Shown: piece after piece, positions 1 through 39,238 of the stretch | How the letters are laid out: each line of letters starts with the position of its first letter | How positions within the stretch are numbered: the first letter of the stretch is position 1 | DNA from: Arthrobacter sp. AQ5-05 | Lineage (GTDB): Bacteria; Actinomycetota; Actinomycetes; Actinomycetales; Micrococcaceae | Length of the DNA: 39,238 bases | Assembly (NCBI RefSeq): GCF_003287975.1 | Contig: NZ_QMKQ01000031.1 | Location: forward strand, 1-39,238 | Reading direction: 5' to 3' | The notes under the pieces: generated by a model | The model's database searches: none | Seen by the model: only the letters and a program-made list of their open reading frames with translations | Told to the model about the DNA's origin: nothing | Made by a program: the position numbers and the translations under genes

Positions 1-215
1 TCGACACCACCGCGCGCACCGCGCTGGGCCACCCCATGGGACCGTTCGCGCTCATGGACATGGTCGGGCTCGACGTCATCGACTTCATCGGCCAGGCCAC
101 CTTTGCGGAGACCGGCGCGGCCGAGGACGCCCCCAACGGGCGCATCGCTGCCCTGGTGGCCGAGGGCAAGCTGGGCCGCAAGTCCGGTGCCGGGTTCTAC
201 GACTACAAGGGGTAG
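1..215 (+). CDS. 3-hydroxyacyl-CoA dehydrogenase, C-terminal fragment (cut by window edge)
   Basis: The reading frame is open from the left edge and ends at TAG 213-215. The visible 70 residues contain the signature C-terminal helical domain of 3-hydroxybutyryl/3-hydroxyacyl-CoA dehydrogenases: a GHPMGPFALMDMVGLDV block (the substrate/dimerisation helix) and a closing GKLGRKSGAGFYDY block. The family oxidises 3-hydroxyacyl-CoA with NAD in beta-oxidation or butanoate metabolism. The N-terminal Rossmann domain lies outside the window, so the substrate and the symbol (fadB2, hbd or paaH) cannot be decided. No terminator is obvious directly after the stop. Confidence 0.9.
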   Translation, partial: DTTARTALGHPMGPFALMDMVGLDVIDFIGQATFAETGAAEDAPNGRIAALVAEGKLGRKSGAGFYDYKG

Positions 216-530
216 CCGGAAGTCGCTTTATCCGGGCGCGGGCGCTGCCGCGCGACGGGCGTCCGTGGTTGCTGACGGTGGCTCACCGGTTTCCCGGCCA
301 GCTGAAACGGTCGGTGCGCCACTGCTTCGCGCCCGGAGCACGACGGCGTGCCCGGAGGGTCGCCTGGAACCAATCCACCAGCTTCGGTGCCGGCGTTGGC
401 GTTGGTGCATTTGACCGTGGGTGTCTCGTGGCAGCCGGCGGTGAACTGCCCAAACAGGAAGTGCAACGAGGCCGTTGGGCAGGTGGGGAGCCACTGCGTT
501 TGCACGGTGGGAACCAACTGCAACATGATG

Positions 531-546
531 CGTGACACGGATCACA
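531..546. promoter_or_regulatory. CRP/GlxR-like palindrome
   Basis: The sequence CGTGACACGGATCACA holds GTGA and TCAC half-sites with 6 bp between them, matching the TGTGA-N6-TCACA layout of CRP-family sites except for the first base. A possible TATGGT -10 element follows at 555-560. The site is far (456 bp) from the xdhA start, so its target is unclear. The match is by eye only. Confidence 0.35.
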
Positions 547-815
547 GCCACTGCTATGGTCGGAGCATGTCCAGGGCAGACACCTACAGATGGTCGTTAT
601 CCACCGGGAGCGTTTCTGATTGGGTGGCTGGCGGATCCGGATGGAGCGGGTTTGCCGTTCCGCTCATAAGAACTCAAGTGGGTGCCACAGCTGTGGACAA
701 CAAGACGGCCGGCTTGGAGTACAGAGGCGGCAGCCGAGCACGGCCAACGCCCGCGAACTTTTTGAGTGTTTTGTGAACCAACCACATTGATGATCTGAAA
801 GTACCGGAGGACCTC

Positions 816-866
816 ATGGGTGGAACGATTGCATGGCCGAAAGGGCAGATTGCCCACGGAGCCTAA
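816..866 (+). CDS. possible 16-residue leader peptide upstream of xdhA
   Basis: ATG 816 follows a near-perfect ribosome site (CCGGAGGA, 804-811) at 5-nt spacing from GGAGG and opens a 16-codon frame, MGGTIAWPKGQIAHGA, ending at TAA 864-866. It ends 136 nt before the xdhA start. The peptide has no run of a regulatory codon that would mark a classical attenuator. A 5-bp hairpin lies over its last codons. It may be a small protein, a leader ORF controlling xdh, or chance. Confidence 0.3.
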   Translation: MGGTIAWPKGQIAHGA

Positions 867-1002
867 GCTGGCCTGCACGCAGCGAGCCAACTGACACGGA
901 TTTTGGCTCCCGACGCTGATACGCAGGCCGCTTTGTCGCGCGCCCATTATCAATCGTTCGTTCACAGCGCTTCCCACTTTGCGGGAAGTAGGAGGAAGCG
1001 GC

Positions 1003-2511
1003 ATGACCGCCAAGACAACCCAAGACTCTCAGTGTTTGATTACCGTTAACGGAACGGTGCGGGATTTTACCGGGCCAACGCACACCAACGCCCTGGACTT
1101 CCTGCGCGGTGAAGGACTTACCTCTTGCAAGGAAGGCTGCGCCGAGGGTGAATGCGGGGCCTGTTCCATTCTGGTCGCCCGAGCGGACGGCGATGACACA
1201 CGCTGGACCGCACTGAATGCCTGTCTTCTGCCGGCCGCAGCCCTCGACGGGCAGGAAGTGATTACAGCCGAGGGCCTGGGGGACCGCACCGACCTGCACC
1301 CGGTCCAGCAGCAGATGGTCGAGCGCGGTGGCTCCCAATGCGGGTACTGCACCCCTGGATTCGTCTGCAGCATGGCCGCCGAATATTATCGGCCGGAACG
1401 AGCTGCCCCCATCGGCACCCTGCCGGGCATCGAAGACGCAGGGGACCAACACTGCGGGCCAAATGGGTTCGACCTGCACGCGCTCTCCGGCAATCTGTGC
1501 CGGTGCACCGGATACCGGCCCATCCGCGATGCCGCCTTTGCATTGGGCACGCCGGCTGTGGACGATGCGCTGGCTGCCCGCCGCGACCGGCCGGCGCCGA
1601 CCGTGGTGACCACCGACCTGTCTCGCGCCGATACCCCCACGGGCCAGCTCGGCCGCTACCGGAGGCCCGGAACCCTGGAGGAGGCACTGCAGATCCTGTC
1701 CGAGGAATCCGAGGTCCTGCCCCTCGCCGGTGGAACCGACTGGGGCGTGGAGGTCAACATCAAGGGAGCACGGGCCCGTTCACTGCTGGCCATCGACCGG
1801 CTGAGTGAACTGAGGCAACTGGATGTCACCGACACGCACATCGAGATCGGGGCGGCCTGCACGCTCAGTGAACTGGAACGTGGACTGCAAGGACGGATCC
1901 CGTTACTGGGCAAGCTCTTTGGCCAATTTGCTTCCCGGCTCATCCGCAACAGCGCGACCATCGGCGGGAACCTGGGCACGGGTTCACCCATCGGCGACAC
2001 ACCTCCGGCCTTGTTGGCCCTGGAAGCCGAGTTGGTGCTTGGCTCGGTGGCGCGCCAACGAGTGGTGCCATTGGCCGACTACTTCACCGGGTACCGGCAA
2101 ACGGTCCGTCAGCCCGGAGAGCTGATCACCTCCATCCGCGTCCCGCTGCCCCTGTCCGAACTGACGTCCTTCCAGAAAATCGCCAAGCGCCGCTTTGACG
2201 ACATCTCCAGCGTGGCCATCGGCTGTGCGCTCGCCGTCGAGGACGGCATCATCACCAAGGCGCGGATCGGCTTGGGCGGGGTGGCGGCCACCCCTTTGCG
2301 CGCGACCGCCACTGAAAAGATGCTCGAAGGCCGGGCATGGGACCTTGAAACCATCCGCGCCGCGGCGCGGGTGATGGGCGAGGAAGGAACCCCGATGGAT
2401 GACCACCGGGCCAGCGCCGAATACCGGAGGGCAATGCTTGCCTCCTCGCTGGAGCGGTTCTTCGCCACCCAACTGCAAGAGACCAACCGGTTGAAGGGAG
2501 AAGGCAAATGA
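1003..2511 (+). CDS. xdhA: xanthine dehydrogenase small subunit (2Fe-2S and FAD domains)
   Basis: This subunit carries electrons from the molybdenum site to NAD(+) during hypoxanthine/xanthine oxidation in purine breakdown. The 502-residue protein starts at ATG 1003, chosen over an in-frame TTG at 979 because AGGAGG (990-995) sits 7 nt before it. The N-terminal plant-ferredoxin cluster is shown by C46, C51, C54 and C74. The second 2Fe-2S domain has C113-x2-C116 and C166-x-C168. Between these last pairs lies an extra loop of about 30 residues (131-158). The FAD domain follows with PLAGGTDW (240-247) and IGGNLGTGSPIGD (320-332). The gene overlaps xdhB by 4 bp, so translation is coupled. A related dehydrogenase of the same fold (aldehyde or CO type) is possible, but the fused FeS-FAD layout with xdhC favours XDH. 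Confidence 0.93.
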   Translation: MTAKTTQDSQCLITVNGTVRDFTGPTHTNALDFLRGEGLTSCKEGCAEGECGACSILVARADGDDTRWTALNACLLPAAALDGQEVITAEGLGDRTDLHPVQQQMVERGGSQCGYCTPGFVCSMAAEYYRPERAAPIGTLPGIEDAGDQHCGPNGFDLHALSGNLCRCTGYRPIRDAAFALGTPAVDDALAARRDRPAPTVVTTDLSRADTPTGQLGRYRRPGTLEEALQILSEESEVLPLAGGTDWGVEVNIKGARARSLLAIDRLSELRQLDVTDTHIEIGAACTLSELERGLQGRIPLLGKLFGQFASRLIRNSATIGGNLGTGSPIGDTPPALLALEAELVLGSVARQRVVPLADYFTGYRQTVRQPGELITSIRVPLPLSELTSFQKIAKRRFDDISSVAIGCALAVEDGIITKARIGLGGVAATPLRATATEKMLEGRAWDLETIRAAARVMGEEGTPMDDHRASAEYRRAMLASSLERFFATQLQETNRLKGEGK

Positions 2512-4865
2512 GCCTGCTGTCCCAACGTCCCGAGCGGCCCATTGTCGGGGAAGTCCATCCGCATGAATCCGCGGTGGAACATGTCACCGGAAGCGCCTTG
2601 TATACCGATGACCTGGACCAGCGGTTGGTCGGTGTGCTGCATGCCTACCCGGTGCAGTCCACGCAAGCGCACGCAAAAATCCTGAACCTTGGTATCGACG
2701 GGGCCTACCGGGTTCCCGGGGTGGTCCGGGTGATCACGGCAATGGACATCCCCGGGGTCAATGATCAAGGTGCCAAACGCGATGAACCCATGCTGCCGGT
2801 GGACGAGGTCATGTTCTACGGCCAGCCTGTGGTGTGGGTTCTCGGTGAGGACCTGGAAGCTGCCAAGGCCGGGGCCGCCGCCGTTGAAGTGGACTACGAA
2901 CCGCTCGACTCGTTGATCACCCTGCAGGACGCGATCGCCGCGCAAAGCTTCCACGGAATCCAGCCGGTGATCGACAAGGGCGACAGCCAGACCGCATTCA
3001 GGGACGCCGCGCGGGTGTTTGAGGGGGAGTTCGAGTTCTCCGGGCAGGAACACTTCTACCTGGAGACCCAGAACTCGCTGGCCATGGTGGACGAAAGCGG
3101 CCAGTTGATGATCCATTCCTCCACCCAGCACCCCACCGAAACCCAGGACATCGTCTCCCACATACTGGGGATCCCCGTGCACCGGGTCACCGTCCAGGTG
3201 CTGCGCATGGGTGGCGCCTTTGGCGGCAAGGAAATGCAGTCGCACGGCTATGCCGCGGTGGCAGCCCTTGGGGCCTTGCTCACCGGGCGGCCGGTGCGGG
3301 TGCGGCTGGATCGGACCGTGGATATCACCATGACCGGCAAGCGCCACGGTTTCCACGCCAGCTGGAAAGCCGGTTTTGACGACGACGGCAAGATACTGGG
3401 CCTGGATGCGACGCTGACCGCTGATGGCGGGTGGAGCCTGGACCTGTCCGAGCCGGTGCTGACCCGGGCGCTGTGCCACATTGACAATGCCTACTGGATA
3501 CCAAATATCCGGGTTCAAGGCCGGGTCGCCAAATGCCATAAGACCTCGCAAACGGCGTTCCGCGGCTTCGGGGGACCACAGGGCATGCTGGTCATGGAGG
3601 ACATCCTGGGACGGGTGGCACCGCAACTGGGGATCAGCGCCAGGGAACTGCGGCGCCGGAATTTCTACGTCCAGGGGCAGGACACCCCGTACTACCAGCC
3701 GGTGCGCCATCCCGAACGGATGGAGGCAGCCTGGCAGCAGCTGCTGGACGGTGCGGAGATTGAACGCCGCGAAGCCGAGATTGCCCGGTTCAACGAGAGC
3801 CATGAGCATGCAAAGCGGGCCTTGGCCCTGACCCCGGTGAAATTCGGGATCTCCTTCAACCTCACGGCCTTCAACCAGGCCGGCGCCCTGGTGCTGGTCT
3901 ACAAGGACGGTTCGGTGCTGGTGAACCACGGTGGCACCGAAATGGGGCAGGGGCTGCACACCAAGATGCTGCAGGTGGCTGCCACCACCCTCGGAGTCCC
4001 CCTCGATACCGTGCGGATCGCACCGACTCGTACCGACAAGGTCCCGAACACCTCGGCCACGGCGGCCAGTTCGAGCAGCGATCTGAACGGCGGGGCGGTC
4101 AAGGACGCCTGCGAGCAGATCCGTGACCGGCTCGCCCAGGTGGCGGCCGTCAAGCTTGGCGTTCCTGCCCACGAGATCCGGTTCAGCCGCGGTACGGTCT
4201 CCAGCCTCGGTGGACGCGAATCCATCGGCTGGAAGGAACTGGTCAACGCCGCGTACTTCCAGCGGGTCCAGCTGTCTGCCGCAGGTTTTTACCGGACCGA
4301 AGGACTGCACTGGGACCTGGGCATCATGAAGGGGGAGCCGTTCAAGTACTTCGCCTATGGTGCGGCGGCCAGCGAGGTGGAGGTCGGCCGTTTCGACGGT
4401 TCGTACACCCTGCGCCGGGTGGATGTGGTGCATGACGTGGGGGATTCGCTCTCCCCATTGGTTGACCTGGGACAGATCGAAGGCGGTTTTGTGCAGGGTG
4501 CGGGTTGGCTGACCCTGGAGGACCTGCGTTGGGACACCAGCGATCGGCCGACCAGGGGGCGGCTGGCGACACAGAGCGCCAGCACCTACAAGATCCCGAG
4601 CCTGTCGGAAATGCCCGAGGTCTTCAACGTCTCGCTTCTGGACAAGGCCCACGAAGAGGGTGCGGTCTACGGTTCCAAGGCCGTGGGCGAGCCTCCCCTG
4701 ATGTTGTCCCTTTCGGTGCGCGAGGCATTGCGCCAAGCCATTGCAGGTTTTGCCGAGCCCGGAACCAGTGTGCAACTGGCGTCGCCGGCCACGCCCGAAG
4801 CGGTGTTCTGGGCGGTCCAGACGGCTCGCGAGCACAGCGAATTGAACAGCGGACGATCCTCATGA
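2508..4865 (+). CDS. xdhB: xanthine dehydrogenase large subunit (molybdopterin-binding)
   Basis: This catalytic subunit hydroxylates hypoxanthine to xanthine and urate at a molybdopterin cofactor. It is 785 residues, normal for the bacterial XdhB family. An aldehyde oxidase/xanthine dehydrogenase a/b-hammerhead domain fills the first 150 residues. Cofactor-binding motifs follow: GGAFGGKE (about 235-242), a GFGGPQG block, and a TDKVPNTSATAASSSSDLNG block. The catalytic glutamate lies in GSKAVGEPPL (E728), as in known xanthine dehydrogenases. The ATG overlaps the xdhA stop (ATGA), and its own stop overlaps the start of xdhC, giving a three-gene coupled operon. Specificity for xanthine rather than another N-heterocycle is inferred from domain style. 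Confidence 0.93.
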   Translation: MSLLSQRPERPIVGEVHPHESAVEHVTGSALYTDDLDQRLVGVLHAYPVQSTQAHAKILNLGIDGAYRVPGVVRVITAMDIPGVNDQGAKRDEPMLPVDEVMFYGQPVVWVLGEDLEAAKAGAAAVEVDYEPLDSLITLQDAIAAQSFHGIQPVIDKGDSQTAFRDAARVFEGEFEFSGQEHFYLETQNSLAMVDESGQLMIHSSTQHPTETQDIVSHILGIPVHRVTVQVLRMGGAFGGKEMQSHGYAAVAALGALLTGRPVRVRLDRTVDITMTGKRHGFHASWKAGFDDDGKILGLDATLTADGGWSLDLSEPVLTRALCHIDNAYWIPNIRVQGRVAKCHKTSQTAFRGFGGPQGMLVMEDILGRVAPQLGISARELRRRNFYVQGQDTPYYQPVRHPERMEAAWQQLLDGAEIERREAEIARFNESHEHAKRALALTPVKFGISFNLTAFNQAGALVLVYKDGSVLVNHGGTEMGQGLHTKMLQVAATTLGVPLDTVRIAPTRTDKVPNTSATAASSSSDLNGGAVKDACEQIRDRLAQVAAVKLGVPAHEIRFSRGTVSSLGGRESIGWKELVNAAYFQRVQLSAAGFYRTEGLHWDLGIMKGEPFKYFAYGAAASEVEVGRFDGSYTLRRVDVVHDVGDSLSPLVDLGQIEGGFVQGAGWLTLEDLRWDTSDRPTRGRLATQSASTYKIPSLSEMPEVFNVSLLDKAHEEGAVYGSKAVGEPPLMLSLSVREALRQAIAGFAEPGTSVQLASPATPEAVFWAVQTAREHSELNSGRSS

Positions 4866-5668
4866 CCTGGATCGATACGGTGATCTGGCTACGGGCACAG
4901 CGCGCCCCGGCGGTGTTGATCACCGTGGTTGGTGTGCGCGGACATGCACCGCGTGAAGCCGGAACCAAGATGGTTGCCACCATTGACGAGCTTTTTGAAA
5001 CCATAGGTGGCGGCAACATGGAGATGACAGCGGTGGCACGGGCACGGCAGATGCTCACCGAGTCGCTGCACGTGCCCGAAACCATGACCTTGCGGCTGAA
5101 TGACAAGGCTCCGGCGACCTATGGTCGACAATGCTGCGGAGGAGAAGTGACGATCTTGCTTGAACCGCTGGCCGTGCCCCGGGCGGTGGCGATCTTTGGC
5201 ATTGGCAATGTGGGTCTTGAACTGGCCCGCATCCTTTCGCGGCAGGACATCGAACTGTATTTAAGCGATTCCCGAGAGGAAAACCTGCAGGGCCTGGACG
5301 CGCTTGAACCGGCGGTGGCGCGGATCCATCCGAAACTGGCCGTCATTGGCGAAGAAGTGCTCAGTCGGTTGCCCGGTGGAACACATGTGCTGATCATGAC
5401 CCATGACCACGCCGAGGATTACCACCTCTGTGATGCTGCGTTGCGGCATCCGAATCTTGGCTCGATCGGCCTGATCGGGTCCAACGCCAAATGGCAGCGA
5501 TTCCGCAAGAATCTTGCGGAAAGCGGACATGAAGCAACTGCGCTTGGAAGGATCGACTGCCCGATCGGGGACCCGGAGGTGGTGGGCAAGGACCCGGCCA
5601 CCATTGCGGTCAGCGTGGCAGCCGACCTGCTCAAACGCATGAACAAGGTCAGCGCCGTCAAGGTCTGA
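4862..5668 (+). CDS. xdhC: XdhC-type molybdenum cofactor maturation protein
   Basis: XdhC proteins bind molybdenum cofactor, promote its sulfuration and insert it into xanthine dehydrogenase. The 268-residue protein starts at ATG 4862, inside the end of xdhB (4-bp overlap). The N-terminal XdhC/CoxI domain contains the typical GRQCCGGEV motif near residue 90. The C-terminal Rossmann domain carries FGIGNVGLELARIL (GxGxxG) and an acidic SDSREE strand end. A DxD-like region and the GLIGSNAKWQRF block are also typical. It is the last gene of the xdh operon; the next gene is on the opposite strand with 51 bp between the stops. Confidence 0.92.
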   Translation: MTWIDTVIWLRAQRAPAVLITVVGVRGHAPREAGTKMVATIDELFETIGGGNMEMTAVARARQMLTESLHVPETMTLRLNDKAPATYGRQCCGGEVTILLEPLAVPRAVAIFGIGNVGLELARILSRQDIELYLSDSREENLQGLDALEPAVARIHPKLAVIGEEVLSRLPGGTHVLIMTHDHAEDYHLCDAALRHPNLGSIGLIGSNAKWQRFRKNLAESGHEATALGRIDCPIGDPEVVGKDPATIAVSVAADLLKRMNKVSAVKV

Positions 5669-5719
5669 GCTTCAGCCGTTCGGCCCGGTGGATGTGTGGG
5701 CAGTAGGCGGCGATGTCCC

Positions 5720-6151
5720 CTAATCCGCCTCGGGCTGTTCGCCGAGGCGGAAATGGCGCCCCGAGATGTTCCTGACCTCGATTTTCACCCAGGATTCCTT
5801 CGGGGTCGGGATCCATGGGGAGACGCCTGAGCTGCGCGCCTCCTCGATCTCCGCGCTGGTTTGCAGCTGGTGTGCGTGTCCGTGGACCACCACCGACCAG
5901 GCTTCGTCGGAGAGGATGCCGTCGGCCTCGAAGGCCACGGAATCGTGCACAGTCAGCGCCGCAAGCTTTTCGCCGGGAGCCGTGCGGATGTATATGGTCC
6001 TGCCCACCAGGCCGAAGTTCAGCGGGAAGATATCGACGGCGCCGCCCACCGCGGTGGCCAGGCGGCCGTGGGAGGTTTTCTCGAGCAGGCTCCAGGCCTG
6101 TTCTTCGGTCAGCGCCAGCACGGGTTCATCTGCATCATGGTCAAACATCAT
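5720..6151 (-). CDS. pyridoxamine 5'-phosphate oxidase-like flavin-binding protein
   Basis: The 143-residue product has the split-barrel fold signature of small PNPOx-like proteins: a SHGRLATAVGGAVDIFPLNF opening, a VVGRTIYIRTAPGEKL-type strand pair, and a closing W(V)KIEV..ISGR block. Members bind FMN or F420 and include NimA-like nitroreductases; the true substrate cannot be told. Two start codons lie in tandem (6151 and 6148). GGAG on the reverse strand is only 2 nt from the first but 5 nt from the second, so 6148 may be the real start. A 17-bp palindrome sits directly upstream at 6162-6178. Confidence 0.85.
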   Translation of the reverse strand: MMFDHDADEPVLALTEEQAWSLLEKTSHGRLATAVGGAVDIFPLNFGLVGRTIYIRTAPGEKLAALTVHDSVAFEADGILSDEAWSVVVHGHAHQLQTSAEIEEARSSGVSPWIPTPKESWVKIEVRNISGRHFRLGEQPEAD

Positions 6152-6161
6152 GTCTCCATAG

Positions 6162-6178
6162 TTCTACGAATTGTAGAA
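6162..6178. promoter_or_regulatory. candidate operator palindrome TTCTAC-N5-GTAGAA
   Basis: TTCTACGAATTGTAGAA has perfect 6-bp arms around a 5-bp centre. It lies 11 bp upstream of the minus-strand PNPOx-like gene and about 100 bp upstream of the divergent App1-type gene, where it would overlap promoter elements. CTAC/GTAG arms recall BlaI/CopY-type sites, but spacing differs, so no regulator is assigned. It is AT-rich relative to its surroundings. Confidence 0.4.
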
Positions 6179-6280
6179 AAATGCCAGAGGTGGCGACGGC
6201 CAGGTGAACTTTCCGGCAACGCGGCCCAATTCATCCTTTCGATCCGCTCCATCTCCCCGGCTCATGAAAGACTGGGTTTC

Positions 6281-7363
6281 ATGGTCAAGGAAACAGGAGC
6301 CGAACGCGCCCGGCACATCGCCGCACGCTTCGAGGACCGCGCCCTGGAACTGCGCGCAACACGGGCCCGCGAACGCGGCCTGGTGCCGACCGTCCTGCCC
6401 TACACCGGCTACGGGCTCTCGGACCCGGACAAGGGCTGGGTGCGCATCTTCGCCCGCCTGGTGCTGGCCAAGCCCGGCGCATTCGATGCCGGGCGCCACC
6501 GCGCCAAGGTCATCGCCGACGGGGTGCGCGGCTGGCGGAACTTCATCTCCCCGATCGTCCCGCACGGGCAGCTTGAGGTGCACATCAACGGCGAACGCTT
6601 TGCCGTGCAGGCCGACCGCGGGGGAGTGCTCGACGTCAAGGTCGCCGCCATACTGGCACCGGGCTGGCACGAGATCACCCTGCACACCGAGGGTTCCGCG
6701 GCCGTGGCCGCCCCGGTCATGATGGTCGACGCGGCCGCCGAATTCGGGTTGCTCTCCGACGTGGACGACACCATCGTGGTCACCGCGCTGCCGCGCCCGC
6801 TGCTGGCCGCCTGGAACTCCTTCGTCCTGTCCGAGCACGCCCGCCTGGCCACCCCGGGGATGCCGGTGATGATGGAGAAGCTGATGCGCGACAAGCCCGG
6901 CGCCCCCACCTTCTACCTGTCCACCGGGGCCTGGAACGTCGCCCAGACGCTGACCCGCTTCCTCTCGCGCAACCTCTACCCGCAGGGCCCGCTGCTGCTG
7001 ACCGACTGGGGACCCACCGACAGGGGCTGGTTCCGTTCGGGCATGCAGCACAAGGCCGACCAGCTGCGCCGCCTGGCCAATGAGTTCCCGAACCTGAAGT
7101 GGCTGCTGATCGGGGACGACGGCCAGCACGACCCCTACCTCTACGCCGAGTTCGCCAGACGCTACCCCGATCACGTCGCGGCGATCGTGATCCGCCAGCT
7201 GACCCCCTCGGAGGCGGTGCTGGCAGGCGGGCGCAGCCAGGGGATCCTGAATTCCACCCCCGGGGTGCCGTGGGTGTACGAGTCCGACGGGGCACGCATC
7301 GCCGAAAAGCTTCAGGCGCTGGGCCTCATCAGCCCCGACGCCGAGCAGGGGCCGGGCAAGTGA
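6281..7363 (+). CDS. App1 family phosphatase (phosphatidate phosphatase-like, HAD fold)
   Basis: The protein (360 residues from ATG 6281) matches the App1/DUF2183 family, named after a yeast phosphatidate phosphatase. The N-terminal half forms a beta-rich domain (residues 45-150). The C-terminal catalytic half begins with the HAD-type motif DVDDT at 160-164. Later motifs are FYLSTGAWN, LTDWGPTDRGWFRSG and the acidic IGDDGQHDPYLY, all conserved in the family. The lipid substrate in bacteria is not established. The start is only moderately supported, with a weak GAAAG upstream. The stop overlaps the following thioesterase start (GTGA), so the two are coupled. Confidence 0.85.
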   Translation: MVKETGAERARHIAARFEDRALELRATRARERGLVPTVLPYTGYGLSDPDKGWVRIFARLVLAKPGAFDAGRHRAKVIADGVRGWRNFISPIVPHGQLEVHINGERFAVQADRGGVLDVKVAAILAPGWHEITLHTEGSAAVAAPVMMVDAAAEFGLLSDVDDTIVVTALPRPLLAAWNSFVLSEHARLATPGMPVMMEKLMRDKPGAPTFYLSTGAWNVAQTLTRFLSRNLYPQGPLLLTDWGPTDRGWFRSGMQHKADQLRRLANEFPNLKWLLIGDDGQHDPYLYAEFARRYPDHVAAIVIRQLTPSEAVLAGGRSQGILNSTPGVPWVYESDGARIAEKLQALGLISPDAEQGPGK

Positions 7364-7824
7364 ACGAACCGACGCTCCGCGTCGAGGTCCCCATGCGCTG
7401 GGGAGACATGGACGCGTACGGCCACATCAACAACGTGAACCTGGTCCGGATGATGGAAGAGGCGCGCATCGCCGGCTTCGGCGTGCCCGGCGGCACCGGC
7501 AAACCCGGGATCGAGCCGATGGTCGACCTGTTTTCCGCAGTCCCGGAAAACACCCAGATCCTGGTGGTCGAGCACCGGGTGCGCTACGTCAAGCCGCTGG
7601 ATTACCGCAACGTCCCGGCCCACGTGGATCTGTGGATCAGCGCCATCAAGGCCGCAAGCTTCGACATCTGCTACGAATTCCACGATCCGGTCGACGGCGG
7701 GGTGTGCGTGCGTGCCGCCACGACCCTGGCTTTCTTTTCCGTCGAGACCCAGCGGCTGCTGCGGCTGTCGGTGGAAAACAAGGAAGCAATGGCCCGCTAC
7801 GGGGCGGATCCGATCTTCCGCTAG
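7360..7824 (+). CDS. acyl-CoA thioesterase, 4HBT hotdog-fold (YbgC/FadM-like)
   Basis: The 154-residue product, from GTG 7360, carries the hotdog thioesterase signature RWGDMDAYGHINNV, in which D18 is the expected catalytic acid, followed by a MMEEARIAG helix. Such enzymes hydrolyse acyl-CoA esters, often aromatic or branched ones, to free acids in the cytosol. The GTG start is chosen because it overlaps the App1-type stop by 4 bp. The stop TAG (7822-7824) shares a CTAG with the stop of the convergent gene on the other strand. Substrate cannot be read from sequence. Confidence 0.87.
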   Translation: MNEPTLRVEVPMRWGDMDAYGHINNVNLVRMMEEARIAGFGVPGGTGKPGIEPMVDLFSAVPENTQILVVEHRVRYVKPLDYRNVPAHVDLWISAIKAASFDICYEFHDPVDGGVCVRAATTLAFFSVETQRLLRLSVENKEAMARYGADPIFR

Positions 7825-8327
7825 GAGCGCTGCAGCTCGGCCGTCAACGCGTCAAAGTCCCGGGCCAGGGCCTCGTCCCGCTCGAAGCTGCACGGTTCAA
7901 GCGGCTCGGTGCTGAAGGAGAAGTAGTCAAGCCCGGCGCTGCGCCGCGGGTCCGCCGGAAGCGCGAGCGCGTTGTTGTGGAAATTCACCCGGCCCAGCGA
8001 GCGGCCCTCGGGACGGGCCGGGGCGATGCGCAGCAGGTGCGCAATCACCGGAAGGTCGTGGGCGAAGACCTGGTGGTGCGCCCCGCCGGCAAAGACATGC
8101 AGCGTGAGCCCCTGGACGGGGGAAACCATGACCTCCACATCGGCCGGAGCCCACAGCGTGGGTCGGGCCATCAGGGACTTGACCGCCCGCGGATTGGTGC
8201 GGTGGCCGGGGTGGAAGGACGTACAGGATTCGGACGGGCGTGACTGGTTGCGCAAGGGACGGCGCCTTTCGTGTGCTCTTGTCCCCGGGGCGGTTGCCGC
8301 CAAGGACCGCTTCGTCATCCGAACCAC
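7821..8327 (-). CDS. hypothetical protein
   Basis: I do not recognise this family. The C-terminal 115 residues look like a genuine compact protein, from ARPTLWAPADVEV through the FAGGAHHQVFAHDLP and RVNFHNNALALP blocks. The first 40 or so residues are Arg/Pro-rich and less protein-like. The true start may therefore lie further in, for example TTG 8256 (LRNQSRPS) or ATG near 8175 (MARPTLW). No membrane segment or signal peptide is visible. It converges on the thioesterase gene, and the two stop codons share CTAG at 7821-7824. Confidence 0.6.
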   Translation of the reverse strand: MVRMTKRSLAATAPGTRAHERRRPLRNQSRPSESCTSFHPGHRTNPRAVKSLMARPTLWAPADVEVMVSPVQGLTLHVFAGGAHHQVFAHDLPVIAHLLRIAPARPEGRSLGRVNFHNNALALPADPRRSAGLDYFSFSTEPLEPCSFERDEALARDFDALTAELQRS

Positions 8328-8438
8328 CCGTGAAGCATGGGGTTGGTGTACGCGCCTGGTCGGAGCCTAAAGCTGGCGCGCATCTCGTGAAGCTGGTTTC
8401 ATCGTACCAAAACGGGGCTGACGATTTAGGGTGAAGGT

Positions 8439-9050
8439 ATGAGACTGATCTTGATCCGTCACGGGCAGACCGCCTCGAACGTGGCGCAGGCGTTGGACAC
8501 CGCCGCCCCCGGGGCACCACTGGATGAGACCGGGATGGCGCAGGCGCAGGCGCTGGTGGAGCGGTTGGGCGCCGAGGGGCAGGATGTCGACGCGGTGTAT
8601 TCCTCGACGTTGCTGCGCGCCAGGATGACCGCCGGTCCGCTGGCGCAAGCCCGCGGACTGCAAGTGGCCGAGCACGCCGGGCTCAGCGAAATCTCCGCCG
8701 GGGAACTGGAAATGCGCACCGACCGCGACGCCCAGCTGGCCTACCGCGACGTGTTCTTCCGCTGGCTCTCGGGCGACCTTGCGGCCCGGGTGCCCGGCGG
8801 CGAGGACGCCCGCACCGCACTGGATCGCTTCGACGCGGTCATCGAGGGGGCCAGGGGCGCCGGGACCGGGAAGCTGGTGGTGGTCAGCCACGCGGCCATG
8901 CTGGTGACCTGGCTTGCGTCCCGGAGCGCCAACTTCGACTCCGCGCTGCTTTCCCCCGTGCCGTTGGCCAACACCGGTGTGGTGACCCTGGAGAATGCGA
9001 CAGGATCGAGCTGGAGGCTGCGCAGCTGGCAGGGCCAGCGCCTGGAGTAG
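8439..9050 (+). CDS. histidine phosphatase superfamily protein (phosphoglycerate mutase-like)
   Basis: The 203-residue product begins MRLILIRHGQTASN, the RHG motif whose H8 is the phospho-accepting histidine. A second catalytic histidine lies in VVVSHAAML. The spacing and the YSSTLLRARMTAGPLA block are typical of the cofactor-dependent mutase/phosphatase branch. Substrates in this group range from sugar phosphates to cofactor precursors and cannot be assigned. ATG 8439 is preceded by an AGGGTGAAGGT ribosome site. A strong hairpin terminator follows 22 bp after the stop. Confidence 0.88.
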   Translation: MRLILIRHGQTASNVAQALDTAAPGAPLDETGMAQAQALVERLGAEGQDVDAVYSSTLLRARMTAGPLAQARGLQVAEHAGLSEISAGELEMRTDRDAQLAYRDVFFRWLSGDLAARVPGGEDARTALDRFDAVIEGARGAGTGKLVVVSHAAMLVTWLASRSANFDSALLSPVPLANTGVVTLENATGSSWRLRSWQGQRLE

Positions 9051-9072
9051 CAGTCGCAGTTCCACACAAGAA

Positions 9073-9120
9073 GGGCTGCCGCCCGCACGGCCTTGAAAGG
9101 CCGTGCGGGCGGCAGCCCTG
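9073..9120. terminator. very strong bidirectional intrinsic terminator
   Basis: A perfect 22-bp stem (arms 9073-9094 and 9099-9120) closes on a TGAA tetraloop. It lies between the convergent histidine phosphatase and permease genes and can end transcription from both sides. There is no long T tract on either side, as is common in high-GC actinobacteria. Confidence 0.9.
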
Positions 9121-9137
9121 GTTCCGGGACGGTGTTG

Positions 9138-10508
9138 CTAGTCCTCGAAGGAAAGCTTCGGCGGAGTGGAGCGGAAGCCATTGGTTCGAACAGCCAGGAA
9201 GACCATGCCAGCGGCGAACCACATCAGGCCGACAACGAGGCTGGTTCCCGACAAGGACGTCCACAACCAAATGGTCAGCGCAAAACCCACCAATGGCATC
9301 AGCAGGTAGAGCAGAACGGCGCGGGCGCCGCGCGCCTTGGCATCCATGAAGAAGATCTTGATGACCGAAAGGTTCACCATGGAGAACGCGACCAGCGCCC
9401 CGAAGCTGACTACCGAGGCGGCCATCTCGAGACTCACAAAAAGGTAGGTCAACGACACTGCGGAGACCGCGAGGGTCGCGTAGACGGGTGTGGAGAAGCG
9501 GCGGTTGAGCATGCCCATGCGGCGTGGCAGCAGCCCGTCGCGCCCCATGGAATACAGGATGCGGGTAACGCTGGCCTGCGAGGCCATTGCCGAGCCAAAG
9601 GATCCTACGACATACACTGCCACGAAGATGGCGGTGAGCGCCGCACCGCCGACGCCTGCCATGAGCTCGACACCCGCGGCATCCGGGTCGGTGAAGGTGG
9701 TGTGGTCCGGATGGATCAGCGCCCCGGCCCAGCCGACGACGATGAAGATCAGCCCGCCGGCCAAGGTTGTGAGCACGATCGCGGCGGGGATCGACTTGCC
9801 GGGATTTTTCGCATCTTCCGACAGCGTTGAAATCGCATCGAATCCAAGGAAGGAAAGCGACAGGATGGCCGCACCGGAGAAGATCGGTCCCAGGCCATCG
9901 GCACCGAAGGAGAATGGTGCCAGCAGGTTTGGCGCATCGGTGTTGAGGATCTGGTTGAGCACCAGTGCAACGAAGATGCCGATCATGAGCACCGATGAAG
10001 CCACCACGGTTGCACTGAGTCGTCCGATGAACTTGATGCCAATGATATTCAAGCCGAGCACCAGCACAAGGGCCACCAGCGAGAAAGCCCACGCGGGAAC
10101 CACGGGGAACTGGGTGTTCAGGTAGATCCCGATGAGCAGGAAATTGATCATCGGAATAAACAGGTAGTCAAGCATCAGCGTCCAGCCCGTAGCAAATCCC
10201 ACGGTGCCGCCGAAGGCCTGCTGGGTGTAGGCGTAGGCGGATCCAGCCTGCGGAACCGCCCGTGACATGTGGGCATAGCTGAATGCCGTGAACAGCATGG
10301 CCACCAGTCCAACGACGTAGGCTGCGGGCAAATGCCCGTTGGTCACCCCAGTCACCACGCCGTAGGTGGTGAACACGGTGACTGGCGCCATATAGGTCAA
10401 CCCGAAGAGCACCAGGAACGGGACGCCCATGACGCGTTTGAGTTGGGTGGGGCGTGAGTCCTGGATTCCCCTGGCTGCAGGGGCCGGAGCAATGGTCTTG
10501 GTCTTCAT
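9138..10508 (-). CDS. APC superfamily amino acid/amine permease
   Basis: The 456-residue protein has about 12 hydrophobic segments and the typical first-helix region GVPFLVLFGLTYMAPVTVFTTYGVV, followed by VPQAGSAYAYTQQAFG. Such APC carriers import amino acids or amines by symport. The start ATG 10508 has AAGGA 6 nt upstream and lies inside the end of the amidohydrolase gene (ATGA overlap), so the two are co-translated. Substrate is not evident; the coupled amidohydrolase suggests an amide or amine compound. The conserved LSEDAKNPGKSIPAA loop supports the family call. The gene ends just before the hairpin terminator at 9073-9120. Confidence 0.9.
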   Translation of the reverse strand: MKTKTIAPAPAARGIQDSRPTQLKRVMGVPFLVLFGLTYMAPVTVFTTYGVVTGVTNGHLPAAYVVGLVAMLFTAFSYAHMSRAVPQAGSAYAYTQQAFGGTVGFATGWTLMLDYLFIPMINFLLIGIYLNTQFPVVPAWAFSLVALVLVLGLNIIGIKFIGRLSATVVASSVLMIGIFVALVLNQILNTDAPNLLAPFSFGADGLGPIFSGAAILSLSFLGFDAISTLSEDAKNPGKSIPAAIVLTTLAGGLIFIVVGWAGALIHPDHTTFTDPDAAGVELMAGVGGAALTAIFVAVYVVGSFGSAMASQASVTRILYSMGRDGLLPRRMGMLNRRFSTPVYATLAVSAVSLTYLFVSLEMAASVVSFGALVAFSMVNLSVIKIFFMDAKARGARAVLLYLLMPLVGFALTIWLWTSLSGTSLVVGLMWFAAGMVFLAVRTNGFRSTPPKLSFED

Positions 10509-12139
10509 CGTGTTCCTTCCAATACCCGATCGGGTATTGCCAGATGGGTGGGTTTGCCGGCAAGCCAGGTGCCCAGGACCTTGAGCCCGGCCACTTCGTT
10601 GTCGGCGCTGGTGCGTGGATCGCTCGACATCCATACCAGGTCCGCGAGCTGTCCCGAAGCGAGGGTGCCTCGTTCATGCTCGGCAAAGGCTTGGTAGGCA
10701 ACTTGGGTGCTGTAGGAATCCAGTGCATCAGTCACGTCGTACGGCGCCCCGGCCAGCGGTTTCCCGCATGGGTCTGCCACACCGGTGCGCGTCACTGCCG
10801 TGCCGATGCCCAGCAGCGGGTGGTGATGGGTGACGGGCCAGTCACTGCCAAAAGACACCCTGACGCCGGAAGCGGCGATCTCGCCGATCTGGAATTGCCG
10901 TGAAGCCCGTTCGTCTCCCAGCCGGGGAAAGGTCAATTCAGTCATCACGGGATCCTGCTGCGCCCACAGCGGCTCGAAGTTCGCGATGACGCCCAATTCC
11001 CTGAACCGCGGCAGGTCCCTGGGGGTGATGGTCTGAAGATGGGCCATGACCGGACGGCGGTCACGCGGCCCGTTGGCAGCAAGGACCGCTTCAATGGTGT
11101 CCAGCCCCTGGCGCACAGCGGCGTCCCCGATGGCATGGATGTGCAACTGGAAGCCCATTGCATCCACGGCAATTGCCGCGTCGATGAATGCTTGGTTCTC
11201 CCAATTGGGCAGGCCGCGGCTGCCGGGGCAGTCCGCGTAGGCATCGATCATGTGGGCCGTGTGTGATTCAACAATCCCATCCAGGAAGAATTTGATGGTG
11301 TGTGCGCTGAGCAGCTCTTCATCGGCGGCGAGCACCCTGTCCCTGGCTAAGGCAAAATCTGGCAGCTGCTGTTCCCAGCGCGTCGGATCTGCGCGGAAGG
11401 CGAGGTTCATGCGGGTGTGCAAGGCCCCCTGCCGCGCCGCAGCCAAGTAGGTGTCCAGTGATCCGGTTTCCACCCATGCGTCCTGCACCCAACTGACACC
11501 GGCCTCGGCGAAGGTTGCGGTTGCCCGGGAAAGAGCGGCGATCATCGTCTCCTGGCTGGGGTCGGGAACATGGACGGTGACCTGGTCGATGGCGCCGGGC
11601 TCGCACAATGTTCCCAGGGGGGTGCCATCTGCTCGACGAATGATCCGGCCAAGTTCGGGTTCCGGTGTATCTGCCGTGATTCCGGCAATCTCCAGGGCCA
11701 TGGAATTGACCCACACTGTGTGGTAATCCCAGGCCCGTAGGAGCACCGGGCGGTCGGGAACCACCAAGTCGAGCCACCGGGCATCGAAGTGTCCGTTTTC
11801 GGCCAGCGTTGCGTCATAGCTGGCACCAACGATCCAACCGTCGCCGGGGTGCGCGTCCGCCCACTTCGCGATTGCGGCAAGGAGTTCGTCGAGGTTCGTG
11901 CATTGGCGGATCTGCGGACCGATGTCCTCGAGTCCGGCAAAGAGCGGGTGGGCATGACCATCGCCGAATGCGGGTCCCAGGTAACCTCCGTCCAAGTCGT
12001 GGAGTACATCGGCCGCCGGGACCAGGGCCTCGGCGGAGGATCCGACCGCGGTGATGATCCCGTCCGTGACCGCCACAGCAGTCATGTGCCCCGAGGGGGC
12101 ACCGGCAATCGAACCCGAATGAAAGACTGTCAATGTCAA
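10505..12139 (-). CDS. amidohydrolase family protein, YtcJ-like
   Basis: The product belongs to the metal-dependent amidohydrolase superfamily, YtcJ/N-substituted formamide deformylase branch. The N-terminal beta domain is followed by the metal site GDGHAHPLFAG (HxH). Further histidines lie in QLHIHAIGDAAV and MAHLQ. The closing aspartate is in SFGSDWPVTHHHP. At 544 residues it has the usual family length. TTG 12139 is preferred as start because GGGAG lies 8 nt upstream; TTG 12154 in frame is an alternative. It is the first gene of a coupled pair with an APC permease and is divergent from a TetR gene, which fits an inducible uptake-and-hydrolysis unit. The substrate is unknown. Confidence 0.85.
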   Translation of the reverse strand: MTLTVFHSGSIAGAPSGHMTAVAVTDGIITAVGSSAEALVPAADVLHDLDGGYLGPAFGDGHAHPLFAGLEDIGPQIRQCTNLDELLAAIAKWADAHPGDGWIVGASYDATLAENGHFDARWLDLVVPDRPVLLRAWDYHTVWVNSMALEIAGITADTPEPELGRIIRRADGTPLGTLCEPGAIDQVTVHVPDPSQETMIAALSRATATFAEAGVSWVQDAWVETGSLDTYLAAARQGALHTRMNLAFRADPTRWEQQLPDFALARDRVLAADEELLSAHTIKFFLDGIVESHTAHMIDAYADCPGSRGLPNWENQAFIDAAIAVDAMGFQLHIHAIGDAAVRQGLDTIEAVLAANGPRDRRPVMAHLQTITPRDLPRFRELGVIANFEPLWAQQDPVMTELTFPRLGDERASRQFQIGEIAASGVRVSFGSDWPVTHHHPLLGIGTAVTRTGVADPCGKPLAGAPYDVTDALDSYSTQVAYQAFAEHERGTLASGQLADLVWMSSDPRTSADNEVAGLKVLGTWLAGKPTHLAIPDRVLEGTR

Positions 12140-12157
12140 GGGGGCAACTCCCAACTA

Positions 12158-12176
12158 TATTTAATAAGATTAAATA
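12158..12176. promoter_or_regulatory. palindromic operator for the divergent TetR gene
   Basis: TATTTAAT-AAG-ATTAAATA is a perfect 8-bp inverted repeat around 3 bp, in an AT-rich island inside high-GC DNA. It sits 18 bp before the amidohydrolase start and about 48 bp before the TetR start, so a bound repressor could block both promoters. Assignment to the adjacent TetR protein is inferred from position. Confidence 0.6.
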
Positions 12177-12224
12177 AACTTTGCCCACACTACCTGTGGG
12201 CGGAGTCACAGGCAAGGGGTTTTG

Positions 12225-12881
12225 GTGGATTTGTCGGAAATTCGTCGCGCTGGTCGGCCGCGCAAGTCGGTGCTCGACCGCGAAAAGATCCTTGGTGCTG
12301 CCCTCGAGCTGCTCAATTCCGTGGGTCCGGAGAGGTTCTCCATGGCTGCGCTCGCCGGCGAACTCGGTGTCAAGCCTCCTGCGCTCTACCACTATGTCAA
12401 GAACAAGCAGGCGCTATTGGTGGGGATGCGCGAGGTGGTCAGCGACAGTATCGACGTCAGCGGGTTTGGGGTTTTGCCCTGGAGGGAAGCTGTGGGGCGG
12501 TGGGCGCGCTCGTACCGGGACGCATTCGCTGCCCATCCGAACGCGATTGCGTTACTGGCCACCGAGCCGATCGCCGGGGCGGCCCGCACCCTGGCCATGT
12601 ATGAATGCGTGGTGCAAGGCTTCTTGGCGGCTGGATGGGAGCCAGGCCGGGTCATGAGTGACATTGTGGCCCTGGAGTCGTTCATTCTGGGTTCAGCACT
12701 TGATATGGTGGCGCCCGATGACATGTTTGACCCCGGGGAGGATGCCCCCCAGACGCCGGGGCTTGTCGAGGTGCTGGCCGCCCAGGCCCCACTGGGTGGA
12801 TCGCGTGCCGACAAGGCTTTTGGCGTGGGGCTGGACATCATGATTGACGGCTTGGCTCTGACCGGCGGGTCGGGTTCATGA
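12225..12881 (+). CDS. TetR family transcriptional regulator
   Basis: The 218-residue protein has an N-terminal TetR DNA-binding domain (residues about 17-65) with the helix-turn-helix FSMAALAGELGVKPPALYHYVKNKQAL. The ligand-binding C-terminal domain has no specific hallmark. GTG 12225 is preferred over TTG 12222 because AAGGGG (12214-12219) is well spaced. It is divergent from the amidohydrolase-permease pair, with the palindrome 12158-12176 between them, so it probably represses that pair and itself until a substrate-related ligand binds. Confidence 0.9.
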   Translation: MDLSEIRRAGRPRKSVLDREKILGAALELLNSVGPERFSMAALAGELGVKPPALYHYVKNKQALLVGMREVVSDSIDVSGFGVLPWREAVGRWARSYRDAFAAHPNAIALLATEPIAGAARTLAMYECVVQGFLAAGWEPGRVMSDIVALESFILGSALDMVAPDDMFDPGEDAPQTPGLVEVLAAQAPLGGSRADKAFGVGLDIMIDGLALTGGSGS

Positions 12882-12913
12882 CGTTGGCATTGGCTAAGCA
12901 GGGGCTTGGTCGA

Positions 12914-12932
12914 TTAGGCTAGGCTTATCTTC
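12914..12932 (+). promoter_or_regulatory. IdeR/DtxR-like iron box
   Basis: TTAGGCTAGGCTTATCTTC agrees with the IdeR/DtxR consensus (TTAGGTTAGGCTAACCTAA) at 14 of 19 positions, and CCTAA follows at 12933-12937. It lies 24 bp before the start of the siderophore-interacting protein, where iron-loaded IdeR would block transcription. Function is inferred from the match and the downstream gene. Confidence 0.65.
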
Positions 12933-12956
12933 CCTAATCCAAAAAGGCGGTAATTG

Positions 12957-13805
12957 GTGACTATCCAGCGTTCGGTACGTCCGGTTCGGCCCCAGGTTGT
13001 CCTCGAGGTTTTAGCCAGCGAGCGACTGAGCCGGCACATGATGCGACTGACCTTTGGGGGGTCGGGATTCGTGAATTTCCAGGACAAGGCCGTCTCAGAC
13101 CGCTATGTGAAGATACTATTCGCCAAACCCGAGCTCGGGCTGGTGCCCCCGTATGACCTCGATGCCCTGCGTGAACAACTGGCCCCTGAAGACTTCCCGG
13201 TCCGACGCACCTACACGCTGCGGCACGTGGACCTCGACGCCCAAACCGTGCAGATCGACTTCGTCATCCACGGCGACCAGGGCCTGGCCGGCCCGTGGGC
13301 GCAGAACGCAAAGATCGGTGACCAGATCTGCTTCGCCAGCCCCGGTGGGCTCTACACGCCGAACCCGGAATTCGACCGGCACCTGCTCATCGGCGACGAG
13401 ACGGCGCTGCCGGCGATCTCCGCCGCGGTCGAGGACATGACCTCGGAGATGGTCGGCGACATCTATCTTGAGGTCTCCGGCCCCGAGGACGAGGTGCGCC
13501 TCGATGTGCCGGTAGGGATCACCGTGCACTGGCTGCACCGCGGCGGCTACTTCACCCCGGAAAACACCAAGCTCGAGGAAGCGGTGCGCAACGCCGAGTG
13601 GCACGAAGGCACCCTCCAGGTCTTTGCCCACGGCGAACGCGAAACCATGAAGTCGTTGCGGGCCTACCTCAATGGCGAGCGCGGCGTCGACAGGCGCGCA
13701 ATGTCGCTGTCGGCCTACTGGGCATATGGCCGCGCCGAGGACGAATTCCAAGCCGAAAAGAAGTCACCCATCGGGCAGATCTTCCCCGAGCCGCTCAACG
13801 CCTGA
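12957..13805 (+). CDS. siderophore-interacting protein (flavin-dependent ferric-siderophore reductase)
   Basis: This cytosolic flavoprotein family (ViuB/YqjH-like) reduces ferric siderophores to release iron. The 282-residue product shows an FAD-binding barrel with PVRRTYTLRHVD (the RxYT FAD motif), an HGDQGLAGPWAQNAKIGD stretch and GDETALPAISA, all family hallmarks. A SIP-type C-terminal domain ends with the SAYWAYGRAEDEF block. GTG 12957 follows AAGGCGG by about 6 nt; TTG 12954 is an in-frame alternative. The iron box immediately upstream implies induction under iron limitation. No siderophore transporter is adjacent. Confidence 0.92.
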   Translation: MTIQRSVRPVRPQVVLEVLASERLSRHMMRLTFGGSGFVNFQDKAVSDRYVKILFAKPELGLVPPYDLDALREQLAPEDFPVRRTYTLRHVDLDAQTVQIDFVIHGDQGLAGPWAQNAKIGDQICFASPGGLYTPNPEFDRHLLIGDETALPAISAAVEDMTSEMVGDIYLEVSGPEDEVRLDVPVGITVHWLHRGGYFTPENTKLEEAVRNAEWHEGTLQVFAHGERETMKSLRAYLNGERGVDRRAMSLSAYWAYGRAEDEFQAEKKSPIGQIFPEPLNA

Positions 13806-13888
13806 GAATCTCGGAGGGCGCTTAAGCAGCTGGACCCCCTGGTCTACAGGTGCGGGGGGCACCTCCATCATGGCTGGCTGGCTCCGGA

Positions 13889-13903
13889 GCTGGCAACGCC
13901 AGC
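13889..13903. terminator. small hairpin between convergent genes
   Basis: GCTGGC-aac-GCCAGC forms a 6-bp stem with a 3-nt loop between the convergent reductase and AlkA-type genes. A second short stem, GGTGC-gggg-GCACC, lies about 35 bp before it. Both are weak and have no T tract, so terminator function is tentative. Confidence 0.35.
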
Positions 13904-13924
13904 CGTTTCTCCGGGCGACTGGGA

Positions 13925-14788
13925 TTAGGCCGGCGTGCTGCCCATCGTGTCCGACGCCCAGAGGTGGACCATGGCGTAGGACCTGTAGGGCGCCCACGAA
14001 CTTGCCAGCGCCGCTGCTTCGCGTTCGGTGATCCTGTCCAGGGCTCGACGCGCGACCAGGTCCCCGGGAACGAAGGCGTCCGGATCGCTTCGGCCGCGCA
14101 TCTGCAAGTAGTCCGCGGTCCACGGACCCACGCCGCGCAAGGCCAGCAGCTCTGAGCGATCCAATGGGATGCCGGGCGTTCCGGCGAAACCCTTGGCGGC
14201 GAACCCCTGGGCCATGAGGAACAGCGTGGCGGCCCGGGTCTTGGTCAAGCCGATGGTTTCGCGCAGGGTGTCAACGCCTGGGGCGACCACGGCCTCGGGC
14301 GTCGGGAAGATGCGCAGCCCGCCGGGACCCTCGCTTCCGTAGGCTGACAGGAATCGTCCGCCAAAGGTTCGGCCCGCTGCCAAAGTCACCTGTTGGCCCA
14401 GGACCGTGGTGGCGGCTGCCTCGAAGCCGTTGAGGTAGCCGACCAGCCTCAACCAGGGGCGGGCCGCAACCAAGGCGCCAAGCATGGGGTCATGGGAGAA
14501 GGACTCCTGCATGCCGGACAGGTCGGTGTCCAGGTCCAGCCATGCGCGGACGGCGGTTTCGAGCTGGTCGAGGTCGCTGGCTTCGGCCTCCGCGCTCGAC
14601 AGCTGCACGCCGTCCGTGGCGAACGCCAACTCAACGGCCATCGGCCCGGAATCGACGGCGATCACCCGGGTGTGCCGAAGTTCGGCGGGCTCGTGGATGT
14701 CGAGCGTGGGGATCGAGTGGATACCCAGCGTGCGCATCATGTGACCGGGATCCAGCGGGCCATTGGACTTCAGGAAGCGCGAGCTCAT
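13925..14788 (-). CDS. AlkA-type DNA-3-methyladenine glycosylase II
   Basis: The enzyme removes alkylated bases such as 3-methyladenine by cleaving the glycosidic bond. The 287-residue protein has an AlkA-N-like beta domain (about 1-110), then the HhH-GPD fold. The helix-hairpin-helix LRGVGPWTADYLQMRG lies at 217-232, and the catalytic aspartate in VPGDL is D243. The GQQVT motif near 131 is also typical. There is no N-terminal Ada methyltransferase/AraC part as in some actinobacterial fusions. It overlaps the upstream Tag gene by 4 bp (ATGA), so two unrelated glycosylases for overlapping lesions are made from one message. Confidence 0.9.
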   Translation of the reverse strand: MSSRFLKSNGPLDPGHMMRTLGIHSIPTLDIHEPAELRHTRVIAVDSGPMAVELAFATDGVQLSSAEAEASDLDQLETAVRAWLDLDTDLSGMQESFSHDPMLGALVAARPWLRLVGYLNGFEAAATTVLGQQVTLAAGRTFGGRFLSAYGSEGPGGLRIFPTPEAVVAPGVDTLRETIGLTKTRAATLFLMAQGFAAKGFAGTPGIPLDRSELLALRGVGPWTADYLQMRGRSDPDAFVPGDLVARRALDRITEREAAALASSWAPYRSYAMVHLWASDTMGSTPA

Positions 14789-15381
14789 GCCGGCCAGATG
14801 CCCGAGGTGCCGCGGCGGTGCGAACCAACCAAGTGGGTGTCCACGATTCCCAGCGCCTCCATGAGGGCGAACATGGTGGTGGGTCCCACGAAGGCGAAAC
14901 CACGCTTCTTGAGCGCCTTGGACATGGCAAGGGACTCGGGGCTGCTGGTCGGGACTTCCCCGATGGTTGTGGGCACCGGGGTGGATTCGGGTCGGAAGGA
15001 CCAGATGAATTCGGCCAGTCCGCCATCCTCGCGCAAGGAGATGGTGGCTTTCGCGTTCTTGATGGTCGCCAGGATCTTGGCGCGGTTGCGGATGATCCCG
15101 GCGTTGCCCAGAAGTTCCTCGATCTTCGCCTCGTCGAAGCCTTCGATGACCTCGGGGTCGAAGCCGGCGAAGGCCTCGCGGAAGTTTTCGCGCTTGCGCA
15201 GGATGGTTGCCCAGGAAAGCCCGGACTGGAACGCCTCCAGGCTAAGCCGTTCGAAGACCCCGTGCTCATCGCGCACGGGCATGCCCCACTCGGTGTCGTA
15301 ATAGGTGCGCATCATCGGATCTGTCGCCGCCCATGCGGGGCGGGCAAGGCTGTTTTCGCCAATGATTATTCCGGTGCTCAT
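14785..15381 (-). CDS. tag: Tag-type DNA-3-methyladenine glycosylase I lacking most zinc ligands
   Basis: The 198-residue product matches Tag through the TYYDTEWGMPVRDE block, the substrate-pocket stretch FERLSLEAFQSGLSWATILRKRENFREAF and a GFAFVGPTTMFALMEALG region. In E. coli Tag a zinc 'snap' is held by C4, H17, H175 and C179. Here the equivalents are P15, Y28, a retained His in VDTHLVG, and Ser, so three of four ligands are gone. ATG 15381 has GGAG nearby (GGAGC-ATG) and is preferred over an upstream in-frame start at 15426 that would run into the arsR control region. It is first in an operon with the AlkA-type gene. Confidence 0.9.
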   Translation of the reverse strand: MSTGIIIGENSLARPAWAATDPMMRTYYDTEWGMPVRDEHGVFERLSLEAFQSGLSWATILRKRENFREAFAGFDPEVIEGFDEAKIEELLGNAGIIRNRAKILATIKNAKATISLREDGGLAEFIWSFRPESTPVPTTIGEVPTSSPESLAMSKALKKRGFAFVGPTTMFALMEALGIVDTHLVGSHRRGTSGIWPA

Positions 15382-15411
15382 GCTCCAATCCTGCCACGGC
15401 TTCATGTCCGT

Positions 15412-15457
15412 TTGTTTTATCGTCATGATTGGATATCATCGTAATATGACGATGATA
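15412..15457 (+). promoter_or_regulatory. arsR promoter with overlapping palindromic metal-sensor operator
   Basis: A -35 TTGTTT (15412-15417), 16-bp spacer and -10 TATCAT (15434-15439) place the transcript start at or next to ATG 15446, which has no ribosome site, so the message is probably leaderless. TATCATCGT-N6-ACGATGATA (15434-15457) is a perfect 9-bp inverted repeat that covers the -10 element and the start codon. ATCGTCAT (15419-15426) pairs with ATGACGAT (15446-15453) as an overlapping second inverted repeat. Such dyads are typical ArsR/SmtB targets. Assignment to the adjacent regulator is inferred. Confidence 0.6.
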
Positions 15458-15844
15458 GATCGGGTGGACCACGAGCGCCAGGAAGCCATCCAACACCATG
15501 CGGCGGCGGCAGCACTCTTCCATGGCCTGGCCGACCCCACGCGGCTGATGATCCTGGCCCACCTGCGCACCGGGGAACACAAGGTCAAGGAACTCACCGA
15601 CCACCTGGGCCTGGCCCAAAGCACCGTCAGCGCCCACCTTTCCTGCCTGCGCGACTGCGGCCTGGTGACCTCGCGCGCCCAGGGGCGCGCCAGCATGTAC
15701 TCACTGGCCAACCCGCGACTGCTGCTCGACCTGCTCGGCGACGCGAACCACTACATCGGCACCAGCGACGAGAACGAACTGGACACCCACGATTTCACCG
15801 AGGTCCACGGCCCGGCCCCGGCACAGGAAGGAGCCAACCGATGA
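15446..15844 (+). CDS. ArsR/SmtB family metal-sensing repressor, CmtR-like
   Basis: The 132-residue winged-helix protein has the ArsR core FHGLADPTRLMILAHL followed by recognition-helix region GLAQSTVSAHLSCLRDCGLV. C67 and C71 lie in SCLRDC, the position of C57/C61 of the Cd/Pb sensor CmtR of Mycobacterium tuberculosis. The third CmtR cysteine near the C-terminus is absent; the tail instead has His and Asp residues (DTHDFTEVH), as in Zn/Ni sensors. ATG 15446 is preferred for its promoter distance; ATG 15425, ATG 15452 and GTG 15464 are in-frame alternatives. It overlaps the CDF exporter by 4 bp, so the operon is self-repressed until metal binds. The exact metal is uncertain. Confidence 0.87.
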   Translation: MTMIDRVDHERQEAIQHHAAAAALFHGLADPTRLMILAHLRTGEHKVKELTDHLGLAQSTVSAHLSCLRDCGLVTSRAQGRASMYSLANPRLLLDLLGDANHYIGTSDENELDTHDFTEVHGPAPAQEGANR

Positions 15845-16755
15845 GCCACGACCACGACCACGGCTTGGCAACGACCAACCGAAAGAAACTTGCCTGGGCC
15901 TTCGGCATCACCGCGACCATCCTCGTGGCCGAGGTCATTGGTGCGCTGTTGACCAACTCGCTGGCGTTGCTCGTCGACGCCGCGCACATGCTCACCGATT
16001 CCACCGGCCTGCTGCTGGCACTCACGGCGGCCACCTTGATCATGCGCAAGCCCACGGCCAAGAGAACCTGGGGATTCCGCCGCGCCGAAGTGCTCTCGGC
16101 AACACTCCAATCGACCCTGCTGCTCGGGGTGGGCATCTATGCCCTCGTCGACGGCATCCGCCGCCTCTTCCAGCCGGCGGAAATCGCCGGCAGCGGGCTC
16201 CTCGTTTTCGGCATCATCGGCCTGCTCGGCAACGTCGCCTCGATGATGGTGTTGGCCTCGGGCAGGGACGACAACCTGAACATGCGAGCGGCCTTCCTGG
16301 AGGTCGTCAACGACGCCCTTGGCTCCGTCGCCGTGATCATCTCCGCGATCGTCATCTCCACGACCGGCTGGATGCAGGCCGACTCGATTGCCGCCATGCT
16401 GATTGCCATCCTGATCATCCCGCGCGCTTTGAAGCTGCTGGGGGAGACCACGCACATCCTGCTGGAATCCACGCCCAAGGGACTTGACCTCGAAGACGTC
16501 CGGGCCCACCTGGTTGCGCACCCCCAGGTGCTGGCCGTCCACGACCTGCACGCCAGCCAGATCGCCTCGAACCTGCCGATCCTCTCCGCACACGTGGTGG
16601 TCGAGGACGCGGCGTTCCACACCGGGGCCGCGGCCACCCTGCTGGGCGAATTGCAGTCCTGCGTGGCCGAGCACTTCGAGGTGAGCATCGAGCACTCCAC
16701 CTTCCAGATCGAGTCCTACAGCCACCAGACCCCGGAGCACGGGCGGCACGACTGA
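15841..16755 (+). CDS. cation diffusion facilitator (CDF) heavy-metal exporter
   Basis: The protein exports divalent metals in exchange for protons across the plasma membrane. It is 304 residues with six predicted membrane helices and a C-terminal cytoplasmic dimerisation domain (about 210-304). The N-terminus MSHDHDHG is histidine-rich. The first metal-site motif is H49-x3-D53 (DAAHMLTD). The second, usually HxxxD in zinc exporters, reads E154-x3-D158 (LEVVNDALGS), so one ligand is changed to glutamate. This may shift metal preference. Coupling to the CmtR-like repressor (ATGA overlap) supports induction by zinc, cadmium or lead. Confidence 0.92.
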   Translation: MSHDHDHGLATTNRKKLAWAFGITATILVAEVIGALLTNSLALLVDAAHMLTDSTGLLLALTAATLIMRKPTAKRTWGFRRAEVLSATLQSTLLLGVGIYALVDGIRRLFQPAEIAGSGLLVFGIIGLLGNVASMMVLASGRDDNLNMRAAFLEVVNDALGSVAVIISAIVISTTGWMQADSIAAMLIAILIIPRALKLLGETTHILLESTPKGLDLEDVRAHLVAHPQVLAVHDLHASQIASNLPILSAHVVVEDAAFHTGAAATLLGELQSCVAEHFEVSIEHSTFQIESYSHQTPEHGRHD

Positions 16756-16786
16756 GCCGCCACGCAAGATGTGCAAGGCCTGGCCG

Positions 16787-17188
16787 ATGACAAAACGGGC
16801 GGCGCTGTGGAGGCTCTGCGCCGTGGTTGCCGGGCTGTGCCTGGTGGTCGCCGGCACCATCGCAGGGATCTCGGCATGGTTGGCGAAGCACCCGCCGGCG
16901 CTCTGCCTGGCCGTGGGGGACTACATCTACATCGAGACCCTCACCGACGAGGAACTCGAAGGAATCATCACCGAACGCTTGATGGACATCGAGACGGTGC
17001 ACGCGGTGCGGATCCTGGAACGCCGCCCCGACTGGAGCATGGACATCGAGGTCCGCATGGAAGACGCGGACCCGGAATCGGACCTGTATTGGGACGTCCA
17101 GCATGCATGCGACCGGGCAAGTTCGCTGTGGAACACGTTCCTGGACCCGGTGGACGTGGAATGCAAAGTGCTACCGCTGGCGCAGTGA
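16787..17188 (+). CDS. hypothetical membrane-anchored protein
   Basis: I do not recognise this family. The 133-residue product has one N-terminal hydrophobic segment (about 7-30, LWRLCAVVAGLCLVVAGTIAGI) followed by an acidic extracytoplasmic domain with cysteines. ATG 16787 is preferred because AAGG lies 8 nt upstream; ATG 16769 is an in-frame alternative. It follows the CDF gene by 31 bp and may be co-transcribed. Its 3' end overlaps the convergent VanZ-like gene by 18 bp. Confidence 0.6.
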   Translation: MTKRAALWRLCAVVAGLCLVVAGTIAGISAWLAKHPPALCLAVGDYIYIETLTDEELEGIITERLMDIETVHAVRILERRPDWSMDIEVRMEDADPESDLYWDVQHACDRASSLWNTFLDPVDVECKVLPLAQ

Positions 17189-17734
17189 TTCCTGGGCGGC
17201 GGATTCGTCCGTGGTCCGCCTGTGCCTGACCGCGGAAACCAGTGTCCAGCCGATGAGCGCTGCGGCAAACCCTCCGGCGGTATTGGTGATGATGTCGGTG
17301 ATGTCCGAGGCCCGGTTGTTGCGCAGCAACAGCTGCGTGGTCTCGACGCAGACGGAAAGGCCAAGCACCAGTGCGGTGGTCTTGGGCACCGCGAACCGGC
17401 GCCAGTAGAAGGCCAGCATGAGGCCCAGCGGCGCAAAGAGCCCGAGGTTCGCCACCATCTCCACGCCCAGATCGCGCTCCTGGTGTGCGAGGAACGGAAC
17501 CCAGTTAAAGGTGCCGGTCGGGATCGAGGGATCCGGCTGCGGGGCCGCCGGCAAGACCGCCACGGCCAAGCCCAGCGCCCACACCGCGATGGCCGCCAGC
17601 AACACCCGGCGCACCGCCCGCTCGCGGCCGCGGGAAGCGAAATGCAGCAGCACCGCCAACAGGGCAGCGCTTGCGGCCAGGCCGATGACGACCAGCAGGG
17701 CAACGGTTGGAACCGCGAAGTAGAGCATAGACAT
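17171..17734 (-). CDS. VanZ-like membrane protein
   Basis: The 187-residue protein has about five hydrophobic segments and the VanZ-like core NWVPFLAHQERDLGVEMVANLGLFAPLGLMLAF...SVCVETTQLLL, ending with the TDIITNTAGG block. VanZ of the vancomycin cluster lowers teicoplanin sensitivity, but most chromosomal homologues have no defined role. ATG 17734 and ATG 17728 are in tandem and neither has a good ribosome site; ATG 17773 is another in-frame option that starts inside a palindrome. It is divergent from the ABC transporter. Confidence 0.8.
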   Translation of the reverse strand: MSMLYFAVPTVALLVVIGLAASAALLAVLLHFASRGRERAVRRVLLAAIAVWALGLAVAVLPAAPQPDPSIPTGTFNWVPFLAHQERDLGVEMVANLGLFAPLGLMLAFYWRRFAVPKTTALVLGLSVCVETTQLLLRNNRASDITDIITNTAGGFAAALIGWTLVSAVRHRRTTDESAAQESLRQR

Positions 17735-17768
17735 AACAGCGTATCGGTGGACCCTGTGAAGGCGCTGT

Positions 17769-17786
17769 CTCATACCCGAGTATGAG
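17769..17786. promoter_or_regulatory. candidate operator palindrome CTCATAC-N4-GTATGAG
   Basis: CTCATACCCGAGTATGAG has perfect 7-bp arms around 4 bp. It lies in the 120-bp gap between the divergent VanZ-like and ABC transporter genes, where it could control either. No regulator gene is adjacent, so the binding protein is unknown. Confidence 0.4.
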
Positions 17787-17854
17787 CCAAGGGATGGAAT
17801 AAAGGGTCCCTGCGGATGATCCAAAACCATCCATCGGCAGCATAACGTGGAACC

Positions 17855-18607
17855 ATGACCATTACTGCACCACAAACCAGCACCGACTTTGCTGTCCATG
17901 CGACGAACCTGACCAAGATCTACGGCGAGGGCACCACCCGCGTCGAGGCCCTGCGCGGCTTCGACGTCTCCTTCGTCCGCGGCAAGTTCACCGCGATCAT
18001 GGGCCCCTCGGGTTCGGGAAAATCCACGCTCATGCATTGCCTGGCCGGCCTCGACGACGCCAACGACGGGCAGATCTTCATTGGCGGGACAGACATCTCG
18101 AAGCTGAATGATGATGCATTGACCAAGATGCGCCGCGAAAAGGTCGGCTTCGTCTTCCAGTCCTTCAACCTTGTCCCCACGCTCACCGCCGAGGCCAACA
18201 TCCTGCTGCCGTTGGCCTTGGCCGGCAAGAAGCACGACAAGGCCTGGTTGGAGACCATCGTCACCACCCTGGGGCTGGGCGACCGGCTGAACCACAAGCC
18301 GCACGAACTTTCCGGCGGCCAACAGCAGCGCGTGGCCGTGGCCCGCGCCCTGCTCACCCGCCCCGAGGTCGTGTTCGGAGATGAGCCGACCGGCAACCTG
18401 GACTCGCGCACCGGCGCCGAGGTGCTCTCGCTGCTCCGTTCCTCCACCCGCGAGATGGGCCAGACGATCATCATGGTCACCCACGACGCCGTGGCCGCCT
18501 CCTACGCCGATACCGTGCTCCTCATGAAGGACGGCGAGCTGGTCGGCCAGCTCGAGGACCCCACCGTCGAGACGGTCACCCAGGCTCTTTCCGGGTTGGG
18601 TGCATAA
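17855..18607 (+). CDS. ABC transporter ATP-binding protein, MacB/LolD type
   Basis: The 250-residue ATPase has Walker A GPSGSGKST (about residue 50), Q-loop FQSFNLVPTLTAEAN, signature LSGGQQQRVAVARAL, Walker B VVFGDEPTGNLDS and the switch histidine in MVTHD. The GNLDSRTG extension marks the MacB/LolD class that drives FtsX-type permeases and does not import solutes directly. Such systems act in lipoprotein handling, peptide-antibiotic resistance or cell-envelope work. The permease gene follows 3 bp after the stop. The ribosome site (GTGGAACC) is weak. Confidence 0.93.
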   Translation: MTITAPQTSTDFAVHATNLTKIYGEGTTRVEALRGFDVSFVRGKFTAIMGPSGSGKSTLMHCLAGLDDANDGQIFIGGTDISKLNDDALTKMRREKVGFVFQSFNLVPTLTAEANILLPLALAGKKHDKAWLETIVTTLGLGDRLNHKPHELSGGQQQRVAVARALLTRPEVVFGDEPTGNLDSRTGAEVLSLLRSSTREMGQTIIMVTHDAVAASYADTVLLMKDGELVGQLEDPTVETVTQALSGLGA

Positions 18608-18610
18608 GTC

Positions 18611-21145
18611 TTGCTGCAACTCGCCCTAGCCAACCTCAAGACCTACTCGCGGCGCTTCATCGCCGTGACCCTGGCAGTCATGATCGGCACCGCCTTCCTG
18701 GCAGCCACCCTCATGGTCAACGCCTCGGCCACCGAAACCCTGAAAAACAGCATCGGTTCCTCCTACGCCAAAGCCGACCTGGTCATCGGGCAGGACTACA
18801 TGGTGGACATGGCCGCGGGAGACGAGGACAAGCCCGAAACCCACGTCCTGGGCCCCAAGACCCTAAAGGCCATCGAATCCGTCGACGGCGTGGCGGCCGT
18901 CCACGGCTCCGCCAATATCGGAGTGAGCGTCAACGCCGGGGGCAGGGACTACTACGCCTCGGCCAACACCGCGGCAACCAACAAGAAGCTCAATTCCACG
19001 GTGCTTGAATCCGGGGCACTGCCCACCGGCAGCGAGCAAGTGGCGATCGATGCCACCTACGCCGGCGAATACAATATTTCCGTGGGGGATGTCCTCGAGA
19101 TCGGCGCCACCACCGCCGAAGGCAAGGAAATCAGCCGCCAGGTCAAGGTCTCGGGCATCACCGCGGCATCCAGCGACCCGATGACCGGCTCGGCCATGAG
19201 CCTGACCATCGGCCAGTCCCTGCTCGATGCGCTCTCCGGCCCCGGGGAGGCCAGCTACGCCAACATCGTGGTGGCCGCCAAGGACGGGATCGACCTGCAG
19301 GGGCTCAAGGACCCGATCACCTCCGCCCTCGAGGGAACCGGACTGAAGTACTTCCAGGTCAACACCCCCGACGAACAGATCGTCAAGGACATTGCCGCGT
19401 TTTCCGGCGGCAACGACCAACTGACGATTGTGCTGCTGGTCTTCGCCCTGATCGCACTGGTGGTCACCGGGCTGGTGGTCATGAACACCTTCGCCGTGCT
19501 CATCGCCCAGCGCACCCGCGAGCTGGCGCTGATGCGCACCCTGGGCGCGCTGCGCAAGCAGATCCGCTCCTCGGTGCTCATCGAGGCCCTGCTGGTCGGC
19601 CTGCTGGCTTCGGCCGCCGGCGTGCTGCTGGCCACCGGCATCATGGCTGCCCTGATCAAGATCCTGGTTGCCACGGTGCCCGAGATGTCCATCGCGACCC
19701 TTGCCGTCAACGCGCAGGCCATCATAGTGCCCATCGTGGCCGGAACCGCGATCACCCTGGTGGCCGCGTGGATGCCTGCCCGCAAGGCCATGCGGGTGTC
19801 CCCGCTGGCGGCACTGCGCCCGGCCGACGACGCCGCCATGGGAAACAAGGCCGGCAAGATCCGCATCGTCTTCGGCGCGCTGCTCGTGGCGGCCGGCGCC
19901 GCGGCACTCGCCTACGGAGCCATCGAAGGAAACATCCTCATTGCCTTCGGCGGGGGAGTGCTTTCCTTCCCGGGAGTGCTGATGCTCGGCTCGCTCTTCC
20001 TGCCCAAGACCGTCTCGGCGATCGGCGCGCTGACCTCAGGCGGAACCGTGCCGGGCAAGCTGGCCAGCCTCAATGCGGTCCGCAACCCCGGGCGCACCAC
20101 CGCGACAGCCACCGCGCTGCTGATCGGCGTGACGCTGGTGTCCATGATGATGGTCGGCGCGCAGACCGCCAAGGCCTCACTGGGCGACGCCCTGGGCAGC
20201 GAGTTCTTGGTGGATGTGGAGGTCAACGACTACTCCGGCACCACCTTCCCGGCCGAGTCCCTGGCCAAGGTCAAGGCCATGAACGGCGTCCAGGACCTGG
20301 CGGAACTCACCGCCGTGGGAAGCTCCAAGAGCGGCCAGGAACTCTTCGCCACCGACCCTGCGTCTCTCGAATCCGTGCTCAACAACGGCAGCCAGGTCCC
20401 GGCCGCCGGACAGGTCCTGGTCTCCTCCAACAACGAGGGCAAGACCATGGAGGCCACCGGCTTCGGCGGGAAGACCGGCAATCTGGAATTGCTCATCACC
20501 GAAAGCAACTCGTTGCAGCCGGTCGTGGGCTGGGAGACCGCGACCTCCATGCTGGGGGCGACCAAGGAATCGGTTGCCAAGGACCTGAACGCACGCACCG
20601 TGCTGTGGTTGAAGGTCGATGATTCGCTGGGCAACGCGGACCTGCGGACCCTGCAGACCGACATCGCCGACGAGCTGAACGTCGAGGAATACGCCGTGGG
20701 CGGCGGGGTCATGGAAAAGCAGATGTTCAACACCGTCATCGACATGCTGCTGATGATCGTCTCGGGCCTGCTGGCCGTCGCGGTGCTGATCGCCCTGATC
20801 GGCGTGGCCAACACGCTGAGCCTCTCGGTGCTGGAACGGACGCGGGAGAACTCGCTGCTGCGCGCCCTGGGCCTGACCCGCGGGCAGCTCAAGAAGATGC
20901 TGGCCACCGAGGCCGTGCTCATCGGCGGGGTTGCCGCACTGCTGGGCGTGCTGCTCGGATCGGCTTACGGTCTGCTCGGGGCCCAGTCGGTCATGGGTGC
21001 CTTCGGCGCCATGAGCGTGTCCATCCCGTGGCTGCAGCTGGCCGGGGTCATTGCGGTATCCGTCGTGGCGGCTCTTGCCGCCTCGATCGTCCCGGCCCGC
21101 CGGGCCGCGAAGCTGGCCCCGGTGCAGGGGTTGGCCAGCGAATAA
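18611..21145 (+). CDS. ABC transporter permease with two FtsX domains
   Basis: The 844-residue membrane protein begins with a TTG codon at 18611, the first usable start after the ATPase stop. It has one N-terminal helix (about 15-35), a large MacB-type extracytoplasmic domain (40-265), a first FtsX unit (about 270-400, with the RTRELALMRTLGA coupling motif), a second periplasmic-type domain (505-700) and a second FtsX unit ending the protein (RTRENSLLRALGL). This duplicated layout is typical of Gram-positive envelope-stress or peptide exporters. The cargo is unknown. A strong terminator follows. Confidence 0.92.
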   Translation: MLQLALANLKTYSRRFIAVTLAVMIGTAFLAATLMVNASATETLKNSIGSSYAKADLVIGQDYMVDMAAGDEDKPETHVLGPKTLKAIESVDGVAAVHGSANIGVSVNAGGRDYYASANTAATNKKLNSTVLESGALPTGSEQVAIDATYAGEYNISVGDVLEIGATTAEGKEISRQVKVSGITAASSDPMTGSAMSLTIGQSLLDALSGPGEASYANIVVAAKDGIDLQGLKDPITSALEGTGLKYFQVNTPDEQIVKDIAAFSGGNDQLTIVLLVFALIALVVTGLVVMNTFAVLIAQRTRELALMRTLGALRKQIRSSVLIEALLVGLLASAAGVLLATGIMAALIKILVATVPEMSIATLAVNAQAIIVPIVAGTAITLVAAWMPARKAMRVSPLAALRPADDAAMGNKAGKIRIVFGALLVAAGAAALAYGAIEGNILIAFGGGVLSFPGVLMLGSLFLPKTVSAIGALTSGGTVPGKLASLNAVRNPGRTTATATALLIGVTLVSMMMVGAQTAKASLGDALGSEFLVDVEVNDYSGTTFPAESLAKVKAMNGVQDLAELTAVGSSKSGQELFATDPASLESVLNNGSQVPAAGQVLVSSNNEGKTMEATGFGGKTGNLELLITESNSLQPVVGWETATSMLGATKESVAKDLNARTVLWLKVDDSLGNADLRTLQTDIADELNVEEYAVGGGVMEKQMFNTVIDMLLMIVSGLLAVAVLIALIGVANTLSLSVLERTRENSLLRALGLTRGQLKKMLATEAVLIGGVAALLGVLLGSAYGLLGAQSVMGAFGAMSVSIPWLQLAGVIAVSVVAALAASIVPARRAAKLAPVQGLASE

Positions 21146-21164
21146 CGCCGGAGTGAACCAGTGT

Positions 21165-21198
21165 GGAAGGTCCTGCCCAACCCCGGGCAGGACCTTCC
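21165..21198 (+). terminator. intrinsic terminator after the ABC permease
   Basis: A perfect 14-bp stem (arms 21165-21178 and 21185-21198, GGAAGGTCCTGCCC and its complement) encloses a 6-nt loop, 20 bp after the permease stop. It is followed by TGCTTTCC, a weak T tract. It separates the ABC operon from the glycosyltransferase operon. Confidence 0.9.
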
Positions 21199-21388
21199 TG
21201 CTTTCCGGCCCCAGACCGGATCGTCCCTGCCTGCCAAGACCTGCCTGACACGGTGCCGGCGTCTTCGTGCTGGTCAACCATGATATGTTCGGCTTGTTCC
21301 CACGCCCGGGCCGTGCCCAAGCACCGCTGACGGGTGCTGTGCGGTACGTCCTCACAGATGATCAAATGGAGCAGCTGGAAGGCTGGGC

Positions 21389-23323
21389 ATGGCACGGTTC
21401 TGGACACGCCTGATGGTGGTACTCACGTTGATACTGGGCGTGAACTACATCGGTTGGCGCTGGGCAGCCTCGCTGAACTGGGACGCCTGGTGGATCGCGG
21501 TCCCGCTGGTTGCTGCCGAAACCTACAGCCTGATAGACGTGCTCCTGTTCGGGATGACGGTATGGCGCTTGAAGGAACGGACCGGGGCGCCGCCGGCACG
21601 GCCGGACGCGACAGTGGATGTCTTCGTCACCACCTACAACGAGCCGCTGGAGATGGTCATGAACACCGCGCTGGCCGCAGCGCGCATCCGGCATCCGCAC
21701 AGCACCTGGATCCTTGACGACGGGGACCGGCCGGAACTGCGGCGGCTGGCGGCCGATCACGGGCTCGGGTATGTCACCCGGGGCGAGGACTGGGCCAACA
21801 AGCCGCGGCACGCCAAAGCGGGAAACCTGAACAACGCGTTGATGGTCACCGAGGGCGAGTTCCTGTTGATCCTGGATGCCGACCAGGTCCCGGAACCCGA
21901 CATCCTGGAAAAGACCCTGGGCTATTTCAACAACCGAAAGGTCGCGCTGGTCCAGACCCCGCAATACTTCACCAATGTCCCCGACGACGACCCGCTGGGC
22001 AGCCAGGCCCCGCTCTTCTACGGACCCATCCAACAGGGCAAGGACGGCTGGAATGCGGCCTACTTCTGCGGCTCCAATGCCGTGCTGCGCCGCGAGGCAC
22101 TCATGGAACTCGGCCTGCTCGGCTACGTGCAGGAGACCGAAAAGAGCATTCGCCGGGCCCTGGCCGCTTCCAAGAAGGCAATCCGGCAGGCCCGGAAGGC
22201 CGCCGACGCCGACTCGCCCCTGGTCGGGGACATGCTGGACGAGGTTGAGGCTGCCATCGGCCAAGCCGACAGCCAGTTGGCGGCCGGGCAGTCGCTGAGC
22301 GAACTCACCTACGAGGTCCAACGAAAGGTGGACGCCGCGGTCCGCGCCCTGGTCCAGGCCGATGTGCGGGCGCTGCAGGCGGACCTGGAGGAAATCGCCG
22401 CCATGGACCTGGCAGCGGTGGGCGACACCGGGGTCAAGGTGATCACCGACGAAGCAGTTCAACGGCTCTCGGCACGGGAGTGGTCCCCGCTGGGCGCCAT
22501 GGAATCGGTCCAGGCGGTCCTGGACGCCCTGTCGGTGGAGCGTGCCGGCGAGGCGCAGCCGCTCATGCCGCTGGCCACGATCTCCGTGACCGAGGACATG
22601 GCCACCGCCATGCGCATGCACGCCCGCGGCTGGCAGAGCGTCTACCACCATGAGATCCTCGCCTACGGATTGGCACCCGAAGACATCGGCACCATGATGA
22701 CCCAGCGCCTGCGCTGGGCCCAGGGGACCATGCAGGTGCTGCTGCGGGAAAACCCGCTGACCCAGCGCGGCCTGAAGTGGGGCCAGCGGCTGATGTACTT
22801 CTCCACGATGTGGAGCTACCTGAGTGGATTCGCGGCCATCGTCTATTTCGCCGCACCCGTCATCTACCTGCTGCTGGGCATCCTTCCGGTGGCCAGCCTC
22901 AGCACCGATTTCTTCATCCGCTTCATTCCGTTCATGGTCGTGAACCAAGTGCTCTTTGCCGTTGCCGGGCACGGGATTCCCACATGGCGGGGCCAGCAAT
23001 ACAGCTTGGCGTTGTTCCCGACCTGGATCAAGGCCTGCACCACGGCGGCACGGAATGTCTGGTTCGGTCGTCCCCTCGGTTTCGCCGTCACCCCGAAGGA
23101 CCGCCAGGAGGGCGGGCCGCGCTGGAGCCTGATCCGGCCGCAGATCACGGTTGCCGTTCTTCTGGTGGTTGCCGCAGTTGTCGGCAGCGTGCGCCTAGCC
23201 ACGGGTTTGGCCGAACCGGTCGGTACGCTTGTCAACGTCGCCTGGGTCGTCTTTGACCTGCTGGTGCTCAGCGTCCTGTACAAGGCCGTACGGTACCGGG
23301 GCCATGCGCCCGGCGAAAATTAG
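21389..23323 (+). CDS. cellulose-synthase-like family 2 glycosyltransferase with helical insertion
   Basis: The 644-residue membrane enzyme resembles the BcsA catalytic core that makes and exports a processive polysaccharide. Two N-terminal helices are followed by the GT2 domain: D110-D111 in LDDGDRP, the DxD motif at 163-165 (LDADQVPEP), FCGSNAVLRREAL near 227, TED at 401-403 and QRLRW at 439-443. C-terminal membrane helices follow. Between FCGSN and TED lies an extra stretch of about 150 residues (248-396) rich in Ala, Glu, Lys and Gln, predicted helical or coiled coil; BcsA has only a short loop there. No C-terminal PilZ domain is visible. The start has GGAAGG 9 nt upstream. The three genes that follow encode a partner-switching module. 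The product polymer is not determinable. Confidence 0.88.
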   Translation: MARFWTRLMVVLTLILGVNYIGWRWAASLNWDAWWIAVPLVAAETYSLIDVLLFGMTVWRLKERTGAPPARPDATVDVFVTTYNEPLEMVMNTALAAARIRHPHSTWILDDGDRPELRRLAADHGLGYVTRGEDWANKPRHAKAGNLNNALMVTEGEFLLILDADQVPEPDILEKTLGYFNNRKVALVQTPQYFTNVPDDDPLGSQAPLFYGPIQQGKDGWNAAYFCGSNAVLRREALMELGLLGYVQETEKSIRRALAASKKAIRQARKAADADSPLVGDMLDEVEAAIGQADSQLAAGQSLSELTYEVQRKVDAAVRALVQADVRALQADLEEIAAMDLAAVGDTGVKVITDEAVQRLSAREWSPLGAMESVQAVLDALSVERAGEAQPLMPLATISVTEDMATAMRMHARGWQSVYHHEILAYGLAPEDIGTMMTQRLRWAQGTMQVLLRENPLTQRGLKWGQRLMYFSTMWSYLSGFAAIVYFAAPVIYLLLGILPVASLSTDFFIRFIPFMVVNQVLFAVAGHGIPTWRGQQYSLALFPTWIKACTTAARNVWFGRPLGFAVTPKDRQEGGPRWSLIRPQITVAVLLVVAAVVGSVRLATGLAEPVGTLVNVAWVVFDLLVLSVLYKAVRYRGHAPGEN

Positions 23324-23379
23324 CCCGATCCACCCAACGCGTCGCCGGATTCCCCGGCTGACCACAGAAAGGAACCTCG

Positions 23380-23712
23380 ATGGAGTTTAGCCACAAGGCC
23401 AGTGGGTCTTACACGGAAGTTCTGGCTTCCGGAAGGTTGAACATGGTCTCGGCACCCAACCTCAGGGCGTACGTGGGCGAGGTGGTGGCCTCCGGCTCGA
23501 ACCGCATCGTCGTGAACCTGGCGCAGACCACCTTCATGGATTCCTCCGGGCTCGGCGCGCTGATCGGATGCCTCAAGGCAGCCCGGCAGGCCGGCGGGGA
23601 CCTGCGCATCGCGGCCGTTCAGCCACAGGTGAAGATGGTCCTGGAACTGACCAGCATGGACCGGGTGCTGACCTCGTACTCCTCGGCCGAGGAGGCCTTC
23701 GGCAATGAATGA
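23380..23712 (+). CDS. STAS-domain anti-sigma factor antagonist (RsbV/SpoIIAA-like)
   Basis: The 110-residue protein is a single STAS domain. The phosphorylatable serine lies in TFMDSSGLGALIG (S55/S56), the hallmark of SpoIIAA/RsbV antagonists. In known systems a kinase phosphorylates this serine and a SpoIIE-type phosphatase removes the phosphate, switching binding partners. ATG 23380 has AAGGA 6 nt upstream. It follows the glycosyltransferase by 56 bp and overlaps the kinase-like gene by 8 bp. No sigma factor lies in this operon. Confidence 0.92.
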   Translation: MEFSHKASGSYTEVLASGRLNMVSAPNLRAYVGEVVASGSNRIVVNLAQTTFMDSSGLGALIGCLKAARQAGGDLRIAAVQPQVKMVLELTSMDRVLTSYSSAEEAFGNE

Positions 23713-24136
23713 GCCGATTGCCAGCCGGAGCTTCCGCGACCGGGCCATCCCGGAGTCCATCGAGGCCGTCCACATCCTGCTCGACAAGCTGTGGGCAGAT
23801 GCACCCTTTGTTCCGGACGTGGACCGCATGACCTTCGCCACCGCGGTGATCGAGGCCGCCTCGAACATCGTCCAACATGCCCTGCCGGAATTCCCGACGC
23901 CGGTGGACCTGGGAGTGGAGATCAGCGTCAGGACCCACAGCCTGCGGGCGGAGATCAGCGCCTTCGGCGCCACCGATCCCCAGCTGGATACCGAGGCCAA
24001 GGGGATGCCCGGTCCGGAAGCCGAGTCGGGGCGCGGCCTGGCGCTGATCCGGGCCCTGGTCAGCACAGTCACCTTCGTCCGGCAGGACGGCACCAACACC
24101 TGGGTCCTGTCCCGGGACTCGTCGCCGCACCCATGA
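23705..24136 (+). CDS. serine kinase/anti-sigma-like ATPase (RsbW/SpoIIAB family)
   Basis: The 143-residue protein has the GHKL/HATPase fold. The N box is FATAVIEAASNIVQHA (E50, N54) and the G box is ESGRGLALIRALV (108-115). This family phosphorylates a partner STAS protein and usually sequesters a sigma factor. The 8-bp overlap with the STAS gene and the SpoIIE phosphatase downstream form the standard three-part switch. The true target could be the glycosyltransferase, since no sigma gene is adjacent; that is inference. Confidence 0.9.
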   Translation: MNEPIASRSFRDRAIPESIEAVHILLDKLWADAPFVPDVDRMTFATAVIEAASNIVQHALPEFPTPVDLGVEISVRTHSLRAEISAFGATDPQLDTEAKGMPGPEAESGRGLALIRALVSTVTFVRQDGTNTWVLSRDSSPHP

Positions 24137-24149
24137 GGAAGTTAGATCC

Positions 24150-25472
24150 ATGGCATTAGGCCCTTCACGCGTCCTGGTGGGGCTCGACGAGCTTTCGCCG
24201 TTGCGCAAGCAAATTCCCTTTGCCGCAATGTTCGTTGCCGCCGCGCTCATGGCATTGGTGCTCCCGACCGTGCCCATCAGCAACGCCGCATCCCTCATCG
24301 CCGGGCTGGCGGCGGTTGCCGTGGCTCTGGTGCTGGCGGTCATCTTCGGCCGCCCGGGTCTGTTGCGCTTCGCCATCATCGTGCCCGTGCTGGACTTCGT
24401 TGCCGCCGGCCTGCTGCGCCACGGCACCGGGGAGTCGCACTCCATTTTTGCCGCCATCCTGCTGCTGCCACTGCTCTGGTTCGCCGCCAGGGCCGGACGC
24501 CGCTACGTGATATACGCCGTCCTCGGATCCATCCTGTCGGTCTCGGTGCCGTTCATCCTCGGCGCCCAAAGGGAAAACAATCCCAATGAGCTGGCACGCG
24601 GCATCTTCAACGCCACGGTCTTCGCAATCAGTGCTGCCGTGGTCAACGAGCTGGCCGCACGGGCCCGCCTGCACTTGGGCACCGCCCGGGAGGAAGCCGC
24701 TGCGGCCGCGGAGGAGCTAAGCCGGGCCGCACAGATCCAGAAATTCCTGCTGCCCAAGAAAGCCGCGATCCTGCCCGGCTACGAAACCGCCGGGGCCTGC
24801 ATCCCCTCCAAGGCCGTCGGAGGGGACTTCTTCGACTGGTATGCCATCGACGGAGGCCTGGGCTTCACCCTGGGCGATGTCATGGGCAAGGGCGCCGGGG
24901 CGGGAATGATCGCGGCCACCACGCGCGCCGTCATCCGCAGCGCCCGAAACAGCGACGACCCGGTGAAGGCACTGGCCTTGACATCGGACTGCCTGGCCAC
25001 CGAGCTGAGCCAGGCGGCGGCGTTCGCCACGCTCTTCCATGCCAGGCTCCGCGCGAGCGACGGCAGGGTCCTGTTTTCCGACGCGGGCCACGGGCTGAGC
25101 CTGTTGATCCGCGGTAACGGGACATGGGAGCGATTGGCCTCGCACGAACTTCCGGTGGGACTGATGCCCGAGGCAACCTGGACGTCCCGGGAAATCTGGC
25201 TCGCCCCGGGCGACATGATCGTCAGCTTCAGCGACGGGGTGTTGGACCTCTACGACGGAACCCTGGCCGCCATCGCCGAGGTTGCGGAGCTGGCCCTGCA
25301 CGCCGACTGCGCCCAGGGCATCGTGGACGCAGTCCACACGATGGCCTCCGGAAACAGCAATCCCGACGATGTCACGGTCTTGGCCGTGCGCCGATCCGAG
25401 CTGAACACCGCGGTTGCCCGGAACCCGGGCCTTGGAGACGGTCGCGTCCTGTCGTCGGTGTCGGAGAGCTAG
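24150..25472 (+). CDS. membrane SpoIIE-type PP2C phosphatase
   Basis: The 440-residue protein has about six membrane helices (residues 20-168), a helical linker (170-200) and a PP2C/SpoIIE phosphatase domain. Metal-binding motifs are intact: VGGDFFDW (D226), LGDVMGKGAGAGM, SDAGHG, SFSDGVLDL and PDDVTVLAV. It would dephosphorylate the STAS antagonist. The membrane part has no known sensory domain but is the probable signal input. The start has GAGGAAG about 9 nt upstream. Its stop TAG shares CTAG with the convergent ogt gene. Confidence 0.92.
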   Translation: MALGPSRVLVGLDELSPLRKQIPFAAMFVAAALMALVLPTVPISNAASLIAGLAAVAVALVLAVIFGRPGLLRFAIIVPVLDFVAAGLLRHGTGESHSIFAAILLLPLLWFAARAGRRYVIYAVLGSILSVSVPFILGAQRENNPNELARGIFNATVFAISAAVVNELAARARLHLGTAREEAAAAAEELSRAAQIQKFLLPKKAAILPGYETAGACIPSKAVGGDFFDWYAIDGGLGFTLGDVMGKGAGAGMIAATTRAVIRSARNSDDPVKALALTSDCLATELSQAAAFATLFHARLRASDGRVLFSDAGHGLSLLIRGNGTWERLASHELPVGLMPEATWTSREIWLAPGDMIVSFSDGVLDLYDGTLAAIAEVAELALHADCAQGIVDAVHTMASGNSNPDDVTVLAVRRSELNTAVARNPGLGDGRVLSSVSES

Positions 25473-26062
25473 GAAAACGGGTCAGCCAAGCGGTCATGCT
25501 CGAGGTCGAGCAGGACCTGCTTGGCCTCCAGCCCGCCGAGGTAACCGCCCAGGGAGCCGTCGCTGCGCAGCACCCGGTGGCAGGGAACCAGGATCGGCAG
25601 CGGGTTGGTGGCGCACGCGGTGCCCACGGCCCGCACCGCCGCCGGGCGACCTGTCAGCGCCGCCATCTGCTTGTAGCTGGCGGTGTGCCCGTAGCCGATG
25701 CTCGGCAGGGCCAGCTGGACCTCCAGGCGGTACCCGCGCGAAAGCCGGTGGTCGAGGGACAGCTCGAATCCCTGGCGGGAATGCGCGAAGTATTCATCGA
25801 GCTGGGCTGCCGCCGCATCCAGCGGTGCGGCACGGTGCAGCACCCGCACCCCGACCTTCTGCGCCAGGGTTCCGAGCACCGCGTCGAAGTCCTCGGCGGC
25901 GAAGGCGACGCGCACGATCCCGCGCTCGGTGGCGGCAAGCATCAGTTGGCCCACCGGGGAATCCACCAGCCGGTAGGAAACATCGATCAGCCCCTCGGCC
26001 GCGGCCCGCTCGGCCAGCCGCTGCCGCAGGACATCCATTTCGTGCATGGCAAGTTCGCTCAT
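25469..26062 (-). CDS. ogt: methylated-DNA-protein cysteine S-methyltransferase
   Basis: The suicide enzyme transfers alkyl groups from O6-alkylguanine to its own cysteine. The 197-residue protein carries the active-site motif NPLPILVPCHRVLRSDGSLGGY and the DNA-binding RAVGTACATN segment. The N-terminal domain (about 30-100) is present. ATG 26062 overlaps the sigma factor stop by 4 bp and has GAGGA upstream. Coupling to a sigma factor implies damage-linked expression. Confidence 0.93.
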   Translation of the reverse strand: MSELAMHEMDVLRQRLAERAAAEGLIDVSYRLVDSPVGQLMLAATERGIVRVAFAAEDFDAVLGTLAQKVGVRVLHRAAPLDAAAAQLDEYFAHSRQGFELSLDHRLSRGYRLEVQLALPSIGYGHTASYKQMAALTGRPAAVRAVGTACATNPLPILVPCHRVLRSDGSLGGYLGGLEAKQVLLDLEHDRLADPFS

Positions 26063-26538
26063 GATTCTTCCTCCGCTTCGTGGTGTTGGCTGCGCAGGGC
26101 CTTGATGCCGTCCGCGGCGGCCCGGCGCAGCGAGGCGGGATTGCCGCCCAGGTATGCCGGGATGTCCGCATAGGGGAACCCGAGCAGGTAGTGGTAGCCG
26201 ATGACCTTGCGTTGCAGCTCACTCAGCGAGGCCAGCGACTCCAGCAGCTCCAGCTGTCCCGTGACCTCGGGCAGCACCACGGTTTCGGGGACCTCGTCCA
26301 TGGGGATTGGGTGGTTGGCGCGCAGGATGTCGATGGCCTTGTGCCGGGCGATGGTGATGAGCCACGCCTCGATGTTGGCGCCGGCGGCCAGGGACGGGTA
26401 GGCGCGCAGGGCCGCCAGGAACGTTTCGCTCCAGGCGTCCTGCGCATCGGGTCCCGGGCCCAGCAGCGCGGTGCACATGCGCAGCACCGCGGTGCCGTGC
26501 CTGCGCACCACCAACTCGAAGGCGGGGTTCGCTGTCAT
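26059..26538 (-). CDS. ECF-like RNA polymerase sigma factor
   Basis: The 159-residue protein has region 2 (about 8-75, ending ITIARHKAIDILRA) and region 4 (about 95-150, LSELQRKVIGYHYLLGFPYADIPAYLGG...LRRAAADGIKAL). It is short, as expected for the ECF class. No anti-sigma gene is adjacent. ATG 26538 is taken; GTG 26544 in frame is an alternative. It is coupled to ogt by ATGA overlap, so it may steer a DNA-alkylation response. It begins 43 bp after jetC on the same strand, so read-through from jetABC is possible. Confidence 0.87.
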   Translation of the reverse strand: MTANPAFELVVRRHGTAVLRMCTALLGPGPDAQDAWSETFLAALRAYPSLAAGANIEAWLITIARHKAIDILRANHPIPMDEVPETVVLPEVTGQLELLESLASLSELQRKVIGYHYLLGFPYADIPAYLGGNPASLRRAAADGIKALRSQHHEAEEES

Positions 26539-26581
26539 CTCCACACCCTGTAAACGCGCCGGGGCACCATTGTGTGAGGTG

Positions 26582-29500
26582 CTATCGCAAAATGATGCTC
26601 GTGGCCACGGCCGGGGAGCGGCCCGAGGCCACGAACCCGGAGACATTGGATTCGGGGTGCTTGATGATGTCGCACACCGAACCCAGGTGCCGGGACAAGT
26701 CGATCTTGTCCTCCGGTGCGGCCAGCAGCAGCTGGAACCCGAATTCCTGCAGCGCGTTGATGCCCGCCGCGGCGTACTCGGAGTTCGCCTGGATGAAGGC
26801 CTCGTCGATCATCACGGTGCCGTAGGCGGTGAACCCGGCGGTGGCGAAACCCAGCTGGTAGGCCAGAGCCGCGCCCATGATGAAGGAAGTGAAACGCTGG
26901 CCCTCGCCGCCGGAGAGCGTGCCCGGCTCCAGGCCGGTTTCGACCTCGCCGTTGGGCTTGTGCTCGTTGCAGCTGATGGTCACGTGCTGGCGCACATCCA
27001 GCACGGTGTCGCGCCAGGCGGCGCGCGAGGAATCATCCAGCGCATCGACCAGGGCCTCGAGCGCCTTGTAGCTCTCGCTCAGGGTCCCGGCCCCGCGCGA
27101 GGAATACGCCCCTGCCAGGGCCTCCTTCAGCGCCTGGCGGAAGGCCCGCGCCTCGTCGGGGATCGTCGTGGCGACCTCGAGGGCCAGCCTGGAGCCGTGC
27201 TCGAAGGTGACATCGGCCAGGATCTGGTTCAGCGGCGAGATCCGCTCGGCAATCGACCGGCGTTCCTCCTCCAGCAACTGCAACAGGTCCGAGAAACGCT
27301 CGTAGGAGCGGTTGGAGAAGTACTCGCGGAACTCCTCCTCGTGCTGCGGCAATCCCTGCTCGATGATGCCCTGGTGCAGGGCGACGTAGTGCTCTGCCGC
27401 CTCCACCGAGGTTCCGAAGGAGACCGCGGCGGAATTGCCGAACTCGCGGGCAAAGGACCTGAAGGTGTCCTTCAACGCCGCTTCCAGCGTGTAGGCCTCG
27501 CGCTTGAGGTCTGCACCGGACTCGGACAGGGCCAGGGCCAGCGCGTTCAGCGCGGCCTCCAGCTCGGTGGTGGACACCGGGGCCCCCTCATCCAGGCGCT
27601 TGATGAGCGGGGCCAGCTGCTCGCTGGCGGCCAGCTTCTCGACGGCCCAGTCCTCGGTGGTGGCATCGCGCACCGACGCGGCGCGCAGCGCACCTTGGGC
27701 CCGCTCCAGCGCTGCCGACAGCGTGGTTGCCTCGGCGCGGGCCACGGCCAGGGTGCCGACGCATTCCTCGAGTTCTGCACGCGCCGCCTCCAGGGCCCGG
27801 CGCACATGCGAAAGGTCCCCGGACTGGGACAGCGCCTCGGCCATGCGTGCCTCGAGGTCCTGCAGGATGACCAGGGCGCCGGAGGCATCCAGGGATGCGA
27901 AGGACCTGTCGTCGCTGGCCAGGGAGCCCAGCAACGCCAGCTTGGCGGCCAGCTGGTCCTTGGCCGCGGAGCGGTCGTCGGCCACCGAGGCGGCGCGGGT
28001 GGTCTCGGCCTCCAGGGCCGCCAGCTTGGTCTCGAGTTCGGAGATCTTCTCCGCGTTGGTGAAGCCGAGCAGGTAGTCCGAGGCGGCCACCGGGCGGGTG
28101 TCGCGCTCGAAGGTCCCGGACCCGGTCTTGATGGTCCCGGCCAGCGAGATGGCCTTGTCGTGGATGTGCAGGCCGGCATCGGTCTCGACGCAGGCCAGCG
28201 GGTAGTCGGCGGCGATCTTGGCGCGCAGCCAGGTGCCGGCGGCCGAATGCTTGAAGTCGAGCTTCCCCACCAGGTCCCCGGGGCCGGAGACGACCTCGCG
28301 CGGGGTCTTGGAGATGTCCATCCAGCGGATCCGGCCCAGACCCGAGAGCGAGTCGATGGCCCGGGTGACCGACTTGATGTCCTCCCCGCGCACCAACAGC
28401 GTGGTCGCCAGGGACCTCAGCGCCTTTTCGGCGGACGGCCGCCACTGCCCGTGCGAGGGGGAGAGATCGATCAGTTCCCCGGCGAAGGGCAGGAAATCGA
28501 TGTCCAGGTTGGTGGAAGCGGCGATGGCGCGGCGCGCGGCGATCGACCGGTCATCGATGTTCGAGCCGCGCTTGGCATAGGAATCGATCTGCAGCCGCAG
28601 CTTCTTGGCCCGGTCCTTGAGGTTCATGACCGTCGCCATGGCCTCGTACTCCATGGTGCGTGCGTCCTTGGCAATGGAGGCCAGGTTCTCGGCGCTGACC
28701 GCGGCCTGCCGGCGCATGGCCTGCAGCCCGGAGGCGGTGAAGGTGAAGTTCAGGCCCACGGCCTCGAAGTTCTCGCGCAGCGTGCGCAGCACTTCTTCGC
28801 GCTCGGCCAGGTGCCTGCGGGCGGCCTGGGCTTCGCGTTCCAGCAGCGCCAGCCCGGCGCCGCCTCCGGCCTCGTGCTGTTCGTTCAGCGAGGCAACCTT
28901 GGTTTCCAGGGTTGCCTTGCGGGCACCGCTTTCCTCGATCAACGCGGTGTTGGCCTCGACCGCGGCGCTGAGCATGGAATTCTCGCCCTGCAGGGCCCGG
29001 GTCGCCAATTGCGCGCCAAAGGCCGGAAGCTGCGTGGAGACCAGGGCACCGAGGGTGGACAGCTCGGCGGTCAGTTCGTCATGGCGCAGCTTCTGCTCCG
29101 GCACCGAGGCCAGGGCGTCGCGCTGGGCGCGGGCCTCCTCGAGCTGGCGGTGGATGCCGCGAAGGTGGGAGAAGTCCTCGATGGCCCCGGCGGCTGCCTT
29201 CATGGTGGCGGGTACTTCCAGCACCTCGTAGCGGAAGAACTGGTTCACGCCCTTGTCCAGGCCCTTGCCGTTCTGCAGGGTGCGCAGCAACGAGAACGCC
29301 TTGTCGTTGTCGATGCCCAGGCGGCGGCGGAACTTCTCGGCAAAGGCGCGGTGCACGTCGAAGGCCTCGAAGCCGGGCAGGGATTTCTGCAGCGAGGACG
29401 GGGTGAAGCGCCGGGCCCCGTGGTCTTCCAGGGCAGCGGTGTCCAGCGCCCGGTCGCCCATCACGTAGTGCTTGCCGACCTGGCCCTCCAGGCCGTTGGC

Positions 29501-29905
29501 CGGCAGGTCGAAGATCGCGCCGATGCACACCGAGGATCCCAGGCCGTCCTCGTAGACCAGGGCCAGGGCGCTCCAGGTGGCGCCGGGGCGCTGGTAGAGC
29601 GTGCCGGCCTCGGTCTTGAAGCGGCGTCCGCGCATGTAGGAGTAGGTGGTGCGGCGGTCCTTGCGGGTGGAGGCCTCGTGCGCGGATTCGTTCAGCCGCG
29701 GTGCGGCATGGAAGATGTGTCCGATGCCGTCAAAGAGCGTCGACTTGCCAACGCCCGGGTGCCCGGTGAGCAGGGTTCCGGCGCGATCCACATACAGGGT
29801 GTGCCGGCCGTGGAAGGTGCCCCAGTTGATGACCTGGATCTGGGTGAGCCGGTGCTGCCCGGGGTTCAGCGCGTCGGAGAGCGGGAGGGTCATTTCAATG
29901 CTCAT
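26582..29905 (-). CDS. jetC: JetC/MksB SMC-like ATPase of a Wadjet-type complex
   Basis: The 1107-residue protein is the SMC-like motor of a Wadjet/MksBEF complex, which extrudes DNA loops and in Wadjet recognises plasmid-sized circles. Walker A GHPGVGKST lies at 48-56, the signature LSGGEGQ at 997-1003 and Walker B VMIDEAF near 1031-1037 (D1034, E1035), so the ATPase looks intact. Long coiled-coil stretches (about 260-460 and 640-800) flank a central hinge-like region. The gene overlaps jetB by 4 bp. In standard loci jetD follows jetC; here a sigma factor gene follows instead. Confidence 0.9.
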   Translation of the reverse strand: MSIEMTLPLSDALNPGQHRLTQIQVINWGTFHGRHTLYVDRAGTLLTGHPGVGKSTLFDGIGHIFHAAPRLNESAHEASTRKDRRTTYSYMRGRRFKTEAGTLYQRPGATWSALALVYEDGLGSSVCIGAIFDLPANGLEGQVGKHYVMGDRALDTAALEDHGARRFTPSSLQKSLPGFEAFDVHRAFAEKFRRRLGIDNDKAFSLLRTLQNGKGLDKGVNQFFRYEVLEVPATMKAAAGAIEDFSHLRGIHRQLEEARAQRDALASVPEQKLRHDELTAELSTLGALVSTQLPAFGAQLATRALQGENSMLSAAVEANTALIEESGARKATLETKVASLNEQHEAGGGAGLALLEREAQAARRHLAEREEVLRTLRENFEAVGLNFTFTASGLQAMRRQAAVSAENLASIAKDARTMEYEAMATVMNLKDRAKKLRLQIDSYAKRGSNIDDRSIAARRAIAASTNLDIDFLPFAGELIDLSPSHGQWRPSAEKALRSLATTLLVRGEDIKSVTRAIDSLSGLGRIRWMDISKTPREVVSGPGDLVGKLDFKHSAAGTWLRAKIAADYPLACVETDAGLHIHDKAISLAGTIKTGSGTFERDTRPVAASDYLLGFTNAEKISELETKLAALEAETTRAASVADDRSAAKDQLAAKLALLGSLASDDRSFASLDASGALVILQDLEARMAEALSQSGDLSHVRRALEAARAELEECVGTLAVARAEATTLSAALERAQGALRAASVRDATTEDWAVEKLAASEQLAPLIKRLDEGAPVSTTELEAALNALALALSESGADLKREAYTLEAALKDTFRSFAREFGNSAAVSFGTSVEAAEHYVALHQGIIEQGLPQHEEEFREYFSNRSYERFSDLLQLLEEERRSIAERISPLNQILADVTFEHGSRLALEVATTIPDEARAFRQALKEALAGAYSSRGAGTLSESYKALEALVDALDDSSRAAWRDTVLDVRQHVTISCNEHKPNGEVETGLEPGTLSGGEGQRFTSFIMGAALAYQLGFATAGFTAYGTVMIDEAFIQANSEYAAAGINALQEFGFQLLLAAPEDKIDLSRHLGSVCDIIKHPESNVSGFVASGRSPAVATSIILR

Positions 29906-30561
29906 AGCTCTTCTGTCTCCAACTCGAATTCTTCGGTGTCATCGGTGCCCACGCGTTCAATGGCCTTGATGTACTCGGGGATTTCCTCGATCGCCGCAAA
30001 GGGCAGGGCAAGGGCCAGGGCGCCGGAGACCTTGTACTCGTCGGCCAGCTCGGTGGGCAGGACGAGCTTGAGGTTCAGCAGCCGGGTGAGGGCCGCGTCG
30101 GTGTTCTCTTCCAGTTTCTTGTCATCGGTGTCCCCGGGGGCGCGGTGCTCCAGCAGGATCTCGCGTGCCGCCTCCCGGGTGATGACCGCGTCGGTGCCCG
30201 AGCCCGCGTGGCGCTCGAGCAGCAGGCGCAGCCGCAGCGCGAGCAGTGTTTCCTCGCGCTTCAGCGCGCGGCGCGGGGCGATTGCGGTGGTGTGTGCGGC
30301 CTCCAGGTCCACGGGGGCCAGCAGCGCGATCTTGCGGTTGGCGTCGACCTCGAGGACCAGGAAGATCTCGGCGACATAGGCCGAGATCTCGGCCCGCCGG
30401 TCCAACACCAGCTGCCAGAGTCGCGGCTCGGCGACCCCGTCCAGGTAGGGGCCGCGCAGCAGGCGCACCAAAAGCTGGCGCAGCGGCAGTTCGAAGGAAC
30501 CGGTGTCGCCCGCAAAGAGGCGGCGTTCATCGACGGCACCGGAGGGAAGTGGGCTGCTCAT
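29902..30561 (-). CDS. jetB: JetB/MksE (DUF4194) subunit
   Basis: The 219-residue protein matches DUF4194, the MukE-like winged-helix subunit that bridges the kleisin and the SMC motor. The core includes FELPLRQLLVRLLRGPYLDG, a LFLVLEVDANRKIALL-like strand region and an LTRLLNLKLVLPT helix. A strongly acidic C-terminal tail (TDDTEEFELETEEL) is present. Both ends overlap neighbours by 4 bp (ATGA), showing tight translational coupling in the order jetA, jetB, jetC. Confidence 0.88.
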   Translation of the reverse strand: MSSPLPSGAVDERRLFAGDTGSFELPLRQLLVRLLRGPYLDGVAEPRLWQLVLDRRAEISAYVAEIFLVLEVDANRKIALLAPVDLEAAHTTAIAPRRALKREETLLALRLRLLLERHAGSGTDAVITREAAREILLEHRAPGDTDDKKLEENTDAALTRLLNLKLVLPTELADEYKVSGALALALPFAAIEEIPEYIKAIERVGTDDTEEFELETEEL

Positions 30562-32015
30562 GCGGGATCCTTCGTAAAGCTCATGGCCGGCACCATTGCG
30601 GTGCGTGTGGCGCCGTCGACCTGGGTGAAAGTGATTTCCTCGAGGGTGGCCTCGTCGATGCTTTCCCCGCCGTTGCGGGCAGCCTCGATGAGGTACCTGA
30701 TGGTGTTCAGGTGCCGGTGTTCGTCCGACAGCCCGTTGTAGGTTTCGCGCAATCCCACCGAGCCGCCGGCCTTCGCCCGCGAGGTGAGGATCGCGTGGTT
30801 CAACGCCGGGACGTCGGGGCTCGGGGTGGAGGGGGTGCGGCGGATGTCGGCGATGGACAGCGGCGGCGGGGCGGCCAGCTTGGGCGGGGCGACGTGCTCG
30901 TCCGGGTCGTAGATGCCCAGCGCCGCAATGGAGGTGAAGCGCGGGGCGTAGAGCCGGATCGGGGCCACCGGCGTGCGCGAGTGCAGGACGCGCGAGGAAG
31001 CGACGGCGATTTCCGCGGCCCGCACGGCCTCGCGCAGGATCGCCGCCTCCTTGAACTCGGCCGATTGCACGTAGGCGTGCAGGGATTCGGAAAGCCGGCC
31101 GTAGGACTGGTGGACCTCGGAGGCCTGGCGGCGCAGCTCGCGGAGCATGTTGGCCAGGGTGTGGCGTTCCTGGGCGTCCAGGGCGTCGACGAAGTCGCGT
31201 TCCATGACCTCGTTGACGGCCTCGCGGAAGCGTGCCTGGGCCTCGGGGGAGTTCAGGAACTCGGTAAAGCCGCGGAAGGTCTCGCCCTGCGGGGTGCTGC
31301 GCAGCTGCTTGTCGCCCTCGAGGACGGCGCCGACCGCGACGCCCTTGACGGAGGAGGATTCCATGATTTCCCCGCGCAGCGCGTGGAGCATTTCCTGGAC
31401 GCCGTCGCGCATGCGCTTGAAGTCTGCCGGCAGCCCGGAGGCCATGTCGAGCACCGAGCGGGTCGCGGCCAGCGCACCCTCGCGGGGCAGCACCGCCGGG
31501 GAGGTGCCGTCGCGCAGCGAGGCGATCTTCTCCTGGCGCTGGGCGATTTCCGCCTCCAGCGCGCGGATGCGTGCGGCCGGGTCGGGGTCGGTCTCGTGGG
31601 CCAGGGATTCGAGGGAGGTCAGCAGCGTGTTGAGCCGCGAGGAGTTCAGGTTGGTGCGGTCCCCGGAGAAGTCAGAGAGGAACTTCAGCACGCGTGCGGT
31701 CTGGGCGGTGGGTTCGTAGACGAAGTGCCCGTCGACCAATGGGCGGGCCAGGAACTGGTTTCGCACCCAGGCATCGGCATATTGGGCGGCGGTCATCGAG
31801 TCGTTGAAGGCCGGGTCCTCGGAGCGCACGACCTTGAGGAAGGATTCCAGGGACGCATGGAAGACCTCCAGCCCGACGCGGGGCTTGGCGCTGGTGAATT
31901 CGGCGCGCAGGAAGGCCACGGCCCAGGGTGCGGTGGAGAGCAATTTCCAGGCGGCGGACGACCTGAATTGTTGCGTCTGACTCCACAGCGGGCTCGCCTG
32001 GTGGGTAGGTCGCAT
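30558..32015 (-). CDS. jetA: JetA/MksF (DUF3375) kleisin-like subunit
   Basis: The 485-residue protein matches DUF3375, the MukF-like kleisin of Wadjet. The N-terminal winged-helix region includes SSAAWKLLSTAPWAVAFLRAEF, a middle helical part carries IRALEAEIAQRQEKIASLRDG, and the C-terminal part ends with the IRYLIEAARNGGESIDEATLEEITF block. ATG 32015 has AAGGA 6 nt upstream and is preferred to longer in-frame extensions that would cross the divergent promoter region. It is the first gene of the jetABC operon. Confidence 0.88.
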   Translation of the reverse strand: MRPTHQASPLWSQTQQFRSSAAWKLLSTAPWAVAFLRAEFTSAKPRVGLEVFHASLESFLKVVRSEDPAFNDSMTAAQYADAWVRNQFLARPLVDGHFVYEPTAQTARVLKFLSDFSGDRTNLNSSRLNTLLTSLESLAHETDPDPAARIRALEAEIAQRQEKIASLRDGTSPAVLPREGALAATRSVLDMASGLPADFKRMRDGVQEMLHALRGEIMESSSVKGVAVGAVLEGDKQLRSTPQGETFRGFTEFLNSPEAQARFREAVNEVMERDFVDALDAQERHTLANMLRELRRQASEVHQSYGRLSESLHAYVQSAEFKEAAILREAVRAAEIAVASSRVLHSRTPVAPIRLYAPRFTSIAALGIYDPDEHVAPPKLAAPPPLSIADIRRTPSTPSPDVPALNHAILTSRAKAGGSVGLRETYNGLSDEHRHLNTIRYLIEAARNGGESIDEATLEEITFTQVDGATRTAMVPAMSFTKDPA

Positions 32016-32046
32016 CACGGTCCTTTTGCTGGGGATTGACCAAACA

Positions 32047-32074
32047 ATCCTAGTCCATCGGCGCGCCCGTTTAA
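32047..32074 (-). promoter_or_regulatory. possible jetA promoter
   Basis: On the minus strand TTAAAC (32069-32074) and TAGGAT (32047-32052) are separated by 16 bp and lie about 32 bp upstream of the jetA start. This resembles a housekeeping actinobacterial promoter. No operator-like repeat is visible around it. Confidence 0.35.
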
Positions 32075-32175
32075 GGTTGCCCCCGATCTGGGTAGGGTCG
32101 TTTGAACCACACCGGTGACCTCGGGCGCGAGGGACCGTCCATCCCTGCGCCGGGACGAAAAGTGAGGGGCACGTC

Positions 32176-33483
32176 ATGAAACCTCGGATACGCCTGGCCG
32201 CAGCCGCGGCCCCAATGACCGCCTCGGTGCTGGTCCTGGCGGGGTGCACCACCCCGCCGTACATGCCCCCGAGCCAATACGACCCCACTTCCGTAGGCTC
32301 GGCCCCGCAATCGATGGTTTCCCCCAGCGAACAAGCCGAGGGCCCATCCGAGGCCGAACGGATCGAGAAGGCCAAGACCCTGGCCGCCGGCTACGACTAT
32401 GCGGCGGCGAAGAAGGTTCTGGCCGGCTTGGAGGGGGTCGAAGCCGAAACGGCATTGGCGGACATCAAGGCCGCCGCAGCCAAGACGGTGGTGTGGGAGG
32501 ACAGCTCGAAGATCTCCCACCTTTTCGTCCACTCCCTGGTGGTTGACACCAAGCGGGCCTTCGACGGGGATTCCAAGGAGCAGGGCTACCTCGACTACAT
32601 GGTCACCCTGGACGAATTCAAGAAGATCCTCGCGGAGCTCCACGCCCGCGGTTACGTCTTGGTGAATCCGGCGGACATCGCGTCCCTGGATGCCAACGGG
32701 AAGATGAGGTACCAGGACATCCACCTGCCCAAGGGCAAGAAACCGCTGGTGCTCTCCGAGGACGACGTCAGCTACTACGAATACATGGAGGATGACGGGT
32801 TCGCCTCGAAGCTGCTGATCGATGGCGACGGCAAGGTCACAAGCGAATACGTGGATGCGGCGGGCAAGAAGCACATCGGCGCCTACGACATGCCCCCGGT
32901 GGTTGACGAGTTCGTGGAAAAGCACCCGGACTTTTCCTACCGGGGTTCCAAGAGCATCCTCGCCTTGACCGGCTACAACGGCGTGCTGGGTTACCGCACC
33001 TCGAAGAGCGAGTACCCGGATTCGAAGACCCTGGACGCGGACATCGCCACGGCCACCGAGGTGGCGACCGCGCTGAAGAAGGACGGGTGGGTCTTTGCCT
33101 CGCACGCCTGGGGCCACATCAACATGACGACCAGCTCGATCAAGCGGATCAAGCACGACATGGTGCTGTGGGACAAGGAGGTGCGCCCCATCCTCGGGGA
33201 CACCGACCAGTTTATCTATCCTTTCGGTGCCGACATCTCCGGGGTCCCGGCCTACAAGGGCACAAAGTACAACATGCTCAAGAAGGACGGGTTCGATTTC
33301 TTCTACGGCGTCGACGGAACCACGCCGGCGTGGATGCAGCCGGGGGATTCCTACCTGCGCCAGGCCCGCATCAATATCGATGGCCTGCAATTCGCCAAGG
33401 AGCAGCGCGGGGACCGGCCGGTGCTGAAGTGTTTCTTCGACGTCAAGGACGTCGTCGACCCCAAACGACCCAAATCCAAGTAG
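32176..33483 (+). CDS. lipoprotein polysaccharide deacetylase family protein
   Basis: The 435-residue protein has a lipoprotein signal peptide with lipobox LAGC (C24), so it should be anchored outside the membrane. A short Ser/Pro-rich linker and a helical region (about 60-105) precede an NodB-like polysaccharide deacetylase domain. Its metal site is visible as D196-D197 (LSEDDVSYYEY) and H310-x3-H314 (SHAWGHINM); YPFGADISG follows. Family members remove acetyl groups from N-acetylglucosamine polymers. The first motif differs from the usual TFDDG. The ribosome site GAGGGGC is well placed. Confidence 0.87.
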   Translation: MKPRIRLAAAAAPMTASVLVLAGCTTPPYMPPSQYDPTSVGSAPQSMVSPSEQAEGPSEAERIEKAKTLAAGYDYAAAKKVLAGLEGVEAETALADIKAAAAKTVVWEDSSKISHLFVHSLVVDTKRAFDGDSKEQGYLDYMVTLDEFKKILAELHARGYVLVNPADIASLDANGKMRYQDIHLPKGKKPLVLSEDDVSYYEYMEDDGFASKLLIDGDGKVTSEYVDAAGKKHIGAYDMPPVVDEFVEKHPDFSYRGSKSILALTGYNGVLGYRTSKSEYPDSKTLDADIATATEVATALKKDGWVFASHAWGHINMTTSSIKRIKHDMVLWDKEVRPILGDTDQFIYPFGADISGVPAYKGTKYNMLKKDGFDFFYGVDGTTPAWMQPGDSYLRQARINIDGLQFAKEQRGDRPVLKCFFDVKDVVDPKRPKSK

Positions 33484-33492
33484 CCAACATTT

Positions 33493-34491
33493 CTAGGGGG
33501 CCGGCTCGAATTCCTCGCTGTCGATGGTCTTTTGCTGATGGGCGTTGTAGCGGTCCCCGGCGATCGTGGACTGGTTGATGATCGCCCCTGCCCCGGCGAC
33601 CTCCGCCGGGGACAGTGACACCGACAGCGCCCCGAGGTTCTCGGCCAGGTGGTCGCCTCGCTTGGTGCCGGGAATGGCATGGACATGCTCGCCCTGCGCC
33701 AGCACCCAGGCCAGGGACAACGCGGCGGCGGTGGTGCCGAGCCGGTTGGCCAGCAGGACCAGCCGGTCCACCAGCTCGAGGTTGTGCGCATAGTTCTCCG
33801 CCTCAAAGCGCAGCATCCAGTGGCGCATGTCCCCGGCCGGCAGCGAGGCGGTCTCGCGCAGGCTGCCCGAGAGGTACCCCCGGTGCAACGGGGAGAAGGC
33901 AACAAACGCGGTGCCCAGCTCCTTGCAGGCCTGAAGGATCCCCAGCTCGGGATTCCGGGTGGCCAACGAGTATTCGTTTTGCACCGCGGCGATCGGATGC
34001 ACCTGGTGCGCGGCGCGCAGCGTCGCTGCCGAGATCTCCGAGAGCCCGATGCCGCCGATCTTTCCCTGCACGACGGCCTCGGCCAGGGCGCCGACCGATT
34101 CCTGGACCGGGACCGCCGGGTCGAGCCGGTGCAGGTAGTAGAGGTCGATGTGCTCGGTCTGCAGTCGTTGCAGGGACGCATCCACGTGTGCCTGCAGGGT
34201 GTCGGGCCGCCCGTCGATCTTCCCGCGGCCCTCGACGAGGGACAACCCGCCCTTGGACGCCAGGAAGAAGTCGTCGCGGCGTTTCTTCAGGTGTTGCCCG
34301 ATGAGGTTTTCACTGCGGTGCCCGCCATAGAGGGTTGCAGTGTCGAGGTGGTCGACCCCGGCATCCAGCACCTCGTGCAGCAGCCGACCGGCTTCGTCGT
34401 CTGTGGGGAAATTGGAGTAGCCATGGGTGATGTTCATGGCGCCGAAGCCCAGGGGGTTGACGTGTTTGCCGGCAAGTACGCGCGTTGTCAT
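33493..34491 (-). CDS. aldo/keto reductase
   Basis: The 332-residue NADPH-dependent oxidoreductase has the complete catalytic tetrad: D50 and Y55 in HLDTATLYGGHRSE, K80 in LASKGG and H121 in YYLHRLD. The C-terminal NADPH-binding stretch AIPGTKRGDHLAEN is present. Enzymes of this type reduce carbonyls; the substrate is not readable. It converges on the deacetylase with a 9-bp gap and no terminator. The start has only a weak GAAG ribosome site. Confidence 0.92.
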   Translation of the reverse strand: MTTRVLAGKHVNPLGFGAMNITHGYSNFPTDDEAGRLLHEVLDAGVDHLDTATLYGGHRSENLIGQHLKKRRDDFFLASKGGLSLVEGRGKIDGRPDTLQAHVDASLQRLQTEHIDLYYLHRLDPAVPVQESVGALAEAVVQGKIGGIGLSEISAATLRAAHQVHPIAAVQNEYSLATRNPELGILQACKELGTAFVAFSPLHRGYLSGSLRETASLPAGDMRHWMLRFEAENYAHNLELVDRLVLLANRLGTTAAALSLAWVLAQGEHVHAIPGTKRGDHLAENLGALSVSLSPAEVAGAGAIINQSTIAGDRYNAHQQKTIDSEEFEPAP

Positions 34492-34539
34492 GACTTCATT
34501 TCTAGCACGTGGGCACGGGCCGACGGGGAACCCGCCGCC

Positions 34540-34761
34540 TCAGGGCGTCACGGAAACCGTGCTCCCGATGCCGGCCGCGACCGGATCCCGGCCGCCGGCA
34601 CGGTCGTGTCCGGGCACCGGCACGAGATCGGTGCACGGCAACCGGAGATCCGCGAAGTCCCGGGCCGGGGAAATGCGGTGCAACTCGGCGGCCAGGGCCC
34701 TGCCGGCGAGGGGATTCGTGGTGAAGAAGCGGCTGTGCGGCGCGGAATCGGCAATCATCAT
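34540..34761 (-). CDS. small hypothetical protein
   Basis: A 73-codon frame with G/C-rich third positions reads MMIADSAPHSRFFTTN at its start, and a run of G lies just upstream. I do not recognise a family and see no membrane segment. Tandem ATGs at 34761 and 34758 are possible starts. It lies between the aldo/keto reductase and the nuclease-helicase on the same strand. It could equally be non-coding sequence in a high-GC gap. Confidence 0.35.
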   Translation of the reverse strand: MMIADSAPHSRFFTTNPLAGRALAAELHRISPARDFADLRLPCTDLVPVPGHDRAGGRDPVAAGIGSTVSVTP

Positions 34762-34849
34762 GCCCCCAGCTTCCCCCGGGAAGATGGCGCAAAGGCGAAG
34801 GGGGCATGAATTCCGTGGGGCACCGCGGACCCGGACGGGCCGCCGGCGT

Positions 34850-37800
34850 CTAGGACCCCAGCGCCAGGAACGCCCCGAGCTGGGCGAAGGCGGCGGGGGT
34901 GCCGGGCAAGAAGTGCGTGAGCGCGGGGGAGCGCACGATCACGGCGCGCCATTGCCCGCGCGAGACCGCCACGTTGATCCGGTTGCGGTTCAGCAGGAAG
35001 TCGATGCCGCGGGCCGCATCGTCGGCCGAGGAACATGCCATGGACACGATCACCACCGGGGCCTCCTGGCCCTGGAACTTGTCCACGGTGCCGACCTTCA
35101 CCTCCGCCAGCCCGGCGTTGTCGAGTTCGGTGCGCAGCAGGTTGACCTGGGCGTTGTAGGCGGCGACCACCAGCACGTCCTCGGCCAGCAGCGGCCGGGG
35201 CTCCTGGTCTTCGTCGCCGATCCAGGAAAGACCCATGTGGGCGCGCACCTGGTTGATGACCTCGTGCGCCTCCTCCACCGCCTGGGTGGTGTTGCCCCGG
35301 TGCTCCACGAAGACCGTGGAGACCCCTGCGGGCACGTGGGACAGCGAGCGCTTGGCTGCCGCGGGGGCAGAGTGCAGCTTGGAGGAGTAGCTCAGGGCCG
35401 AGACCTTGGCGCACAGCTCGGGGTGCATGCGCCACGAGTCGGCCAGGAAGTAGCCCAGTTCCCCGGGCAGCGTGGGGTGCCCGGCGCTGAGCCAGCCCAG
35501 CGCGGACTCGTCCACCGGCTGCGGGTGCGAACCCTGGGTGACCTGCGGCAGCTGCTGCGGGTCACCCAGCAGCAGCAGGCGGGTTGCCGCGCGGGAGACG
35601 GCCAGGGTGTTGGCCAGCGAATACTGTCCGGCCTCGTCGATGACCAGCAGATCCAGCGAGCCCTCCGGGACCCGTTTGCCGGTCATGGTCCAGGCGGTGC
35701 CGCCGATCAGCGCGCCTTCGTCCGAGTTCAGCAGTTCCTCCACCGCGTCGTCGGTGGTGCCGGCCCACGGGACCTCGGTCTTGTCCCCGGCCTTCAGCTT
35801 CTTGGCGACCTGCTCCGGGTGCACCCCGGCGCCGGTGATGGCCTTGGCCAGGACGTTGTCGATGACCGCGTGGGACTGGGCCACGACCCCGACCTTCCAG
35901 CCCTGCTTCACCAGGGCGGCAATGACATGGGAGGCCACGAAGGTCTTGCCGGTCCCGGGAGGTCCCTGCACCGCGAGGTAGGAATGGTCCAGGTCGTTCA
36001 GGGCCTCGACGATGGCACCGACGACGTTGCGTTGCCCGTTGACCAGCGCCGGGACCGGCGGGGCGGAAAGGGTCTTGAAGCGCGGGGCGGACTTGCGCAG
36101 GATGTCGATGCCCGGGTGCCTGGGCAGCGAGGGCAGGGCACCTCCGACGGTGCGCGCGAGCTCCGCCAGGGCCTCACGCAGCGAGGCGGTGTTGATCGGC
36201 TGGTCCGGGGTCAGCGCCACCGGCAGCGTGCCGAAGGGGGCAACCTTCTTGCTGGACTTCTCCGCAATCACGAAGCGGTCCTCGTTCTCCCGCACCACGG
36301 CATTGAACAGCCCGGCCCGCTGCGCGTTGCTGGGTTCCAGCTCCGGCGGCAGGGGAGTGGAGTACATGGCAAACCAGGAGCTGCCGACCTTGAAGTCCGA
36401 GCCCTCGGCCATGGTGCCGGACAGTTCGGTGAGGCGGGTTTCCACCTGCGCGCGGGCGGTTGCCTTGTGCCAGTCCTCCACGACCTGGGCGTCGTCGACC
36501 AGGAACACGTTGCGGGTGTCGGCCCACGCGTCAAAGGGTTGGTCCAGCCGGTCGAAGTGCTCCCACCAGAATTGCTTGGCCTCGCGCCGGTGGTAGCCGG
36601 TGGCGGCGGCGACCATGGCAATGGCCCGCTCGTCGTTGCTCAGGGCGCGGTCCGCCGGCAGAGATTCGAGGTATTCGCGCAGCGCGATTTCCTCCGCGCT
36701 GGGCTCCACGTCGTCGACACCGGGCAGGGCCGCCTCGTCGACCCATTGCGTGTGCGGTTCGTGCGGGACCAGGCCGCGCAGCCAGTCGCGCAGCCGCAAC
36801 GTGGAGAGGCAGTCGTATTCGTTGTAGTCGCGGATGGATTCCAGGATCCGCGCGGCCGCTGCTTCATCCACCTCGAGCTGCTCGCAGTACCTGGCGTAGG
36901 CGACCACGGAGGCCCCGGCGTCCTTTACGTCCCCGCCGCGCAGGTGCTCGCCCATGTACAACGGCTCGAGCTTCTTGATGGAGTAGGAGCGTTCGGAGAT
37001 CAGCAGGGAATGGCGGACCGTGTCGTAGAGGTCGACCAGCAGCCCTTCGCGCAGCCACGCATCGATGGTGTCTTCGGCAACCACGTGGCGCAGCGAGAGG
37101 TTCCGCAGTGCGCTCTTCTCGTAGGGCGCGTAGTGGTAGATCTTCATCTTCGGGAAGATGGCGCGGCGGGCCTCGACATAGGCGACGAAGTCGGTGAAGG
37201 CCTTGCGCTCGCCGGCCCGCGAGTGGGCCCAGAAGGGTTTGAAGACCGGCTCGCCGGTGTCGATCTCGATGACGCCGAAGAGGTATTCCAGTCCCCAGGA
37301 TTCGTCGTAGGGATCCTGCCAGAGCGGGTCGCCCTCGAAGTCGAAGAAGATGTCCCCGGGATCGGCTTGCGGGAGCCGGGAAATGGTTTGGCTGGCGTTG
37401 ATCTTGTAGGCGACTCCGCCGATGGTTCCGTCGGAAGCGCCGAGCCCGACCTGCATGCGGGCCTGTTCGGCGAGCTTGTGGTGCGGATCCCTGGCCTTGG
37501 TGTTGGCGGCGGCGAGCTCGTCGATGGTGCTGATGCCCGCCTCGAGGAGTTTCTTGCGCCGAGTGGAGCTCATGCCGGCCACCAGCAGCAGGTCGCGGTG
37601 GGCCGAGACCTGGGCGGCGCAATAGTCGCAGCGGCCGCAGGCCCCGATGCCGTCTTGGCCCCAGGTGACCGGGTCGCTTCCGGCGCGGTGGGTGGCGGTG
37701 AGGTCCTTGAAGCGGGCGCGGCGGTCCCTGAACACCGGCAGCAGTTCGTGCATCTGGTGCACCGAGTGGGTCTTGTCCCCGAGCACCAGGGTGGTCTGCC

Positions 37801-38314
37801 CGGCCACGGGGATCCCGGCGCTGATCAGCTGGTCGCCGTAGGCTGCCAGCTGCAGCAGGGCGGTGACGCGGGCGTGGCGGGCCAGCTTGGTGTCCCACAC
37901 CGCGTAGGAGCCGTCGGACTCGCGGATGAGGAAGTCGGCAAAGCCCACGAATTCGCCGTCGAAGAAGGTCGCCTGGAAAACCACGTCGGCACCCTTGAGC
38001 AGCGCCTGGTGGGTTTCCTCGTGGGCCGCGACCAGGGAGGCGCGGTCACCGCGGACCCCGGCGGCGAGCATCTTTACGCCGCGCCCGGTGGCGGGGTCGT
38101 GGTCGCCGAATTGCGTCCGGAGTTCCTCGAGCACCTTGTGTTCGTGGGCGTCTCCGAGCACCGCGGTGCGTTCGAGCATCTCGTCGGGGCCGAAGTCGGC
38201 CTTGGCGCTTCGTCCCAGGCGTTCGTCGAGCTTGCTCAGGGAGGCGAACTCGCAGCCGGCCGCCGTCACGAGGTCGGAAGCGGAGTAGATCAAATCCTGA
38301 TCGAGGAAAAACAC
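34850..38314 (-). CDS. TM0106-type RecB-like nuclease / DEDDy exonuclease / SF1 helicase
   Basis: The 1154-residue protein combines three enzymatic modules. First, a RecB-like nuclease: H57/H59, D126 (GFADF), D141-x-K143 (VWDTK), with a probable 4Fe-4S site from C21 plus C226, C229 and C232 (CGRCDYC), like the iron staple of AddB and Dna2. Second, an RNase H-fold DEDDy exonuclease (about 320-510): D325 and E327 (FFDFEG), D428, and Y497-x3-D501. Third, a superfamily 1 helicase: Walker A GPPGTGKT (784-791), VIDEAGQYS near 891, GDPQQLPQV, DKFQGQE and NRINVAVSRG. The start is GTG 38314 with AAAGGAG upstream. It probably processes DNA ends; the pathway is unknown. Confidence 0.9.
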   Translation of the reverse strand: MFFLDQDLIYSASDLVTAAGCEFASLSKLDERLGRSAKADFGPDEMLERTAVLGDAHEHKVLEELRTQFGDHDPATGRGVKMLAAGVRGDRASLVAAHEETHQALLKGADVVFQATFFDGEFVGFADFLIRESDGSYAVWDTKLARHARVTALLQLAAYGDQLISAGIPVAGQTTLVLGDKTHSVHQMHELLPVFRDRRARFKDLTATHRAGSDPVTWGQDGIGACGRCDYCAAQVSAHRDLLLVAGMSSTRRKKLLEAGISTIDELAAANTKARDPHHKLAEQARMQVGLGASDGTIGGVAYKINASQTISRLPQADPGDIFFDFEGDPLWQDPYDESWGLEYLFGVIEIDTGEPVFKPFWAHSRAGERKAFTDFVAYVEARRAIFPKMKIYHYAPYEKSALRNLSLRHVVAEDTIDAWLREGLLVDLYDTVRHSLLISERSYSIKKLEPLYMGEHLRGGDVKDAGASVVAYARYCEQLEVDEAAAARILESIRDYNEYDCLSTLRLRDWLRGLVPHEPHTQWVDEAALPGVDDVEPSAEEIALREYLESLPADRALSNDERAIAMVAAATGYHRREAKQFWWEHFDRLDQPFDAWADTRNVFLVDDAQVVEDWHKATARAQVETRLTELSGTMAEGSDFKVGSSWFAMYSTPLPPELEPSNAQRAGLFNAVVRENEDRFVIAEKSSKKVAPFGTLPVALTPDQPINTASLREALAELARTVGGALPSLPRHPGIDILRKSAPRFKTLSAPPVPALVNGQRNVVGAIVEALNDLDHSYLAVQGPPGTGKTFVASHVIAALVKQGWKVGVVAQSHAVIDNVLAKAITGAGVHPEQVAKKLKAGDKTEVPWAGTTDDAVEELLNSDEGALIGGTAWTMTGKRVPEGSLDLLVIDEAGQYSLANTLAVSRAATRLLLLGDPQQLPQVTQGSHPQPVDESALGWLSAGHPTLPGELGYFLADSWRMHPELCAKVSALSYSSKLHSAPAAAKRSLSHVPAGVSTVFVEHRGNTTQAVEEAHEVINQVRAHMGLSWIGDEDQEPRPLLAEDVLVVAAYNAQVNLLRTELDNAGLAEVKVGTVDKFQGQEAPVVIVSMACSSADDAARGIDFLLNRNRINVAVSRGQWRAVIVRSPALTHFLPGTPAAFAQLGAFLALGS

Positions 38315-38430
38315 GGGACGGTGCTCCTTTGGCGAAGTGGCGTAGCTTCGAAACTAGCACCTCGGTGCCTACAGATTGGTTTTGTTCAGGGGTAGTCGGA
38401 CGTGCCCGCCGGAGTGGCGGGACGCGGCCT

Positions 38431-39099
38431 TCAGTCCGTGGCCAGCTGCCTGCGGATGAAGTCGGCCGTGGCTTCCGCGAGCCCGGCACCGTCCTCGGAA
38501 ACGGTGCGTCCGGAGCGGGCAACCTTGAAGGAGTGGTCGCCGCCCTCGAACCAGAGAAGTTCGCTGTCCTGGTTGAGGTTGGAGAAAACGCGGGTCATGA
38601 TTTCCCGGTTCGCGAACGGATCGCGGGTGCCTTCGAGAAAAAGCATCGGCACCGCCAACGGGTAGAGGTGTTCGTCGCGCAGCTTCTCTTCCTTTTTCGG
38701 GGCATGCAAGGGGTAGCCCAGGAAGACCAAAGACCGGGCATCCATGCCTTCGGCGACGGCGAGGGATGCCATGCGGCCGCCAAACGACTTGCCGGCGGCG
38801 AACACCGGAAGTTCCCCCGACAGGTTCGCGCAGACCCACTCGCGCACCAGTTTCCACACCTCGACCGCAACGGGTGCGCGGTCCGGGAATTTCTTGCCCG
38901 CGTCCATGTACGGAAAGTTGAACCGCAGCACCGAGACGCCTTTTTGGGCCACTGCCCGGGCGTAGCCGGAGAGGAAGTCGTGGTCCTTGCCGGCGCCGGA
39001 ACCGTGGGCCAGGACCAGGAAGGCACGGGGGTTCTCGGCCGCGTCAAGCAACGCGCTGAGGGTTGAATCGCTCCACGGGATGTTCAGTTCCTGGCTCAT
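38431..39099 (-). CDS. alpha/beta hydrolase, KANL3/Tex30-like dienelactone-hydrolase type
   Basis: The 222-residue protein has the KANL3/Tex30-like pattern: LVLAHGSGAGKDHDFL near the N-terminus, FAAGKSFGGRMAS with the nucleophile elbow GKSFGG (Ser), LFLEGTRDPFA (Asp) and GGDHSFKV (His). The catalytic triad is complete. Function in bacteria is undefined. ATG 39099 is taken; a TTG at 39114 in frame is an alternative. GAGG lies 9 nt upstream of the ATG. Confidence 0.87.
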   Translation of the reverse strand: MSQELNIPWSDSTLSALLDAAENPRAFLVLAHGSGAGKDHDFLSGYARAVAQKGVSVLRFNFPYMDAGKKFPDRAPVAVEVWKLVREWVCANLSGELPVFAAGKSFGGRMASLAVAEGMDARSLVFLGYPLHAPKKEEKLRDEHLYPLAVPMLFLEGTRDPFANREIMTRVFSNLNQDSELLWFEGGDHSFKVARSGRTVSEDGAGLAEATADFIRRQLATD

Positions 39100-39154
39100 G
39101 CCCTCTAGCCTCAATACCGTTTACTTAGTCTTCAAGTGTGTTAATCTTTTGGAA

Positions 39155-39238
39155 TGGCACGAAGCGGATGGGTGAAGCCCGAAGGTCCAGAACGGTTGGG
39201 AGACCACGTCTCCCTGGGCGTACTCACGAAGGTGTTTA
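39155..39238 (+). mobile_element. IS4-like transposase, N-terminal fragment (cut by window edge)
   Basis: ATG 39155 opens a frame to the window end (28 codons) reading MARSGWVKPEGPERLGDHVS at its start, then LGVLTKVF. This matches the N-terminal domain of IS4-type transposases of actinobacteria (RLSDHVSLGVL-like). The flanking DNA (39110-39154) is AT-rich compared with the neighbours, as expected at an insertion-sequence edge. Terminal repeats cannot be defined without the rest. Confidence 0.6.

Follow-up and report, generated by a model that had tools for sequence, protein, structure and literature searches.

Structure of the glycosyltransferase operon

The window, the 39,238-nt stretch of DNA analysed here, belongs to Arthrobacter sp. 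AQ5-05 (contig NZ_QMKQ01000031.1) and carries an operon at positions 21389..25472. The four genes of the operon, all located on the plus strand, encode a BcsA-like family 2 glycosyltransferase (GT), a STAS protein, an RsbW-like kinase, and a membrane SpoIIE-type phosphatase. Pfam searches agree with the sequence-only reading, which described these genes as one run with the same boundaries and without a sigma factor; none of the SigB/F/G class is present among them. The genome contains a second copy of the operon on a 14.6-kb contig, with the GT 88%, the STAS protein 92%, and the kinase 78% identical to those of the window.

The GT (21389..23323, 644 residues) is assigned to GT2 and matches Pfam Cellulose_synt with an E-value of 9.5e-24. 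The DDG and DxD motifs (D110 and D111, D163 and D165) and the TED motif (residues 401-403, 22589..22597) are invariant in A2, a GT alignment of 29 rows. TED, QxxRW, and FxVTxK are present in 82 of 82 GTs; in the window, the last of these is FAVTPK (23081..23098), which fits the pattern that we take to be the gating-loop motif of BcsA. The GT shares its catalytic motifs and FxVTxK with BcsA (TIGR03030; PDB 4hg6, 7lby). It differs from BcsA in the lack of a PilZ domain in a Pfam search, in a TIGR03030 score of 358.9 bits, about half the curated cut-off of 699.1, and in about 150 additional residues ahead of TED.

The additional residues form an insertion (residues 245-396, 22121..22576) just N-terminal to TED. 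As proposed from the sequence, the insertion is about 150 residues long, and it splits the alignment with BcsA (7lby) into GT residues 3-243 and 396-628. The spacing from FCGSN to VTED is 169-172 residues in 79 of the 82 GTs and 121 in the other three, most likely because an earlier VTED within the insertion was matched, as in L013. The helical character ascribed to the insertion shows as periodicity in residues ~247-350, with a best angle of 102 degrees (0 of 2000 shuffles equally strong), and residues 351-394 lack helical periodicity. Searches of Pfam and the PDB returned no convincing relative of the insertion and only weak coiled-coil-like matches, the best of them to TraB (E 1.1e-4, 15 of 29 members).

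The STAS protein (23380..23712) is a single-domain protein of the SpoIIAA/RsbV type, matching Pfam STAS (1.6e-17) and scoring above the cut-off of TIGR00377. Its DSSG motif, with Ser55 and Ser56 encoded at 23542..23547, is present in all 117 aligned STAS rows (three duplicate loci counted), and the first serine of the motif aligns with an alanine of PDB chain 1tid_B.

The kinase gene (23705..24136; HATPase_c_2, 2.9e-11) overlaps the STAS gene by eight bases. The N box and G2 box of the kinase are intact, and Ala86 occupies the place of the G1 Asp. The N-box Glu and Asn and the G2 glycines are invariant in 116 of 116 rows, even in kinases lacking the G1 Asp. The G1 Asp itself is found in none of 80 kinases in one set, 24 of 116 aligned rows, and 17 of 20 rows of a further set. 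The kinase of the window's lineage, which lacks this Asp, may thus depart from the usual mode of phosphorylation. A phmmer search of the PDB with the kinase gave no match up to an E-value of 1.

The membrane phosphatase (24150..25472, 440 residues) matches Pfam SpoIIE with an E-value of 2.4e-33, and its membrane part was assigned by sequence. The Asp residues of the GGD, DxMGKG, and PDD motifs, which bind metal and are catalytic in PPM phosphatases, are conserved in every aligned row (114 of 114, at profile positions 75, 92, 255, and 256). The phosphatases scanned were 80 among 112 listed, together with the second phosphatase of the C50 copy. The putative sensor domains of the phosphatases include receiver, GAF, and membrane types.

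Linkage of the switch genes to the glycosyltransferase

Linkage was counted around 116 distinct actinobacterial insertion GTs uncut by contig ends, including both copies from the window's genome. Two loci in which the contig ends at the GT (L067, L160) and three duplicates (L123, L125, L198) were dropped before counting. A STAS gene lies within 5 kb of 114 of the 116 GTs, a kinase gene of 113, and a phosphatase gene of 110, and 100 of the 110 complete loci have the order phosphatase-GT-STAS-kinase on one strand. In the fetched stretches around 20 sampled relatives without the insertion, no STAS, kinase, or phosphatase match was found (0/20). L197 was kept out of this group; its GT is broken and belongs to the switch clade, and the phosphatase there is a short fragment. 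Seventeen proteobacterial relatives were found, and STAS, RsbW-like, and phosphatase genes lie within ~8 kb of the GT in all 12 plasmid relatives inspected. One Nostoc relative has all three switch genes within ~5 kb, with one SpoIIE-type frame.

The co-occurrence of the insertion and the switch genes is thus near-invariant, with two insertion GTs departing from it in the fetched stretch. Around L128, the 7-8 kb fetched to each side are free of switch genes, and another GT copy in its genome is accompanied by them; L071 lacks adjoining switch genes, and a STAS and a kinase gene are present elsewhere in its genome. In G777, a GT-STAS pair has no adjoining kinase, which we count in favour of the STAS protein as the partner of the GT. 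A kinase-like gene lies between two STAS matches elsewhere in that genome, so the pair may borrow its kinase. In an imperfect clustering of neighbours from 102 stretches, no cluster from outside the operon occurs in more than 33, save an antisense frame in 55. Since no other cluster is that widespread, the GT is the common partner of the switch.

Length of the pre-TED loop

The loop length was counted by alignment as the residues between RR and TED in 24 non-switch and 30 switch-linked GTs. The loop is 14 residues long in every non-switch GT (24 of 24) and longer in all 30 switch-linked ones, at 36, 56-60, or 163-179 residues. This correlation is the evidence that the insertion may be the point of contact with the switch, as the sequence-only reading proposed. 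At the loop site, switch-linked GTs of Proteobacteria carry only 42-46 extra residues; the linkage thus does not depend on an insertion of the full 150 residues. In the Nostoc relative, the larger extra segment sits at a different site. A rerooted tree gives the node that joins the 30 switch-linked GTs a support of 27, and for this reason we do not claim their single origin. Linkage and loop enlargement may share one origin, which would make the 116 loci non-independent.

Candidate targets of the switch

The premise of the sequence-only reading that Rsb/SpoIIA switches act on sigma factors only is countered by SiaC-SiaD, HsbA-HsbD, and BgrV-BgrR, the pairs cited below. We searched 23 near-complete insertion-bearing genomes for SigB/F/G sigma factors and GGDEF domains. 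A SigB/F/G match of at least 187 bits is present in nine of them, one above the cut-off. The other 14, the window's included, gave nothing above 133.4 bits, the level of primary sigma factors, and some of these have a second sigma match near that level (G473, 130.8 bits). The nine genomes and the Rsb type of the module would suit a switch directed at an alternative sigma factor from another locus, with the GT merely as a co-regulated neighbour. This explanation is improbable in view of the 14 genomes and of the window's genome, in which the only other sigma factor with region 3 adjoins flagellin. Beyond an ogt-type gene lies an ECF-like sigma gene (26059-26646, minus strand); it was rejected as the target because the contig of the second copy has no ECF match (tblastn).

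GGDEF matches occur in 19 of the 23 genomes, and two of these, G677 and G697, have a weak one (67-69 bits) at a distance of 1-3 kb from the GT. Such matches would fit a switch that acts on a diguanylate cyclase, with c-di-GMP activating the GT, as in Sinorhizobium meliloti Bgr, where the beta-glucan synthase BgsA has been described as controlled by this route (cited in PMC7647112). For the operon studied here the route is very improbable, as four of the 23 genomes lack a GGDEF match and the GT lacks a PilZ match. Of 121 loci, only three have an intact [AGS]GDEF motif within 5 kb, G677 and G697 not among them; this search overlooks degenerate domains such as the two near the GT in these genomes. 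The four GGDEF-free genomes also have no SigB/F/G match above 134 bits, so neither known output fits there, and each contains one kinase of the RsbW-like operon family. One of the four, G473, shares an identical aligned GT with Jonesia quinghaiensis (L084); the operon is also present in Pseudarthrobacter chlorophenolicus (L024). In G581 and G482, the operon STAS protein is the sole short-frame STAS, and there is a single sigma match above 25 bits. We therefore judge sigma-factor and c-di-GMP targets unlikely. The proposal that the target is the GT itself is partly supported, by the near-invariant linkage and by operon-bearing genomes with neither of the two alternative outputs.

With the GT as the target, the kinase could take the part that it plays towards a sigma factor: it would bind the insertion and hold the synthase off until dephosphorylated STAS drew it away. 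This is the canonical SpoIIAB/RsbW direction, the kinase is retained in 113 of 116 loci, and its invariant N-box and G2 residues despite the loss of the G1 Asp suit a binding role. We nevertheless consider it unlikely, as the GT-STAS pair of G777 has no adjoining kinase, albeit with a kinase-like gene elsewhere, and as the STAS proteins are more conserved than the kinases, with medians of 74% vs 59% identity to the window (n=115). The class-specific region of plant cellulose synthases is in a comparable place and serves assembly. The insertion might likewise serve assembly, or it might bind a small molecule, and the switch might act on another product of the pathway, such as an OpgC-like acyltransferase or a DUF3131 protein. 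The second copy and 10 of 11 annotated proteobacterial loci indeed have an acyltransferase gene, opgC or another, close to the GT. We regard this explanation as unlikely too, since loop enlargement follows switch presence and, the antisense frame aside, no neighbour from outside the operon is shared by more than 33 of the 102 stretches. Mean-field covariation of 116 GT-STAS-kinase rows (effective number 58) singled out no pair, including STAS-kinase, the expected positive control; because this control could not be distinguished from the other pairs, the result was set aside.

Proposed mechanism

We propose, with a probability of about one half, that a self-contained partner switch controls the BcsA-like polysaccharide synthase post-translationally, through docking of the STAS protein at the pre-TED loop. 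Direct gating of the synthase by the STAS protein is the likeliest reading. The RsbW-like kinase would place a phosphate on the STAS protein, and the phosphatase, which bears the sensor part, would remove it from the serine of the DSSG motif. One phospho-state of the STAS protein would dock on the loop enlarged by ~150 residues and thereby switch the synthase on; by analogy with SiaC and SypA, this is most likely the dephosphorylated state. Control by the STAS protein would thus replace the c-di-GMP/PilZ control of BcsA. The binding of the STAS protein to the GT, its direction, and the acting phospho-state are what we infer here. In HsbA, the phosphorylated form binds the enzyme HsbD (PMC5085249), a counter-precedent on the phospho-state. 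As points against STAS gating we counted the kinase of the window's lineage without the G1 Asp, L128, the site of the extra segment in Nostoc, and the GGDEF matches of G677 and G697.

More broadly, we consider it about as likely as not that these GTs form a class of c-di-GMP-independent synthases, gated directly by a STAS protein and spread over at least three phyla. Their loop would have grown in each lineage into a docking site, and the sensors would be freely exchanged.

Relation to known partner switches

The closest parallels lie in the following systems. The SiaABCD operon of Pseudomonas aeruginosa similarly joins an enzyme, the diguanylate cyclase SiaD, to a STAS-like phospho-protein with its kinase and PP2C phosphatase; SiaC binds the helical stalk of SiaD when unphosphorylated and so activates it (PMC8457831, PMC7647112). 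The enzyme of the window is instead a GT2 glycosyltransferase, the predicted phosphorylation site of the STAS protein is the serine of DSSG rather than a threonine as in SiaC, and the sensitive element would be the pre-TED loop rather than a stalk. In Vibrio fischeri SypE/SypA and Nostoc punctiforme HmpUVW, a STAS protein is likewise the output of a switch tied to polysaccharide or biofilm (PMC8256260, PMC10120452, PMC4517449). The targets of SypA and HmpV are not established (PMC8256260), whereas a candidate target adjoins the switch in the window. STAS outputs without a known target (SypA, HmpV, RbaV) are an acknowledged gap in section 6 of that article. Since enzyme and switch are co-encoded here, and some genomes have neither of the outputs searched for, the question of the STAS target becomes one of binding between two known proteins.

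The BgrUVW-BgrR-BgsA system of S. meliloti, in which BgrV controls BgrR, also places a partner switch over a cellulose-synthase-like beta-glucan synthase (PMC7647112, PMC5567048). As outlined there, it differs in working via the cyclase BgrR and c-di-GMP. Among the matches listed from open-licence PMC articles, by titles and abstract starts, no paper on the GT-STAS-kinase-phosphatase cluster was present, and a partner switch with a polymer synthase as its enzyme target is not reported in the parts of that literature examined. If our proposal is correct, the operon encodes such a switch, with the polymer synthase itself as the target; regulation of processive glycosyltransferases would follow another route next to that of c-di-GMP, and the pre-TED loop would be a sequence-recognisable mark of this control. 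In L233, which we take to be a BgsA-like relative by its HlyD-GT gene pair, the stretch from RR to TED is a plain 14 residues.

Organization of the operon and the glycosyltransferase

The run of glycosyltransferase (GT), STAS, kinase and phosphatase genes named in the sequence-only reading is present on the plus strand of the window. It encodes the GT (21389-23323, 644 aa), the STAS protein (23380-23712, 110 aa), an RsbW-like HATPase_c_2 kinase (23705-24136, 143 aa), and a membrane SpoIIE-type phosphatase (24150-25472, 440 aa). The window is contig C31; the genome it belongs to measures 4.65 Mb. Among the best 80 of 483 relatives, the nearest GT is that of Paeniglutamicibacter psychrophenolicus (95% identity).

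By sequence, the closest solved structures to the GT are BcsA chains, which align to it in two pieces, residues 3-243 and 396-628. The GT scores 358.9 bits with the cellulose synthase family model, whose cut-off is 699.1, and has no PilZ match. The insertion (residues 245-396) precedes the TED motif (401-403) and has no convincing known relative. Its proposed helical character is borne out by periodicity at approximately residues 247-350, but residues 351-394 lack such periodicity.

Linkage of the insertion and the switch genes

The actinobacterial loci comprised the 80 best-matching of 483 relatives, 20 regions taken from the phylum and order surveys, 20 from the class survey, and both operon copies of the window's genome. 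The insertion is present in 22 of 396 genomes of the order survey and in two of 396 of the phylum survey, the window's own counted. The N-terminal half of the GT matches 156 of 394 genomes of the class survey; among the matches listed, 24 reach 67% identity or more and the rest do not exceed 47%, and the 20 best of this lower group form the comparison set lacking the insertion.

Removal of duplicates leaves 118 insertion GTs, two of which are truncated at the GT by contig ends, so that 116 are counted. Within 5 kb of them are found STAS (114/116), kinase (113/116), and phosphatase (110/116) genes. None of the three is detected by switch-gene profiles (E 1e-4) around the 20 GTs without the insertion, in fetched regions of 7.5-16 kb. 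The genes are ordered phosphatase-GT-STAS-kinase on a single strand in 100 of the 110 complete loci; six have the phosphatase last, like the window, and four have mixed strands.

The expected co-occurrence thus holds for nearly all insertion GTs, with two loci, L128 and L071, lacking a neighboring switch. L128 has no switch genes in 18 kb, but another copy in the same genome has them, and the STAS and kinase genes of L071 sit elsewhere in its genome. Locus L136 retains STAS beside the GT, with neither kinase nor phosphatase adjoining, and is possibly a natural minimal version of the module. The top kinase match of its genome, G777, scores 57.9 bits, compared to at least 108.9 in the other eight genomes searched; it is flanked by two STAS matches, and therefore another switch exists in G777. 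At locus L197, a switch-clade GT is broken after about 224 residues and only a short phosphatase fragment lies nearby, which looks like an operon in decay.

Relatives outside Actinobacteria and the length of the pre-TED loop

A plasmid protein search identified relatives in Sphingobium, Paracoccus, Pseudooceanicola, Rhodobacteraceae SC52, Pantoea, Chimaeribacter, Salmonella, Vibrio, and Nostoc. The best 40 rows contain 17 proteobacterial records, the query's own counted, with at least 56% identity to the Sphingobium GT, followed by Nostoc at 32% and BcsA-like proteins at 28% or less. All 12 inspected of these 17 records have STAS, RsbW-like, and phosphatase genes, identified by annotation or profile, within about 8 kb, and acyltransferase/opgC and DUF3131 genes are annotated close to the GT in 10 of 11 annotated loci. 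Around the Nostoc GT lie STAS (about 1 kb away), a SpoIIE frame (about 1.7 kb), and a HATPase_c_2 gene (about 5 kb). Five comparison BcsA or BgsA-like loci (7.5-19.6 kb each) contain no switch genes.

The pre-TED loop, counted on one alignment from the RR after FCGSN to TED, is 14 residues long in each of the 24 non-switch enzymes (20 actinobacterial and four BcsA, CelA or BgsA-like). It measures 163-179 residues in 17 actinobacterial switch-linked GTs chosen from the 118, 56-60 in 12 proteobacterial ones, and 36 in Nostoc, whose GT (locus L219, 7917-9902) also carries a second enlargement of about 110 residues, located between DDG and HAKAG. The starts of the extra stretches are similar by eye (GLLGYVQETEKSIRR, ALRSYVWTVEEEIAR, GLQNFADEFTKDEKR). 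A maximum-likelihood tree of 54 GTs places all 30 switch-linked enzymes together, at a node with a weak support of 27, read after rerooting; support is 100 for the actinobacterial group and likewise for the proteobacterial group.

Conserved residues and sensor inputs

The DSSG motif of STAS is present in 117/117 aligned rows and the phosphatase motif Asp in 114/114, three duplicate loci being included; the first Ser of DSSG is retained in nine of nine proteobacterial STAS proteins. In the kinase, 116/116 rows keep Glu and Asn of the N box as well as the glycines of G2. The G1-box Asp is Ala (residue 86) in the window and is missing from all 80 kinases of the first set. It occurs in 24 of 116 kinases of the wider set, in nine of nine proteobacterial kinases by eye, and in 17 of 20 rows of a diversity-chosen set, the three without it being the window's two copies and locus L125. 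The window's lineage has thus lost a residue that serves the adenine base in GHKL enzymes, and its kinase may be weakly active, atypical, or limited to a binding role.

Among 81 phosphatases scanned, 40 contain a receiver domain, at least 31 GAF, and a few PAS or MASE1; the domain scan recognised no N-terminal domain in that of the window. The sensor is swapped among the phosphatases, and the remaining module is constant.

Candidate target of the switch

The premise that partner switches act on sigma factors only is outdated: published accounts describe non-sigma outputs for HsbA-HsbD, SiaC-SiaD, and Bgr (PMC5085249, PMC8457831, PMC7647112). In nine of 23 insertion genomes, the SigB/F/G model gives matches scoring 187 bits or more, in one case above the cut-off; top matches in the remaining 14 do not exceed 133.4 bits, which is the primary sigma factor's level. 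Four of these 14 (G473, G482, G581, and G610) have no GGDEF match. The cleanest cases are G581 and G482, with a single sigma match above 25 bits, STAS matches other than the operon's all in long frames, and one kinase of the operon's kinase family, as counted by a family-specific model able to miss remote kinases. G473 has a second sigma match near the primary level and shares an identical aligned GT with Jonesia quinghaiensis. With neither known output evident in the four GGDEF-free genomes, the GT is left as the best candidate target. Two other genomes, G677 (L131) and G697 (L130), speak against this reading, each having a weak GGDEF match 1-3 kb from the switch-linked GT; no intact [AGS]GDEF motif is found near the GT in either.

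If the GT is the target, the pre-TED loop is the putative site of control. In BcsA, this loop runs into the finger helix bearing TED, so that a protein bound at the loop could gate catalysis or translocation. The nearest precedent is SiaABCD, in which, as described, SiaC in its unphosphorylated form activates the cyclase SiaD by binding to its helical stalk (PMC8457831, PMC7647112). The pre-TED loop would take the role of the stalk, under the same switch logic. In the HsbA-HsbD account, the phosphorylated form is the binder (PMC5085249). We favor STAS over the kinase as the candidate contact of the GT because of L136, the better conservation of STAS, and the precedent of SypA, a STAS protein described as acting downstream of its own kinase (PMC10120452). 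Among the open-licence literature matches listed, no paper on the present GT-switch gene cluster was found in the text available.

Second operon copy and neighboring genes

The genome encodes a second operon copy (locus L006, 260-10532, on the 14.6-kb contig C50), with 88% (GT), 92% (STAS), and 78% (kinase) identity to the window. Its kinase gene is followed by two phosphatase genes, for a GAF-phosphatase and a membrane phosphatase. An OpgC-like acyltransferase gene and a GH26-like gene lie upstream on the opposite strand, and an ogt-like piece downstream. Kinase searches of the genome match these two copies only. The remaining two STAS matches are inside open frames of 601 and 807 codons, which presumably encode SulP-type transporters. 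The sole GGDEF match (contig C30, 13893-16304) has a different and distant GT2 match about 1 kb away, and thus the genome may encode a c-di-GMP-type synthase alongside the switch-type one.

In the window, a frame at 32071-33390 has no PADLOC or Pfam match. Homologues of the Wadjet proteins JetC, JetB, and JetA are assigned by PADLOC to 26582-32375 on the minus strand. Convergent with the phosphatase gene, an ogt-type methyltransferase gene overlaps an ECF-like sigma factor gene (25469-26646, minus strand), and the same pair is present in P. psychrophenolicus (locus L039).
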